This document shows, in pieces, positions 1 through 64,000 of a stretch of 64,000 bases of DNA. Below the pieces are notes generated by a model, which ran no database searches, was not told the origin of the DNA, and worked only from the letters and a program-made list of their open reading frames with translations. Location: assembly GCA_947643415.1 (NCBI GenBank), contig CANRWA010000007.1, positions 1 through 64,000 on the forward strand, read 5' to 3'. Each line of letters begins with the position of its first letter. Position 1 is the first letter of the stretch. Position numbers and translations under genes: made by a program. This DNA is from an uncultured Clostridia bacterium (lineage in GTDB: Bacteria > Bacillota > Clostridia > Lachnospirales > Lachnospiraceae).

Positions 1-1
1 C

Positions 2-817
2 GCCATATATGATGGGGAAGGGGAAAACACAGTCCGATTCGGGGAAGGGATCCGCCTGGAAGACCTGGTTGCAAGGAGGGAAGAATCGTATGATGTGTCC
101 CTTGGCATCCGTGGCACGGGGGACAAAGTGGTGCTGAAGGATTTCTTCAGGAGCCCATCATACCAGCAGTATACCTTTGAGTTTGCGGATGGGACAAGGA
201 CAAAGGCGGTGTCACCAGAAAGCATCCTGAACATAATGGAAGGAACGGAAGGAGCTGACAGCCTGTCAGCACTGTTCGACATGGACAGCAGGCTAAATGG
301 AGGTGAAGGAGATGACAGGTTGTATGGAAGGGAAGGAAATGACATCCTGAACGGCGGCAGTGGAGATGATTACCTGAACGGTGGAACGGGAAGCGACATT
401 TACATTTATAATAAAGGAGATGGACATGATACAATTTATGACTATAGTTCAGATTTAAGTGAGAAGGATGAAATGCATTTTGGCGAAGAAATCAAAGCAG
501 AAGATATATGCATATCCAATTCTAATGGGGATTTACTGTTGCAAATCAATGATTCTGACAGTATTAGAATACAGAATTATTTTAACAGTAGTGCCAACAA
601 GATAGAAAAATTTGTTTTTACAGAAGGCGATATACTAACTTCTGAGCAGATAGATAAGGGATTTTCTTCTATTGATGGAGATATTACAATGTATGATATA
701 CTTATTCAGACTCTTGCCTCTTACGATGATAGTAATGGAATAGAAGAAATGGAGCTAGAATTATCTAATAATAAGATAATAAATGAGAGTGCTTTGATGT
801 TTGTGTCATCACACTAA
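2..817 (+). CDS. RTX-type calcium-binding protein, C-terminal part (5' end outside window)
   Basis: The reading frame is open from base 2 and runs into the window, so the start lies upstream; an internal GTG at 95 is only an alternative start. The fragment carries glycine/aspartate-rich nonapeptide repeats of the haemolysin/RTX type (GGEGDDRLYG, REGNDILNGG, SGDDYLNGG) followed by GTGSDIYIYNKGDGHDTI. In known RTX proteins such repeats bind Ca2+ and form a parallel beta-roll in secreted proteins. The last ~120 residues are acidic and not repetitive. The gene ends 75 bases before the promoter of the pilus operon. Substrate, enzyme activity and secretion route cannot be seen here. RTX repeats are less common in Gram-positive anaerobes than in Proteobacteria. 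Confidence 0.8.
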   Translation, partial: AIYDGEGENTVRFGEGIRLEDLVARREESYDVSLGIRGTGDKVVLKDFFRSPSYQQYTFEFADGTRTKAVSPESILNIMEGTEGADSLSALFDMDSRLNGGEGDDRLYGREGNDILNGGSGDDYLNGGTGSDIYIYNKGDGHDTIYDYSSDLSEKDEMHFGEEIKAEDICISNSNGDLLLQINDSDSIRIQNYFNSSANKIEKFVFTEGDILTSEQIDKGFSSIDGDITMYDILIQTLASYDDSNGIEEMELELSNNKIINESALMFVSSH

Positions 818-891
818 AAATTCGAAGTTAAAGTTAGTAATACAATAGTGACAAAAAATCACTTGAAAATCACATTTTTTTGTTAATTCTA

Positions 892-920
892 TTGAAAAAT
901 AAAAAAAGTTGTATTATAAT
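892..920 (+). promoter_or_regulatory. Sigma-A promoter of the pilus operon
   Basis: TTGAAA at 892-897 and TATAAT at 915-920 are separated by exactly 17 bases, in an AT-rich stretch. Transcription would start near 927, giving a leader of about 75 bases before the prepilin start. The leader contains a short hairpin (TGTCC...GGACA, about 931-952); no known riboswitch class was recognised in it. Confidence 0.7.
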
Positions 921-1003
921 AATATAAAAATGTCCTATAGAGCGGTATGGACAAATCTGTTATACGGGAAGTAGGGCAAAAAAATTAAAAGGAGTGAATC
1001 AGT

Positions 1004-1498
1004 ATGAGAAAGAAGATTCAGAAGTATCTGGCTGGCGAGAGAGAGGGCTTCTCCCTTGTCGAGCTGATTATCGTAATTGCTATTATGGCAATTCTGATTG
1101 GCGTTGTAACATTGGCGGTACTGCCAAACATTGCGAAATCCAAGGAGAGTAAAGATATTACGGCTTTGGATTCCCTGTTGAGTGCAGTGAACTCCGCAGT
1201 GGCATCCCAGCAGGTTTCCACCGACGGCAGCTTTGACCTGACAATTGCAGGTGGTGAGGCAACATTTCCTACTGCAGGATCAAGTAAGGTTGCAGACGAA
1301 GTTAAGAAACTGATGGGAAAAGAAAAGATCGTTTTGTCTTCTTCAAAAGCTACTGGTACTGATGCGAAGTCAATTAAATGCAGTTGGACTTTCGGTACTG
1401 GTGCTAGTAGTACAATTGCAATTAAGGTTGCAATCGTAGATGGCTCAGGTGCTACGATAGAAGGCGAATATATGGGAAAGTTTGAAACGACCAATTAA
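1004..1498 (+). CDS. Type IV prepilin (major pilin candidate)
   Basis: 164 residues. The leader ends in Gly15, followed by FSLVE, so cleavage after Gly15 leaves Phe at +1 and Glu at +5, the class III signal cut and N-methylated by PilD. The hydrophobic helix that follows (about residues 16-40) is the polymerisation stalk; the remaining ~120 residues are a small Gly/Ser/Ala-rich globular domain without cysteine pairs. AAAAGGAG lies 9 bases upstream of the ATG. It is the first gene after the promoter at 892 and the simplest pilin of the cluster, so it is the likely main fibre subunit (inference). It could also be a pseudopilin of a secretion or uptake system. Confidence 0.85.
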   Translation: MRKKIQKYLAGEREGFSLVELIIVIAIMAILIGVVTLAVLPNIAKSKESKDITALDSLLSAVNSAVASQQVSTDGSFDLTIAGGEATFPTAGSSKVADEVKKLMGKEKIVLSSSKATGTDAKSIKCSWTFGTGASSTIAIKVAIVDGSGATIEGEYMGKFETTN

Positions 1499-1539
1499 CT
1501 GAATCTTTCAAAGGAAGCACATAAGGAGAGGAACCCGCC

Positions 1540-2316
1540 ATGGCATTGGAACATTGCATTCTCTACATAGTAGTATTCTTATATGGCATTATCATCGGAA
1601 GCTTTCTGAATGTCTGCATATACCGGATACCAAAGAGGGAAAGTATTGTCACGGTGGGTTCCCATTGTGTGTGTTGTAACCACAGATTGCGCTGGTACGA
1701 CCTGTTTCCGCTTTTTAGCTGGCTGTTCCTAAAAGGGAAATGCCGTTACTGTGGGGCGGGGATTTCTCTCCAGTACCCGGCTGTAGAGGCAGTGAATGGA
1801 ATTCTTTATCTGGTGGTCTTTTATGTAAATGGGTGGAATACAGATAGTGTGTTGTATTGTGTTATGGTATCGGTTCTGCTTGTCATCAGCGTGATTGATT
1901 ACCGGACGATGTTGATTCCTGTGGGGGCAGAGATTATTCTGCTGGCTGTAGGGGGAGTGCATCTTTTGTTACACTTGAATGACTGGCTTTATTATGTGGC
2001 AGGCTTTGTATTTGCAGGCCTTTTTCTGCTATTATGCGCTCTGTTGTTCCGCGGAGCGACAGGTAAGAGCGGATTGGGGCTGGGTGATGTGGAACTGATG
2101 GCGTGTGCAGGACTTTGCATCGGCTGGGGGCATGCCCTGTTTGCTATTGCCATTGGCTCGGTGCTGGGGGCGGTGATCCAGGGGATACGGATGGGTATTA
2201 CGAAGGAGAAAGGGAAATTTCCTTTTGGTCCATATCTTTCTCTCGGTGTATGGATTGCCCTTCTCTGGGGAAGCCAGATTTATGAGTGGTATGTGCGGCA
2301 GTTCTTGTCTCTGTAA
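1540..2316 (+). CDS. pilD: Prepilin peptidase / N-methyltransferase (A24 aspartic protease)
   Basis: 258 residues with about seven membrane segments. The N-terminal domain starts with GSFLNVCIYRIPKRES and carries two Cys pairs (CVCC and CRYC) that in this family bind zinc. The two catalytic Asp motifs of the A24 family are present: VIDYRTMLIP and GLGDVELMA. The enzyme cleaves class III prepilin leaders at the cytoplasmic membrane face and N-methylates the new N-terminus. Its substrates are probably the five pilin-like proteins of this operon, with their G/FSL(V/I)E signals. It lies 41 bases downstream of the prepilin gene. Full length, all key residues visible. Confidence 0.93.
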   Translation: MALEHCILYIVVFLYGIIIGSFLNVCIYRIPKRESIVTVGSHCVCCNHRLRWYDLFPLFSWLFLKGKCRYCGAGISLQYPAVEAVNGILYLVVFYVNGWNTDSVLYCVMVSVLLVISVIDYRTMLIPVGAEIILLAVGGVHLLLHLNDWLYYVAGFVFAGLFLLLCALLFRGATGKSGLGLGDVELMACAGLCIGWGHALFAIAIGSVLGAVIQGIRMGITKEKGKFPFGPYLSLGVWIALLWGSQIYEWYVRQFLSL

Positions 2317-2437
2317 CAGGAAGAGGAAGGTATCTTGATATTGCATCTTTTTTAGAGTATTTGTTTCTGGTTGTATAAAGGGATCAGATATTGTAAAAAA
2401 GATGAAATAATACACATGCATAAGGGAGGACAAAAGA

Positions 2438-4120
2438 ATGGCAAAAAAGGTTGTTGTGGTCCGTGTCGGAGCCAAAACTACCCATATTGTGCATATGGAA
2501 TATATGACAAATAATCCTACGATATATGGATGTATACGGATACCCACGCCAGAGGGTGCCTGTGATGATGGAATGATCCGTGATGCAGTAGAAGTGGGGC
2601 AGCGTCTTAAGAAAGCATGCAAAGATAAGGGGATACATACCACGGATGTGATCTTTACCGTAGAGTCATCGAAGATTGCCAACCGTGAGACGACGATACC
2701 CTATGTGGCAAAGGCGAAGGTGCGTCAGAATGTAATGGCAAAAGTGCCGGATCTTTTTCCCGTAGATTCGGAACGCTATGTGTTTTCTTATGTAATGCAG
2801 GGCAAGGAATACGAGAACGACAATATTGAACAGGGAGAACTTGGCAGTAAAGTACAGGATGTCCATATCTTTGCGGCTCCTGCTGAACTTGTGGATTCCT
2901 ATTATGCGCTGGCAGAAGCGGCAGGATTCCATGTGGAAGCAGTCGAGGCAGACGGAAATAGTGTGTTCCAGATGATGCGCCGCCAGGTGAAGGAAGGCAT
3001 TACTATGTCGATTCAGATTAACCGGCATTCTACACTTGTAAATATTATTGATGGGCAAAAAATGTATCTGCAAAGGGTGATTCCCTATGGAGTGAATGTA
3101 TTCACAGAAGTGATGACACAGGAAGAGGCATTTGAGACTGCCAGTGAAGAAGAAGCATATGGGCTTCTGGCGACGAAAAAAGTGCTTCTGGATTCGATGA
3201 ATACAGAAGTGTCCGAGGATGATTTTTCTTTGGTGAAGCGCAGAGAGGTGACAGATAATGCAGAATACCTGATTAGCAACATTGTACGTGTTATGGAATA
3301 TTATAATTCTAAATACAAAGAGAAACCGATTAACCGTATTTTCTGTATCGGACAGGGGTGCAGTGTAGCGGGGCTGCCCGAACTGCTTACCAATGAACTG
3401 GGAGTGCTGGTTTCGATACCGACAGAGCTGCATGGTGTCCGGTTCAACCATAAAGTGGCGGTAAACAGTACGATCCTACAGTATGTAAATTGTTTTGGGT
3501 CGGTATTTTCTCCGGTACGTCTTATGCCCCGTGCGTTGGAACTGAAGGAGGCAAATAAAGGAACTCTTGTGGGAAGTGTATTGATCTTTGCCTCCCTTAT
3601 TCTGGCCAGCGCTGTCTTGGCAGCATTTTCATTCCTGCAGGTTCATCTGGCGGCAGAGGAACGGGATGCGCTTCAGGCACGGGTGCAGGCGATGGAACCG
3701 ATTGAGAAAGAATATAATAACCTGGTGAAGATAGAGAAAAACTACGTCCTAAAAGAACTGCTTCGTTTTTATGTGGAACGGAATAATAATACATTCCACA
3801 AAACAATGAATGTGCTCTCGGATATGCTGCCGAAATCTTTCCGGATTGAGAGTATCCAGTCCGATGACCAGAAGGTGACGATTAGTGCCAGGTCACAGGA
3901 TAAGCTGTCTTCCCTGTCGGCGCTGCAGATCCAGATGAATAAGATAGCGGGTGTAAAAAACACCAAGATAGACAGTATTTCAGAGAATAAGGAACAGGGA
4001 ACGAGCCGGCGTACTTATACTTATGTACTGACCTTTGAATATGTACAGTTATGGGAATCAGGCGCTGAAGATACAGCAGAACTGCAGGCGGTTCTGGGAA
4101 ACAAGGAAGGAGGCCAGTGA
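2438..4120 (+). CDS. PilM-PilN fusion, type IV pilus alignment protein
   Basis: 560 residues in two parts. Residues 1 to ~360 look like PilM, the actin-like ATPase-fold protein on the inner face of the membrane. A transmembrane helix (about 375-400) is followed by a coiled coil and a ~140-residue extracellular domain resembling PilN (residues running from MLPKSFRIESIQSDD through the motif SALQIQMNKI to the end). In most systems PilM and PilN are separate proteins joined by the short cytoplasmic tail of PilN; here they are one chain. The next gene is PilO-like, which fits the usual PilM-N-O order. The family call rests on fold-level similarity and order, not on strong motifs. Confidence 0.75.
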   Translation: MAKKVVVVRVGAKTTHIVHMEYMTNNPTIYGCIRIPTPEGACDDGMIRDAVEVGQRLKKACKDKGIHTTDVIFTVESSKIANRETTIPYVAKAKVRQNVMAKVPDLFPVDSERYVFSYVMQGKEYENDNIEQGELGSKVQDVHIFAAPAELVDSYYALAEAAGFHVEAVEADGNSVFQMMRRQVKEGITMSIQINRHSTLVNIIDGQKMYLQRVIPYGVNVFTEVMTQEEAFETASEEEAYGLLATKKVLLDSMNTEVSEDDFSLVKRREVTDNAEYLISNIVRVMEYYNSKYKEKPINRIFCIGQGCSVAGLPELLTNELGVLVSIPTELHGVRFNHKVAVNSTILQYVNCFGSVFSPVRLMPRALELKEANKGTLVGSVLIFASLILASAVLAAFSFLQVHLAAEERDALQARVQAMEPIEKEYNNLVKIEKNYVLKELLRFYVERNNNTFHKTMNVLSDMLPKSFRIESIQSDDQKVTISARSQDKLSSLSALQIQMNKIAGVKNTKIDSISENKEQGTSRRTYTYVLTFEYVQLWESGAEDTAELQAVLGNKEGGQ

Positions 4121-4121
4121 T

Positions 4122-4829
4122 ATGTCGTTAATACAGAAGAAAGTTGTTTTAATTGCATCTGGGATCCTGATCCTTGCAGTCACTTTTTTCTTGGTGTTCC
4201 AGAAAAACCAGGATACAGTATATCAATTGGAAAGCGAATCGAGAAATTTCCAGAACCGTGTGAATCATTTGAATAATCTGCAGAGATATGTAAATGAGGT
4301 GGGCAGGTCAGCCCAGTCGAAGAAGATGGAGACAGATATTTTTACAGGAGAATTTCTTTCACGGGTTCCACAGCAGAAAGTCATCTATAACCTGTACCTG
4401 ATGATGAAGAAAAGTAAGATACGTATCACGTCCATTACACCAGGGGATCCAGAGACATTCTTTCAGGAGGGTAAGTTCATCACGCCGGACCAGCAGGCAG
4501 CAGCAAGCGGTGCGGCGGCAGAGCTGAACCCTGAAAAAAAAGTCAGCCTGGATCAGATGGTAGGCAAATCTTCTGTCTATGAGATACAGGTGACAGGGAC
4601 ACTGGCACAGATCATGAAGGCGATTGACTGGGTGAATGCAAGCAAAGAGCATATGACGATATGGAATATTAATCTGTCTTATGATACGAGCAGCGGAAAA
4701 CTCAGTGGGAATATCAGGATGGCGTTTAACGAACTAAACGGGAATGGAAGAGCCTATCAAGAGCCAGATGTCTCAGATATTCCGATTAGTGCGGGGGATA
4801 TCCGTAAGATATTTGGTGTATCCAAATAA
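4122..4829 (+). CDS. PilO-like pilus alignment protein
   Basis: 235 residues from the ATG at 4122, which has GGAAGGAGG just upstream and begins one base after the stop of the preceding gene; the open frame extends further 5' inside that gene but without a ribosome site. It has a short cytoplasmic start, one membrane helix (about residues 8-26), a coiled coil, then a ferredoxin-like periplasm-side domain typical in outline of PilO. PilO pairs with PilN and links the cytoplasmic PilM ring to the pilus base. Assignment is from size, topology and position directly after the PilM-PilN fusion. Confidence 0.7.
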   Translation: MSLIQKKVVLIASGILILAVTFFLVFQKNQDTVYQLESESRNFQNRVNHLNNLQRYVNEVGRSAQSKKMETDIFTGEFLSRVPQQKVIYNLYLMMKKSKIRITSITPGDPETFFQEGKFITPDQQAAASGAAAELNPEKKVSLDQMVGKSSVYEIQVTGTLAQIMKAIDWVNASKEHMTIWNINLSYDTSSGKLSGNIRMAFNELNGNGRAYQEPDVSDIPISAGDIRKIFGVSK

Positions 4830-4853
4830 AGTTTGGGAAAGGAGTGTGGCAGG

Positions 4854-5987
4854 ATGAGAGAGAATGGCAGCAGTGGAAGGAAAAAGAGATCTTCTATGCA
4901 GGAAGGGTTTTCTCTGATTGAGGTGATCATTGCAGTGGCATTGCTGGCATTTATGGCGCTGCCGATCTTTGCTTATTTTACAAATGCGGCAGTGACGACA
5001 TCCCGTGGCAAAAATGAGCAGAAGGCATCGATGGCGGCAGAGTCCGTCGCAGAAGAGCTGAATGCGTTTGACACACTAGAGCAGATGGAGGAATATCTGA
5101 AAGATAAATCCACTGCCGATCCGGACTGGACGATTAACCGGGCTGAAAGTACGACGGGGGAGCCAGGAAAAGATAGTGTGACTACAATAACAAAGAAAAA
5201 CATAATGGTGGATAATTCCCCTTATAATGCAAAGGTGACACTGCAATACGATTATCCGCTGTCGACAGCAAATCCGGCGTATACGAATCCGAATGAGAAG
5301 AAGATGCCGGATCTGAAAGAAGTATACGCCAGCGATAATGCCGTGATCAGGGAATCTGACCAGTTGGACCGTGCAGTCAGCCATTTTCTGATGGCGAATC
5401 CCGATAAAACCTCCACAGGCATCATTGACCATCTGGAGAGGGAACTGCATCTGGATATAATGGAGAACGATGGGGTTTATACGGTGACAGGTTCCTATCA
5501 TTATATATATAACGGAACAGATGTTTATGATTCAGTGGTGACGAGAACCAAAGTAAGGGATCTCGCCAATGTGTATTTCTTCTATCGGCGGACACATTAT
5601 GAGTCAGGCGGTAGTGTCACTGTCCAAAATAACCAGGAGAGGGTTTATGTGACGGTGGATACAGATGATTCGGATAAAATGCCATTGGGTGAATATATGA
5701 AAAAGGTGCATATTTCTTTTATCTGTCAGAAAGAGAATGGAGAGAGTGATATTGCTACTTCACATAAACTGGAGTTCCATGGGACGGCGAATGGAAGCGG
5801 ACCTGCGGCAGAGGCATTTTACCATACGAATGTGAATGCGGTTACACCGCCATCGAATTATAAGAAGGAGCTTGTTACTTCCAGTGCAAAAGGGCGGATT
5901 GCGAAGGTTGTTGTAGATGTGTATTCTCCGGAAGATTCTTCCATGTCAAACAGCCTTGCCCATCTGGAGTCTTCGAAAGGAGAATGA
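4854..5987 (+). CDS. Minor pilin, PilV/GspI-like
   Basis: About 377 residues from ATG 4854, chosen because AAAGGAG lies 9 bases upstream; a TTG at 4833 would place that ribosome site inside the gene. The prepilin signal is EG/FSLIE followed by a hydrophobic helix, so PilD should process it. The C-terminal ~330 residues form a large extracellular domain much bigger than classical PilV or GspI (about 120-180 residues). It stops in an ATGA overlap with the next gene. Minor pilins of this class prime assembly and sit at the fibre tip; the large head may be an adhesive module (inference). Confidence 0.75.
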   Translation: MRENGSSGRKKRSSMQEGFSLIEVIIAVALLAFMALPIFAYFTNAAVTTSRGKNEQKASMAAESVAEELNAFDTLEQMEEYLKDKSTADPDWTINRAESTTGEPGKDSVTTITKKNIMVDNSPYNAKVTLQYDYPLSTANPAYTNPNEKKMPDLKEVYASDNAVIRESDQLDRAVSHFLMANPDKTSTGIIDHLERELHLDIMENDGVYTVTGSYHYIYNGTDVYDSVVTRTKVRDLANVYFFYRRTHYESGGSVTVQNNQERVYVTVDTDDSDKMPLGEYMKKVHISFICQKENGESDIATSHKLEFHGTANGSGPAAEAFYHTNVNAVTPPSNYKKELVTSSAKGRIAKVVVDVYSPEDSSMSNSLAHLESSKGE

Positions 5988-5989
5988 GG

Positions 5990-8446
5990 ATGAAATTTAC
6001 ATGGTTTCGTAAGAAAAAATTTAATCACCGGAGGGAAGGGTCGTCGCTGGTATCTGTTGTTATCGGTGTTCTTTTTCTGGCGGCAATTGGTTCGACGATA
6101 CTGACTGTGGCGACAAGGTATGTGGTTTCTGTCTACACCTCAAAGACTTCTTCCAGTAATTTTTATGAGACAGAGGGGATACTGACAGAGGTCCGCACCG
6201 GGCTGATCGAATATGCAGCAGAGGCGAGCAAGGTTTCTTATGAATATGTTCTGGAACATTATATGGAGAAAGACCGGAATGCTAAGATGCGGTATTCGGA
6301 GCGGTTTATAAACCAGTTGGTACTGAAACTGACAGACAAGGCGTCCTTTGATGTGGCATCAGAGGTCAATGAAACCAATCCAAGCAAATCATACCAGGCA
6401 GAGAATGGGGCCTCCAGGGAAAAGATCAGTGTACTGACCCAGGTACCAGCGGCAGTGAAGACAGACCTTTCCACGAAAGAGGATTATTATGATTTTGATA
6501 TCCAGTATGACAAGGAAAAGGGATATTCACTGATCCTGCGGAACCTGAATATCGACTATACAAATGATGCACATTACCGTTCACAGATTACGACAGATGT
6601 CGTGTTCAATACACCAGATTATAAGTTTGATGGCGACAGTACTTTTAATGAATTAAAAAATTATCTGGTGATATCAGATGGTATATTAAAGAGAGAGGGA
6701 ACTACTTCTTCCGGTAAAACTTCTTTTACTGGTAATATTTATACCGGGGGGGCTGAGTCGAAGACTTCGACAGACAAACCAGATGCAGGGATCTCTGTTG
6801 AGAATGGGATGAAAGTGGATTTTAATGCTGACAGGATCATTACCAGAGGGAGTTTTGATGTCTATAATGGTTCTGAGGTTATGCTGAACGGGGACTCAGG
6901 GACAACGAATTCCGTTGCCGGGGATCTGTGGGTTCAGAATATCCGGCTAAAAAACCGTGATAAGGAAAGCTATAAGGGAAAAACGTCATTTAAAATGTTC
7001 GAAAATGCTTATGTGTCCAATGACCTGGATATTGAGGATGACAATGCCAGTGTCTATCTTGCGGGCACATATTATGGATATAGTTACAATGAAAAGAACG
7101 AATCGTCTGAGGCGGCAACGAATGCGGAGTACAGCAGCGCCGTACTGGTAAACGGACTGAATACCAGCCTGTATACAAACTGGGATCCATCCCAGGACAA
7201 TAATCCGTCCCCTTCCATTCCGACACTGGATAAGCTGGTACTTGCAGGGCATACCTTTGTGGAGCGGAAGACAGGGGATGTGGCGGGAAATGATGATATT
7301 ATCATGGGTGAATCCATTGCTGCAAAGAGTGACCAGATTGCTTACCTGGTTCCGGATGATTATATTACAGGAGTGGAACACAATCCTGTGCTGCAGACAG
7401 ATTACCAGAATAAGGGTGCATTTCTGGCAAATGTGAAAACGGCTCTTAATAACAGCCCGCTCAAAGAATATCTGAATACATCACAGCCTTATATTGAAAA
7501 CCATATCCAGGCAGGAGATGTAGATCTTATGTACCTGTTCCTGAATTTTAAGAGCATCTCAAAGGCAAACGATTATTTTTATGATTATTTCGCAGGCAAG
7601 ATACATGATCCTTCTATTGCAGAAGAAGATTCCAGTGCGACGAATAAGGATGCATTAAAGGAGAAAGCGCAGACTTATCTTCGCGCAACAAACATGAGCG
7701 CAACATTTTCCCCGAATTTGTATCTGCTTGCCGGGTATATTGCCTATAATTATGATGCTACAGATGCGGAGGACGGAATTCAGTCACCGGATTATTTTAC
7801 ATCTGGGAACAATGGTGTGCCAAAGCCAGAGTTGTTAGAGGATGCCAGAGGTGCAGTGAAGTCCTATTATGCATATTGCAGGAGCCTGACGCCATCCTGG
7901 GCAGAGACCGGACGGATCAAGGATACGAAGGCAGAGGAAAGACTGGTGGCAGGGAGCATACTTGAGGATCTCCAGGATGATACCGTATGGGATATATCAA
8001 AGGTTGAGAAGAATACGACAGACAATACGAAGATCAAGGTGGATGCAGTGGATGGGAATTATAGTACCAGTACATTGATGGACACGGCGGGTATCCATGG
8101 CGATACCATAAGAGGCATTGTGGTGGCAACAGGGAATGTGACAGTGGATGCCGATTTCAGGGGGCTTATCATTGCTGATGGCAAGGTGACGGTGGAGAAA
8201 AATTTTGACGGCCTGATCCTGGCGAAAGACAGTGTGTCTGTCCAGAGGGATAAGGAATTGAAGGCAAATATCGTAATTCTGAGTGAACTTTTAGATTATA
8301 TAAAGGCAGATCCAGAGTTGTCGAAGATTTTTAAGGCATTTAATGGAAAAGTTTCAGAAGATCCGACAGAACTTGAACAGTGCATCACATATCAGAACTG
8401 GAAGAAAGATGTAGGACCTAAGGTGACAGCAGCGCCAGATGAATAA
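5990..8446 (+). CDS. Very large GspK/PilX-like minor pilin candidate
   Basis: 818 residues from ATG 5990, which sits 7 bases after AAAGGAG; the ATG at 5984 has only 1 base of spacing. The start is basic (KFTWFRKKKFNHRR), then EG/SSLVSVV and a hydrophobic helix. This resembles a prepilin signal but lacks Glu at +5, as is known for PilX and GspK, which cap the tip. The rest is an extracellular domain of ~770 residues. Near the C-terminus (about 700-760) short beta repeats such as GIVVATGNVTVDADFRG resemble polymer-forming beta-helix proteins. GspK is normally ~300 residues, so this is far larger. Function not established. Confidence 0.6.
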   Translation: MKFTWFRKKKFNHRREGSSLVSVVIGVLFLAAIGSTILTVATRYVVSVYTSKTSSSNFYETEGILTEVRTGLIEYAAEASKVSYEYVLEHYMEKDRNAKMRYSERFINQLVLKLTDKASFDVASEVNETNPSKSYQAENGASREKISVLTQVPAAVKTDLSTKEDYYDFDIQYDKEKGYSLILRNLNIDYTNDAHYRSQITTDVVFNTPDYKFDGDSTFNELKNYLVISDGILKREGTTSSGKTSFTGNIYTGGAESKTSTDKPDAGISVENGMKVDFNADRIITRGSFDVYNGSEVMLNGDSGTTNSVAGDLWVQNIRLKNRDKESYKGKTSFKMFENAYVSNDLDIEDDNASVYLAGTYYGYSYNEKNESSEAATNAEYSSAVLVNGLNTSLYTNWDPSQDNNPSPSIPTLDKLVLAGHTFVERKTGDVAGNDDIIMGESIAAKSDQIAYLVPDDYITGVEHNPVLQTDYQNKGAFLANVKTALNNSPLKEYLNTSQPYIENHIQAGDVDLMYLFLNFKSISKANDYFYDYFAGKIHDPSIAEEDSSATNKDALKEKAQTYLRATNMSATFSPNLYLLAGYIAYNYDATDAEDGIQSPDYFTSGNNGVPKPELLEDARGAVKSYYAYCRSLTPSWAETGRIKDTKAEERLVAGSILEDLQDDTVWDISKVEKNTTDNTKIKVDAVDGNYSTSTLMDTAGIHGDTIRGIVVATGNVTVDADFRGLIIADGKVTVEKNFDGLILAKDSVSVQRDKELKANIVILSELLDYIKADPELSKIFKAFNGKVSEDPTELEQCITYQNWKKDVGPKVTAAPDE

Positions 8447-8466
8447 AGGACAGGAGGCGGTGGCAG

Positions 8467-8997
8467 ATGGATAGAATACAGGACAGAAAAAAACAGCCAG
8501 GGTTTTCTCTGATCGAGCTGCTCGTTGTTATCGCTATTATGGCGGTTCTGGCTGGTGGGATTGCACTGAGCATTAATTTGCTGCGCTCGTCTGATTCAAA
8601 GAAACTGGCAAATGAGATTAACAGTAGTTTCACGACGCTGCGTTCAGAGAATATGGCAAAGAGTGAATTGTCTTATATGCATATTTATTATTTTGAAGGC
8701 GATTATTATATTCAGATGTCGAATGATCCAACGCCTTTGGAAGATGGCTCTGGCAGAAATATTGGCAGTGGCTCCGTATCAGTGGTATTCAAAGGAGAAT
8801 CGGATATTTCCCTCGGTACAGGAAGTACAGAGACGCTGTCATTCTGTATCAATAAAAAAGATGGTTCTTTTGTAGGCAAGGTAAATGATACGGAGTTGAA
8901 GACAACTTCAGAGATTGAGGTCTTATCCGATATATCAACGAAATACCAGGTTGTTCTGGTTCGTGATACCGGACGGCATTATATGGAAGCAGGCTGA
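8467..8997 (+). CDS. Minor pilin, GspH/FimT-like
   Basis: 176 residues. The leader ends QPG/FSLIE, followed by a hydrophobic helix with VVIAIMAVLAGG, then a ~130-residue soluble domain. Size and the pattern FSLIELLVVIAIM match GspH/FimT-class pseudopilins. AGGAGG lies 9 bases before ATG 8467, and the gene follows the large PilX-like gene by 20 bases. It is expected to join the other minor pilins in an initiation complex. Confidence 0.75.
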   Translation: MDRIQDRKKQPGFSLIELLVVIAIMAVLAGGIALSINLLRSSDSKKLANEINSSFTTLRSENMAKSELSYMHIYYFEGDYYIQMSNDPTPLEDGSGRNIGSGSVSVVFKGESDISLGTGSTETLSFCINKKDGSFVGKVNDTELKTTSEIEVLSDISTKYQVVLVRDTGRHYMEAG

Positions 8998-9059
8998 CAG
9001 GGAAGGAAAAAGCGGCAGATGGCAGTAGCAGCAGATGCCGCAGAAACGGCGGTGGTTTT

Positions 9060-9743
9060 GTGAAGAAAACGATGCGAGAGGGATTCTCCCTTATCGAACT
9101 GATGATCGCAATGGCGATTACGGTTGTTGTAATGGCGGGCATCATCACTATGATTGCTTATAGTACACGGAGCATGAGCCTGACGCAGGCACGGGCAGCA
9201 CTGCAGGATCAGGCGAAGGATTCTGTGAACCATATTTCTACCCATGTAATGGAGGGAAGCAGCGTCACCCCCTATGATGACCTTGTTTCAGGAGACAGTA
9301 AAGCCAGGGGGGCTCTTCTGATCCAGAATAAGACGATTGAGGGAGATGGCACAGAAAAGTATACATGGGATCTGTATTGGGTATCTGCCGGTGTGGAATC
9401 CGGTGATCCAGATATGCTTTGTTTTTCGCCACTGTCAGATCTGGTATCTGAGGTATCCCATTCACCCATTCCAGATGAATATGAAAAAAAAGATGATACA
9501 GAGAAACAATCTTATCTGGCAGCTTTGATTCCGGAAGTAGAATCGACGGGGATCCAAAAGAGACATATGCTCTGTGATGATGTGTCAAAATTTGAATGTG
9601 GTATTCAGCAGAATGAGGATCCTGCCGATAGTACAATAAAGGTGGGAAGGCAGTCGCTGGCTGTATCGCTTGTATTAAAAGATGATAAGTCAGAATTTAA
9701 ATGTGACAAAGAGATCATGATGAGGAATCAGAAAAGGGGGTAA
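9060..9743 (+). CDS. Minor pilin, PilW/GspJ-like
   Basis: 227 residues from GTG 9060; an in-frame ATG at 9072 is equally possible and would leave a very short leader. The signal is EG/FSLIE followed by a hydrophobic helix and the sequence SLTQARAALQDQAKDSVNHI, typical of PilW/GspJ pseudopilins. With the H-, I- and K-like genes it completes a four-member minor pilin set. No strong ribosome site is visible, so it may be translated by coupling from the gene upstream. Confidence 0.72.
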   Translation: MKKTMREGFSLIELMIAMAITVVVMAGIITMIAYSTRSMSLTQARAALQDQAKDSVNHISTHVMEGSSVTPYDDLVSGDSKARGALLIQNKTIEGDGTEKYTWDLYWVSAGVESGDPDMLCFSPLSDLVSEVSHSPIPDEYEKKDDTEKQSYLAALIPEVESTGIQKRHMLCDDVSKFECGIQQNEDPADSTIKVGRQSLAVSLVLKDDKSEFKCDKEIMMRNQKRG

Positions 9744-9748
9744 TCGGT

Positions 9749-12553
9749 ATGACGAAGCGAAGAGTAGGGAAATATGTGGGGATCATATTGGCGCTTACGG
9801 TAGTCTGCACTTTGTCTTTCTGGGCGATTGCTACCAGCAATGTATTTGGCAAGTTTGTGCCGGAGGAACCTTATGTGACAGGGGAACCGGAGACATTGGA
9901 TGAAAATGGTGTCATTGTTACTCTGGAAGGGAGCAACCTGAAAGGGGAAATGGGTTCTGGTGCCAAGCCTTCTTCCAAAGAAGTGCCGACAGCGGAGGGA
10001 AAGAAGGGATCCGAGACCAATCCTTTTGTGATACTGGAGATTGTCGCAGACCATGCCCAGGAACAGGTGGCATATCTGGCAGCAGAGGATTATTCGGATG
10101 ATCCACTGGATATCATGAAATGGGGTATTGATATTGCGAAAGAGCAGGGAAAATCCTACGCTCCTGAAGCAGCGGCTACTATGAGTTATGATAACCTGCA
10201 GAAAATGGGACAGTGGTTCTGCAACTGGCAGTATGAAGTGTTTAAGATCGGTACAAATGATGAGGAGAAAGAAACCTGCAGTTTTGCTAATATAGGAAAG
10301 ATTTATTCCATCGAGGTTACGGCGGATGACCTGAAAAAGAAGGGGATTGATCCAGAACAGTTTAAAAAGGACTATGATGACTCAGGAGTGAAGATGTTTT
10401 CCGCTCAGTCTAATAACCGGTTTGACCTGAATAAATTCTTTAAGAAAGATTCTAAATATGGAGCACTCTTTGAAAAGGATGATGATGGCAAAAAGATCCG
10501 GGAAATTGCCATTGATAATAAAGAGAATTGGTATCCTTCTTATAAGAATAAATTGATAAAAGAGGCTGTGACGGAGTGGAGCCATAAAGGAGAAGGGTAT
10601 ATTGTTGCCGTGGAACCAGGAAAAGGTGAGTTTAGTTTTACATCTCAGGAAAACTGGGGGAATGAATGGGTATTTACCAAAACAGGTACAGAAGCAGACC
10701 GCTGGGTGTATGTAGAAAATGAAGCAGATATTCCTGCTGAGTACAGGGAGAAGTATGCTAATGGTGATATGCGTCTTGATTCGAGGTCTTTTTACTATAA
10801 ATCAAAAGGAATCTGGTGGGCGTCTATTGATGACCTGATGAATCAGTATCAGACCAATAATGATATTACAGGGCTATATATGGATTTAAATGCAAATGGT
10901 TCTGTGACCTGCCGTTATGACAGTGAGCCGGCAGTGTGGAGAGAAACCTACACCTTTGAGTATTATGGTGTGTACAATAAAAATATTATGAAGCGCCAGT
11001 TATTCATCTTTGCAGACCAGAAAGATTATGACAATTTTCATATGAAAGTCATTACCATGACACCTTCAGAACTCAATGAGTTAGCCAAAAAGGATTCAGC
11101 GGATACCTTGGATCTCATTGAGCGTGCTGATATGTTTTATATCGGGTGTTATGGTGAAAAAACAGGCAATATCAATAATGTGTACGATCTGTATTACAAA
11201 TTCAGGCAGGGCAAAGATTCTTATGATGTATCTAAGATCAATACTTTCGTAGAAGATGATCTGGAGTGGGAATTGTGCTACAAAATATTGTACCGTCTCT
11301 GTAATAATAAGAATCTGCCCATTATTATGACACAGGGATTCGGTGAACTGATTGAAAAGGGTACGGCAGATTTCCCAATGTACCAGACGGCATCTTACCG
11401 GAATGTAAGCTGTAGGGGTACTTTGAATAATCTGGCAAAATTATATCTCATTGGGATACAGTTTGACCTGACAGCAAAAAAATCAGAAGACGACTCCTTT
11501 ATACGGACGTTTTATGATGATATACTGATGACAGGACAGATCAATAAGATCGGACTGTCGGAAAAGGGTATCTCGGATGCAAAGGATTCAGATGGCAATG
11601 CATTGACACCTGCCACAGAGACAGGATATTATAAGCGCCCCAAACTGGCAGAAGGGGTAGAGCAGAGTGAGGCAGAGAAGTGTTATTATCTCTGGAACAC
11701 CCTGACTTTTTTCCCGGAGGATATGGAATATGTATTCGATAACGGGGATCAGATTACTACTGATGAGAAGGACGCTTTTGTTGCCCGTGGATATATGCGT
11801 TCCTTTTTCCAGTCGGCTGGTTCTACACCAAATAAGGTATTTACAGAGGGCGGTCAGACCATACGTCAAGATGGCAGTAACGGAAGTGTAGGAAATGTGG
11901 CGATACCACATAACAATGGTTCTAATCTTTATTCAACACTGCTGGGGAATACGGAGTCTGCCGGTGTCTACAACACAGTAATGGATGTGGCATACCAGAT
12001 TATGAACAACCGTCCGTTTATGTTGAATAAACAGATCATAAAAGTGCAGAAGCAGAAGAGCCAGTATGTAAAAATGGGTGATCTCTCTGTCTTTCTGGAT
12101 TTTGTACAGGGACAGAAATATGATGGATACAGGGAATATGACAGTAAAAATCCGTTGTACCTGAAGATCCAGATTCATGACAATGGTAATGGGCAGCCAG
12201 GTGTGGTTACCAAAGTGACGTTGAAAAATGAGGATGGAGAAAAGGCCCCGAAAGACGCAGACCTGAAATTATATACCACAAAGGATCACTGGGATATGAA
12301 GGAGCGGGACCAGTACCTGTGTGAGAAAGAGACTTATAAAGACAGTAATGGTACTACCACAGGTTATAAGGTGGATGGGACACTGACTGCCTATGTGCCA
12401 TATTCGCTGCAACAGTGGTCTAAGGGGTATAACATTATTGAGGTTAAGACGGTGGCGAGATCCTATAATGTTAAGAAGAAAAAGTACGTGAAAGGAAATG
12501 AGGAGACGGATAACATTACGATTGATGAGCGTACATTATTCAACCTTGAATAA
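9749..12553 (+). CDS. Large membrane-anchored surface protein of the pilus operon
   Basis: 934 residues. A basic start and one membrane helix (about 9-30) are followed by a long extracellular region; there is no prepilin Gly-Phe site and no LPxTG motif. From about residue 90 it begins ETNPFVILEIVADHAQEQ, a start I associate with DUF5057-type surface proteins of Lachnospiraceae (from memory, unverified). The rest is mixed alpha/beta, acidic, with few cysteines; the C-terminal ~130 residues look like a beta-sandwich. It begins 5 bases after the PilW-like gene and ends the operon. It could be a pilus-associated adhesin or a cell-wall anchor for the machine (inference). Confidence 0.6.
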   Translation: MTKRRVGKYVGIILALTVVCTLSFWAIATSNVFGKFVPEEPYVTGEPETLDENGVIVTLEGSNLKGEMGSGAKPSSKEVPTAEGKKGSETNPFVILEIVADHAQEQVAYLAAEDYSDDPLDIMKWGIDIAKEQGKSYAPEAAATMSYDNLQKMGQWFCNWQYEVFKIGTNDEEKETCSFANIGKIYSIEVTADDLKKKGIDPEQFKKDYDDSGVKMFSAQSNNRFDLNKFFKKDSKYGALFEKDDDGKKIREIAIDNKENWYPSYKNKLIKEAVTEWSHKGEGYIVAVEPGKGEFSFTSQENWGNEWVFTKTGTEADRWVYVENEADIPAEYREKYANGDMRLDSRSFYYKSKGIWWASIDDLMNQYQTNNDITGLYMDLNANGSVTCRYDSEPAVWRETYTFEYYGVYNKNIMKRQLFIFADQKDYDNFHMKVITMTPSELNELAKKDSADTLDLIERADMFYIGCYGEKTGNINNVYDLYYKFRQGKDSYDVSKINTFVEDDLEWELCYKILYRLCNNKNLPIIMTQGFGELIEKGTADFPMYQTASYRNVSCRGTLNNLAKLYLIGIQFDLTAKKSEDDSFIRTFYDDILMTGQINKIGLSEKGISDAKDSDGNALTPATETGYYKRPKLAEGVEQSEAEKCYYLWNTLTFFPEDMEYVFDNGDQITTDEKDAFVARGYMRSFFQSAGSTPNKVFTEGGQTIRQDGSNGSVGNVAIPHNNGSNLYSTLLGNTESAGVYNTVMDVAYQIMNNRPFMLNKQIIKVQKQKSQYVKMGDLSVFLDFVQGQKYDGYREYDSKNPLYLKIQIHDNGNGQPGVVTKVTLKNEDGEKAPKDADLKLYTTKDHWDMKERDQYLCEKETYKDSNGTTTGYKVDGTLTAYVPYSLQQWSKGYNIIEVKTVARSYNVKKKKYVKGNEETDNITIDERTLFNLE

Positions 12554-12564
12554 AAGGAGCAGGA

Positions 12565-13335
12565 ATGCAGAGCATAAAAGAGATCAAGCGCTTATTTGAA
12601 CAGACGGAAAAAGAGCAGTGGTGTGCTCTTTTTTCGCGCTATGCAGAGGATGGGCGTGCTGGTATAAAGAAACTTATTGTTCAGTACAAAAGAAAGCTGG
12701 AGTTACACGAAAAGGAGCTGCAGCGTCTGGAAAAGATGCTGGAATTCGAGAAAAAATATGGCAGTGAGTGCCATTGCATCTGTGGCATTGATGAAGCAGG
12801 GCGGGGACCTTTTGCCGGACCTGTGGTAGCCGGGGCTGTGGTCCTCCCTGTGGGGCTGAAACTAGAAGGGCTGAATGATTCCAAACAGGTCAGTGCCAGA
12901 CGGCGGGAGGAACTGTTTGAGGAGATCAGGGAAAAGGCAGTCAGCTATGGCATCGGTATGAGTTCCCCGGCACGGATCGATGAGATCAATATATTGCAGG
13001 CGACTTTTGAGGCGATGCGCCATGCTGTGGAGGATCTGGAGATTGTGCCGGATCTTCTCCTGAATGATGCTGTGACGATCCCCCAGATTCCCATCCGGCA
13101 GGTGGGTATCGTGAGGGGGGACGCCAGAAGCTTGTCCATTGCGGCAGCAAGCATTATGGCGAAAGTCACCAGAGACAGGCTGATGGTGGAGTATGCTGAA
13201 CTGTATCCGGAATATTCTTTCGAGAAAAATAAGGGATATGGATCAAAGGAGCACAGGGAGGCCCTGCTAAAGTATGGGCCGTGCCCGATTCACCGAAATA
13301 CATTTATCCATAACTATGTACATAGCAGCAAATAA
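12565..13335 (+). CDS. rnhB: Ribonuclease HII
   Basis: 256 residues. The signature GIDEAGRGPFAGPVVAGAVV with the first catalytic Asp-Glu pair is at about residues 73-92, followed by LNDSKQVSARRREELF and the later acidic residues of the fold. It cleaves the RNA strand of RNA-DNA hybrids, including single ribonucleotides in DNA. The ~70-residue N-terminal extension rich in Lys and Glu is seen in Firmicute RNase HII. AAAAGGAG precedes ATG 12565, only 12 bases after the pilus operon, so read-through is likely. It starts a housekeeping run. Confidence 0.95.
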   Translation: MQSIKEIKRLFEQTEKEQWCALFSRYAEDGRAGIKKLIVQYKRKLELHEKELQRLEKMLEFEKKYGSECHCICGIDEAGRGPFAGPVVAGAVVLPVGLKLEGLNDSKQVSARRREELFEEIREKAVSYGIGMSSPARIDEINILQATFEAMRHAVEDLEIVPDLLLNDAVTIPQIPIRQVGIVRGDARSLSIAAASIMAKVTRDRLMVEYAELYPEYSFEKNKGYGSKEHREALLKYGPCPIHRNTFIHNYVHSSK

Positions 13336-13361
13336 GGCAGGAAGGGAGAGGAGGAGGGCTT

Positions 13362-13652
13362 ATGGCACGCAGGGAAGAAAAGAAGACAGCAGTTGCACTT
13401 GAATATGAGGCAGGGGACAAAGCGCCGAAAGTGATCGCCACGGGGCAGGGCGTGCTGGCAGAGAAGATCATTGATGTGGCACAGGAGGCCAATGTACCGA
13501 TTCATAAAGACGCGAAATTGGCAAGATCCCTGTCGATACTGGATATCGGGGAATATATTCCTCCGGAACTGTATTCCATTGTGGCAGAGATCCTTGTATA
13601 TGTAGACGGCATGGACCGGATCCAGGGAAAATTGAAGGACAGGAAGAAGTGA
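13362..13652 (+). CDS. FlhB C-terminal domain homologue (YlqH-like)
   Basis: 96 residues matching only the cytoplasmic tail of FlhB/YscU export switch proteins: AVALEYEAGDKAPKVIATGQ, then a segment about AEKIIDVAQEANVPIHKDAKL and the ending GEYIPPELYSIVAEIL. The autocleavage NPTH motif and the membrane domain are absent. Stand-alone proteins of this kind occur in Firmicutes, often between rnhB and yraN as here. Their role is unclear; some are proposed to replace the FlhB tail in flagellar export. No flagellar gene cluster is in the window. Confidence 0.85.
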   Translation: MARREEKKTAVALEYEAGDKAPKVIATGQGVLAEKIIDVAQEANVPIHKDAKLARSLSILDIGEYIPPELYSIVAEILVYVDGMDRIQGKLKDRKK

Positions 13653-13662
13653 TGGTTAAGAG

Positions 13663-14022
13663 GTGGCAGATAAGCGGGAAATTGGAAGAAAATATGAAAA
13701 TATAGCAGTCCGGTATCTGATGGAAAATGGGTATGATATAATCGAGAGAAATTATCAGAACAGGCAGGGAGAGATTGACATTATCGCTGGCAGGGAAGGG
13801 GTTCTTGTGGCGTGTGAGGTAAAATACCGCAGCGGAACGAGATGCGGGGATCCCCTGGAGGCGGTGGATCTTCGCAAACAGAGACGGATCTGCCGGACCT
13901 TGCTGTATTATTACAAACGGCATGGATATAGTTCAGATACGCCATGTCGTTTTGATGTTGTTGCTGTCTATGCCGACGATACCATCAAACATTTACAAAA
14001 TGCATTTGAATTTCATATATGA
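13663..14022 (+). CDS. UPF0102 (YraN) endonuclease-fold protein
   Basis: 119 residues from GTG 13663. It begins IGRKYENIAVRYLMENGYDI and has the restriction-endonuclease-like core GEIDIIAGREGVLVACEVKYR, in which the D and E-x-K of the PD-(D/E)XK motif are visible. The family is widespread, adjacent to rnhB in many Firmicutes, and its biological role is not firmly known; a role in DNA repair or recombination is suspected. Confidence 0.9.
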   Translation: MADKREIGRKYENIAVRYLMENGYDIIERNYQNRQGEIDIIAGREGVLVACEVKYRSGTRCGDPLEAVDLRKQRRICRTLLYYYKRHGYSSDTPCRFDVVAVYADDTIKHLQNAFEFHI

Positions 14023-14088
14023 ATTGTGGTATGATATAAAGATGGAACGAATTTGAGAGATGGATGAGATACGGAATGGAGGAGCAAC

Positions 14089-15414
14089 ATGGGAAGACCA
14101 ATTCTTGCGATCGTGGGAAGGCCCAATGTAGGTAAGTCAACTTTATTTAATACACTGGCTGGTGAGAGAATATCTATTGTGAAAGATTATCCTGGTGTTA
14201 CCAGAGACCGCATCTATGCAGATATGACATGGCTGAATCATTCTTTTTCCATGATTGATACGGGAGGTATCGAGATGGATACGAAGGATCATATGCTCTC
14301 CCATATGAGAGAACAGGCGAACATCGCCATTGATATGGCAGATGTGATCCTGTTTCTCGTAGATGTTCGGCAGGGGCTGGTGGATGCGGATTACAAGGTG
14401 GCGGATATGCTGCGCCAATCCGGCAAACCGATCGTGCTGGTGGTGAATAAAGTAGACAATTTTGACAAATATATGGCAGATGTCTATGAGTTTTATAATC
14501 TGGGGATCGGTGATCCGCACCCGGTGTCCGCAAGTTCCAAGCTGGGACTGGGGGATATGCTGGATGCGGTTCTGGAAAATATTGATTTTGGAAAACTGGA
14601 GGAAGAGGAGGATGACCGCCCGCGGGTAGCCATCGTCGGAAAGCCAAATGCTGGAAAATCTTCCCTGATCAATAAACTGCTGGGGGAAAACCGTGTGATC
14701 GTATCAGATGTGGCTGGAACGACAAGGGATGCCATTGATACCCAGATCACCTATGAAGATAAGGAATATATCTTTATCGATACGGCAGGCCTCCGGCGCA
14801 AAAGCAAAGTCAAGGAAGATATTGAGCGTTACAGCATTATCCGCACAGTGGCAGCCATCGAGCGTTCGGATGTGGTGGTGCTCATGATCGACGCCACAGA
14901 GGGAGTGACGGAGCAGGATGCCAAGATTGCCGGGATCGCACATGACAGAGGGCGGGGGATGATACTGGCAGTCAATAAGTGGGATGCCATTGAGAAGAAT
15001 AACCATACGGTGAAGGAATATACAGAGAAGATTCGTGACATCTTGTCTTTTGTTCCCTATGCAGAGATTATCTTCATATCAGCATTGACCGGACAGCGGA
15101 CGATCAAGCTCTTTGACATGCTGGATACGGTGATCCAGAACCATGCCCTCCGTGTACAGACAGGGGTCCTGAATGAGATCCTTATGGAAGCGGTGGCGAT
15201 GCAGCAGCCGCCTTCTGATAAGGGAAAGAGGCTGAAATTGTTCTATATGACACAAGTGAGCACGAAGCCCCCTACTTTTGTGTTGTTTGTAAATAAAAAA
15301 GAACTGATGCATTTTTCTTATCAGAGATATATTGAGAACCGGATCCGTGATACATTTGGGTTTATGGGAACACCTATCCGGATATTTATACGGGAAAGAA
15401 AAGAAAGGGAGTAA
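14089..15414 (+). CDS. der: Ribosome biogenesis GTPase Der
   Basis: 441 residues with two tandem GTPase domains. The first P-loop is [11 protein letters not shown] (about residue 8) with DTGG and NKVD; the second is [11 protein letters not shown] (about residue 183) with [11 protein letters not shown] and NKWD. A KH-like domain forms the C-terminus. Der is required for maturation of the 50S ribosomal subunit. The start ATG is preceded by GGAGG. It is followed at 2 bases by plsY. Confidence 0.97.
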
Positions 15415-15416
15415 GA

Positions 15417-16094
15417 ATGATGTATAGTGAGATACTATTTATTATACTGTCCATTGTGACAGGATATCTGTTCGGCTGTTTTTCTACCGGTTATATTGTT
15501 GGGAAGATGAGCGGGCATGATATCCGTTCAGAGGGAAGTGGCAATATAGGAACTACGAATGCCCTGCGGACGATGGGAGCGAAGGGTGGTGCCCTGACAT
15601 TTGCCGGAGATCTGCTGAAGACATTTATACCAACCCTTGTTGTCCGGTTTGTTGTCTGTCCATTCATGGAGTATTCAGATGGGATGACTTACATGATGAC
15701 TTTGGTAATCGGCCTTGGGGTGGTGATCGGGCACAATTTCCCGTTTTACCTGAAATTTAAGGGTGGGAAGGGGATTGCGGTGTCAGCAGCGGTGATCGTT
15801 GCCTCTTCGTCGAATTCTGTGACGGGATGGATCATGATCGCTGCCGGACTGCTCATATTTATACTGATTGTGGCGGTTACCCGTTATGTATCACTGGGTT
15901 CCCTGATCGTAGTCTGGTATTTTCCTGTCTATACGGTTCTGCATTACCGGAACTGGAGCGGCTTTGCCGGACTGCTCATATTGTCGCTGGCATTTACCGG
16001 ACTTGCTTATTTTAAACATGCCGGGAATATCCGGCGTCTGTTGGATGGGACAGAACGTAAGCTTGGTATGGGCAAAGATAAAAAAGAGAAATAA
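15417..16094 (+). CDS. plsY: Acyl-phosphate:glycerol-3-phosphate acyltransferase
   Basis: 225 residues with five or more membrane helices. Family motifs are visible: GSGNIGTTNALRT (SGNxGxTN type), the glycine-rich GVVIGHNFPFYLKFKGGKGI and the C-terminal ending around the motif YFKHAGNIRRLLDGTERK. The enzyme makes lysophosphatidic acid from acyl-phosphate and glycerol-3-phosphate, the first step of phospholipid synthesis. The next gene, gpsA, makes its substrate, so the pair forms a pathway unit. Confidence 0.95.
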   Translation: MMYSEILFIILSIVTGYLFGCFSTGYIVGKMSGHDIRSEGSGNIGTTNALRTMGAKGGALTFAGDLLKTFIPTLVVRFVVCPFMEYSDGMTYMMTLVIGLGVVIGHNFPFYLKFKGGKGIAVSAAVIVASSSNSVTGWIMIAAGLLIFILIVAVTRYVSLGSLIVVWYFPVYTVLHYRNWSGFAGLLILSLAFTGLAYFKHAGNIRRLLDGTERKLGMGKDKKEK

Positions 16095-16109
16095 AGGAGA
16101 ACGGAAACG

Positions 16110-17117
16110 ATGAAAAGAGTAAGTTTTTTGGGAGCCGGGAGCTGGGGGACAGCACTGGCGATCCTGTGTGCCGGAAATGGACATAAAGTAACAATCTGGT
16201 CCAAGATCCAGTCAGAGATTGATATGCTCCGTGAGAACCGGGAACATGTAGAACGTCTTCCGGGGGTGAAACTGCCGGACAGCATTATGATCGAGGAGGA
16301 TTTGGAGAAGGCATGTACAGAACAGGATATTCTGGTATGGTCTGTGGCCTCTCCTTACGTGCGTTCTACTGCACAACTGGCAAAACCATATATCAAAGAG
16401 GGACAGATCGTGGTTAATGTGGGAAAAGGGATCGAAGAGGCTACCCTGATGACATTATGCGAGGTTCTTGAGGATGAGCTTCCTATGGCAGATGTAGCTG
16501 TACTGTCCGGACCCAGCCATGCAGAAGAGGTGTCAAAATCAATGCCGACTACTGTTGTAGTAGGGGCGAAGTCGAAAAAGACAGCTATGTTTGTCCAGGA
16601 TGTATTTATGGGAAATAATTTCCGTGTTTATACCAGTCCTGATATGACAGGGATTGAGCTGGGCGGCGCACTGAAGAATGTCATTGCACTGGCAGCGGGA
16701 ATTCTGGATGGCATGGGACTTGGCGACAATACAAAGGCGGCGCTGATGACCAGGGGAATTCTGGAGATATCCCGGCTTGGCATGGAACTGGGCGGTAAGA
16801 TGGAGACCTTCTTTGGCCTGTCGGGGATCGGGGACCTTATCGTGACCTGCACCAGTTCCCACAGCAGGAACCACAACTGTGGCTATCTGCTTGGCAAGGG
16901 AAAGACACTGGCAGAGGCAAAGGAAGAGATACGGCAGGTCGTGGAGGGAGTAAACTGTGCCAGGGCAGCTATGGCATTGGCAAATAAGCATCATGTGACA
17001 ATGCCTATTGTGGAACAGATCAATGCCATTCTTTTCGAGGATAAATCGGCAGATCAGGCAATGAAAGAACTACTTGACAGGGATAAGGTAAGTGAATACA
17101 AGAGCCTGACGTGGTGA
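16110..17117 (+). CDS. gpsA: Glycerol-3-phosphate dehydrogenase [NAD(P)+]
   Basis: 335 residues. The dinucleotide-binding start is FLGAGSWGTALAILCAGNG; further on are VLSGPSHAEEV, the catalytic region with ELGGALKNVIALAAGI and the C-terminal part with SGIGDLIVTCTS. It reduces dihydroxyacetone phosphate to glycerol-3-phosphate for the PlsY reaction. The stop at 17117 is followed by a region with a new promoter, so it ends this operon. Confidence 0.96.
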   Translation: MKRVSFLGAGSWGTALAILCAGNGHKVTIWSKIQSEIDMLRENREHVERLPGVKLPDSIMIEEDLEKACTEQDILVWSVASPYVRSTAQLAKPYIKEGQIVVNVGKGIEEATLMTLCEVLEDELPMADVAVLSGPSHAEEVSKSMPTTVVVGAKSKKTAMFVQDVFMGNNFRVYTSPDMTGIELGGALKNVIALAAGILDGMGLGDNTKAALMTRGILEISRLGMELGGKMETFFGLSGIGDLIVTCTSSHSRNHNCGYLLGKGKTLAEAKEEIRQVVEGVNCARAAMALANKHHVTMPIVEQINAILFEDKSADQAMKELLDRDKVSEYKSLTW

Positions 17118-17140
17118 CATAAAATCCCTCAAATTTCTTC

Positions 17141-17169
17141 TTTTCTTTCTATAGCATCCATGGTATAAT
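17141..17169 (+). promoter_or_regulatory. Extended -10 promoter upstream of the trigger-factor-like lipoprotein
   Basis: TATAAT at 17164-17169 is preceded by TGG, an extended -10 element; the -35 position (17141-17146, TTTTCT) is poor, which is usual for extended -10 promoters. The transcript would carry the inverted repeat at 17196-17296 in its leader. Confidence 0.5.
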
Positions 17170-17195
17170 GATATAGAAATTTTTCTACAGAGTAC

Positions 17196-17296
17196 AATTT
17201 TCCAACTGTGCGGCTGGCAGCTTGCTGACAGGTTTTGCGGATTGCATGGGGTTGGGTTGCCATGAATTGTTATTCAACCGCACAGGTGGCAAATTT
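17196..17296. repeat. 101-bp imperfect inverted repeat in a 5' leader
   Basis: The left arm (17196-17217, core CAACTGTGCGGCTGG) and right arm (17275-17296, core CAACCGCACAGGTGG) are near-complementary. The arm consensus CCACCTGTGCGGTTGG recurs at 24849-24864 and, more weakly, near 34529. It lies between the promoter at 17164 and the start at 17328, so it would fold in the leader RNA. Confidence 0.55.
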
Positions 17297-17327
17297 TTGT
17301 AGATATGCATTTAAGGAGGAAATAAAG

Positions 17328-18473
17328 TTGAGAAAGCAATATACAATTGTTGCACTATTGCTTGTTATGGCAATGGTGCTGACAGCATGTTCGTTAGATG
17401 AAGTTAAGGAAAAATTTGTGGGTGGCACAGAAACGGTTTCAGGTCCATCGGCAGCATCAGATAGTCCTGTTATTATAGAAGACTATGATCCGGTGGAGAA
17501 TGTTACCCTGGGTGAATATAAAAATGTTGAAGTGGACTGTACCGTTACAGAAGAAGAGATGCAGCAGGAGATAAACAGCCTGCTGACACAGAACAGTACA
17601 GTGGAACAGATCAAAAAAGGAAAGTGTAAGAGCGGTCAGTCAGTCAATATTGACTACACAGGCAAGGTGGATGGCAAGGAAGTAGATGGACAGACTGCAC
17701 AGGATGAAATGATTGAGCTTGGCAGTTCCGACCATATCGATGGGTTCGATGATGGTATCGTTGGGATGAAGCCAGGCAAGAAGAAAGAACTGAAACTCAA
17801 ATTCCCTGATGATTACGAGGATGCTGAACTGGCAGGAAAAGAAATCGTCTATAATATCACCCTGAATTATATTGCGGGAGAGATGCAGACACCAAAACTG
17901 ACCGATGCTTTTGTCAAGGAGAATACAAGATTTAAGACAGTAAAAGAGTTCAAGAAGGAAATGAAGGTTGCCCTGACAAACCAGAAAAAGAGTAATGCGT
18001 CTAATACGGCACTTCAGACTATTGTTGATAACTCAACTGTGAACAATATGCCGCAGACTTTGAAAGAGGCCCACAAGAAGCAGGTGGACCATTCTTACCG
18101 ATACAGCATGTCGCAGTATTATGGGGACACAGATTTCGAGGTTATCCTTGGCAATATGGGTATGTCTAAGGATGCCTATGAGCAGCAGCTGGATGTTGCA
18201 GGAGAAGCAAATGCAAAGACCCAGTTGGTGTTTGAGGCAATTGCGGAGAAAGAAAATATAGTTGTGACAGATGCAGATGTACAGGAATACGCTAATAACG
18301 TTATTTCCGCTGCTGCTTCTTCGGCCGGAGCCACTGCATCTATGGGTGATTATAAGAAACAGTTCGAACAGGTATATGGTTCGGCGATTGATTTTAAGTC
18401 ATTTTTAAGGACTTCCTGTATCTATGATAAAGTAGTGAGTTTTATTAGCGGAAGTATGAAGATAAAAGAGTAG
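17328..18473 (+). CDS. Trigger-factor-like FKBP peptidyl-prolyl isomerase lipoprotein
   Basis: 381 residues from TTG 17328, chosen because AAGGAGG (17313-17319) lies 8 bases upstream and the resulting N-terminus is a lipoprotein signal peptide ending LTAC with Cys21. An acidic linker is followed by an FKBP domain (about 95-185: VNIDYTGKVDGKEVDG, HIDGFDDGIVGMKPGKKK), arranged as in trigger factor, and a helical C-terminal region like the trigger factor chaperone arms. The ribosome-binding tail is replaced by the lipid anchor, so it should act outside the cell on secreted proteins (inference), comparable in role to PrsA. Confidence 0.85.
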   Translation: MRKQYTIVALLLVMAMVLTACSLDEVKEKFVGGTETVSGPSAASDSPVIIEDYDPVENVTLGEYKNVEVDCTVTEEEMQQEINSLLTQNSTVEQIKKGKCKSGQSVNIDYTGKVDGKEVDGQTAQDEMIELGSSDHIDGFDDGIVGMKPGKKKELKLKFPDDYEDAELAGKEIVYNITLNYIAGEMQTPKLTDAFVKENTRFKTVKEFKKEMKVALTNQKKSNASNTALQTIVDNSTVNNMPQTLKEAHKKQVDHSYRYSMSQYYGDTDFEVILGNMGMSKDAYEQQLDVAGEANAKTQLVFEAIAEKENIVVTDADVQEYANNVISAAASSAGATASMGDYKKQFEQVYGSAIDFKSFLRTSCIYDKVVSFISGSMKIKE

Positions 18474-18545
18474 TTATTATTTACTTCCTGGCGCCATTGT
18501 ACTAACTGGTGTATAAATGATATATTTTGCTATGGGGGAATTGTT

Positions 18546-21050
18546 ATGAAACAGCTACATGAGCTTGATTCTGAGATTACAAGACGGAATTATATACGCG
18601 AATTGGAGTTGTGCCAGAAGGCAGGAGGCGATATTGTAAGATATCGCCGTCTGTCTTTTGATGCGTTCCAGTTAGAGCAGCTCCGTCTTGGGCTGGAACA
18701 TGGGATTGATGTGGAACGGTATACAGATCCGAAACTGACATGGCTGGATATGGAAAATATCCGTATCAGTATGGAATCTGGTGTAGATATATCAATATAT
18801 AAGAAAAAAGGGTTTGACCGACAGCAGTGCAATGAGATCCGTGAGGGCATAATAGAAGAGCTGGATATTTCACAATATGCTGACAGGAAGTATCTGGCAG
18901 CACAGATGAAGGAGATACGAAAAGGGCTTAGCAGAAAAGTGGATGTATCCTGGTTTGCTGACCCTGAGCTTGACTGGATGCAGATGCGGGAGATCCGGCG
19001 CGGACTGGAGGAAGGGGTGAATGTGTCCCAGTATGCCTCAAAAGAGTACCGTTATCTGGTGATGAGAGCAATACGGAAGGCACTTGTTAAAGGGCAGGAT
19101 ATTGTATCTTATGCAAAGAAGGGGTATTCTGGAAAGGCATTGATGGAGCTGAGCAGAGGATTGAGTGAGGGCAATGACCTCAGCGATTTCCTGGAGAAAG
19201 GATACGATGAAGAGCAACTGGAGCAGATCAATAATGCCTATGCTGCAGGTGTGAACCTTTTGCCATATCTGTCTAAGGATTTTTATGGCACACAGTTGGA
19301 GGAGATCGTTAAGGGGCTGATATCCGGAGTGGATGTATCCAGATATGCCAAGACTACATATAACTGGTTTCAGATGCGGGAACTCCGTTATGGAATGGAA
19401 GATAAGATCGATGTTACGCCTTATGCGAATCCAGATTTTACTTTCCATCAGATGGCAGAGATCCGTAAAGGGATTATTGTGGGACTGGATGTCACAGAAT
19501 ATGCGAAGATTTATTATGAGCCGGATGAAATGGCAGAGTTCCGAGAAAAACTGGAAAAGGATGGAAGCCTTCTCAAGGAGGATGTAAAGAGCCTGATGCA
19601 GGGGGATTCTGTTGTAGAGCCTGAAGAAGAGAGGGCAGATAAGAAAGAACCTGAGGAAGAGAAGGATTCGGATCAGATTCTGATTGACTCTTGTATCGTT
19701 GTATCAGAAGATAAGATGACAGCTACTCTGAACTTTACTCCGATCACGGGTCTTGATATGGTGGAAAATATGGATGTGGGAGATGTTCTCCGCATTATGA
19801 AACATCATGATATCAAACAGGGGATCAAAAAAGATGTCATTATAGAGAAACTAAACAAGAAAGATTATTTTACGGATACAGTGGTTGCAGAAGGCAAGCA
19901 GGCAGTAGATGGAACAGATGGAAAATTTCTATATTATTTCCGGAAAGAGTTAAAGAAGAAACCAAGGGTACTTGAAAATGGTACGGTAGATTACAAGAGT
20001 ATGGAATTATTTGAGATGGTACAGAGCGGGCAGCTGGTGGCAGAATACCAGCCTGCTACCAGTGGTGTATTCGGATATGATATCACAGGGAAACTCTGTT
20101 CGCCTGCCAGAGGGAAAGAACTTCCACCGCTTCATGGAAAAGGTTTCACAATGTCAGAAGACAGAAAGAAATATTATTCCATGCTGGATGGTATCATTGA
20201 ACTGGATGCAAAGGGTAATCTGGATATACGGAATGTATATACAGTACCGGGAAATGTTGACATATCTACAGGAAACATAAATTTCAATGGAGATGTGAAT
20301 ATTGTTGGCAGCATTGAATCTGGTTACACGGTAAATGCCACAGGGAATGTTGTGGTAAACGGAAGCTGTGAAGGCGGTTCCATAGATGCCGGAAAAGATA
20401 TTATTTTACATAAGGGCTGCCAGGGACAGGGTATCGGTTCCCTGAAAGCGGGGGGAACCATCACAGGACAGTTTTTTGAATCTGTCAGCATAACAGCAGG
20501 CGGTGATGTTGTGGCAAGCTACCTGTTGAACTGTGATGTGAGGTGTGATGGAAAGCTTCTGGTGGAAGGACGAAGAGGGCTTATTCTTGGTGGTTATATG
20601 TGTGCCAAACAGGGCGTGAACTGCTATGGCATCGGGAATATAACAGAGATAAAGACTGTTATAGAGGTGGGGATCAGTAAGGAGGAGCTTGCTGAATATC
20701 AGGAACTTCTTAAGAAGATCAAGAAAATTGAAGAAGAGATACAGACCTGTGAGAATGCATTGAGTAAGTTTATGTCACAGCAGAACCGTGATAAGAAGAT
20801 CATGGGACTATGCGACCGGCTGACAAAGGCAGTGTATATAGATAAGACGAAGAGGAAAGACCTGCTGACAGAGAGAAATGAAAAAATGACAGCGATGACG
20901 AAGCAGAAGGAAGCACGTATCGTAGTCAGTGGGGCGATCTATCCGGGGACTGTTCTCTATATCAATTCAGAGCCGTATATCGTAAAGGATGTAAGGAAGA
21001 ATGTACAGTTTGTAAAACATGAAAATAAGATAGATGTTGTAAACAGTTAA
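18546..21050 (+). CDS. FapA-like (DUF342) protein with twelve 26-residue repeats
   Basis: 834 residues. Residues ~33-344 are twelve consecutive repeats, each exactly 26 residues, with the pattern Y-A-x-P/K-x-(aromatic)-x-x-x-x-M-x-E-I-R-x-G-L-x-x-G-V-D-V-S. An acidic linker leads to a DUF342/FapA region (about 385-700) with GVFGYDITGK and right-handed beta-helix-like turns (GNVDISTGNINFNGDV), then a coiled coil (about 705-780) and a small C-terminal beta domain. FapA proteins are cytoplasmic; roles in cell division and polar organisation have been proposed. The repeat array is not part of the usual family architecture I know. The HD-GYP gene follows. Confidence 0.8.
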   Translation: MKQLHELDSEITRRNYIRELELCQKAGGDIVRYRRLSFDAFQLEQLRLGLEHGIDVERYTDPKLTWLDMENIRISMESGVDISIYKKKGFDRQQCNEIREGIIEELDISQYADRKYLAAQMKEIRKGLSRKVDVSWFADPELDWMQMREIRRGLEEGVNVSQYASKEYRYLVMRAIRKALVKGQDIVSYAKKGYSGKALMELSRGLSEGNDLSDFLEKGYDEEQLEQINNAYAAGVNLLPYLSKDFYGTQLEEIVKGLISGVDVSRYAKTTYNWFQMRELRYGMEDKIDVTPYANPDFTFHQMAEIRKGIIVGLDVTEYAKIYYEPDEMAEFREKLEKDGSLLKEDVKSLMQGDSVVEPEEERADKKEPEEEKDSDQILIDSCIVVSEDKMTATLNFTPITGLDMVENMDVGDVLRIMKHHDIKQGIKKDVIIEKLNKKDYFTDTVVAEGKQAVDGTDGKFLYYFRKELKKKPRVLENGTVDYKSMELFEMVQSGQLVAEYQPATSGVFGYDITGKLCSPARGKELPPLHGKGFTMSEDRKKYYSMLDGIIELDAKGNLDIRNVYTVPGNVDISTGNINFNGDVNIVGSIESGYTVNATGNVVVNGSCEGGSIDAGKDIILHKGCQGQGIGSLKAGGTITGQFFESVSITAGGDVVASYLLNCDVRCDGKLLVEGRRGLILGGYMCAKQGVNCYGIGNITEIKTVIEVGISKEELAEYQELLKKIKKIEEEIQTCENALSKFMSQQNRDKKIMGLCDRLTKAVYIDKTKRKDLLTERNEKMTAMTKQKEARIVVSGAIYPGTVLYINSEPYIVKDVRKNVQFVKHENKIDVVNS

Positions 21051-21116
21051 TTCCCATAAGCTGTGAGCCGGGAGGAAACAAATTCAGAATCAGGAGTTTG
21101 TGGATGGAGGAAGAGT

Positions 21117-21761
21117 ATGGATAATTCATCTATGATATTATTAGAATATCTCAGTTCTATTATTGAAAGCAGGGATTTGGTCACAGATATGCATAGCGAG
21201 CATATTCGTCGGATTACGGAACTTATGCTGGACCAGATAAGGAAATTCTGTCCGGATTATGGCCTGACAGCGGAAGACTGCAGGAAGATCGTTATTGCCT
21301 CTGCCATGCATGATGTGGGAAAAGTTGCTGTGCCAGATAAAATTTTAATGAAACCAAGCCGTCTTACGGAGGATGAATTTCAGATTGTGCAGAATCACAC
21401 AAAGAAGGGCAGGAAGATCTTTGACCATGTTCTTGCGAAGATGGATCCAAAGGATGCAGATTACAAATTATTCCAGTATTGTGCTGAGATCTGCATGTGC
21501 CACCATGAAAGATATGATGGAAATGGTTATCCAAGAGGCCTCAAGGGTGATGATATCCCGATTTCGGCGCAGGTGGTGGGTCTGGCAGATTCCTATGACT
21601 CATTAGTCAGTGACCGCCTTTACAAATCTGCTTATAAGAAAGAAGATGCCTTTGAGATGATCGTGGAAGGTGAATGTGGTGTGTTCTCCACAAGGCTTTT
21701 GGAAGTGTTCCGTATAGTCCGTATGGAGATTGAAGAGATCCTGGAAAAGGAAGGCAAATAG
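21117..21761 (+). CDS. HD-GYP domain phosphohydrolase
   Basis: 214 residues from ATG 21117, 6 bases after GGAGG; an upstream GTG at 21063 lacks a ribosome site. Metal-binding motifs of HD-GYP proteins are present: HSEHIRR, SAMHDVGKVAVPDKIL, and HHERYDGNGYPRGLKGDDIP. No sensory domain is attached. Many HD-GYP proteins hydrolyse cyclic di-GMP; the exact GYP triad reads GYP in GNGYPRG, consistent with activity. Cyclic di-GMP often controls type IV pili, which are encoded nearby, but a link is only inference. Confidence 0.88.
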   Translation: MDNSSMILLEYLSSIIESRDLVTDMHSEHIRRITELMLDQIRKFCPDYGLTAEDCRKIVIASAMHDVGKVAVPDKILMKPSRLTEDEFQIVQNHTKKGRKIFDHVLAKMDPKDADYKLFQYCAEICMCHHERYDGNGYPRGLKGDDIPISAQVVGLADSYDSLVSDRLYKSAYKKEDAFEMIVEGECGVFSTRLLEVFRIVRMEIEEILEKEGK

Positions 21762-21764
21762 TTT

Positions 21765-21793
21765 ACATATATGAAGATCCCCCTGCATATAAT
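21765..21793 (+). promoter_or_regulatory. Candidate sigma-E-type sporulation promoter of spoIVA
   Basis: CATATAAT at 21786-21793 fits the sigma-E -10 consensus (CATACAnT) and ACATATAT at 21765-21772 resembles its -35 box at a spacing of 13 bases. spoIVA is a sigma-E gene in Bacillus. The leader would be about 50 bases. Confidence 0.4.
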
Positions 21794-21849
21794 GATTAGC
21801 AGTAAGGAAGATGCAAATGTGCGTCGACCACAGCAAGGGGGATTTTTTA

Positions 21850-23325
21850 ATGGACAAATATAATGTATATCAGGATATGAGCCGACGCACAGGAGGAGAG
21901 ATCTATCTGGGTGTAGTTGGTCCTGTCCGCACAGGAAAATCTACATTTATCAAACGTTTTATGGAACTGGTGGTGCTGCCGGAGATCACAGATGACAATG
22001 AAAGGGCGAGAACCATTGATGAACTGCCCCAGTCTGCCACAGGGCGTACTATTATGACGACAGAACCAAAATTTGTGCCAAAATCAGCGGCGGTGATTCA
22101 TTTTTCGAACCAGGAGACAGGAAGGATCCGTCTTATTGACTGCGTTGGCTATCTGGTGCCAGAGGCGGCTGGCCATGTGGAGGATGAAAGAGAACGTCTG
22201 GTAAAGACGCCATGGTCAGAGAAAGAGATGCCTTTTTCCGAGGCGGCTGCCATTGGCACGAATAAGGTGATACAGGAACATTCCAATATTGGTATTGTGA
22301 TCACCACAGATGGATCTTTTGGTGATATTCCGGCAGATAATTTCAAAGGGGCAGAAGAAAAAACCGTGCTTGCCTGCAAAGAGGCAGATAAGCCATTTAT
22401 CATCCTGCTGAATACAGCACATCCGGGATCGGCAGAAACACAGGAGCGGGTGAAACGTATGGAGGAACAGTATGGCAAACAGGTAGTGCCTATCAACTGC
22501 AAGGAAATGAACAGGGAGGACGCGTTTACGGTGATGGAACAGATATTATCTGATTTTCCCATTACAAGGCTGAATTTCGTTATGCCAAAGTGGGTGGAAT
22601 TTCTTGGGATGGAGAACTGGCTGAAAGCAGATTTGGTGGAGCAGTGCCGGACGGTCATAGGAAAGTTACATACGATGCGGGATATCAATGAAGAGAACAT
22701 AAATATGGAGGCACCATATATCAAAGAAATATTTATCCGGGATAAACAACTGGAGAATGGTGTTGTCAACCTGTCGCTGGATTTTGAGGAAAACTATTAT
22801 TATGAAATTCTCAGCGAGATGGTAGGGACGACGATTGAAGGAGAGTTTGACCTTATCGCCACACTGCGTGAACTGGCTGGAAAGAAGGCGGAATATGAGT
22901 CTGTTGCCACAGCATGTGAACAGGTACGGGGCAAGGGCTATGGTATTGTGCCGCCTACAGAGGATGAGATACAGATCGCAGATCCTGAGCTCATCAAACA
23001 CGGCAATAAATTCGGGGTAAAGATCCGTGCAAGCTGCCCATCCCTTCACCTCATCCAGGCGAATATTGAAACAGAGATCGCCCCTATCGTAGGGAGCGAA
23101 GAGCAGGCGCAGGACCTGATCCATTACATCAGCCAGAACAGCAGGGAAAATCCGGATGGGATCTTTGATACGAATATTTTTGGAAAGACCATCCGCCAGC
23201 TTGTGGAGGAGGGAATTAATTCTAAAGTGAATCGTCTGACAGAGGAAAGCCAGGTGAAATTACAGGATACGATCCAGAAGGTGGTAAATGATTCCAATGG
23301 CGGGCTGGTGTGTATCATAATATAG
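21850..23325 (+). CDS. spoIVA: Stage IV sporulation protein A
   Basis: 491 residues from ATG 21850 (AAGGGGG 8 bases upstream), essentially the length of Bacillus SpoIVA (492). The N-terminal ATPase domain has Walker A GPVRTGKST (about residues 24-32) and the sequence ATGRTIMTTEPKFVPKSAAV. SpoIVA polymerises on the outer forespore membrane using ATP and forms the base of the spore coat; the C-terminal tip anchors it. Together with gpr and spoIIP it shows that the organism can make endospores. Confidence 0.97.
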   Translation: MDKYNVYQDMSRRTGGEIYLGVVGPVRTGKSTFIKRFMELVVLPEITDDNERARTIDELPQSATGRTIMTTEPKFVPKSAAVIHFSNQETGRIRLIDCVGYLVPEAAGHVEDERERLVKTPWSEKEMPFSEAAAIGTNKVIQEHSNIGIVITTDGSFGDIPADNFKGAEEKTVLACKEADKPFIILLNTAHPGSAETQERVKRMEEQYGKQVVPINCKEMNREDAFTVMEQILSDFPITRLNFVMPKWVEFLGMENWLKADLVEQCRTVIGKLHTMRDINEENINMEAPYIKEIFIRDKQLENGVVNLSLDFEENYYYEILSEMVGTTIEGEFDLIATLRELAGKKAEYESVATACEQVRGKGYGIVPPTEDEIQIADPELIKHGNKFGVKIRASCPSLHLIQANIETEIAPIVGSEEQAQDLIHYISQNSRENPDGIFDTNIFGKTIRQLVEEGINSKVNRLTEESQVKLQDTIQKVVNDSNGGLVCIII

Positions 23326-23335
23326 GGCTGTTGAA

Positions 23336-23430
23336 TCTTTACAGGTTCCATATTTCAAAAAGTACATTCTGCCACATGGAGCTCCATGTGTCATGAATGT
23401 ACTTTTTGAAATATGGCAATACTGTAAAGA
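23336..23430. repeat. 95-bp near-perfect palindrome after spoIVA
   Basis: Nested arms: CTTTACAG/CTGTAAAG outside, then 22-bp perfectly paired arms (23348-23369 with 23395-23416) and a central 18-bp perfect palindrome CACATGGAGCTCCATGTG (23373-23390). It starts 10 bases after the spoIVA stop and has no U-run on either side, so it is not a classical terminator though it may stop transcription. It could also be a small non-autonomous palindromic element. Confidence 0.85.
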
Positions 23431-23484
23431 ATTAAACTTAATCAAATATTCCAACAATTTCCCGCCAATTTATTGCAAAAAAAG

Positions 23485-23513
23485 TTGACAAGCAGTAATC
23501 ATGTTGTTATAAT
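23485..23513 (+). promoter_or_regulatory. Consensus sigma-A promoter of the NlpC/P60 gene
   Basis: TTGACA at 23485-23490 and TATAAT at 23508-23513 are both perfect, spaced by 17 bases. The start would be near 23520 and the leader about 60 bases. Confidence 0.85.
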
Positions 23514-23581
23514 AAATTCATAAATGTAACATTTCTGTAACAATTCGTTAAGAAGTTTGAAATATGGAGAAGGATAACGAT

Positions 23582-24829
23582 ATGATGAACAAAGGTAAAA
23601 AGATAATGGCACTGGCCATGACAGGCACAATGTTGATTGGTACGATTGTACTTCCGGTACGTGCCGCCATGATTGCTTCGGAGGAGCCGATAGAGGGTGT
23701 AAATGTTGTATTGGAAGAGTATTGTGATGAAGTAGTTGCGAGCAATGCCGCTGCTCAGATTTCTGATGTGGAGGCAGCCACAGACCAGGCGGTTCAGGAA
23801 GCGGTGCAGACGCCTGCACCAACACCAGTACAGCAGGAAACAGCGGATGTAGATGATGAACAGGATGAAGTAGAAGGCCATGTTGAGCTGAATCTGAATT
23901 ATAGCCGGCTTGGTATCGCAAGTAATGTAGACACTTATCTGAATGTCAGAAAGAAACCATCTACCAGCGCAAAGATTGTTGGCAAGATGACGAAGAATTC
24001 AGGCTGCCATATATACAGCATTAAGAAAGGCTGGGCGAAGATTGTATCTGGTCAGGTGAAAGGATATGTCAAGGCGTCTTATCTGTCCACTGATCAGAAA
24101 GCAGAAGACCTTGTATCCAAAGTGGGACGCAATGTGGTAGAGATCCAGACGGATTCTCTTCGTGTGCGTGCACTTCCTACGACAGATGCTCCCATTTATT
24201 CCATTGTGTCTGAGGGAGAAGAATTTACCATTAAGAAAGACAATCTGACATTGGAATTCGTTCAGAAGATTATTGATAAAGAAAAGATATCGAAAGATTT
24301 TATTGAGAGGGCTGGCGGTCTTGAGGCGATATCGAATTCCATGAGTAATTTTATCTGTATCTATGTAGATAACGAATATGCTTTTGTATCAAAAGAATAT
24401 GTAAAAGAGCGCTATTCATTGAAACGTGCTGTGAAGGTTAAGACAGTGAAAGCAAGTAAGTCCTCTGGTGTATCTTCCGGTCAGGCATCCATTGTTGAAT
24501 ATGCAAAGCAGTTCCTTGGAAACCGTTATGTGTGGGGCGGTGCCAGCCTTACCGGAGGGACAGACTGTTCCGGATTTACCATGAGCCTGTATGCACATTA
24601 TGGATATTCACTTCCACATAATGCAGCAGCACAGGCAGGCGTGACAAGGAAGGTAAGTTCACCGAAACCGGGAGACCTTTTCTTCTACAGCAATGGCAGC
24701 CGGATCAATCATGTGGCAATGTATATCGGCGGTGGCATGGTAATCCATGCCAGCAATCCAAGAGACGGCATCAAGATTTCGAATGCATATTACCGCCGTC
24801 CGGTTAAGATTGGCCGTGTAATGAATTAG
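23582..24829 (+). CDS. Secreted SH3-NlpC/P60 peptidoglycan endopeptidase
   Basis: 415 residues from ATG 23582 or 23585, since GGAGAAGGA lies at 23566-23574 inside the longer frame that begins at 23564. A signal peptide (about 1-30, ending VRAAM) is followed by an acidic linker, two bacterial SH3-like domains (about 105-175 and 185-280), and a C-terminal NlpC/P60 domain with catalytic Cys in GTDCSGF, His in NHVAMYI and a third polar residue in VIHASNP. It should cut the stem peptide of peptidoglycan between residues 2 and 3. A strong promoter suggests high housekeeping expression and a role in cell separation. Confidence 0.92.
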   Translation: MMNKGKKIMALAMTGTMLIGTIVLPVRAAMIASEEPIEGVNVVLEEYCDEVVASNAAAQISDVEAATDQAVQEAVQTPAPTPVQQETADVDDEQDEVEGHVELNLNYSRLGIASNVDTYLNVRKKPSTSAKIVGKMTKNSGCHIYSIKKGWAKIVSGQVKGYVKASYLSTDQKAEDLVSKVGRNVVEIQTDSLRVRALPTTDAPIYSIVSEGEEFTIKKDNLTLEFVQKIIDKEKISKDFIERAGGLEAISNSMSNFICIYVDNEYAFVSKEYVKERYSLKRAVKVKTVKASKSSGVSSGQASIVEYAKQFLGNRYVWGGASLTGGTDCSGFTMSLYAHYGYSLPHNAAAQAGVTRKVSSPKPGDLFFYSNGSRINHVAMYIGGGMVIHASNPRDGIKISNAYYRRPVKIGRVMN

Positions 24830-24884
24830 GAAACGATTCAAAAAATTTCCACCTGTGCGGTTGGATGATTCAGGCAGTTTTTAG

Positions 24885-24930
24885 GACATAGTATCTGTAT
24901 CGATAGATGCAGGTACTATGTCTTGTTTAA
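24885..24930 (+). terminator. Terminator-like hairpin after the NlpC/P60 gene
   Basis: GACATAGTATCTG (24885-24897) pairs with CAGGTACTATGTC (24910-24922), followed by TTGTTTAAT. The CCACCTGTGCGGTTGG motif lies just upstream at 24849-24864. Confidence 0.55.
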
Positions 24931-24984
24931 TATTGCTAAAAATGGACAGACTATAGGTATCTTATAGTGTTAGGAGGTCTTGCC

Positions 24985-25584
24985 GTGAGACGCAGATATA
25001 CGATGGTCTGTCTGTTTCTGTGCGCTATTCTCTTCCTTGGTTTGATGTGCTTTGGAAGTTACCGCTATGCAGAGAAAGTGACAGAGGAAAGGCTGCAATA
25101 CAGAAAGGAAAAGACGAATCAGACAGAACAGACAAGTGGCGGTACAGAACAGAAGATCAACAGTGATACAAAATATATTGTTGAGATTTATAATGGTGAT
25201 TCGGAAGAAAAAGTAAGAGAAGAGCGGACTATGCCTTCTGACTATGCGGGCATGACAAGGAAGGAACTGGAAAGTTATCTGGAAAAATATATGTCTGATA
25301 TGCCGGAGGAAGATGTGGAGGAGGGGCTTATTGATATAAATCTGGTGTCTTTTTCAAGGGAAGAACTAGTGATCCGTAAGACTTACCAGCAAGAAACAGG
25401 ATTCATTCTTCGGTTGGTGGATGGCGAGGTGACGGTCTTTTCAAGGGCAAATGAGGATGAGTTTGAGAAGACAGGAATATCACAGGAACTCCTGACAGAA
25501 GAAGAGGTCAAAGCTCTGGAGGAGGGATATAGTGTAGACAATGAAAAAGATTTGTACTCCATCCTTGAAAACTTCTCCAGTTAA
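24985..25584 (+). CDS. Membrane-anchored BofC-like protein
   Basis: 199 residues from GTG 24985, 7 bases after AGGAGG; a GTG at 24967 would put the ribosome site inside the gene. One N-terminal membrane helix (about 8-28), a charged linker, then a ~130-residue extracellular domain with the ending about LLTEEEVKALEEGYSV and LYSILENFSS. The C-terminal pattern resembles the BofC C-terminal domain found in many Clostridia; Bacillus BofC controls the sigma-K checkpoint in the forespore. The match is by recollection only. The function in this organism is unknown. Confidence 0.5.
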   Translation: MRRRYTMVCLFLCAILFLGLMCFGSYRYAEKVTEERLQYRKEKTNQTEQTSGGTEQKINSDTKYIVEIYNGDSEEKVREERTMPSDYAGMTRKELESYLEKYMSDMPEEDVEEGLIDINLVSFSREELVIRKTYQQETGFILRLVDGEVTVFSRANEDEFEKTGISQELLTEEEVKALEEGYSVDNEKDLYSILENFSS

Positions 25585-25630
25585 TAGTATCATGTATAGA
25601 TATCAGAATTAATAATGAGAGGAAACATCA

Positions 25631-26815
25631 ATGAGACATTACAGCCATGTTGTGATCGTGGGGGCGGGAGCATCTGGAATGCTCTGTGGCGGTATTCTGG
25701 CTGAGGCAGGTATGCCGGTAACAATTCTTGAAAAGAATTCGGTGCCGGGGAAAAAGCTGGCAGCTACTGGCAACGGCAGGTGCAATTATACAAACCTGCG
25801 CATGGATACAGGGTGCTATTATGGGGATACCGAGTGGCTTCGTAAGCTGCTGGCAGTTTATCCTCCAGAGAAAATAATCCATCAGTTTCAGAAGATTGGA
25901 GTGTATCACAGGGAGAGAGATGGATATGTCTATCCCTATACCAATCAGGCATCCACAGTGACGGATGCCCTCCTGCATTACTGTAAATGCGGCATGGCAG
26001 AGATTGTGACAGATTGTAAGGTGTCTGCGGTGAGAGCGGTAAACGGCCAGACTGGTTATGTTGTATCCACGGCACAGGGGGAGATCCGCTGTCGTGATCT
26101 GGTGCTTGCAGCGGGGGGCAGTGCGTCCTCCGAATTGGGGGGGAGTGGCATCGGATACAAGCTTGCCCGCAGCCTGGGGCATACGATACACAGAACATAT
26201 CCTGCATTGACAGGGCTGGTGTGTGGGGGAAACTGGTGGAAAAGGGTAGCAGGGACAAGAGTGCAGGGGCGTTTTTCCCTGCGCATAAACGGTAAAGACA
26301 TTTCTGGGGAATGTGGAGAGATACAGATCGTGAAAGACGGAGTGTCTGGCATACCGGTATTCCAATTGTGCCGTGAGGCAGCCGCCGCCCTTGACAGAGG
26401 GCAGCTGGTGGAGGGTATCATTGATTTTGTACCCCCCATGGAGAAAGAGGAACTCTGCCAATGGCTGTCTTCTTATGGGGTATCCGGGCTCGTACAGAAA
26501 AAATGGGTTCCGGTATTGCAGGGGTTCCCGGAATCATGGCGGACACTGAAAGAATTTATATTTCCGGTACATAAGACATTTGGTATGGAGAGGGCACAAG
26601 TGACCATGGGAGGCGTTCCAACAGAGGAAGTGTCTGTGGATACCATGGAGTCAAAGGCTGCCGGGCATGTGTACCTGATAGGAGAACTCCTTGATATAGA
26701 TGGAAAATGCGGTGGATACAATCTGCATTTTGCCTGGAGCAGTGCTATGGCAGCGGCGGAAGCGATACAGCAGGGATGGAAAGGAGACAACAATGCTGCA
26801 GATATCTCAGTTTAA
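25631..26815 (+). CDS. NAD(P)/FAD-dependent oxidoreductase, HI0933/BaiN-like family
   Basis: 394 residues. The N-terminal FAD-binding motif is VIVGAGASGMLCGGILAEAG, followed by KLAATGNGRCNYTN, which is characteristic of the HI0933/YhiN family, and the C-terminal GELLDIDGKCGGYNLHFAWS. Members are flavoproteins of mostly unknown substrate; BaiN is implicated in bile acid dehydroxylation, but family membership alone does not give that role. It overlaps the start of the next gene by 23 bases, so the two are translationally coupled. Confidence 0.88.
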   Translation: MRHYSHVVIVGAGASGMLCGGILAEAGMPVTILEKNSVPGKKLAATGNGRCNYTNLRMDTGCYYGDTEWLRKLLAVYPPEKIIHQFQKIGVYHRERDGYVYPYTNQASTVTDALLHYCKCGMAEIVTDCKVSAVRAVNGQTGYVVSTAQGEIRCRDLVLAAGGSASSELGGSGIGYKLARSLGHTIHRTYPALTGLVCGGNWWKRVAGTRVQGRFSLRINGKDISGECGEIQIVKDGVSGIPVFQLCREAAAALDRGQLVEGIIDFVPPMEKEELCQWLSSYGVSGLVQKKWVPVLQGFPESWRTLKEFIFPVHKTFGMERAQVTMGGVPTEEVSVDTMESKAAGHVYLIGELLDIDGKCGGYNLHFAWSSAMAAAEAIQQGWKGDNNAADISV

Positions 26816-28448
26816 TATATTATATCAGAAAGATTCCCCAGATTACCGGAGACGCAAACTGGCTAAGAGGATCCATATTCCTTCGCAAGATATCCAGGAC
26901 ATGCGTATTGTAAAGAAGAGTCTGGATGCCAGAAAGAAACCAGAGATCTATATTACATACACCTTTCGTTTCACTGTCAGGAATGAGGAAGAGGTACTGA
27001 AACGGAACAAGGGTGAGAGGAATCTTTCTCGTGTGAAGGAAGAACCTTCCCTGTGGCCACAGATCCATCTGTGCAGGGATAGTGGGAATGATGGCAGACA
27101 CCGTACTGTCGTGGTGGGGGCAGGTCCGGCAGGGCTTTTTTGTGCCTATTATCTCAGTCTTTGCGGTGTTCACCCGATACTCATCGAACGGGGTGCTCCT
27201 ATGGAGGAACGTACTGCCCATGTAGAACGGTTTTGGCAGAATGGGACACTGGACAGGGAATCCAATGTTTCTTTTGGGGAAGGTGGTGCCGGAACATTTT
27301 CGGATGGGAAATTAAATACAGGAGTCAAAGACCGGACCGGGCGGAAACAGTTTGTTCTTGAGAGTTTTGTCCGGTTTGGTGCTGGGGAGGAGATACTGTA
27401 TGAGGCAAGGCCGCATATTGGAACGGATGTACTTCGGACTGTGATCGTGAATATGAGAGAGGAACTTCTGCGTCAGGGCTGTGAGATTTATTTTTATACC
27501 AGGATGAAAGATATCCTGATAGAGGAAGGGGCAGTCAGCGGCATACTGGCAGAAAGCCGCTCCTCCTCAGATGCTGTGACAGAGGAGAGGATTGCCTGCG
27601 ACAGGCTGATCCTTTCCATCGGGCACAGTGCCAGGGATACATTTGCCTTGCTGAAAGAGCGTTCTGTCGCCATGTCCCCCAAATCATTTGCAGTGGGGGC
27701 AAGGGTACAGCACAGACAGGCAGATATTGATTTTGCACAGTATGGTGTTGTGGATGACAGACTTCCGGTATCTTCTTATAAGCTTACCGGGAAGACTGGG
27801 GATGGGAGAGGTGTCTACTCTTTCTGTATGTGTCCGGGGGGTTATGTAGTGAATGCTTCTTCAGAGAGTGGCGGGCTGGTGGTGAATGGCATGAGTAATG
27901 CAGGCAGGGATTCCGGAAATGCCAATAGCGCCATTGTGGTAACAGTGGATCCGGAGGATTTTGGCAGCAAAGATGTGCTTGCTGGAGTAGAGTTTCAGAA
28001 AAGATGGGAGATAGCAGCATATGAATTGTGCCAGGGCAGGATACCTGTACAGCGGTATGGAGATTTTAAGGAAAACCGTGTGACAGAGGCAGCAGGAAAG
28101 ATTCTTCCCTGCGTAAAGGGAGAGTGGGAATATGCGGATTTACACAAAATATTGCCAAAGTTTGTGATAAATGGTATGATAGAAGGAATGGAGCAATTTG
28201 ACCGCAGATTGTCAGGCTTTGCTGATGAGGATACCCTTCTTTTGGGAATTGAGACAAGAACTTCCTCGCCTGTCAGGATTGAGAGGGATACGGAATATGT
28301 CAGTCTTTCTGTAAAAGGACTGTATCCGTGCGGGGAGGGTGCAGGATATGCTGGCGGGATTATGTCAGCGGCGATGGATGGACTGCGGGTTGCCATGAAG
28401 ATTGAGGAGCAAGGAGGCCGTGCCGGGACATGGATCAAAAAAAGATAA
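26793..28448 (+). CDS. FAD-dependent dehydrogenase-like protein (COG2509 type)
   Basis: 551 residues from ATG 26793 (AAAGGAGACAACA before it), inside the end of the upstream gene. The first ~95 residues are a small alpha/beta domain rich in Lys and Arg (ILYQKDSPDYRR), then the FAD motif VVVGAGPAGLFCAYYLSLCG, the motif SFGEGGAGTFSDGKLNTGVK and the C-terminal GEGAGYAGGIMSAAMDG. This architecture is that of the conserved but uncharacterised COG2509 flavoproteins. Operon position with another flavoprotein, DUF896 and a folate enzyme gives no firm role. Confidence 0.88.
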   Translation: MLQISQFNILYQKDSPDYRRRKLAKRIHIPSQDIQDMRIVKKSLDARKKPEIYITYTFRFTVRNEEEVLKRNKGERNLSRVKEEPSLWPQIHLCRDSGNDGRHRTVVVGAGPAGLFCAYYLSLCGVHPILIERGAPMEERTAHVERFWQNGTLDRESNVSFGEGGAGTFSDGKLNTGVKDRTGRKQFVLESFVRFGAGEEILYEARPHIGTDVLRTVIVNMREELLRQGCEIYFYTRMKDILIEEGAVSGILAESRSSSDAVTEERIACDRLILSIGHSARDTFALLKERSVAMSPKSFAVGARVQHRQADIDFAQYGVVDDRLPVSSYKLTGKTGDGRGVYSFCMCPGGYVVNASSESGGLVVNGMSNAGRDSGNANSAIVVTVDPEDFGSKDVLAGVEFQKRWEIAAYELCQGRIPVQRYGDFKENRVTEAAGKILPCVKGEWEYADLHKILPKFVINGMIEGMEQFDRRLSGFADEDTLLLGIETRTSSPVRIERDTEYVSLSVKGLYPCGEGAGYAGGIMSAAMDGLRVAMKIEEQGGRAGTWIKKR

Positions 28449-28639
28449 ACCGTATCAATGAACTGTATCATAAGAAACAGGCAGGTACACTGACAGAAGA
28501 GGAGAGAGAAGAACAGGCAGCACTGAGGGCAGAATATATAGCTGCTGTGAGGAATAATTTGAGAAATACGTTAGAACATACATCGGTGCAGGAACCGGAT
28601 GGGACCATCCGCAAACTCCACAGGAAAACGACACATTAG
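28430..28639 (+). CDS. DUF896 (YnzC/YneE-like) small protein
   Basis: 69 residues, highly helical and charged: INRINELYHKKQAGTLTEEE, a segment around the motif EQAALRAEYI and VRNNLRNTLEH. This is the DUF896 pattern; the Bacillus member YneA-operon protein YnzC has a helical hairpin structure and is linked to the SOS response there. It overlaps the preceding gene by 19 bases. Confidence 0.92.
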   Translation: MDQKKINRINELYHKKQAGTLTEEEREEQAALRAEYIAAVRNNLRNTLEHTSVQEPDGTIRKLHRKTTH

Positions 28640-28683
28640 AGCGTAATTCTTTTGATAGGGGTTCCTATGGATGGGAGGATGTT

Positions 28684-29274
28684 GTGCCGGAGAAGAAGGA
28701 ATTGAGAAAGCTTGCCCTATGGCAGCGGGATGCAGTCCCGCAGCAAATCCGTGCAGTGTGGTCACAGGAGATACAGGATAAGGTCAGGGAGTCTCTGTGG
28801 TATAGAGAGGCAGATATCGTATTATCTTATTCATCGTTCCGTTCTGAGGTAAAGACGGATCAGATCAATAAATGGGTATTAGAAGATAAAAAAAGGCTAT
28901 ATTTGCCTAAGACATATCCCTGCCGTCATGAAATGGCATATTATCGGGTAGAGGATCTGTCTTGTATGGAATCCGGATATCAGGGGATACAGGAACCGTT
29001 GGAGGGGATTCCATGGAATCCGGGGGAACGGGATATGGATGCCACCGTTCTGATGTTGATGCCAGGTGCCGCCTTTGACCAGCATGGAAACCGTATCGGA
29101 TATGGCGGCGGTTATTATGACCGGTATCTTGGATCATATGGTGATGGTATTTCACATAAGATAATGCTGGCGTTTACTATACAGCAGGTGTCAGACATCC
29201 CTGTGGAGGAATGTGACATTCCGCCGGATCAGATTATAACCAATGAGATGAGAAAGGAAGGCTTTTGTATATGA
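28684..29274 (+). CDS. 5-formyltetrahydrofolate cyclo-ligase
   Basis: 196 residues from GTG 28684, preceded by GGGAGG. Family motifs: the Arg/Lys-rich start [15 protein letters not shown], and the ATP site [20 protein letters not shown] with GGYYDRYL. It converts 5-formyl-THF to 5,10-methenyl-THF using ATP, recycling the storage folate. Its last four bases overlap the start of proA (ATGA). Confidence 0.95.
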
Positions 29275-30518
29275 TTAGTCTGGAAGAGATGGGTAGAAGG
29301 GCGAAGAAGGCGTCCAGAGAGATGAACCGCCTTGGTGTCAATGAAAAAAATAAGGGGCTTCTGGCTGTGGCGGATGCATTGGCAGCCAATTGCGGGAAGT
29401 TGTTGAAAGAGAATCAGATTGATGTGGAGAAGGCTGCAGGGAACAACATGAAAGCTTCCCTTATAGACCGTCTGACATTGACAGAGGAGCGGATACAGGG
29501 AATGGCAGAGGGAATCCGCCAGGTGGCAGCGCTGGCAGACCCGGTAGGGGAAGTGGTCTCCATGAAGACGACTCCCACGGGGCTGCAGATCGGTCAGAAG
29601 AGAGTGCCGCTTGGTGTCATAGGCATTATCTATGAATCCCGGCCGAATGTGACGGCAGATGCTTTTGGACTGTGTTTTAAGACTGGTAATGCCGTGATCC
29701 TGCGGGGAGGAAGTGATGCGGTCCATTCCAATCAGGCTATCGTCGATGTGGTCCGGGAATCGCTTATACAGTGTGGCCTGCCGGAAGACAGCATACAGAT
29801 TCTTGAAGATACTTCCCATGAGACAGCAGAAAGGTTTATGCGGATGAACCAGTATGTAGATGTTCTGATCCCGCGTGGTGGTGCTGGACTGATCCGGACG
29901 GTGGTGGAGAAAAGTACGGTACCAGTGATCGAGACAGGGACAGGGAACTGCCATATCTTTGTAGATGAATATGCAGACATTGATATGGCAGTAAATATTG
30001 TAGAAAATGCAAAGACTCAGAGGCTGGGTGTATGCAATGCCTGTGAATCTCTTGTGATACACAGTGCACTGGCAGAGAAAGCTGTTCCAGCCATCTGCGG
30101 AAAACTGGCAGAACATGGTGTGGAGATCCGGGGAGATGAGCGTGCCTGTCAACTTTTTGGGGATGTGAAACCAGCTACAGAAGAGGACTTTGGGACTGAG
30201 TACCTGGATGCCATTATCTCAGTACGGATCGTGGATTCCATACAAGAGGCGATCGATCATATCAATCATTATAATACCGGGCATTCTGAAACCATTGTGA
30301 CGTCAGACTACCATAATGCCATGAAATTCCTGAATGAGATCGATGCTGCTGCTGTCTATGTAAATGCCTCAACCCGTTTTACGGATGGGTTTGAATTTGG
30401 TTTTGGAGCTGAGATTGGTATCAGCACACAGAAACTGCATGCCAGGGGACCGATGGGGCTGCTGGCATTGACGACGACCAAATATATCATTCTGGGAGAT
30501 GGACAGATAAGGGCATAA
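29271..30518 (+). CDS. proA: Gamma-glutamyl phosphate reductase
   Basis: 415 residues from ATG 29271, the common length for ProA; a TTG at 29265 is less likely. Signatures include [20 protein letters not shown], the catalytic Cys region [16 protein letters not shown] and the end of the domain with [20 protein letters not shown]. It makes glutamate semialdehyde in proline synthesis. proB, usually next to it, is not in the window. Confidence 0.97.
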
Positions 30519-30532
30519 AGTAAGGAGGACAT

Positions 30533-31252
30533 ATGAAGAAGATCAGGGACATTCTTGGGATGCTCCGCTTATTTTTCCGTCTTGTATTTGAACTGATCAA
30601 GAATTACCGTTCACTTACTGACGATCTGGAACATAACTTTTTAATCTGTAAGAAGATCTGTAAGAAAATTGTGAGGTCGGCAAATATCCGGCTGGCAGCA
30701 TATGAACAGGAAAATCTGCCGACAGACAGGCCATTTTTGCTGGTACCGAATCATAGATGTTTCTTTGATGTTGTTTTTCTGCTGGCAGCATCAGAGCAGC
30801 CTATCAGTTTTGTGGCTGCAAAGGAACTGTTTAATTATCCGCTGCTGCACCATTATCTGAATTCCATCCAGTGTATCTGCCTGGACCGTTACACAAAGGA
30901 TATCACAAAGCTGAAGAGCAGCATAGCAGAGATCCGGGGAGCATTATCAGACCACAATCTGGTACTTTTTCCGGAAGGGGAGTGCAGCTACCATAATAAG
31001 AAGATGAATAAATTTAAAAAAGGTGGATTTATGGGGATCGCCGGTCTGAATATGGAAATAGTCCCGGCTTTTATTAAAATTGATAAGATCCGTAATATCG
31101 GGCGGTGGATGATCCCGGTAGGGGAAGTGGCAATCCATATTGGAAACCCTTTCCGTGTAGAAGATGTGTCTACCAAACGGATGCAGGCAGGGGAGATCGC
31201 AGCATATTCACAGGAACGTGTTCTGGAGCTGCAAGAGAGAGCCGGAGGATAA
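30533..31252 (+). CDS. 1-acyl-glycerol-3-phosphate acyltransferase-like protein (PlsC family)
   Basis: 239 residues. The NHxxxxD motif of the family reads NHRCFFD (about residue 68) and the second motif is FPEGECSYHNK. An N-terminal hydrophobic helix fits membrane attachment. It likely acylates lysophosphatidic acid to phosphatidic acid, downstream of PlsY. The strong AAGGAGG ribosome site lies before ATG 30533. Confidence 0.88.
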   Translation: MKKIRDILGMLRLFFRLVFELIKNYRSLTDDLEHNFLICKKICKKIVRSANIRLAAYEQENLPTDRPFLLVPNHRCFFDVVFLLAASEQPISFVAAKELFNYPLLHHYLNSIQCICLDRYTKDITKLKSSIAEIRGALSDHNLVLFPEGECSYHNKKMNKFKKGGFMGIAGLNMEIVPAFIKIDKIRNIGRWMIPVGEVAIHIGNPFRVEDVSTKRMQAGEIAAYSQERVLELQERAGG

Positions 31253-31357
31253 ATGATCGGGAAGGTAAAAATATTGAAAAAGTAAGAAAAAAAGAGAATA
31301 ATAGAGGAAAATAAAGTATATAATGGGAAATATATGAAATAAGAAAGAGAAAAAGCA

Positions 31358-31386
31358 TTGCATTTCTTTTCATAATCTCATATTAT
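31358..31386 (+). promoter_or_regulatory. Sigma-A promoter of groESL
   Basis: TTGCAT (31358-31363) and TATTAT (31381-31386) are spaced by 17 bases, with the predicted start near 31393, just ahead of the CIRCE operator. Confidence 0.7.
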
Positions 31387-31399
31387 ATAGCCAATGAAT

Positions 31400-31426
31400 T
31401 TAGCACTCAACAAAAAAGAGTGCTAA
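31400..31426 (+). promoter_or_regulatory. CIRCE operator (HrcA binding site)
   Basis: A perfect CIRCE inverted repeat: TTAGCACTC, nine bases, GAGTGCTAA. HrcA represses class I heat-shock genes through this element. It lies 29 bases upstream of groES, in the 5' leader. hrcA itself is not in the window. Confidence 0.97.
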
Positions 31427-31454
31427 CAGAAAAAAGAAATGGAGGCAGATAGAA

Positions 31455-31739
31455 ATGAAATTAGTACCATTAGGTGACAGAGTTGTATTGAAACAGTTAG
31501 ATGCAGAAGAGACAACCAAATCCGGTATTGTACTACCAGGTCAGGCGCAGGAGAAGCCTCAGCAGGCAGAGATCATAGCTGTAGGTCCGGGTGGAACGAT
31601 AGATGGCAAAGAAGTGAAGATGGAAGTGAAAGTTGGCGACAAGGTAATCTATTCCAAATATGCCGGGACAGATGTTAAGCTGGATGGCGATGAGTTCGTG
31701 ATCGTGCGCCAGAATGATATTTTAGCAGTAGTAGAATAA
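31455..31739 (+). CDS. groES: Co-chaperonin GroES
   Basis: 94 residues, standard length. Starts MKLVPLGDRVVLKQLDAEET and contains the mobile loop region KSGIVLPGQAQEKPQ and the C-terminal GDEFVIVRQNDILAVVE. It caps the GroEL cage. CIRCE and the promoter lie upstream; groEL follows after 21 bases. Confidence 0.98.
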   Translation: MKLVPLGDRVVLKQLDAEETTKSGIVLPGQAQEKPQQAEIIAVGPGGTIDGKEVKMEVKVGDKVIYSKYAGTDVKLDGDEFVIVRQNDILAVVE

Positions 31740-31754
31740 ATAATTTGGAGGTAA

Positions 31755-33386
<1,632 letters not shown>

Positions 33387-33414
33387 GAATAGTAACATAG
33401 AAATCATCAAAAAA

Positions 33415-33452
33415 GGGAATAGGGAAAGCCCGGCAGGGTTTCCCTATTCTTG
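33415..33452 (+). terminator. Intrinsic terminator of groESL
   Basis: GAATAGGGAAA (33417-33427) pairs with TTTCCCTATTC (33439-33449), followed by a short T-rich end. It separates groEL from the next gene. Confidence 0.85.
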
Positions 33453-33478
33453 TGATATGTACAGATAGGAGAGCAGTT

Positions 33479-33991
33479 ATGGAACAATCTTATGTAGAAG
33501 CGAATGCTAAGAAAAAGACAACAGTGAAGGTTGTCGCATTAAAAATCGTGCTGGTCATAGGGGTTATCTTACTTCTGATGACTACCATGTTCAGTCGTTT
33601 TCTTCTTGTATTCGGACTGGCAGCAGCCGTATTTCTATTTTGGTACTGGCCAAGATTTAAGGAAGAATGGGAATATGTGTTCTGCGATGGGCAGTTGGAT
33701 TTTGATATTATTCAGGGAGGAGAGCGAAGAAAGCATAAGCTCCGCATTGAGATTGAGAATGCAGATGTGATCGCACCGATGAGTTCTTCCCGTATGGATG
33801 GGTACCGACATCTGAAAGTGGTAGATTATACCTCTCTTCGTTCCGACGCAAGGATCTATGGTATCGCAACCCGGATATCGGATGAAGGGGAGAAGGTCGT
33901 GATCTTATTTGAACCGAATGACCGTATGTTGGAGGCAATGTATTACAAGTGTCCGAACATTGTTGAGAAACCTACCGCGCAGCTGTCATAA
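33479..33991 (+). CDS. Small membrane protein (DUF6106-like)
   Basis: 170 residues from ATG 33479, 5 bases after AGGAGAG. Two adjacent hydrophobic segments (about 20-60) are followed by a cytoplasmic ~110-residue beta-rich domain with WEYVFCDGQLDFDIIQGGER. It resembles the Lachnospiraceae DUF6106 family as I recall it; function unknown. The MarR regulator starts 15 bases after its stop, so they are probably co-transcribed. Confidence 0.55.
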   Translation: MEQSYVEANAKKKTTVKVVALKIVLVIGVILLLMTTMFSRFLLVFGLAAAVFLFWYWPRFKEEWEYVFCDGQLDFDIIQGGERRKHKLRIEIENADVIAPMSSSRMDGYRHLKVVDYTSLRSDARIYGIATRISDEGEKVVILFEPNDRMLEAMYYKCPNIVEKPTAQLS

Positions 33992-34006
33992 TTGGAGGCA
34001 TGGATC

Positions 34007-34429
34007 ATGACAGAAGAAAACCTGGGAGAGTCTCTGTATAATCTTCTGGCAGAGCTGTTGAACAGAAAACTGAACCGGAAAGTTCTGGACAGTATACGGG
34101 GAGAATATGGCGTCCTCAGATATCTTGCCTATGTGGAGGATAAGGTCAGTGCAGGAATATTGACCGAACAGCTCCATGTGGTCCCCGGCCGTATGACAGA
34201 TATCCTCAATAGCCTGGAACACAAGGATTGGATCGTACGCCGCGCAGATGATAAAGACAGGAGGCGGATTCATGTCTGTATTACAGAGAAGGGGAGAGTA
34301 CAGGCTAAGAAGATGCGGGAAGACATTGGCAAGGAGTATGAAGGTATGTTTCAGATTCTCGGAAGAGAGGATACGCTGGAACTGATCCGTCTCTTAAAGA
34401 TTGTTCTTGCTTACCCAGGAGGAGAGTAA
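34007..34429 (+). CDS. MarR-family transcriptional regulator
   Basis: 140 residues from ATG 34007, 8 bases after GGAGG. The winged-helix region is typical of MarR: VSAGILTEQLHVVPGRMTDI, followed by the wing DDKDRRRIHVCITEKGR. MarR proteins bind short palindromes and often control their own gene or neighbours. The near-perfect palindrome just downstream at 34468-34522 is a candidate target. Confidence 0.9.
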   Translation: MTEENLGESLYNLLAELLNRKLNRKVLDSIRGEYGVLRYLAYVEDKVSAGILTEQLHVVPGRMTDILNSLEHKDWIVRRADDKDRRRIHVCITEKGRVQAKKMREDIGKEYEGMFQILGREDTLELIRLLKIVLAYPGGE

Positions 34430-34467
34430 AGGGAAGCATTCCAGGTAATCTTTTCTAAAAATATTTT

Positions 34468-34527
34468 AATTCGTATTGCGAAATAATGTATAATCTGATA
34501 CAATTATTTCGTAATACGAATTTTTTC
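34468..34527. repeat. 55-bp palindrome overlapping a -10-like box, with T-run
   Basis: Left arm 34468-34491 (core TTCGTATTGCGAAATAAT) and right arm 34498-34522 (core ATTATTTCGTAATACGAA) pair with one mismatch and one bulge, and a T-run follows at 34521-34526. It works on paper as a terminator for the MarR gene. A TATAAT at 34489-34494 lies inside it, so it may alternatively be an operator-promoter for the downstream gene set. Confidence 0.6.
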
Positions 34528-34643
34528 TTCTGTGTGGTTGAGAGTTTAGGCAAGTTTTTTGAACCGTTATTCAAATAGTGAGGGTAAGCTGTATTAGTAT
34601 AATTTCAAAGTAATATGCCTAGTATATATATCAGGGAGGTAAT

Positions 34644-35261
34644 ATGGTCTATCTGATTGAATATAACTCTTCTGACAGAATGCAGGACCGGGAGACAGAA
34701 CACAGACTGGGAAGGGAACTTCTGCAGTTTGCCATGGAGAGGAACTATGGCAGTGTATATGAGGTGGTGAGGAAAAGAGACGCCAAACCATTTTTAACCG
34801 GGATACAGGGAATTGATTTTAGTATTACTCATACAAAAGGGCTGGTTGCATGCGGCATCGGTGACAGGAAAATAGGAGTAGATGCAGAATACATAAGGCC
34901 GTTTGATGAACGTCTGATGGGACGGATCTGTACGAAGGAAGAGATCATATACATTACAGGGGAGAATGACATCATAGAAACGAGAGAAGAGAAGTTTTTC
35001 CGTTTGTGGACACTGAAAGAAAGTTTTTTGAAAGCGACAGGGCTGGGACTGTCTTTCCCGATGAGGGAAGTCAGTTTTTCCGCCAGGACATTGGAAAAAC
35101 AAATGGCAGGCATCAGGGGAAATATACCAGGCTGGTCATATAAGCAGTTCTGGTATGGGGACAGATTTATTGTAACAATTTGTGAAGAGCAGAAGGAGGA
35201 ATATGGAGGTAATCATGTTAGAAGAATTGAAAGAAATCATAAGCCAGTATGTGGATGTTGA
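34644..35261 (+). CDS. 4'-phosphopantetheinyl transferase (Sfp type)
   Basis: 205 residues. Family motifs: IGVDAEYIRPFDERLM (the GVD motif with the Mg2+-binding Asp) and FFRLWTLKESFLKATGLGLS (the W-x-x-K-E-S/A motif). It transfers phosphopantetheine from CoA to a carrier protein serine. The next gene is a carrier protein whose start overlaps this gene by 47 bases, so it is the likely substrate. No polyketide or peptide synthetase is nearby. Confidence 0.9.
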   Translation: MVYLIEYNSSDRMQDRETEHRLGRELLQFAMERNYGSVYEVVRKRDAKPFLTGIQGIDFSITHTKGLVACGIGDRKIGVDAEYIRPFDERLMGRICTKEEIIYITGENDIIETREEKFFRLWTLKESFLKATGLGLSFPMREVSFSARTLEKQMAGIRGNIPGWSYKQFWYGDRFIVTICEEQKEEYGGNHVRRIERNHKPVCGC

Positions 35262-35442
35262 ACCAGATAAGATTGTGGAAGATGCCAGATTTATTGAAGA
35301 TCTTGGTTTTAATTCCTATGATTTTATGAGCATGGTAGGGGAAATCGAGGATCAGTTTGATATTGAGGTAGAGGAGAGGGAAGTCGTCAACGTCAAGACA
35401 GTGAAGGATGCGATAGAATATATTAAATCACTTCAGGAATAA
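35215..35442 (+). CDS. Acyl carrier protein
   Basis: 75 residues from ATG 35215, 5 bases after GGAGG; an in-frame ATG at 35203 has a poorly spaced site. The attachment region reads DLGFNSYDFMSMVGEIED, with Ser as the probable phosphopantetheine site; the common DSL is NSY here. Acidic and helical as expected. It is not in a fatty acid synthesis cluster but between a transferase and an AMP-ligase, so it is likely a dedicated carrier for a substrate activated by the ligase. Confidence 0.88.
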   Translation: MLEELKEIISQYVDVEPDKIVEDARFIEDLGFNSYDFMSMVGEIEDQFDIEVEEREVVNVKTVKDAIEYIKSLQE

Positions 35443-35458
35443 AGGGATGGAGGTAAAT

Positions 35459-36970
35459 ATGGAAATTAATACGTTACAGGATGTGATCCGCCACAGTATG
35501 GCAGCATATGCAGGACAGGCTGCCTATCGTTATAAAGTGAAAAAAGAAGTGATTGACAAAACATATGAAGAGGTGGGGAAGGATTCCATGGCGGTGAGCC
35601 GCATGGTGGAAAGCCTTGGAATGAAAGGAAAGCATATTGCTATCCTTGGGACTACAACATATCAGTGGATCGTCAGTTTTTTTGGTGTCACCAACAGTGG
35701 CAGTGTGGCCGTTCCCATTGATGCCCAACTGCCGGCAGAGGCAATCTGTGAGTTGTTAGAACGGGCAGATGTGGAGATGCTCTTTTTTGATGAGATCCGT
35801 GCCGATGTGGCAGCAATGGCCGGAGAGAAATGTCCGGAGATCCGGCATTTCGTTTCTTTTCAGGCGGAAAATTCCCAGACAGGGGGGATTCAGTCATGGG
35901 AGCAGCTGCGGAAGGAAAATGAGGGAGAGTACGAGACAGAGATCGATCCGGACCAGCTCTGTACGATTCTCTTTACATCAGGTACCACAGGGAAAAGTAA
36001 AGGGGTTATGCTGTCCCACCGCAATCTCACCGACAATGCAGTGTGTCTTGATATGAAGATCCCGGCAGGGACAGTGACTATGACTCTTCTTCCCATTAAC
36101 CATGTATATTGTCTTACCATGGATATCATAAAGGGACTCTTTATCGGTGTGACTTCCTGTATCAATGATTCTATTATGCATGTGCAGAAGAACCTGAAAT
36201 TGTTTAAGCCGGATATGGTACTGCTTGTACCGCTGGTGATTGAGTCCATTTATGCAAAGCTGAAGGCAGCAGGAGGAATGATGCCAAAGAAACTTGTGGC
36301 AAAGGCGGCCTTTGGCGGCAACCTGGAGACCATCTGCAGCGGCGGTGCTTATCTTGATCCGGAATATGTGGACCGTTTTGCGGAATATGGAATTACAATA
36401 CTGCAGGGCTATGGGATGACAGAATGTTCTCCGGTTATCAGTACGAATCTTCCATGGGAAAATAAGAAAGGCTCAGTAGGTAAACTTATGCCAAACTGTG
36501 AGGCAAAGGTTGTGGATGAGGAAATTTGGGTTCGCGGCAGCAGTGTCATGATGGGATATTATAAGATGCCGGAAGAGACAGCGGAAACTTTGGAGGATGG
36601 CTGGCTAAAGACAGGGGATCTGGGATATGTGGATGAAGACAATTTCGTATTCATCACAGGAAGAAGGAAGAACCTGATCATTCTTGCCAATGGTGAAAAC
36701 GTATCACCAGAGGAGATTGAAAATCAGTTGAGCCGGGAAGATCTGGTGAAAGAGATTCTGGTGAGGGAAAAGGAGCAGGTAATTGAGGCAGAGATATTCC
36801 CGGATTATGATTATGCAAAGAAGAAACGGATTAAGGATATCCGGGACAGCCTGCAGAAGATTGTCGACGAATATAATAAGGAAACGCCTGTTTATAAGCG
36901 GATTCACAGTATCATTGTACGGGAAGTTGAGTTTGATAAAACAACAGCAAAAAAAATTAAGAGATTTTAA
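35459..36970 (+). CDS. AMP-dependent acyl synthetase / acyl-ACP ligase
   Basis: 503 residues from ATG 35459, 5 bases after GGAGG. Adenylation motifs: FTSGTTGKSKGVMLSHRNL (A3), GYGMTECSPVIS (A5), the TGDLGYVDEDNFVFITGRRK segment (A7-A8) and the ending KTTAKKIKRF with the catalytic Lys (A10). It activates a carboxylic acid as acyl-AMP and transfers it to CoA or, given the gene order, to the upstream carrier protein. The substrate cannot be read from sequence. No terminator is visible before the guaB promoter. Confidence 0.88.
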   Translation: MEINTLQDVIRHSMAAYAGQAAYRYKVKKEVIDKTYEEVGKDSMAVSRMVESLGMKGKHIAILGTTTYQWIVSFFGVTNSGSVAVPIDAQLPAEAICELLERADVEMLFFDEIRADVAAMAGEKCPEIRHFVSFQAENSQTGGIQSWEQLRKENEGEYETEIDPDQLCTILFTSGTTGKSKGVMLSHRNLTDNAVCLDMKIPAGTVTMTLLPINHVYCLTMDIIKGLFIGVTSCINDSIMHVQKNLKLFKPDMVLLVPLVIESIYAKLKAAGGMMPKKLVAKAAFGGNLETICSGGAYLDPEYVDRFAEYGITILQGYGMTECSPVISTNLPWENKKGSVGKLMPNCEAKVVDEEIWVRGSSVMMGYYKMPEETAETLEDGWLKTGDLGYVDEDNFVFITGRRKNLIILANGENVSPEEIENQLSREDLVKEILVREKEQVIEAEIFPDYDYAKKKRIKDIRDSLQKIVDEYNKETPVYKRIHSIIVREVEFDKTTAKKIKRF

Positions 36971-36982
36971 AGAAATATTATA

Positions 36983-37011
36983 TTGACAAGCCACCAATAA
37001 AACGTTACAAT
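36983..37011 (+). promoter_or_regulatory. Sigma-A promoter of guaB
   Basis: TTGACA (36983-36988) and TACAAT (37006-37011) are spaced by 17 bases. A small hairpin (AGTCTG...CAGACT, about 37042-37062) lies in the 5' leader. Confidence 0.8.
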
Positions 37012-37048
37012 AATGAATCAAATACAAAGGCAGCAGGAGTGAGTCTGA

Positions 37049-39224
<2,176 letters not shown>

Positions 39225-39250
39225 GGAGGATTCAAGTAGGCGTTGTTGAA

Positions 39251-40562
39251 CTATGTAGGGATATTCAATTTATTCATATACTGCTCCCTTTCCTCTTCCG
39301 GAATCTTTAAAGCAGTCATTGCCTGTTCTGGTGTCATATTAGTAGAGTCGATTAAATTTTTGAGAGACATAAGGATGCCTTGGGATATCCCCTGAGATAT
39401 TCCCTGTGACATGCCTTGAGACATGCCTTGGGATATCCCTTGAGATATACCTTCCCTGAGTCCTTCGCGTATAGCATTCATTTTTATAATCTGGCTGTAA
39501 CTACCCATACTATTCACCTCCGTTTTTACTTTATCGGACATTATAATTCCAAATTCTTTTTCAAAAATATCTATCTTTTCTGCTGCGCTCTTTTTCGATG
39601 AAAAGAAAATAGCAAGTAATCTGAGTAATCCGATGCATTGTTCATCATCTTCCTGTCCCAAACAGATCATAATTACCGTGAGCAAATCGTAATTTTCCTT
39701 TTTTATGACAGATGTTCCGTATAGTTGATGTTCACCGAGACAGTAAAGATTGATACTGTTTTTCAAATATTTTGGGGGAGCTGTACAGATCCATATGCCA
39801 TATACTTTCTCCAGTTTTTCATAGTGGCTGTTGCTGAAGACAGTTCCATATTGTGAGGATATCGCTCTGCACCCATATATGCTGCGTTTGATTAGTGGGT
39901 AACCGGGATAGAAATCATTTTGGCTTTCTATGGTTATGTACATGTGGACGATTTTTTCTTTTATAGCTCAACGGCGCCAATTTGAACCCGTTTCTATCAC
40001 TGCTATTTTGTGAATGCGTGCGTTAGTTTCAATCGCCGTAGCCACCGCTACGACTCATTCAACTGCCTTCGCATTCGCAAAATAACAGTTTAGAAATCTC
40101 CGACCGTGGATGGTGGATTTTGGCGAAATACAAGGCTGGAGGACGCAGTCTTGCTGACGCAAGACAAGGACGAAAAACACAGTAGTTCGCCAAAATACGC
40201 CGTCCACGGCGGGCTCAAATTGGCGCCGTTGAGCTAAGTGGATGGATAACCTTAAAACTGATATCATAGGTAATAGTTCCTTCCAAAATGGAATTGTTTT
40301 CGTTTCGAATGCCTGTGATAAATTCTTCCGGTTTTGGCACATCATCTTGATGGACAGGAACGGAATTTATGGATGGATCTCCCTCTATGTAATGTTGTTC
40401 AATTTCCTGTAAACTGCAGTTCTTAAATTCTTCCACACAAGTTTTCAAAATCTGTGCAAGAATACTTCTATGAGAGAGGAGTTTTTTACATAATGCATCC
40501 AGTGAATTGTCCACAGTGTCAGACGTTTGTATCAATTTTGTGAGTAAATTGTTCTGTATCAT
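39251..40562 (-). pseudogene. Rpn-like PD-(D/E)XK nuclease gene split by a MITE-like element
   Basis: On the minus strand the gene starts at 40562 (AAGGAGATTA before the ATG) and reads to 40237 as an N-terminal half ending TYDISFKVIHPL. It resumes after the inserted element with IKEKIVHMYITIESQNDFYP and runs to 39251. Joining the two halves across one copy of the TA duplication restores one frame of about 347 codons. The D of TYDIS and the E-x-Q of ITIESQ would form a PD-(D/E)XK-type site, and the insertion falls between them. The tail holds a run of GISQGMSQ-type repeats, frequent in this family. Without excision the protein is broken. Confidence 0.85.
39966..40234. mobile_element. 269-bp MITE-like element with TA target duplication
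   Basis: The ends are inverted repeats of 24 bp (core GCTCAACGGCGCCAATTTGA), flanked by TA on both sides (39964-39965 and 40235-40236). Inside are two long imperfect hairpins: one with arms around CTATTTTGTGAATGCG / CGCATTCGCAAAATA (about 39992-40099) and one with arms GGATTTTGGCGAA / TTCGCCAAAATA framed by CCGTGG / CCACGG (about 40104-40208). There is no coding capacity. A TA duplication is typical of IS630/Tc1-mariner-type transposition. A lone end of the same family is at 48278. Confidence 0.85.
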
Positions 40563-40890
40563 TAATCTCCTTGTATATATAGTAACACATCTTAAAAAGA
40601 ATTTCTATATATAATAGAAAAAGTTTTATTTTTGCAGTTGGATGTACGATATTTTGGTTATTATCTTAGCAGAGAAACCAGGGAGGCGCTATGTTATATA
40701 GTAACAAAGTGAATTCAGGTTCTTTATGAAAAATGATGAAAATCGAGCGCATTGCGCTTTGAATAAAGAAAATAGGGCGTCCTGCGCTAAGGAATTGTTA
40801 AAAGTTCCCTAGTGTACTGACCTGTTCATTTAGCTGAAGATGAACAGGTCAATACACTAGTTTAGCGCAGGTTGTACTAGTCCTATAGTT
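40563..40890. other. Non-coding interval with a nested palindromic element (40781-40871)
   Basis: The outer arms CCTGCGCTAA (40781-40790) and TTAGCGCAGG (40862-40871) enclose a small hairpin GGAATTGTTAAAAGTTCC (40791-40808) and a long one with arms TAGTGTACTGACCTGTTCAT (40810-40829) and ATGAACAGGTCAATACACTA (40840-40859). No open reading frame of note. The first inner hairpin resembles the palindrome at 46117-46136. A further small stem (GAGCGCATTGCGC) is at 40745. Confidence 0.7.
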
Positions 40891-40928
40891 AAAAAAGTGG
40901 CCTTCCACTTTATGATGAAAGGCCACTG
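40891..40928 (-). terminator. Terminator of the minus-strand dCMP deaminase gene
   Basis: On the minus strand AGTGGCC (from 40927) pairs with GGCCACT (ending 40896), followed by a run of T (40896-40891 read as T). It lies 21 bases after the deaminase stop. Confidence 0.8.
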
Positions 40929-40948
40929 GTTCTTGCTGTTGTAAAATA

Positions 40949-41431
40949 TCACAGAGAAAGATGAATATCATTTGTACCGTGTTCATATTGGCGGTAGGTG
41001 ATACCTGCTGATTTCATCATGCGCTTAGCGGCAATGACAGATGGGGTATCCTGATATTTATCTTCCATGTAAACAACCTCTTTGATCCCAGATTGAATCA
41101 ATGCTTTTGTACACTCATTACAGGGGAAGAGTGTTGTGTAGATACGGGAACCATTTAGATTGGTTCCCGTATAGTTCAGGAGGGCATTCAGCTCCGCATG
41201 ACAGACAAATAAGTATTTCGTGTCTAATGGGTCTTTGGCATCCCGTTCCCAGGGGTATTCATCATCGGAGCAGCCCTGTGGCATTCCATTGTAGCCAACA
41301 GAGAGTATCTTGTTGTCGTTCCCTACGATGCAGGCTCCGACGCTAGTATTAGGGTCTTTGCTCCTCATAGAAGAGAGCATGGCAATCCCCATAAAATATT
41401 GATCCCAGGAAAGGTAATTTTGCTTTTTCAC
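40949..41431 (-). CDS. Deoxycytidylate (dCMP) deaminase
   Basis: 160 residues from GTG 41431, 6 bases after GGAGGG. Zinc-site motifs: CHAELNALL (His and catalytic Glu) and PCNECTKALIQSG (two Cys ligands). The segment DPNTSVGACIVGNDNKILSVG and the ComEB-like order support dCMP deaminase, which supplies dUMP for thymidylate synthesis; late competence protein ComEB is a homologue. It follows the large GH43 gene by 28 bases on the same strand. Confidence 0.93.
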   Translation of the reverse strand: MKKQNYLSWDQYFMGIAMLSSMRSKDPNTSVGACIVGNDNKILSVGYNGMPQGCSDDEYPWERDAKDPLDTKYLFVCHAELNALLNYTGTNLNGSRIYTTLFPCNECTKALIQSGIKEVVYMEDKYQDTPSVIAAKRMMKSAGITYRQYEHGTNDIHLSL

Positions 41432-41459
41432 TGTTATCCCTCCATTTTTTAGGTATCGG

Positions 41460-44400
41460 CTATTTTACCGTAATAGAAAGTTTTGCTTTCTTCTTCCCAC
41501 ATTTTACTGTAATGGTTGCTTTTCCTTTCTTCTTGGCTTTTACGACACCGAATTTATCAACGGAAGCGACACTCTTCTTCGAACTCTTATAGGTGACAGC
41601 GTCTGTTGTTTTCTTTGTCATGGTTTTAATGCCTACTGTGTAGGTCTTTCCCTTTTTCAGGCTTTTTTTCGTTGCTTTCAGTTTCAGTTTCTTGTTCTTC
41701 ACTGCCTTTTTGGAAACCTTAACAGTAATCGTAGCTTTCTTTTTCGCATCTGTCTTGGATGTTGCCGTGATCTTAGCTGTACCTGCTGCTTTGGCTGTTA
41801 CAACACCTTTGGAAGATACAGTGGCAACTTTCTTCTTGGAAGATTTCCAGGTCACAGCTTTACTGAACTTGCCTGTGCCTGTTACGGTAGCAGACAGTGT
41901 GACTTTTCCGCCTTTTTTCAGATATACTGTCTTGGTGCCTGGTTTCTGGTTTGCTGCTTTTACAGTTACTTTGCTTACTGTAGCAGTGTCTGTGGTAGGA
42001 GGATTTGTATTATTGGTATCATCCTTTTTTGGGTCTTCTTTTTTGGGATCGTCCTTCTTAGTATCTTCAGCAGGGAGAATTGAACTAACAGCATCTGGGT
42101 ATGTGATATCCCCTTCGGAAAATACACTTGTGCTGGTAACTTTGTCAGGGTCAGGCTGAGGGTCTTCGGATGGTTTAGGAGTTTTTTCAGCAAACATAGC
42201 TTCTATTTCATCTTGCTGTAGTACTGTATCATAGATTTTAAACTCATCCAGAGAACCTTTAAATATATCATCCCATGCGTTAATACCAAAGTAGACAGCA
42301 GTATTAGCCTGATTTAAGACATCGCTTGGAACAGTAGCAGAATTTTTTAATGTTCCATTAACATAGAGCTTTGCCGATGTACCTTCTACTGTGAAAACGA
42401 CATGCTGCCACTCATTTGCTGTATAGGAGACTGGGGTCTGGCCTGCAGGTACATCATACCAGGCATTCGTAGACTCATCTCTGGCCCAAATGCCACGGCC
42501 AAAAGATAAGTTGATCCAATATTGTGGAGTGAAAGTCCCTAATGCTAAAGTCGGACTCACTGTACTGTTTATTACATCAGGTTTCATCCAGTAGGAAATG
42601 GAATAGTTATTATCAATTCCTGTACCATCATGAAGTTTTAATCCATATGAGCCATCCAGATAGACAGCTTTTCCATCTATTCCATCTACATATTGATAAG
42701 TAACAGTTTTTGAATTCATGGTTTTGTCTACAGCAACAGCGTTGCCAGCTGAATCGTTAAAGTTAAAATTAACTGCTGGTGTTGAAGAGACCGAACCGGA
42801 AATTGCCTTTTTTATAATGACTGTGTAGGCTACACGTGGTTTTTTGTCTTCCGAATATACACAAAGAGAAGCTTTAGTATACATATCAGTTAATGGAACG
42901 GTGATAGTACCTTCATTTTTTATAACCTTTCCATCCAAAGTTACAAATCCTTTACTATCACTGGTAGTAGCAGTCAACTCTACAGAAACAGCAGAGCCAG
43001 TTACAGTACAGGCATAGGTGTGTCCTTCCTTTTCAATTTCCTGATCATTTATCTTAAGTGATGTCAGGTCATTGGCAGTACCCGGATTTTCCGGTGTAGA
43101 AGATGCTGGTGCATTATTCAGGTAAAAATCTGCGCTGGCATCACAATCAGCTAATGCCTTCACTACAAGACTGCCCCCGTCATCAAGGCAAAGGTAATAT
43201 CCCTCTTTTGCCACGCTTTCAAAAGAAACAGCATTTTCGTTATCTGTCAGCCCCTTTACAGTGCGGAATGTCTGGGCTTTTGCAGTAGCCTCATCGGCGG
43301 TAAATGTTTTTCTGTCATCATTTGGATAATGGTAAATATGATCCTGTGCCAGAGAAACTGTATTATCATCATTTACTGTCAAATACAATCCAGGTTTATT
43401 TTCGGATTGTATGGAAACATAAGATTCTTTAGACGGATCAGCTTTACCAGCTACGATTGCCCAGTTGGCATCTTGTTTTTTTGGCTGGAAATATGTTCCG
43501 ACGTTAATATCAGTATATGGGTAGTCGCTATCAGCGCTGGAATTAGTAAAGCTTTCATGTGAGATAACATGTCCTGTATTAGTATAAAGAACATATGGAG
43601 TATCTCCGGTTATGCCAATAGCAGTTTCTGGAATCTCATATATGCTGCCATCTTTCTTAAAGTGTAATTCCGTTATGCAGGCGGAACGGCGAGAACCTTT
43701 ACCTCCCGGAAGAGAACCATTATGATAGACAAAGTAAGTCTTTCCTTTCCAGTCAAATATTGCTGGATGGTTGGTGTTAGCAGTAGCATTAGGAGGCATC
43801 AGTTTCTTTCCGAATTGTAATTTTCCATCCATCAGGTTGTCCGTTGTAGCGTATGCCATTTCTTCTCTCCAGCCCCAGGCATAGAAGAGATAGTATGGTC
43901 CGGCTGAATTACCATTTGTATCTTTGCGGCGGTAGATCCAAGGTGCTTCTGTAAACATCAGATCAGTAACATCTTTTTCAATGATATCTGCTGTTTTGGA
44001 AGTTGCTCCATTTGCCTGTACCCCAAATGTGATCTGACCATCCCCGTTTGTATCTTTTATGGAGATCATATCTTCATTTAATTCACAGACAAACAGTTTT
44101 CCATTTCCCCATGCAAGATAACGGTGCTCTACCCCCTGTGCATCTTTTTCTATCCATACAGTTGGGTCAATGTCGTTCCAATCACTGGTCTGTCCGGTAG
44201 TTAATGTTCCCTGAACCAGTGGTTTGCCGAGGTCTGTAAAAGGCCCGGTAGGACTGTTTGAAGTTGCTACACCAATGGACTGTTTTCCGGATGAAGTACT
44301 GTCCCAGGTACAGTAGTAGAAGTAGTATTTTCCATTGTGTTTCTCAATCTGTCCAGCCCATGCGTCTGTACCAGTGTTTGCCCATGTAATGGAATTTTTG

Positions 44401-44753
44401 TCAGCGCTCATAATGGTGCCTTCGTGTTTCCATGTTCGCAGGTCTTTTGTGGAGAAACACTGCCAGTCAGGCATATAATATGGTTCATCATTGATACCGG
44501 CATCGCGCCCGACATACAGATAGACAGTATCTCCATCTACCAGTATGGAAGGATCTCCTCCATACAACAGATTTGTGCTGTCTGGGTATGTGCTTACGAT
44601 TGGATTCGAGACCTGCGTTTTTGTGATCGTCGTCTCGACAGGTGTTACGGTGTCTGCTGCGTTTGCCTTGTCAGCGGACAGCAGAGAAACCGGAAAAGAT
44701 GTCACAACAAGAGCTGCGGCTAGTATTCCGGCCAAAAGTTTGCTTTTTCGCAT
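41460..44753 (-). CDS. Secreted multidomain GH43-family glycoside hydrolase
   Basis: 1097 residues. A signal peptide (1-33) precedes a five-bladed beta-propeller GH43-like domain (about 50-390) with the three expected acids: Asp67 in YGGDPS, Asp196 in NDIDPTVW and Glu269 in MFTEAPW. A domain at about 395-545 resembles AbfB/ricin-like sugar binding, 555-650 is a beta-sandwich, 655-855 is a LamG/concanavalin-like module, a Lys/Asp/Pro-rich linker is at 895-920, and two Big_2 Ig-like domains (about 925-1015 and 1020-1097) are very Lys-rich. Substrate is likely arabinan or xylan side chains. No sortase motif; the Lys-rich end may bind the anionic wall. Confidence 0.88.
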   Translation of the reverse strand: MRKSKLLAGILAAALVVTSFPVSLLSADKANAADTVTPVETTITKTQVSNPIVSTYPDSTNLLYGGDPSILVDGDTVYLYVGRDAGINDEPYYMPDWQCFSTKDLRTWKHEGTIMSADKNSITWANTGTDAWAGQIEKHNGKYYFYYCTWDSTSSGKQSIGVATSNSPTGPFTDLGKPLVQGTLTTGQTSDWNDIDPTVWIEKDAQGVEHRYLAWGNGKLFVCELNEDMISIKDTNGDGQITFGVQANGATSKTADIIEKDVTDLMFTEAPWIYRRKDTNGNSAGPYYLFYAWGWREEMAYATTDNLMDGKLQFGKKLMPPNATANTNHPAIFDWKGKTYFVYHNGSLPGGKGSRRSACITELHFKKDGSIYEIPETAIGITGDTPYVLYTNTGHVISHESFTNSSADSDYPYTDINVGTYFQPKKQDANWAIVAGKADPSKESYVSIQSENKPGLYLTVNDDNTVSLAQDHIYHYPNDDRKTFTADEATAKAQTFRTVKGLTDNENAVSFESVAKEGYYLCLDDGGSLVVKALADCDASADFYLNNAPASSTPENPGTANDLTSLKINDQEIEKEGHTYACTVTGSAVSVELTATTSDSKGFVTLDGKVIKNEGTITVPLTDMYTKASLCVYSEDKKPRVAYTVIIKKAISGSVSSTPAVNFNFNDSAGNAVAVDKTMNSKTVTYQYVDGIDGKAVYLDGSYGLKLHDGTGIDNNYSISYWMKPDVINSTVSPTLALGTFTPQYWINLSFGRGIWARDESTNAWYDVPAGQTPVSYTANEWQHVVFTVEGTSAKLYVNGTLKNSATVPSDVLNQANTAVYFGINAWDDIFKGSLDEFKIYDTVLQQDEIEAMFAEKTPKPSEDPQPDPDKVTSTSVFSEGDITYPDAVSSILPAEDTKKDDPKKEDPKKDDTNNTNPPTTDTATVSKVTVKAANQKPGTKTVYLKKGGKVTLSATVTGTGKFSKAVTWKSSKKKVATVSSKGVVTAKAAGTAKITATSKTDAKKKATITVKVSKKAVKNKKLKLKATKKSLKKGKTYTVGIKTMTKKTTDAVTYKSSKKSVASVDKFGVVKAKKKGKATITVKCGKKKAKLSITVK

Positions 44754-44804
44754 ATGTTCATGCTCCTTTCATTATATATTAAAAATATGTTTTTTAATAT
44801 TACT

Positions 44805-44833
44805 ATTTTACTACAAAATAGACAAAAGGACAA
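44805..44833 (-). promoter_or_regulatory. Sigma-A promoter of the GH43 gene
   Basis: Read on the minus strand: TTGTCC (44833-44828), 17 bases, TAAAAT (44810-44805). The start would be near 44798, 45 bases before the ATG. Confidence 0.65.
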
Positions 44834-44892
44834 TGTGAAAATATGTTATTTTTGTTGATATTTTCTGTTTTTTCGTTTTTTGCATATAAAAA

Positions 44893-44960
44893 AGGGCTGA
44901 CTGAGAACTGCAGCCCTCTAAGAATTGCAAAGCGAATAAATTCGCTAAAGCGATTCTTGC
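44893..44960. repeat. Two-hairpin repeat, copy 1
   Basis: AGGGCTG (44893-44899) pairs with CAGCCCT (44911-44917); a second hairpin with GCGAAT/ATTCGC follows (44919-44959), then TCCGCACAGGACGGA. Copy 2 is at 62334-62394 with the same order and TCCGCATAGGATGGA. On the minus strand the first hairpin is followed by a T-run, so here it can end transcripts coming from rpsT. Confidence 0.65.
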
Positions 44961-44980
44961 TCCGCACAGGACGGAATTTC

Positions 44981-45153
44981 CTATATGGATTAGGGTGTCA
45001 AAAGGTCTGAATTTCCTTTGCAGGCCAATTTCCTCAATCTTGCACCACAATATCTATCAACGATGCGCCACATCGCCTCAAGATATTGTGGCACAATCTT
45101 GAAAAAATTTGCTCTGCAATGAAAATGGACCTTTTGACACCCTAATCCTATAT
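44981..45153. repeat. 173-bp long imperfect inverted repeat
   Basis: Left arm 44981-45056 and right arm 45078-45153 are complementary over about 75 bases with some mismatches; the outer part ATTAGGGTGTCAAAAGGTC and the inner CACAATATCT are exact. The tip holds a small hairpin CGATG...CATCG (45061-45075). No open frame. It lies between the rpsT terminator and the GH43 promoter, with no gene in the 44834-45156 interval otherwise. Confidence 0.8.
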
Positions 45154-45156
45154 GAT

Positions 45157-45190
45157 AAAAAAGAGGGGGAGTGTCCGAACACTCTCCCTC
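45157..45190 (-). terminator. Terminator of rpsT
   Basis: On the minus strand GAGGGAGAGTGT pairs with ACACTCCCCCTC and a run of T follows (45162-45157). The rpsT stop lies about 110 bases upstream. Confidence 0.85.
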
Positions 45191-45301
45191 ATAACAAATC
45201 ATCTGATTTATTAAAAACTTCGACGGGTAGAATTGTAGTTGCAGTACGACTGCCCTCTACATGCTTATAAAAGTATTCCATTACGGAAAACTGCCAGGTT
45301 T

Positions 45302-45565
45302 TTATGCCAGTTTATTTACTGCAATGGTCATTCTGGAAACTTTTCTTGCACAGGTATTTTTGTGGTAAATACCTTTCTTCGTAGCCTTGTCAAGTTCTGA
45401 AACAGCAGCTTTCAATGCAGCCTGTGCTGCATCTTTATCATTTGCAGCGATAGCAGCGTCTACTTTTTTGATCGCGGTCTTTACCTTGGAACGGATTGAT
45501 TTGTTCCTAGCAGCTTTTTTTTCAGAGACAAGGATTCTTTTTTTCGCAGATTTAATATTTGCCAA
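45302..45565 (-). CDS. rpsT: 30S ribosomal protein S20
   Basis: 87 residues from TTG 45565, giving the conserved start ANIKSAKKRILVSEKKAARN; GGAGG lies just upstream, and an ATG at 45580 would include the ribosome site. Lys/Ala-rich and helical, ending with RKVSRMTIAVNKLA. S20 binds 16S rRNA early in assembly. Confidence 0.97.
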   Translation of the reverse strand: MANIKSAKKRILVSEKKAARNKSIRSKVKTAIKKVDAAIAANDKDAAQAALKAAVSELDKATKKGIYHKNTCARKVSRMTIAVNKLA

Positions 45566-45649
45566 TTCTAGCACCTCCATCGTATATTGTTCAACATTAC
45601 AATATGGTGTACTGCCCGGACACGGACGTCAGCACAAACACACTTATCT

Positions 45650-45678
45650 ATCATAGTATATCTTGGATTTGATGTCAA
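45650..45678 (-). promoter_or_regulatory. Sigma-A promoter of rpsT
   Basis: On the minus strand: TTGACA (45678-45673), 17 bases, TATGAT (45655-45650). It leaves a leader of about 75 bases. Confidence 0.8.
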
Positions 45679-45740
45679 GCATTTTCTGGAAAAGTTTTTT
45701 GCCTGTGCGCCTTCCTATTAATGTTCACTTTCTGGTTTTG

Positions 45741-45932
45741 TTATTCGTTGATTGTATCTATTGCTGTGAGGTTTACGCCTAAACTTGTAAGCAATACCTT
45801 TAAAGAAATGTAATCTTTTTTCAGGCATTCATAAGTTTTTATCGCATTTTCACTTTTGGCGTTATTCATATGATACTGCACTTTTTGGAAATCGTTTATG
45901 GCCCTTTCGATAATTTCAGCATTATTTGGCAT
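45741..45932 (-). CDS. 63-residue conserved small protein, copy 1
   Basis: Starts at ATG 45932, which follows TTAGGAGGTGATACA. The sequence begins MPNNAEIIERAINDFQKVQ and ends LLTSLGVNLTAIDTINE. It is helical, charged and cytoplasmic (no membrane segment). A paralogue of the same length, about 60 percent identical, is at 54769-54960. I do not recognise a family. It is monocistronic and lies between rpsT and gpr. Confidence 0.8.
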   Translation of the reverse strand: MPNNAEIIERAINDFQKVQYHMNNAKSENAIKTYECLKKDYISLKVLLTSLGVNLTAIDTINE

Positions 45933-46116
45933 TGTATCACCTCCTAATTTTGCTTTGAAAAACAAGTTTTAAGTAGAATCAGCTTACTTTGAAACAGTAT
46001 ATTGATTGAGTTTAGTATACTATAATTTGGGCATAAAGTCTATTATAAACTTGAATCTGGAATAAAAAAGAATCATAAAAAATATGTTTCTGCACATATT
46101 AGAAACGTAGCATGTT

Positions 46117-46136
46117 AGGAACTGTTAACAGTTCCT
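46117..46136. repeat. 20-bp perfect palindrome before gpr
   Basis: AGGAACTGTTAACAGTTCCT is fully self-complementary. It resembles the inner hairpin at 40791-40808. The gpr start is at 46155, so it could hide or expose the ribosome site GGAAGG that follows, or be an operator. Confidence 0.6.
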
Positions 46137-46154
46137 TAGGAAGGATGTGAGGGA

Positions 46155-47063
46155 ATGTCAGAAAAGAGAACGGATCTGGCATTGGAGGTAAGGGAGAGTT
46201 TTCCACGCAATCATGTGGAGGTTCAGGGGGTTGTCCTGGAGAAGAAAAGCTGTGCAGATGGGCAGGCAGAGATAACGCTGGTGCAGATCCGTGATGATGC
46301 GGGAAGCAGGGCAATGAAGAAACCGAAGGGAACATATATTACCATTGAATCGGAACTTCTGCTGGATGAAGAGGCAGACAGAGAACCGCTGCTTTTGTGC
46401 ATCTGTGAACAGTTGGAGAAGATGATAAAGGATATGAAACAGAAATGTGTTTTGATCGTAGGGCTGGGAAACAGGGAGGTGACTTCAGATTCCATCGGGC
46501 CAAAAGTAACGGAGCATCTTTTTATTACAAGGCATCTTCGGCAGGAGTTTGGGGAAGAGTTCATGGTGAAAAATGAATATGGATGTGTCAGCGCCATTGC
46601 TCCGGGAGTCATGGCGCAGACTGGCATAGAAACAAGCGAGATACTGGAAAGTGTGGTCCATAAGACAAAACCAGACCTTGTGATCGTGATCGATGCCCTT
46701 GCATCACGAAGTGTCAGGCGTCTCTGTACAACTGTGCAGATCACGGATACAGGGATTGCACCGGGGGCAGGAGTGGGCAACCGCCGCAGGGAGCTTACGA
46801 AAAAAACACTGGGAGTACCGGTGGTGGCAATTGGTGTGCCCACTGTGGTGGATGCAGAGACCATCATTGGAGACCATTTGGAGAGTGTGCTGGAGAAACA
46901 GGGATATTCGGAGAATGAGATCGAACAGTTTTTAAAGGAAGTACTGACAAGAGAGACGGAGAATATCATGGTGACACCAAAAAATATAGATGAATCAGTA
47001 AACCGGATCAGCCGCGACCTTGCGGATGTCTTGAACCATTGTTTTCAAAAAAAGGGATATTGA
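46155..47063 (+). CDS. gpr: Germination protease (spore protease Gpr)
   Basis: 302 residues. Starts MSEKRTDLALEVRESFPRN, the conserved pro-region and N-terminus of GPR, and contains LIVGLGNREVTSDSIGPKV and the region with VIDALASRSVRRLCTTVQIT and GIAPGAGVGNRRRELTKKTL. It digests small acid-soluble spore proteins on germination. It is made as a zymogen in the forespore. spoIIP follows 54 bases later. Confidence 0.96.
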   Translation: MSEKRTDLALEVRESFPRNHVEVQGVVLEKKSCADGQAEITLVQIRDDAGSRAMKKPKGTYITIESELLLDEEADREPLLLCICEQLEKMIKDMKQKCVLIVGLGNREVTSDSIGPKVTEHLFITRHLRQEFGEEFMVKNEYGCVSAIAPGVMAQTGIETSEILESVVHKTKPDLVIVIDALASRSVRRLCTTVQITDTGIAPGAGVGNRRRELTKKTLGVPVVAIGVPTVVDAETIIGDHLESVLEKQGYSENEIEQFLKEVLTRETENIMVTPKNIDESVNRISRDLADVLNHCFQKKGY

Positions 47064-47117
47064 CAGGTAGAACAGCATATACTGGTACAACGTTACGGTA
47101 AGGGGGAAGTGGCAGCA

Positions 47118-48272
47118 ATGAAAAAAACAGCATTCAGGATCATGGGGGGAATAGGCGGCATCTTTTTTGCCCTTATCCTTTTGTGGATGAAAGAGGTTCC
47201 GTCAGTGAAAGGGATAGAGGATGCTGGCTGGCTGCTGCTGACAAACTCCCTTGGAGGACATGCAGAAGGATATGCCGCCAATGAAATGGTGCTGGAGATG
47301 TTGGGAGGAAAGGAATATTTCTATCCGGGGCGGGAGTCAGAGCAGGAACTGGTTCTGGCAGAGAATCAGAATGGCCAGGGTTCCAGAAGCGTGGACAGTT
47401 CTGGAAATAATCAGATTGTGGGAGATGTCTATGGCAGGGAAAGTGAGGAAGCTATGGCGCAGGCAGGGAGTCTTTTACAGGGGGTGCGGAAACCAAATGC
47501 TGTTGTGGAGAAACTGCGGAGTACCCTTGATACCAAGTATTTATGGAATAAATTTTATATTATAGATTCTACTACATCAGTGAAAAAAGATATATTTGAT
47601 GTGAAGAAATTGTTGGAGACAGATTTGAAGTTACCCAAAAAGAAAGGGAAAAAGCAGATACTCATTTACCATACCCATGGTGCATCCGAACATTTTGTGG
47701 ACAGCTCGGATAAAATTGAAGATTCCATCGTGGGTGTCGGAACGGAACTGGCAAAGGAACTTGAGAAGAAAGGGTATGGGGTATACCACGATATGACACG
47801 ATATGACTGGATCGACGGGAAACTGGAACGAAGCCTTGCTTATAATGCCGCTCTGGATGGGATACAGAAGATCCGGAAAGAGAACCCAGATATCGAAGTG
47901 ATGATTGACCTTCACCGTGATTCTGTAGGGAAGGGAAAGCATACATATACAACGATCAATGGTAAGCAAAGTGCTATTGTCATGTTTTTTAATGGACTGA
48001 GCCGAAATAAATCAGGTCCTATTGATTATCTGTACAATCCGAATCTCCAAGGGAACCTGGCTTTCAGCCTTCAGTTGAAGTGTAAGGCGATGGAGTATTA
48101 TGACGGATTTACAAAACCGATCTATCTGAAAGGATACCGGTATAACCTGCATCTGGAGAGCCGTTCCCTGCTGATCGAGCTGGGAAATGAGAACAATACT
48201 GTGGCAGAGGCAAAGAATGCTGCAGGTCCCCTTGCGGATGTAATGGATAAAGTATTGTCTGGGCAGGGTTGA
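47118..48272 (+). CDS. spoIIP: Stage II sporulation protein P
   Basis: 384 residues from ATG 47118, 11 bases after AGGGGG; GTG 47109 is an alternative. One N-terminal membrane helix, then a C-terminal amidase/endopeptidase domain beginning KKQILIYHTHGASEHFVDSS, with the zinc His in HTHG, and DLHRDSVGKGKH further on, ending LLIELGNENNTVAEAK. SpoIIP degrades septal peptidoglycan for engulfment with SpoIID and SpoIIM. Confidence 0.95.
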   Translation: MKKTAFRIMGGIGGIFFALILLWMKEVPSVKGIEDAGWLLLTNSLGGHAEGYAANEMVLEMLGGKEYFYPGRESEQELVLAENQNGQGSRSVDSSGNNQIVGDVYGRESEEAMAQAGSLLQGVRKPNAVVEKLRSTLDTKYLWNKFYIIDSTTSVKKDIFDVKKLLETDLKLPKKKGKKQILIYHTHGASEHFVDSSDKIEDSIVGVGTELAKELEKKGYGVYHDMTRYDWIDGKLERSLAYNAALDGIQKIRKENPDIEVMIDLHRDSVGKGKHTYTTINGKQSAIVMFFNGLSRNKSGPIDYLYNPNLQGNLAFSLQLKCKAMEYYDGFTKPIYLKGYRYNLHLESRSLLIELGNENNTVAEAKNAAGPLADVMDKVLSGQG

Positions 48273-48277
48273 CCAAT

Positions 48278-48301
48278 GGGTTCAAATTGGCGCCATTGAG
48301 C
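48278..48301. mobile_element. Solo end of the 269-bp MITE family
   Basis: These 24 bases match the terminal repeat of the element at 39966-40234 at 22 of 24 positions against its right end and 23 of 24 against the inverted left end, and are followed by TA. Only one end is present, 6 bases after the spoIIP stop. Confidence 0.75.
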
Positions 48302-48316
48302 TAAGATAAGAAAATA

Positions 48317-48721
48317 CTATTTTTTGCTGCGTGAAAAAGGCAGATGGTTCAGTTGGTTGCTTTTGACATATAGATGGGCGGTGTTGCACAGGTTATTGAA
48401 TTGTTCCGGTGAGAGCTGGTGGCAGTATTGGAACAGTCTCAGATAATCATATTCCACTGAATGGGTGAGGGGTTTAGAAGCAGACTTTTCGGATTCACGG
48501 ATCAGACGGCTGAAGGGAATTCCCAGCCCGCTGGTGAGACGGCCAAGGGTGGATAACTTTACATCAGATTCACCGCGTTCAATCTTGCCAATGGTATTTT
48601 TGTCGCAGTCTATGCGTGCGCCGAGTTCTTCCTGGCTGATTCCTGCCACAGTCCGGTATTTGCGGATGGTCAGCCCGATGTGGTATAAAAAGTTATCGTT
48701 TGAGAAGTTGTCATTTGTCAT
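48317..48721 (-). CDS. XRE-family helix-turn-helix regulator
   Basis: 134 residues. N-terminal HTH (about 12-70): IGLTIRKYRTVAGISQEELG, with IDCDKNTIGKIERGESDVKL. The C-terminal ~60 residues are helical without a known domain. Divergent from the XRE gene at 49001; the intervening 280 bases hold the promoter of that gene and are likely shared control DNA. Confidence 0.85.
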   Translation of the reverse strand: MTNDNFSNDNFLYHIGLTIRKYRTVAGISQEELGARIDCDKNTIGKIERGESDVKLSTLGRLTSGLGIPFSRLIRESEKSASKPLTHSVEYDYLRLFQYCHQLSPEQFNNLCNTAHLYVKSNQLNHLPFSRSKK

Positions 48722-48877
48722 GGTTGAAGTTATCCTCTCTGCCTTTCACTGGTTTTCTTTCCCTGCCACCCTATTTTAAAAACTCCAAAGAAATAACTCA
48801 ACAATCCGCAGTAGTTAATAGTGCATATCCATAAACTATTCTAGTGGTTAAAATATTGCGGTGAACAAAACAATTCC

Positions 48878-48907
48878 TTGTGTTTATTCCCTGTAAAATG
48901 GTATAAT
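48878..48907 (+). promoter_or_regulatory. Promoter of the XRE-LytTR-phosphatase operon
   Basis: TTGTGT (48878-48883), 18 bases, TATAAT (48902-48907) with an extended TGG before it. A hairpin with GCATGAC/GTCGTGATGC arms (about 48911-48939) follows in the leader. A second -10-like TATGAT (48965-48970) with TGG lies closer to the start. Confidence 0.6.
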
Positions 48908-49000
48908 GGCGCATGACGCCGAAAAAAGTCGTGATGCGAACTTTCTTTTTTTCTCCAAAGTTGGTATGATATAAGTGGATGTACAGGAAGGAGGAAAGAT

Positions 49001-49321
49001 ATGGTTTATGTGGAAAATGAACTGATCGGAAAGCGGCTGAAACATATCCGAAGGGATCTTGGCATGGATTATCCGGATATGGCAGAGGTGCTTGAAATCA
49101 GCGATGGTCATTACCGCAAAATCGAAAGGGGTATCTATGGACTGGATGTCCGGAAACTAATGCTGTTGTATTCAAAACTTCAGGTAGACCCGCTGTATAT
49201 ACTGACAGGAAATCCCAGCCGGGGACTGCGGTATCTGCCGGGAAATTATTCTGACAGGGAAACACTGGTCTGTGAACTTTTGGACTATTGCAAAAACCAA
49301 CTGACAGATAAGGAGGAATAA
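49001..49321 (+). CDS. Small XRE-family helix-turn-helix regulator
   Basis: 106 residues. HTH of the Cro/C1 type: IGKRLKHIRRDLGMDYPDMA followed by ISDGHYRKIERGIYGLDVRK. Preceded by AAGGAGGAAAG. It lies 3 bases before the LytTR regulator gene, so both are probably made together. Confidence 0.85.
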   Translation: MVYVENELIGKRLKHIRRDLGMDYPDMAEVLEISDGHYRKIERGIYGLDVRKLMLLYSKLQVDPLYILTGNPSRGLRYLPGNYSDRETLVCELLDYCKNQLTDKEE

Positions 49322-49324
49322 AAC

Positions 49325-50056
49325 GTGGGCGGCATACTGGTATATCAGAGATGCGGACAGGCAATATCCGGATCGTCAGGGCTATTTCGGTGGATGATCT
49401 TTGTTTCAGAACCAGAACAGGTGATCGACAGGCTGGAAAGAGAGCATTACCAGATGGTGATGATCCATCTGGAGGAAGGGGAAGAGAGCGGGCTGAAGGT
49501 GGCATCGCTTATCAGGGGGATTCCTGGATATCATCTGACGCCGATTCTTTTTCTTGCCCCTGACCGCCGTTATGAGAAGGCGGCATTCTACGAATATCAC
49601 TGCTATGATTATCTGGTAAAACCCATCCGGCATAACGAGATTATACGGATTCTCTATCCTTTTTTGATCCAGTTGTATACAGAGAAAAAAGAGAGGTGGA
49701 TGCGGGTAAAGATTCATGGTACAATAAAGGAAATATTATTGGATGATATCTTTTTTATAGAGAGTGCAAACCGCTCTGCCAGCATTCATACAAGGGATGG
49801 GATCATGGAGGTTCCGTATCTTCCATTAAAGCAATGCCTGGAAAGATATGGCAGTGTCTTTGTGCAGTGCCATCGGTGTGTGCTGGTGAACCGGAATTTT
49901 ATAAAACGGATTGATTACAGGAAGAAGCAGATTGAACTTCCAGGCTGTTATGCAGATATAGGACGTCAGTATGAAATGGTCCTGCGTCAGGAATTTGATG
50001 AGCCTTACAGGGGGAATGGCAATGGGAGAGAAGTCTTTGCAGAAGGAAGGGGATAA
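49325..50056 (+). CDS. LytTR-family regulator with a degenerate receiver domain
   Basis: 243 residues from GTG 49325 (AAGGAGG upstream). The first ~120 residues have the length and secondary-structure pattern of a response regulator receiver, including the Lys of DYLVKP, but the phosphorylated Asp position reads MVMIHLEEG and the N-terminal acidic pair is missing. The C-terminal LytTR domain (about 125-225) has DIFFIESANRSASIHTRDG and FVQCHRCVLVNRNFIKRI. It should bind DNA direct repeats; control is probably not by phosphorylation. No histidine kinase gene is adjacent. Confidence 0.85.
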   Translation: MGGILVYQRCGQAISGSSGLFRWMIFVSEPEQVIDRLEREHYQMVMIHLEEGEESGLKVASLIRGIPGYHLTPILFLAPDRRYEKAAFYEYHCYDYLVKPIRHNEIIRILYPFLIQLYTEKKERWMRVKIHGTIKEILLDDIFFIESANRSASIHTRDGIMEVPYLPLKQCLERYGSVFVQCHRCVLVNRNFIKRIDYRKKQIELPGCYADIGRQYEMVLRQEFDEPYRGNGNGREVFAEGRG

Positions 50057-50059
50057 CTG

Positions 50060-50716
50060 ATGAAGGAGATATTTCTGATCCGTCATGGAAGGCAGTGCAG
50101 TAAGCTCTGCAATGTAGATGTGGCTCTGGATGAGACAGGGCGGCAGCAGGCTTCCCTTCTGGGAAAACGGCTTATTCCTTATGGGATCGAGAAACTGTAT
50201 TGTTCTGAACTGATACGGGCAAGGGAGACAGCCGGGATCATAAATGAAAGTCTTGGCATTGCCTGTGAGGTGTTGCCAGACATACAGGAGATCAACTTTG
50301 GGGGCTTTACCGGCAAGACGGATGAAGTGATCCGGGATGCTTATCAGGAGTTCAGAAAAAGGCGTTCCCTGCACACAGAAGACCTTCCTTATCCGGAGGG
50401 CGGGGAGTGTGGAAGGGATGTAGTGAAAAGGGTTATGCCACAGCTCCGTATGCTCTGTGGCAGGCCGGAGGACCGGATTGCAGTTGTTACGCATGGAGGT
50501 GTGATCCGGTCTGTGTGTGCTGAGATTTTAAAGACGGATCAGCGTCACAAATTAAAATTTGCCATTGATATGGAAAATACAAGCCTGACAGAACTAATCT
50601 ATGATGCAGACAGGGATTTCTTTATCCTGGAGCGTTTCAATGATTTTGCGCATCTGGAAGGGCGGCAGGAACTGCTGCGGAAGGGCTGGAAAACCTCTCT
50701 GGAGCGCAATGGCTGA
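50060..50716 (+). CDS. Histidine phosphatase family protein
   Basis: 218 residues. The RHG motif is IFLIRHGRQCSK at the N-terminus; the second catalytic His is in VVTHGGVIRSV. Members include phosphoglycerate mutases and alpha-ribazole phosphatase (CobC). The substrate is not clear here; the C-terminal ~40 residues extend beyond the core. It is co-transcribed with the two regulators. Confidence 0.85.
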   Translation: MKEIFLIRHGRQCSKLCNVDVALDETGRQQASLLGKRLIPYGIEKLYCSELIRARETAGIINESLGIACEVLPDIQEINFGGFTGKTDEVIRDAYQEFRKRRSLHTEDLPYPEGGECGRDVVKRVMPQLRMLCGRPEDRIAVVTHGGVIRSVCAEILKTDQRHKLKFAIDMENTSLTELIYDADRDFFILERFNDFAHLEGRQELLRKGWKTSLERNG

Positions 50717-50739
50717 AATCTGGCATGATAAAAAATAAG

Positions 50740-50770
50740 AAAACTGGCAGTTCTAATACTGCCAGTTTTT
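50740..50770 (+). terminator. Intrinsic terminator after the histidine phosphatase
   Basis: AAAACTGGCAG pairs with CTGCCAGTTTT and T residues follow. It closes the 49001-50716 operon. Confidence 0.9.
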
Positions 50771-50805
50771 GTGTATGATGTTGGCAGAAAAGGAGGTAAT
50801 ACACT

Positions 50806-51381
50806 ATGAATCAACAAAATGCAGTTAATACGGCAGCCAGTTCTGCCCAGACGAAGAGAGTGGCAGACCTTGCTGTGTGTGCCGTGTTCACAGCACTGAT
50901 CTGTATCTTTACCATGTTTATCCAGATCAGGATATTCCCGACAGAGGGGGGGATGGTACACATTGGAAATGTACCATTATTTTTTGCTGCGGCTTATTTT
51001 GGCGGGAAGACGGCAGCGGTCAGCGGCGGTCTTGGTATGTGCCTGTCCGACCTTCTGACGGGCTGGACACTCTACGCTCCGGCGACGCTTATTGTCGTGG
51101 GGATCATGGGTCTTGTGTTTGGTGTGATCGTGGACAGGAGACCAACGGTATCACGCCTGCTCATCGCCATTGCTGCTGTTCTTGCCATTAAACTGGCAGG
51201 ATATTATCTTTTTGAGGCAGCATTTGTCTATCAGAATATAGCCGCACCGATAGTTAATGTGCCGGGGAATACCATTCAGATCCTGACAGGAGCGGTCGTA
51301 GCAGTACCTGTTATCTTCGCCGTAAAACCCGTTATGAAGCATTTTGCCGGCAGACAGGTGGAGGGGGAAAACCATGTATAA
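50806..51381 (+). CDS. ECF transporter S component
   Basis: 191 residues with about six membrane helices. Features: VADLAVCAVFTALICIFTMF, VHIGNVPLFFAAAYFGGKTA and MCLSDLLTGWTLYAPATLIV, the pattern of energy-coupling factor substrate-binding subunits of the HmpT/ThiW-like type. It needs the shared ECF ATPases and T component encoded elsewhere. The substrate is not known; the neighbouring aminotransferase suggests a vitamin B6-type compound (inference). Confidence 0.85.
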   Translation: MNQQNAVNTAASSAQTKRVADLAVCAVFTALICIFTMFIQIRIFPTEGGMVHIGNVPLFFAAAYFGGKTAAVSGGLGMCLSDLLTGWTLYAPATLIVVGIMGLVFGVIVDRRPTVSRLLIAIAAVLAIKLAGYYLFEAAFVYQNIAAPIVNVPGNTIQILTGAVVAVPVIFAVKPVMKHFAGRQVEGENHV

Positions 51382-52522
51382 GATGATGACACCGGGGCCT
51401 ACCATGGTGGCTCCTTCCGTCCTGCAGGCGAGAAGCAGGGAATTTGGCAATCCAGATGTAGATACTGATTTTTGTGAGGAATACCATAAAGTCTGTACCA
51501 GGCTGGCAGAACTGCTGGATACAGAGAATGAGGTATATATTCTTGGAGGGGAAGGAATCCTTGCCCTTGAGGCAGCATGTGCTTCCCTGACAGAACCAGG
51601 GGATCGTGTGCTGGTGATCGACAATGGAGTGTTTGGTAAGGGGTTTGCTGATTTTGTGAAAATATATGGTGGTGAGCCTGTTCTTTATACGGTGGATTAC
51701 CATAAGCCGGTGGAGACAGGAAAACTGCGGGCTTTTCTTGAGAAAGACCATGGTTTCAAATATGCCACAGTGGTACATTGTGACACACCAAGCGGTGTCT
51801 TGAATGATATCAGTACCATATGTCCGCTGTTAAAGGAGTATGGGATCCTCACGGTGGTGGATTCGGTCGCCGCCATGTTTGGGGAAGAAGTACATGTGGA
51901 TGACTGGAAGATTGATATTATATGCGGGGGTTCGCAGAAAGCTCTTTCGGCACCTCCGGGGCTTGCCTTTGTATCGGTCAGCAGGGAAGCTATGGAATCC
52001 ATGGAGAACAGGAGGACGCCGGTTGCTTCCTTTTACTGCAGTCTTCTTATATTCAAGGACTATTATAAAGAAAAATGGTTTCCTTATACAATGCCCATCA
52101 GTGATATCTATGGATTGGCAGAGGCTGTGCGCCTTGTCGGGGAGGACAAAGACAGGATAGAACGGCACCATAGGATTTCGGCAGCGGTCCGCAGGGCAGT
52201 AAGGGAGGCGGGACTTTCTTTATACCTGGAACATGGAGATGCTTCTACAGTTACTGTGGTTCTTGTTCCTGAAGGCATCCGGGATCGTGAGATCATCCGG
52301 GTGATGAAAGAGGAACATGGGATTCTTATATCAGGGAGTTTTGATGTTCTGGCGGGGAAGGTGATCCGTCTGGGACATATGGGAAATAATGCTAATACAG
52401 AGGATGTGGCACAGATGCTCACCGCGCTGACAAAAACGCTGCATCAATTGGGATTTGAGTGTCTGTGTGATATGGGGGAAGTATTTTTGGGGCTGCTTTT
52501 CACTCCTCGGCCGGCTATTTAA
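51374..52522 (+). CDS. Class V PLP-dependent aminotransferase
   Basis: 382 residues from ATG 51374 (GGAGGGGGAAAACC before it), overlapping the S component gene by 8 bases. Starts MYKMMTPGPTMVAPSVLQAR, like alanine-glyoxylate and pyridoxamine-pyruvate aminotransferases; the PLP lysine is in CGGSQKALSAPPGLAF. The overlap with a vitamin-transporter subunit makes pyridoxamine-pyruvate aminotransferase an attractive guess, but alanine-glyoxylate or serine-type activity cannot be excluded. Confidence 0.88.
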   Translation: MYKMMTPGPTMVAPSVLQARSREFGNPDVDTDFCEEYHKVCTRLAELLDTENEVYILGGEGILALEAACASLTEPGDRVLVIDNGVFGKGFADFVKIYGGEPVLYTVDYHKPVETGKLRAFLEKDHGFKYATVVHCDTPSGVLNDISTICPLLKEYGILTVVDSVAAMFGEEVHVDDWKIDIICGGSQKALSAPPGLAFVSVSREAMESMENRRTPVASFYCSLLIFKDYYKEKWFPYTMPISDIYGLAEAVRLVGEDKDRIERHHRISAAVRRAVREAGLSLYLEHGDASTVTVVLVPEGIRDREIIRVMKEEHGILISGSFDVLAGKVIRLGHMGNNANTEDVAQMLTALTKTLHQLGFECLCDMGEVFLGLLFTPRPAI

Positions 52523-52651
52523 TCATTAAGGGGAAAACAGCTTTTTGTATTGACAAAGTATATATTTATATTTGTACATTGTCATTATTTAACCATTAGA
52601 TTTACGTTTTGTAAGTAATATTACATAGTAAAACCACCCTAATACTTTGAC

Positions 52652-52674
52652 CAGTTTGGCTGGATCCGGAATAG
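52652..52674 (+). other. Short duplicate of the anti-sigma gene 3' end
   Basis: CAGTTTGGCTGGATCCGGAA here matches CAGTTTGGCTGG-G-ATCCGGAA at 54670-54690, with one base missing. The copy at 54670 encodes QFGWDPEKIW, the C-terminus of the anti-sigma-like protein. It suggests a remnant of a second copy just upstream of the sigma gene, but is short. Confidence 0.45.
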
Positions 52675-52754
52675 TTGAAAAAATGGATATTCCTGCACTC
52701 TCATTTGTTTATATAGTAGAAGATCTTCAAAATCTGCAGACAGGAGGTGACTGT

Positions 52755-53261
52755 GTGGACGGATGGTCACAGGAAGAGTTTCGTGTTCTTTATGACAGAC
52801 ATGTCAGTATGCTGTATAAAATATGTATGGTGTATCTGAAAAATGAAAGTGACGCGAAAGACGGAGTGCAGGAAATTTTTCTGAAATTATGGGAAAAGAA
52901 GCCTTCTTTTTCAGGTCAGGAACATGAGAAGGCATGGCTGATCCGCCTTGCCAAAAACTATTGTATCAATCAGTTGAGGAGCAACTGGTTCAGAAAGAGA
53001 GATGCCCCTCCTGACTGGTCAGCCATTCCAGCAGAAGAAACTGAAGAGGATACAGAATTGCTGGAACTTGTTATGTCGCTGCCTGTAAAGTTCCGGGAGG
53101 TATTGTACCTGTATTATTATGAAGAGTATTCCGTCAGAGAGATCAGCAGGCTGCTGGGGCGGAAAGAGAGTACGCTGCAATCCCGGCTGGCAGCGGGACG
53201 CGAGAAACTGAAGGAACGTATAATGGATCATGGATTGGGGGCAGAGTATGGAAGACAATAG
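52755..53261 (+). CDS. ECF-type RNA polymerase sigma factor
   Basis: 168 residues from GTG 52755, 7 bases after AGGAGG; longer starts (52647, 52683) have no ribosome site. Region 2 (about 8-70, with EIFLKLWEKKPSF) and region 4 (about 105-160, with LYYYEEYSVREISRLLGRK and STLQSRLAAGREKLKE). It overlaps the next gene by 14 bases, the common sigma/anti-sigma arrangement. The upstream region (52550-52578) has TTGACA but a weak -10. Confidence 0.92.
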   Translation: MDGWSQEEFRVLYDRHVSMLYKICMVYLKNESDAKDGVQEIFLKLWEKKPSFSGQEHEKAWLIRLAKNYCINQLRSNWFRKRDAPPDWSAIPAEETEEDTELLELVMSLPVKFREVLYLYYYEEYSVREISRLLGRKESTLQSRLAAGREKLKERIMDHGLGAEYGRQ

Positions 53262-54702
53262 ATGGAAACAGGCATTTGGCGGTATTGCACTTTCGGAAGA
53301 TGATAAAGAGGAATTATGGAATCAACTGGAGCGGCGCATAACAAGGCATCCGGGAAGAAGGCATGCCATGCGGGCTGCAGCGGTGCTGGCGGCGGTCGTT
53401 ATTGCCGGAATTGGAACAACACTGATGATCGATGCCATGACAGGAAGCAGGCTGGCCAATGCCCTGGGTATCTGGAAAACCGAAAAAGACAGCCAGGAAA
53501 TCGTTCAGACGGTGACAGATTATTATTATATTGAGCTGGACAGTGTGTATGCACCAGAGGTAATCGAATGCAGTGATACCCGTATTATCTTTGCTAATTC
53601 TTTTGGGTTGGTGGTATATGACCGAAAGAGAGAACAGGTGGCAGGAACGATTGACCTGCAAAAGATACAGTGCAATTATTTTAATGCGGATACTCTCCAG
53701 ACAAGATTTCTTCTTATGGATGATCAGTTGACTGTGTATAATCTTTCTAAAAAGAAGGTTTCGGGAAAATATTATGTTTTTGACCTGAATCAATGTAAAG
53801 ACAGGGGAGATGGCATCATAGCATTGGAAACCGTGAAAACAGGGCCTGCTTCCGGCCAGTTGGAGAAGAAGTGGAAGGTGCAGGCAAAGAGCCGTATTTC
53901 TACATGGGAGGATCATTCCCGGAAAGAAGAGCTTAGTGACAAGATGTACAGCGAATATTCTATTCAATGGGAAACTGGGGATCATATCAGATACAGAAGT
54001 TATCTTGTGGCAGAAGGGACGGAAGAAATAGAGGCACCTGCAGAGAAGAAGCATCAGCTTATGATGTACCATAGACGGCTGGATACGAATAAGACTACAA
54101 AAGAAGGATTAAATATCCAGGTGGACAAAACAGGGAAGAATGGGGTGCCTGCCGAAGAAGGACTGCCTGCTTACCGGTATCAGGGGAAAGACCTGGTGCG
54201 GAAGGCCCTCTCAGACTGTTTTGCCAGCGACCTGTCACGATATGAAGGGAAGAGACGTAACAGGAAGGGGGAAGAAATGCAGATTGAGCCAGACAGGGAG
54301 GATCTGGAGAAGAGAGATCTCAGTGTGCCGCTGATCGATATTGTGGACATTAAAAAAGGGAAAAAATATACAAAAGTATGTGGGACTTTCCGATGGGCAA
54401 GTTATTCTCTTTCTGGAAATACGCTGTATGAGGCGGGAGAAGGAGGCGGCATTGGTGTGGCTTATCTGCAGAAGACAGCAGAAGGCTATAAAGTAAAAAA
54501 GATCCTGCATCCACGTGATGGCGGCCTGCTTGCCGGGGATCTGAAAGAATTTTGCGGAGGTAATGGGAAATTAGTCTCTGAGATGCTGGAGTGTGACCTC
54601 AGAAAACTTTCCAGAAATGTCCTGAAAGAATATGTAAAGCAAAATGATCTGGATATTCACTATGTAAAACAGTTTGGCTGGGATCCGGAAAAGATCTGGT
54701 AG
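53248..54702 (+). CDS. Membrane protein, probable anti-sigma factor
   Basis: 484 residues from ATG 53248. A short cytoplasmic N-terminus (about 1-40, with SEDDKEELWNQLERRITRH) precedes one membrane helix (about 45-66) and an extracellular domain of about 415 residues, beta-rich and Lys/Glu-rich. Position and overlap with the sigma gene point to an anti-sigma factor that holds it at the membrane. The large outer domain may be the sensor. No zinc-binding HxxxCxxC motif is present, so it is not a ZAS-type anti-sigma. Confidence 0.72.
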   Translation: MEDNRWKQAFGGIALSEDDKEELWNQLERRITRHPGRRHAMRAAAVLAAVVIAGIGTTLMIDAMTGSRLANALGIWKTEKDSQEIVQTVTDYYYIELDSVYAPEVIECSDTRIIFANSFGLVVYDRKREQVAGTIDLQKIQCNYFNADTLQTRFLLMDDQLTVYNLSKKKVSGKYYVFDLNQCKDRGDGIIALETVKTGPASGQLEKKWKVQAKSRISTWEDHSRKEELSDKMYSEYSIQWETGDHIRYRSYLVAEGTEEIEAPAEKKHQLMMYHRRLDTNKTTKEGLNIQVDKTGKNGVPAEEGLPAYRYQGKDLVRKALSDCFASDLSRYEGKRRNRKGEEMQIEPDREDLEKRDLSVPLIDIVDIKKGKKYTKVCGTFRWASYSLSGNTLYEAGEGGGIGVAYLQKTAEGYKVKKILHPRDGGLLAGDLKEFCGGNGKLVSEMLECDLRKLSRNVLKEYVKQNDLDIHYVKQFGWDPEKIW

Positions 54703-54768
54703 ACTTTCTATTTTGATTATGGTATGCTGAATAAAACGATCTGCAGTTTTTGTCCGGGAGGTGATAAA

Positions 54769-54960
54769 ATGCCAAATGGCGCCGAAATTATAAGAGATGC
54801 ACTTAACGATTTTCAGAAAGTCCAGAAACGGATGATGTTGGCAAAAGAAGAGAATGCTGTAAAAACATATGCCGACCTAAAGGATGATTATTTGTCATTA
54901 AAAGCATTGCTTACAAGCTTAGGTGTGAATCTTACAGAGATAGACAAGATCAAAGAGTGA
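54769..54960 (+). CDS. 63-residue conserved small protein, copy 2
   Basis: Starts at ATG 54769 after GGGAGGTGATAAA. Begins MPNGAEIIRDALNDFQKVQK, ends LLTSLGVNLTEIDKIKE, with a helical charged middle. It is the same length as the protein at 45741-45932 and shares the same N- and C-terminal motifs. A terminator follows directly. Function unknown; the position after a sigma/anti-sigma pair may be accidental. Confidence 0.8.
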   Translation: MPNGAEIIRDALNDFQKVQKRMMLAKEENAVKTYADLKDDYLSLKALLTSLGVNLTEIDKIKE

Positions 54961-54966
54961 CACAGC

Positions 54967-55000
54967 AAGGGTGCAGGACCTGTCAGGGCAGCACCCTTTT
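54967..55000 (+). terminator. Intrinsic terminator after the 63-residue gene
   Basis: AAGGGTGC (54967-54974) pairs with GCACCCTT (54991-54998), followed by TTTT. Confidence 0.85.
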
Positions 55001-55047
55001 ATCGCAAGTGTGTTGATGGTTTCTAATTAGAAAGTGTGGTAAGAAAC

Positions 55048-57465
55048 ATGGATTTCAGAGAGTTTTTAAATCAGGGATTTGTAATATTAGATGGTGCTAC
55101 CGGCTCCAACCTGCAGGAGGCCGGAATGAAGAGCGGGGACTGTCCGGAGCTGTGGATCACACAGCATCCGGATATTTTCATTGATCTTCAGAAACGGTAT
55201 ATCGAGGCGGGTTCTGATGTACTTTATACACCGACATTTACGAGTACCAGTATCAAACTGGCAGAATATGGTCTGGAGGAACGGCAGGAGGAGCTGGTTC
55301 ACAGTCTTGTGGGGCTGACCAAAGAGGCGGTCCGGCTGAGTGGAACGGAACGGAAGATCTATATACTGGGAGACATTTCCATGACAGGAGTACAGTTAGA
55401 GCCTGTGGGAAGTTTTCCATTTGAAGACCTGGTAAATGTGTATAAGAGACAGGTTTCCTTTCTGGTGGAGGCAGGAGTGGACGGCTTTGCCATAGAGACA
55501 ATGATGAGCCTGCAGGAGTGCCGTGCGGCTCTTCTTGCGGTGAAAGAGACCTGTGATCTTCCTGTGATCATAACATTGACCTATCAGACAGATGGGCGGA
55601 CGTTATATGGGACAAATCCGGAGACGGCTGTGGTGGTACTGCAGGCAATGGGGGCAGATGCAGTGGGGATCAACTGCTCTGCCGGACCGGATAAGATGGT
55701 GGAGGCTGTAAAGAAAATGGCAGAGTATGCCACGGTGCCCATCGTCACAAAACCCAATGCCGGGCTGCCACAACTGGAGGATGGCAGGACAGTATATGAT
55801 ATGGAAAAGGAGGCTTTTGCTGACTGCATGATGGCAATCGTGGATGCCGGCGCCACTGTGCTGGGGGGATGTTGCGGCACGACACCGGAATATATCCGGC
55901 TGCTTAAGGAGAAACTTACATCTAAGACATTCTCCCTGCGGGGGAATAAACCAGTGCGGGCACTGACAACGGAGCGGAACCTGACACCCATTCGCCTGGA
56001 AGGCAATTTTATGATCGTGGGAGAGCGGATCAACCCCACCGGAAAGAAGGCACTTCAGGCAGAACTGAGGGATGGCAGGCTGGATATGGTGCTGGATATG
56101 GCAGAGGAGCAGGTAGAGCGGGGGGCGCAGATCCTTGATGTGAATATGGGGATGAATGGCATTGATGAGAAAGAAATGATGCTGCGTGCCATAGATGAAC
56201 TGACTATGACAGTGGATGTTCCCCTCAGCATTGATTCCAGTTACGTTGATGTGGTGGAGCAGGCGCTGCGGATCTATCCGGGACGTGCCCTGATCAATTC
56301 GGTCTCCCTGGAACCAGAGAAATTTGAGCGGCTTATTCCGGCGGCAAAAAAATATGGGGCTATGTTCATTCTCCTTCCTCTGTCGGAATCAGGACTGCCA
56401 AAGGATCTGGGTGAGAAAAAAGAGATCATACAGACGATACTGGAAGAGGCGAAGAACCATGGGATGTCGGAAGCAGATATTATCGTGGACGGACTGGTGG
56501 CGACCATTGGGGCAAATAAAAAGGCGGCATTGGAGGTGCTGGAGACGATCCGTTACTGTAAAGAGGATCTGGGACTGGCGACGATCTGCGGACTATCTAA
56601 TATATCCTTTGGCCTGCCGGAGAGAGTATTTGTCAACAGTGCCTTTCTTACCCTTGCCATTGGACAGGGGCTGACTATGGCAATCTCCAATCCATCACAG
56701 ACACTTCTTGTGAACGCTGCACTGGCTTCGGATCTGCTGCTGAACAAAGAAGAATCCGATCTTCGGTATATCAATGGTGTGTCAGCTATGTCAGTGAGCA
56801 GCGCAGACACGAAAGAACGTGTGCAGGAGGTGGAAGGGCATCCCCTCTATATGGCTGTGACAAAGGGAAAGGGCGCCCATATCACGGAGCTCGTAGAGCA
56901 GGAACTGAAAGAGGGGAACGAGCCGGCGAAGATCATTGACACTCATTTGATCCCTGCCATTAATTATGTGGGAGAACTGTTCGAACAGAAAAAATATTTT
57001 CTTCCGCAGCTCATTGCCAGTGCAGAGGTGATGGAGAAGGCGGTGGCGTATCTGGAGCCGCTTCTGGAGGCAGAGCGCGGTGACGCCAAGCTGGACACCA
57101 TCATAATGGCCACAGTGAAAGGGGATATCCATGATATTGGAAAGAACCTTGTGGTGCTGATGCTGAAGAACTACGGTTATGATGTCATTGATCTGGGAAA
57201 AGATGTGGAGACACAGGAGATCATTGACCAGGCAAAGAAGAAAGATGCTGCCATCATTGGATTGTCAGCACTTATGACAACGACGATGATGGAGATGAAA
57301 CATGTTGTAGATATGGCAAGGGCGCAGGGAGTCAAAGCGAAGATCATCATCGGGGGAGCTGTGGTGACACAGAGTTTTGCCGATGAGATCGGCGCTGATG
57401 GCTATTCTGGGGATGCCAGGGAGGCAGTGAAACTGGTAAACCGATTGCTGGGAAAGGACGAATAA
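55048..57465 (+). CDS. metH: Cobalamin-dependent methionine synthase (short form)
   Basis: 805 residues from ATG 55048 (GTG 55036 also possible; ribosome site weak). Order of domains: homocysteine-binding (about 1-290, zinc Cys in INCSAG and GGCCGTTPEYIR), pterin-binding (about 300-560, with GERINPTGKKALQAELRDG) and cobalamin-binding (about 590-805, cap then DIHDIGKNLVVLMLKNYGYD with the DxHxxG His ligand). The ~350-residue AdoMet reactivation domain of E. coli MetH is absent; reactivation would need a separate protein. Confidence 0.95.
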   Translation: MDFREFLNQGFVILDGATGSNLQEAGMKSGDCPELWITQHPDIFIDLQKRYIEAGSDVLYTPTFTSTSIKLAEYGLEERQEELVHSLVGLTKEAVRLSGTERKIYILGDISMTGVQLEPVGSFPFEDLVNVYKRQVSFLVEAGVDGFAIETMMSLQECRAALLAVKETCDLPVIITLTYQTDGRTLYGTNPETAVVVLQAMGADAVGINCSAGPDKMVEAVKKMAEYATVPIVTKPNAGLPQLEDGRTVYDMEKEAFADCMMAIVDAGATVLGGCCGTTPEYIRLLKEKLTSKTFSLRGNKPVRALTTERNLTPIRLEGNFMIVGERINPTGKKALQAELRDGRLDMVLDMAEEQVERGAQILDVNMGMNGIDEKEMMLRAIDELTMTVDVPLSIDSSYVDVVEQALRIYPGRALINSVSLEPEKFERLIPAAKKYGAMFILLPLSESGLPKDLGEKKEIIQTILEEAKNHGMSEADIIVDGLVATIGANKKAALEVLETIRYCKEDLGLATICGLSNISFGLPERVFVNSAFLTLAIGQGLTMAISNPSQTLLVNAALASDLLLNKEESDLRYINGVSAMSVSSADTKERVQEVEGHPLYMAVTKGKGAHITELVEQELKEGNEPAKIIDTHLIPAINYVGELFEQKKYFLPQLIASAEVMEKAVAYLEPLLEAERGDAKLDTIIMATVKGDIHDIGKNLVVLMLKNYGYDVIDLGKDVETQEIIDQAKKKDAAIIGLSALMTTTMMEMKHVVDMARAQGVKAKIIIGGAVVTQSFADEIGADGYSGDAREAVKLVNRLLGKDE

Positions 57466-58440
57466 ATGGAAACAAAAGTAGATCTCATCATACCAGTATA
57501 CCATCCGGATGAGAAACTGGAACGGCTCATTGAAAAGATCAATTCGCAGACGCTCAAGCCAGACCATGTGTTTTTTATGCAGACATTGACTGGGACAGAG
57601 GAGGATGTCCGCGTGAGAGAGATTCTGGAGAGGGCAGGCCATGCTGTGGTGACAACACTGGAAAAGAGTGAATTTGACCACGGCGGGACACGGAACCGGG
57701 GGGCGGCGATGTCGCAGGCGGATTACATGCTCTTTATGACGCAGGATGCTGTGCCTGTAGATGACATGCTCATTGAAAATCTGAGGAGGGCAATGGAAGC
57801 AAGTGAAGATATAGCAACTGCTTATGGCAGGCAGCTTCCGGATGACAAAGTGGGGGCCATTGAACATTATACAAGGCAGTTCAATTATCCGCCGGAGAGC
57901 AGTACGAAGACAAAGGCAGATCTCCCTGTGCTGGGGATTAAGACATATTTCTGCTCCAATGTCTGTGCCATGTACCGACGGACTGTGTATGAGCAGATGG
58001 GCGGATTTGTGCTGCATACGATCTTCAATGAAGATATGATTATGGCGTCGAAGGTGATCCAGGCAGGATACCGGATCGCCTATGCGGCGGAAGCAGAGGT
58101 GGTACATGCCCACAGATATACCTACCGGGAACAGTTCAGGCGGAACTTTGACCTTGCTGTATCACAACGGCAGTATCGTGAGGTCTTTGACGGGATACGG
58201 TCAGAATCAGAGGGAATCCGGCTGGTTAAGAAGACTATGAAATACTTATTGTCCAAAGGGAAATGGTATCTTGTGCCAGATCTGATCTTACAGAGCGGAT
58301 TCAAATTTCTTGGATACCGTTTTGGGAAAAAATATGATAAACTTCCTATGGGGATCGTGCGGAGATTTTCAATGAATCCATCGTATTGGAATGGAGGCAG
58401 ATATGAAAAAAACAGTTCAGATCATAATGGCAACTTATAA
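57466..58440 (+). CDS. Glycosyltransferase family 2 (rhamnosyltransferase-like)
   Basis: 324 residues, starting immediately after the metH stop. GT-A fold motifs: VDLIIPVYHPDEKLERLIEK, KSEFDHGGTRNRGAAMS and FMTQDAVPVDDMLIENL (Asp for the metal site). The DHGGTRN motif is typical of rhamnosyltransferase-like enzymes. The last 38 bases overlap the next glycosyltransferase. It probably adds sugars to a cell-surface polysaccharide. Confidence 0.9.
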   Translation: METKVDLIIPVYHPDEKLERLIEKINSQTLKPDHVFFMQTLTGTEEDVRVREILERAGHAVVTTLEKSEFDHGGTRNRGAAMSQADYMLFMTQDAVPVDDMLIENLRRAMEASEDIATAYGRQLPDDKVGAIEHYTRQFNYPPESSTKTKADLPVLGIKTYFCSNVCAMYRRTVYEQMGGFVLHTIFNEDMIMASKVIQAGYRIAYAAEAEVVHAHRYTYREQFRRNFDLAVSQRQYREVFDGIRSESEGIRLVKKTMKYLLSKGKWYLVPDLILQSGFKFLGYRFGKKYDKLPMGIVRRFSMNPSYWNGGRYEKNSSDHNGNL

Positions 58441-59323
58441 TGGAGAGAAATACCTGGAAGAGCAGATGGATTCACTGCTTGCCCAGACCTGGACGGATAT
58501 CCGGGTGGAAGTGTGCGATGACGGCTCTACCGACCATACATGCGATGTAATAGAACGGTATGCGCAAAAAGATTCCCGTATATCCATTCACAGAAATGAG
58601 GAAAATAAAGGGTATGTCAGGAATTTCCTTGAGGGTATGCAGCGAAGTGAGGCAGAATATATTATGTTCTGTGACCAGGATGATATATGGGACCAGAATA
58701 AGATAGAGGTGACGCTTGGTGCCATGGAACAGGCGGAGCGTGGCAGTGCCGATATACCGATCCTTGTTTTTACAGATGCCATAAATTTTGATTCTGATAC
58801 AGGGCAGGATCAGGGGCGTTTTCATGAAAAGAGCCATCTGAATATAAAAAAGGTTGACACAGCACACCTTTTCATGGAAAATAAGGTTATTGGGTGTACC
58901 GTGATGGTGAACCGGGCCGTTCTGCCATATCTCACTGAGATTCCACAGGAGATACGGGTGCATGACTGGTGGCTTGCCCTGATCTGCAGCCATTTTGGAC
59001 AGATCGTCTATGTAGACCGTCCTACACTCAGATACCGCCAGCACAGTGGAAATATGATTGGCGGCAGTTCTTTTGGCAGTTATGTGAAAGACCGCCTTGC
59101 AGGAATCCGGGACCAGAGAGAGGCGCTGCACTCCTCTTACCGGCAGGGACAGGCATTTCTTTCCTTATACAGTGACCGCATGACACAGGAACAGCGGGAG
59201 ACTGCACAGAAGTTTGCAGCGCTCGCCGAAACCGGATGGTTTATGAGGCGGTGGAATATGATGAAATACGGTTTTACTAAGAGTGGGATGGTGCGCAATA
59301 TAGGGTTATTCTTTCTAATGTGA
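58403..59323 (+). CDS. Glycosyltransferase family 2
   Basis: 306 residues from ATG 58403 (GGAGG 5 bases upstream inside the previous gene). GT2 motifs: QIIMATYNGEKYLEEQMDSL, VCDDGSTDHT and FCDQDDIWDQNKIE, with the DxD-like pair. The segment HDWWLALICSHFG is common in rhamnan-type transferases. With the preceding gene and the LCP gene it forms a wall-polymer set. Confidence 0.92.
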   Translation: MKKTVQIIMATYNGEKYLEEQMDSLLAQTWTDIRVEVCDDGSTDHTCDVIERYAQKDSRISIHRNEENKGYVRNFLEGMQRSEAEYIMFCDQDDIWDQNKIEVTLGAMEQAERGSADIPILVFTDAINFDSDTGQDQGRFHEKSHLNIKKVDTAHLFMENKVIGCTVMVNRAVLPYLTEIPQEIRVHDWWLALICSHFGQIVYVDRPTLRYRQHSGNMIGGSSFGSYVKDRLAGIRDQREALHSSYRQGQAFLSLYSDRMTQEQRETAQKFAALAETGWFMRRWNMMKYGFTKSGMVRNIGLFFLM

Positions 59324-59370
59324 TGGGATACGGCACAGATACACAAAAGCGTGTGAGAATGGAGGAAAAC

Positions 59371-60399
59371 ATGGGAAAAACAAAGAAAAAAAGCAGAGCT
59401 AAGGTGATTGGAAGGGTACTTCTGGTATTGGGACTGATTATGTCCATGACAGTGGGCAGTGCTGCCGCAGTAGTAGTACACAAAGGAAATTCAATGCTGG
59501 ATCTTATTAACTATGATGACCAGAATACCCTGTCTGGATTGGATCTGTCGAAATATAAGCTGGATAAGGATACGGATGTGGTAAATATCCTTCTGGTAGG
59601 GGCTGATAAGAATAATGATGAACAGGACAAGGATGTAGACAGGCGTTCCGATTCCATGATGATCGCCACACTGGATGTCAAGCACAATAAGCTGAAGATC
59701 ACTTCCCTGATGAGGGATATGTATGTGCAGATTCCGGGGCATGGGGGAAATAAGCTGAATGCTGCTTATTCTTTTGGCGGCATTAAACTATTGTATGAAA
59801 CACTGGCAGAGAATTTTGGGATCAGTGTGGATGGTTATGCCGAAGTGAATTTCGATGCTTTCGTCAATGTCATTGATGAACTGGGAGGAATTGAGGTGAC
59901 AATGACAGAATCTGAGGCAAAGAATCTGAATAGTACAAACTATATTAAGCGCAAAAAATACCGGAATGTCAAGGTGGGTAAACAGGTGATCAATGGTTAT
60001 CAGGCGCTTGGTTACTGCCGTATCCGCCATGGAAAGAGACAGGCAGATGGTACTTTGCCGGGGGTTTATACAGCCAGCGGGAAAGGCGATGATTATGGAC
60101 GCACTGAGCGTCAGCGGCTGACGATGCAGGCAGTGTTAAAGAAAGTGAAGGCTCTGTCTCCGGAGGAACTTCTGGAACTGGCAGAGGTAGTGATGCCAAA
60201 TATAACAACCGATATCTCCAAAAAGAAGATCTATACCTATATGATGACAGTGATTCAGATGGGTACGACAGAGCTTCATCAGTTCGCGATCCCCATTGAG
60301 GGAGGCTTTACTTCCCAGACCATCAATGGCGGTGACTGCCTTGTTCCTGATCTGGATGCCAATAAGTCTGCTTTGAAGAAATTCATCTACAAGAGTTGA
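59371..60399 (+). CDS. LytR-CpsA-Psr (LCP) family protein
   Basis: 342 residues from ATG 59371, GGAGG 5 bases upstream. A basic start, one membrane helix (about 12-34) and an LCP domain with VNILLVGADKNNDEQDKD, DSMMIATLDVKHNKLKITSLMRD and the Arg/Asp residues of GYCRIRHGKRQADG and GRTERQRLTMQAVL. LCP enzymes transfer polyprenyl-linked glycopolymers to peptidoglycan, fitting the two upstream glycosyltransferases. Confidence 0.94.
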   Translation: MGKTKKKSRAKVIGRVLLVLGLIMSMTVGSAAAVVVHKGNSMLDLINYDDQNTLSGLDLSKYKLDKDTDVVNILLVGADKNNDEQDKDVDRRSDSMMIATLDVKHNKLKITSLMRDMYVQIPGHGGNKLNAAYSFGGIKLLYETLAENFGISVDGYAEVNFDAFVNVIDELGGIEVTMTESEAKNLNSTNYIKRKKYRNVKVGKQVINGYQALGYCRIRHGKRQADGTLPGVYTASGKGDDYGRTERQRLTMQAVLKKVKALSPEELLELAEVVMPNITTDISKKKIYTYMMTVIQMGTTELHQFAIPIEGGFTSQTINGGDCLVPDLDANKSALKKFIYKS

Positions 60400-60433
60400 C
60401 AATAAGGTGCGATGTTGTTAAAATGGTAAAAGC

Positions 60434-60648
60434 GAATTCAGAATTACTGTCCGCTTTCCGTCTGCTGCGAAAGCAGATATACTTGTATAAGACTGATTTC
60501 GCAACAGACGGAAAAAGTGGTCAGTATGACCACCCCGCCAGCATGAGTAAAAGAGAGCTGCATAGCAGCGGTGCACGGCGAAGCCGGGCACTTTTACGAA
60601 TGGTCAGGCGGGGGGCGGACAGTAATAGCGGAGTGAGCAGAAGAATTC
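60434..60648. repeat. 215-bp structured palindromic element with GAATTC ends
   Basis: GAATTC occurs at both ends (60434 and 60643). ATTACTGTCCGC (60443-60454) pairs with GCGGACAGTAAT (60615-60626). Inside are a hairpin with arms CTTTCCGTCTGCTGCGAAA (60454-60472) / TTTCGCAACAGACGG (60497-60511) and one with arms CCCCGCC...GTAAAAG (60532-60553) / CTTTTAC...GGCGGGG (60591-60614). The topology (outer stem plus two long hairpins) is like that of the element at 39966. An open frame across it is not convincing as a gene. It sits 11 bases upstream of the ilvN ribosome site. Confidence 0.7.
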
Positions 60649-60677
60649 ATCAGAGTTAGAAAAGGGGGAAAGGGCTC

Positions 60678-61178
60678 ATGAGTAAAGTAGTTCTGTCCAT
60701 ATTAGTAAATAATACATCAGGTGTTCTCAGCCGTGTGACCGGATTGTTCAGCCGCCGTGGATACAATATTGACAGTCTGACAGTTGGTGAGACAGAGAAC
60801 CCGGCATTTTCCCGTATGACAGTATCTGTGACGGGAGATGACATTATACTGGAGCAGATAGAGAAACAGGTCAACAAACTGGAAGATGTAAAGTCTGTCA
60901 GGCAATTGACCGGAGAGGCGTCGGTTTGCCGTGAACTGATCTTAGTGAAGGTAGAGGCAGACAGGGATGCACGTCCGGCGATCAATGCTATTGTAGAGAT
61001 CTTCCGCGCGAAGATCGTTGATGTGGCAGATACCTCTTTGATGATTGAACTGACTGGTAATCAGGCAAAGCTGGACGCTTTTATCAAGCTAATTGAAGGA
61101 TATGAGATCAAAGAACTGGTACGTACCGGAATATCAGGGCTTGCCAGAGGATTTCATGATGAGGCAGCAGGGCTTTAA
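60678..61178 (+). CDS. ilvN: Acetolactate synthase small subunit
   Basis: 166 residues. The ACT domain begins VVLSILVNNTSGVLSRVTGL and contains RRGYNIDSLTVGETENPAFS; the C-terminal domain ends GISGLARGFHDEAAGL. It gives valine feedback control to the large subunit (IlvB), which is not in the window. ilvC follows after 115 bases. Confidence 0.95.
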   Translation: MSKVVLSILVNNTSGVLSRVTGLFSRRGYNIDSLTVGETENPAFSRMTVSVTGDDIILEQIEKQVNKLEDVKSVRQLTGEASVCRELILVKVEADRDARPAINAIVEIFRAKIVDVADTSLMIELTGNQAKLDAFIKLIEGYEIKELVRTGISGLARGFHDEAAGL

Positions 61179-61281
61179 GATCTTTCTTTATCTGGATGGA
61201 ACTTATATATTATCCCACTGTATTTCTTTGAAAACCACCCACGGGTTTTCCCGGAGAGGCTTTAAATACAAATTATATTAG

Positions 61282-62316
<1,035 letters not shown>

Positions 62317-62333
62317 TTATATGCTTATAAAAA

Positions 62334-62394
62334 AGGGCTGGTTGCGAACCGCAGCCCTCAAAAACACTTCGTGTTTTTGTTCCGCATAGGATGG
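62334..62394. repeat. Two-hairpin repeat, copy 2
   Basis: AGGGCTG (62334-62340) pairs with CAGCCCT (62352-62358); AAAAACAC/GTGTTTTT forms the second hairpin (62360-62378); then TCCGCATAGGATGGA. Same order and sequence ends as 44893-44975. Another hairpin, AGGAACCTGC/GTAGGTTCCT (62416-62441), is a separate terminator-like structure before the HAD gene. Confidence 0.65.
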
Positions 62395-62415
62395 ACTTTC
62401 TTATAAAGTAAAAAG

Positions 62416-62446
62416 AGGAACCTGCTTGTTTGTAGGTTCCTTTCTG
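62416..62446 (+). terminator. Terminator between ilvC and the HAD gene
   Basis: AGGAACCTGC (62416-62425) pairs with GTAGGTTCCT (62432-62441), followed by TTTCTG. Confidence 0.65.
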
Positions 62447-62478
62447 TATATAGACAGATCAGGATAGGAGAAAAATAT

Positions 62479-63276
62479 ATGGTAAAACTGATTGTATCCG
62501 ATATAGATGGAACTCTGGTGGGAGATGGACAGGGGGAAGGGGCGCTGAATCCGGCATATTTTGAGGTGATCCGGGGACTGACGGCAAGAGGTGTGAAATT
62601 TATGGCATGCAGTGGGAGGCAGCGCCTGAGTATTGCTAAATTGTTCCGTCCCATCGAGAAGGAAATCTTTTATGCCTGTGATGGAGGCAGCATTGTGTAT
62701 CAGAATGAGGAGATGCTGTATGCCAGGACATTTTCGAAGGAAACGGCTGTGGAACTGATGCGGGATGCGGCGCAAGTAGAGAAATGTGATTATATGGCCT
62801 GTGGCACAAAACATGCGTACTGCCGCTGGGAGGACAGTGAATTATACCGCTGGATGACAGAGGGGTATGGGTATGACATCCGTGCTGTGGGCAGCGACTT
62901 GCCAGATTGTATCAATGAAGACATTGTAAAGGTGTCTATCTATCATCATGATCATGCGGAGGAATTGACAAATCCCTGGTTCCGTCCCAGGTGGAAGGAT
63001 AAAGTAAAGCTTACGTTAGCAGGGATACAATGGCTGGACTGTGTTCCGGAAGATGCCGGGAAGGGAGCGGCAGTTGCCTTTATGCAGAGGCATTTTGGCA
63101 TTAATCCTTCTGAGACTGTCGTTTTTGGGGATAATCAGAATGATATAGAGATGTTTTCACTGGCAGGGCGAAGTTATGCTGTGGCCAATGCAAGGGCTGA
63201 GGTGAGGGAAGCTGCTTTACATGAATGTGAAAGTTATGAGAATGACGGGGTCTTAAAGATTATGAAAAATCTGTAA
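62479..63276 (+). CDS. Cof-type HAD-superfamily phosphatase
   Basis: 265 residues. Motif I is VSDIDGTLVGDG (nucleophile Asp), motif IV is VFGDNQNDIEMFSLAG, with a C2b cap in between. Members dephosphorylate sugar phosphates or cofactors such as FMN or PLP; the substrate is not evident. The ribosome site AGGAGAAA precedes ATG 62479. Confidence 0.9.
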   Translation: MVKLIVSDIDGTLVGDGQGEGALNPAYFEVIRGLTARGVKFMACSGRQRLSIAKLFRPIEKEIFYACDGGSIVYQNEEMLYARTFSKETAVELMRDAAQVEKCDYMACGTKHAYCRWEDSELYRWMTEGYGYDIRAVGSDLPDCINEDIVKVSIYHHDHAEELTNPWFRPRWKDKVKLTLAGIQWLDCVPEDAGKGAAVAFMQRHFGINPSETVVFGDNQNDIEMFSLAGRSYAVANARAEVREAALHECESYENDGVLKIMKNL

Positions 63277-63462
63277 AAGAAAGGGATATTTATATTGCAA
63301 AATGTACGATTGTGTGTTATCATGACGAAATAACCGAATTATAAAAAAAGTATAAAGAATTTATAAATTTTTGTTCTAAATTGTATTTTGGCAGCATATA
63401 TATCTATTATGAGAAAAAAGTCTGAATACGATCGGACAAAAAAACGAAGGGGGTCATGTAAT

Positions 63463-64000
63463 ATGACAGATAAGATTTTAGGAAACAATCAGGTAAATGT
63501 ATATGGTGAAGTTGTGAGTGAATTCACGTTCAGTCATGAGGTGTATGGAGAGGGATTTTATATGCTGCAGCTTTCAGTAAAGAGGTTAAGTAAGGTGTAT
63601 GATACTATTCCGCTTATGGTTTCGGAGCGGTTGATCGATGTATCACAGGATTACCGGGGATGCTTTATGGAGGCCAGCGGGCAGTTCCGTTCTTATAACC
63701 GCCATGAGGAAAATCATAATCGTCTTGTACTCTCTGTGTTTGTACGGGATTTACATATTGATGATGTGGAACAGGAAAACGACAAGCCAAATTACATTTT
63801 TCTGGATGGTTATCTGTGCAAGCCTCCGGTATACCGTAAGACACCACTTGGGAGGGAGATTGCTGACCTTCTTATGGCAGTGAACCGCCCCTATGGAAAA
63901 TCAGATTATATACCTTGTATCTGCTGGGGAAGAAATGCCAGATATGCAGATGGCTTTGAGGTAGGAGAGCATGTGCAGCTCTGGGGCCGGATTCAGAGCC
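63463..64000 (+). CDS. Single-stranded DNA-binding-like protein, 5' part (3' end outside window)
   Basis: Open from ATG 63463 (preceded by AAGGGGGTCATGTAAT) to the window edge, 179 codons seen, without a stop. It starts MTDKILGNNQVNVYGEVVSE and has a second OB-like segment with FLDGYLCKPPVYRKTPLGRE and DYIPCICWGRNARYADGFEV, the typical strand order of SSB. Two OB-fold units in one chain make it larger than ordinary SSB; similar double-OB proteins occur in Clostridia. Confidence 0.75.
   Translation, partial: MTDKILGNNQVNVYGEVVSEFTFSHEVYGEGFYMLQLSVKRLSKVYDTIPLMVSERLIDVSQDYRGCFMEASGQFRSYNRHEENHNRLVLSVFVRDLHIDDVEQENDKPNYIFLDGYLCKPPVYRKTPLGREIADLLMAVNRPYGKSDYIPCICWGRNARYADGFEVGEHVQLWGRIQS

Follow-up and report, generated by a model that had tools for sequence, protein, structure and literature searches.

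A structured module found across the phylum between differing transposon ends, and its two inverted copies in a TA-flanked MITE of a Lachnospiraceae genome

The two long hairpins of a 273-bp miniature inverted-repeat transposable element (MITE) from an uncultured Clostridia bacterium of the Lachnospiraceae belong to a structured module, new to this analysis, that occurs phylum-wide between many different transposon ends. The element lies in a stretch of 64,000 nucleotides (contig CANRWA010000007.1, positions 1 to 64,000 of the forward strand; hereafter the window) from a genome of 4.6 Mb in 230 contigs. An initial annotation of the window had described the two hairpins as unusual for a simple MITE, an impression now accounted for by their being two inverted copies of one structured and widespread module. 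In the reading considered likely here, a non-autonomous, TA-targeting element would be moved in trans, by cut-and-paste, through the action of an IS630/Tc1-type transposase, and would have entered a TA within a nuclease-like gene. Far from being filler, its body is a pair of inverted modules of a kind that keeps its structure throughout the phylum while the terminal repeats around it vary. One strand of the module probably folds, forming a hairpin in which the non-canonical internal loops (tandem G.A pairs and an AAGG/AAC loop) are fixed, and this fold would help the element itself, either in being moved or in being tolerated. The features concerned are as follows.

39964..40236, no strand assigned: two-module MITE, 273 bp with the TA at both ends counted; five full copies in its own genome
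39964..39990, plus strand: left terminal inverted repeat, 27 nt, from comparison of the arms
40210..40236, minus strand: right terminal inverted repeat, 27 nt, from comparison of the arms
40003..40085, minus strand: structured module, copy 1; 86.8 bits with covariance model R3, against 4.1 bits for the plus strand of the stretch
40116..40197, plus strand: structured module, copy 2, diverged and inverted; 31.1 bits with R3 (E 3.3e-8 in 601 bases)
40237..40562, minus strand: N-terminal piece of a PD-(D/E)XK / Rpn-like gene, from ORFs and relatives
39251..39963, minus strand: C-terminal piece of the same PD-(D/E)XK / Rpn-like gene, from ORFs and relatives
48282..48303, minus strand: solitary end of the same MITE family, with one mismatch

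The element and the gene it interrupts

The make-up of the element is that of a MITE, as the initial annotation had proposed from its inverted ends, flanking TA and lack of coding capacity: it is short, non-coding and multi-copy, and is bounded by terminal inverted repeats. The arms are complementary at 26 of 27 positions (96%), the outermost 22 nt are the same at the left and right ends, and TA forms both termini. No ORF of at least 60 amino acids lies fully inside the element, into which two ORFs extend (40055-40345 and 40215-40562). Folded as DNA, its plus strand reached -86.1 kcal/mol (z -13.1) and, folded as RNA, its minus strand reached -146.2 (z -13.2), with none of 200 shuffles equalling the value in either case.

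Other copies, for which a search had been proposed, were readily found. With up to three mismatches allowed, the 22-nt end was located at three places in the window (0.00 expected) and gave 135 matches genome-wide (70 + 65), as opposed to none with a backward-read control. The five full 273-bp copies in the genome share 98-100% identity, a sign of recent movement, in agreement with the recent insertion that had been postulated. The element was matched at E 1e-5 in 11 of the 61 genomes compared, all 11 (its own genome among them) belonging to the same genus, and an exact-match scan of GTDB r220 with a 24-nt end returned 38 stretches, the source titles of which name uncultured Clostridia, Roseburia, Lachnoclostridium or Eubacteriaceae assemblies. 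Carriage as plasmid or phage cargo was rejected on a blastn search with the window element (E 0.01), which gave no matches in plasmids (72,556 records) or phages (50,697 records).

Many of the copies read out are short, having 38, 51 or approximately 60 bp between the same ends, and resemble by eye internal deletions between short repeats. We read these short forms as the probable decay of an unstable palindrome, rather than as separate mobile forms. The 38-bp form is identical at six places (L027-L031 and L039), its joint lying at CGCCGT, which is found near both element ends; these six remnants could have arisen by deletion between CGCCGT repeats, or else be tiny mobile forms. A separate neighbour some 570 bp from the element, a 50-bp near-perfect palindrome (40810-40859, no strand assigned), has ends resembling those of the IS630-type elements of the same genome and represents a minimal MITE of another end type.

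The reading of the flanking ORFs as one interrupted gene is well supported. The two minus-strand pieces amount to 108 codons (N-terminal) and 237 codons (C-terminal); when each was searched separately, both pieces matched at 15 of the 21 loci examined and the C-terminal piece alone at six. The gene had been expected to be continuous across the insertion point in relatives, and of the 15 relatives matched by both pieces, 14 (all but L228) do have them in a single frame. The further claim that excision would restore the gene stands as regards the frame, since taking out 271 bases (the element minus one TA) puts the N- and C-terminal pieces in a single frame on the minus strand, but one codon more is left than in the relatives: the distance between a Pro and an xSQ anchor is 13 residues in the window after removal under the TA model and 12 in all eight comparable relatives, the comparison taking in relatives with Pro and xSQ and leaving out four more junctions of a distant type without the Pro. 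The three relatives scanned whole score 18.4, 24.6 and 25.7 bits with PF12784 (PD-(D/E)XK transposase), under its cut-off of 27.4, and TIGR01784 (Rpn) matches the C-terminal piece and one relative weakly, far below cut-off. The C-terminal part of the C-terminal piece (window 39251-39943) also bears a run of QGISQGMSQ-like repeats, with a weak match to FliH models.

In line with the earlier assignment to a Tc1/IS630-style mechanism, two kinds of site support the targeting of TA: nested junctions, and empty alleles of a sister element, four in number. A single TA is common to two abutting element ends at six junctions in five loci, a count from which looser matches in the same listing were left out: an A-type end meets another A-type end in L002 and L098, a variant end in L100 and a B-type end in L186, and a TA is shared on both sides of an IS630 copy in L101. 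The sister element, a one-module relative, fills one and the same site in two genomes and is absent from it in four, with one TA at the joint in all four empty alleles, where the left flank is poorly conserved and the right edge alone is exact; these empty alleles occur in species of the same genus. Duplication of TA for the window end type is seen in the nested junctions only, the empty alleles being those of a related end type.

Fold, covariation and strand of the module

The matches of R3 to both hairpins establish the 273-bp element as a pair of inverted modules, R3 having been built from matches around the window's genome only and module copy 2 being outside the sequence set used to build it. 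Close inverted module pairs are also found in L084, L212, L213, L216 and L217. Parts of the first hairpin recur in elements with quite different ends, and 15 module stretches from such elements align gap-free (alignment A2, from which L076, one base short, was omitted and in which L113 was kept despite its differing loop). Read on the minus strand of the window, the 5' side of the module consists of an outer stem, AAGGC, a 4-bp stem, GAAYGAG and a 6-bp stem with a GGTG-type loop, and the 3' side of CGANTGA, the 4-bp stem, AACGCA and the outer stem. Where GAAYGAG faces CGANTGA, an A-U and a varied pair are enclosed by two G.A/A.G tandems. The 4-bp stem differs by family (AGTT/AACT, GGCT/AGCC, GGAT/ATCC or GCTT/AAGC), and across the 95 rows of a wider set one of its two middle pairs is Watson-Crick or G-U 36 times and the other 39 times, with mostly G.A and A.G in the remaining rows.

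The stems of the module change by compensation while the internal-loop bases hardly vary. In A2 (15 rows), both sides change in 12 of the 19 pairs, with 52 double-change cells against 16.3 when shuffled and a covariation score of 0.495 against 0.159, or at most 0.083 when slid; further pair types, a weak measure, were reached by 85 of 500 shuffles. Alignment A4 (98 matches), which was fitted to the model and therefore favours a covariation result, has 84.5% of cells paired against 60.9, both sides changing in 19 of 19 pairs, 420 double-change cells against 126 expected and a score of 0.602 against 0.192 (attained in 0 of 500 shuffles, and at most 0.073 when slid), the count of pairs with double change again being a weak measure (13 of 500 shuffles). 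As the sequences are related, these covariation counts are not independent. Among 64 rows of less than 90% identity, the loop bases are A in 63, G in 62 and G in 62 on the 5' side, and A in 63 and C in 62 on the 3' side.

The strand test relied upon was symmetric scoring outside the modelled part. In the outer stem and ends of 64 elements, outside the modelled region, G.U outnumbers A.C by 142 to 69 (36 versus 10 elements), and in the strictest set (65% identity step, 28 elements) by 66 to 31 (14 versus 3 elements), the sets of 64 rows or elements being those left after removal of near-identical rows. This excess indicates that one strand probably tends to fold, whether in RNA or in single-stranded DNA. 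G.A is also more frequent than C.U in the outer stem (159 versus 20), while the two are level in the terminal repeats (25 versus 22). G.U and A.C are likewise level inside the module region (106 versus 99); the 47 rows of alignment A3 show no preference (31 versus 25), and the 42 versus 19 obtained from 64 A4 rows come in good part from one column. Sense versus antisense folding energy is not independent evidence, because the rows were chosen by the sense model.

Since a G.T mismatch is mild in DNA as well, the same excess is compatible with a module that would act as single-stranded DNA, namely as a strand-specific hairpin, read during replication or by a recombinase that recognises hairpins, on the pattern of integron attC sites or REP elements. 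The strand-specific fold with its fixed unpaired bases, the very strong palindromes and the recurrent 38-bp derivatives would all suit such a role, whereas the TA-ended terminal repeats and the TA target fit IS630 cut-and-paste; on balance, it is regarded as unlikely, and we think that the fold acts as RNA more probably than as single-stranded DNA.

An RNA could also be of use to the host if it regulated neighbouring genes in cis or served as a site of processing, in which case host selection on those genes would maintain it. In keeping with this, the module is structured with one strand favoured, no ORF spans the element in any of 85 loci (by mechanical ORF calling), and precedents for processing or regulation at the RNA level are given in PMC2229807 for Correia repeats (RNase III) and ERIC (RNase E). 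Selection of this kind is, however, at odds with the orientation of the flanking genes, which shows no preference at the 85 of 98 module matches used for the count (both neighbours sense at 18, both antisense at 24, mixed at 14 and 11, and 18 without a called neighbour), as well as with the patchy presence of the module across genomes and the empty alleles in same-genus species, and a host function is accordingly held to be improbable. Since the fold is kept while the ends differ, and has no preferred orientation towards neighbouring genes, it would rather benefit the element, and we think that the module serves the element's own spread.

Distribution, ends and transposase partners

The module is far more widespread than the end family of the window element. 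At a threshold of E 0.01 per genome, covariance model R1 detected it in 38 genomes out of the 392 searched in the order, which represent 23 of 173 genera; about four of the 38 may be chance. With R2 and a threshold of E 0.001, 23 of the 398 genomes searched in the phylum gave a match, and these fall in 18 of 267 genera. Paenibacillus cellulosilyticus is a named carrier outside the Clostridia (56.2 bits with R3). Against Rfam 15, the best match inside the element in the window stretch was 16.8 bits, as compared with a cut-off of 200, and nothing reached the gathering cut-off within the element at 12 other element loci. No paper on a module of this kind in Bacillota was recognised among those listed by searches of open PubMed Central papers. 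At L277, a T-box leader match on the minus strand (1330-1651, 55.4 bits, below cut-off) spans the site of a module-bearing element, and a tRNA gene match is present at 1761-1832; the leader may have been the insertion target of this element.

TA-ended inverted repeats were found at the expected spacing around 50 of the 94 module matches tested for ends (four of the 98 being excluded for short flanks), compared to 0 of 94 in controls displaced by 300 bp, and the strict rule found no ends at 44 of the 94. The resulting elements range from 145 to 170 bp, 34 of the 50 being 162-165 bp in length. At the L274 module stretch, the best TA-ended repeat gives 135 bp, with ends TAAATAAATTTTA. The ends fall into 21 clusters by a simple 14-nt rule. 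With single linkage that tolerates shifts, the number is 12 at 65%, 16 at 70% and 19 at 75%, falling to 5 at a loose 60%. As judged by sequence comparison, the body of the module is conserved while the ends differ, through either swapping or faster divergence.

With just five single-link clusters at the loose setting, the differing ends may belong to one diverging family instead of having been swapped, and this lowers the probability of a bolder proposal, in which the folded module, not the transposon ends, would be the unit under selection. The module, whether a mobile RNA of small size or a DNA hairpin specific to one strand, would then be shared with Correia repeats and have had many transposase partners across Bacillota, and its G.A pairs and AAGG/AAC loops would bind a conserved factor, either of the cell or the transposase, thereby promoting movement; such a unit is conceivable, though doubtful.

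Two IS630-type transposase copies reside in the same genome as the window (L102 and L101), with end types TAGTGTACTGACCTGTTGATAT and TAGTGTACTGTACCGTTCATAT, respectively. The ends of L101 agree with those of a module-bearing MITE (L079) in genome G017 of the same genus, those of L102 with another (L089) in a genome of that genus, and in G331 an IS630 remnant (L164) carries the ends of that genome's own MITE (L149). Three MITE end types thus match IS630-type elements, the window end type not being among them. The full-length transposase with the same ends for which the initial annotation had suggested a search was not found: no transposase with TAGCTCAACGGCGCC ends was recovered, the two IS630-type copies of the genome having other ends, and a PF13358 match is absent in 13 of the 18 module-bearing genomes tested. 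End pairs 1.5-3.6 kb apart were noted in L061, L062, L069, L189 and L194 (52 loci scanned). A full transposon was rejected in L061 and L062, the two of these five loci in which ORFs were read, as the ends there are those of distinct short elements or enclose ordinary genes. Trans-mobilisation by IS630 enzymes is supported for some end types, and we infer it for that of the window.

A simpler account would have the element as an ordinary IS630 deletion derivative: the body would be leftover IS DNA, without a role, and its palindrome either ancestral or a product of chance. The TA target, the IS-like ends and the three end types matched by IS630-type elements agree with this. IS630-family insertion sequences (PF13358) share the TA and terminal sequence with those three MITE end types, but differ in that the two copies in the same genome are without the module (R1 gave no match, and unfiltered R3 at most 11.0 bits, which is background level), so that the account is already strained; together with the occurrence of the module with 12 to 21 end clusters, the covarying stems and the nearly fixed loop bases, this renders it very unlikely.

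Relation to known small repeats

Like the module elements, the Correia (NEMIS) repeats of Neisseria are small, TA-flanked and palindromic, and their CAAGGCG and CAACGC sit where the module has its AAGGC and AACGC loops. In a N. gonorrhoeae record, R3 gave the Correia repeat 22.9 bits (E 2.3e-4 in 16 kb), in an alignment that skipped the centre of the Correia hairpin; the background was at most 13.0 bits outside known elements in 61 kb of Clostridial control DNA, the composition of which is not matched to Neisseria, and a 30.4-bit match in that DNA lies inside an element of the window's family. Under strict filters, whole-record scans of the Neisseria and Cupriavidus records with R3 gave no candidates. 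Correia repeats differ from the window element in their length (about 107 or 155 bp) and ends, and the window element lacks the Neisserial terminal repeat. We lean, with some reserve, towards a common origin of the module and Correia.

An unnamed repeat of Cupriavidus metallidurans reached 22.0 bits with R3 with all stems aligned, and has a Correia-like core between other ends; present at 17 places in one megaplasmid record, it is unlike the window element in being about 119 bp long and high in G+C. Of its relatives, that of Eleftheria scored 12.2 bits, which is background level, and those of Paraburkholderia gave matches at 0 of 3 loci. A Correia core between other ends was observed in Cupriavidus, Eleftheria and Paraburkholderia replicons (L301 and L302).

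A review of bacterial MITEs that have TA termini and form imperfect hairpins (PMC2229807) describes RUP of Streptococcus pneumoniae as a MITE with IS630 ends at TA; by that description, RUP resembles the module elements in its MITE nature, IS630 ends and TA. ERIC (IRU) of enterobacteria is also a TA-flanked imperfect palindrome, module-like by eye. It was rejected as a member when R1, R2 and R3 gave no match to the ERIC stretch at two E. coli loci with filters off, and the probability of a common origin with the module is low. For one E. coli ERIC copy (L268, 1459-1582), the Rfam model V_AS5 (Vibrio RNA AS5) gave 46.9 bits, short of its gathering score.

The naming of bacterial MITEs has proceeded one species at a time, with their ends as the basis of classification. 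Given a structure that is conserved across a phylum while the ends differ, several MITEs thought to be unrelated, perhaps Correia among them, may constitute one superfamily, which, if so, would have a function in the body. Why long imperfect hairpins are so common among the small repeats of bacteria is an old question, which thereby becomes testable.
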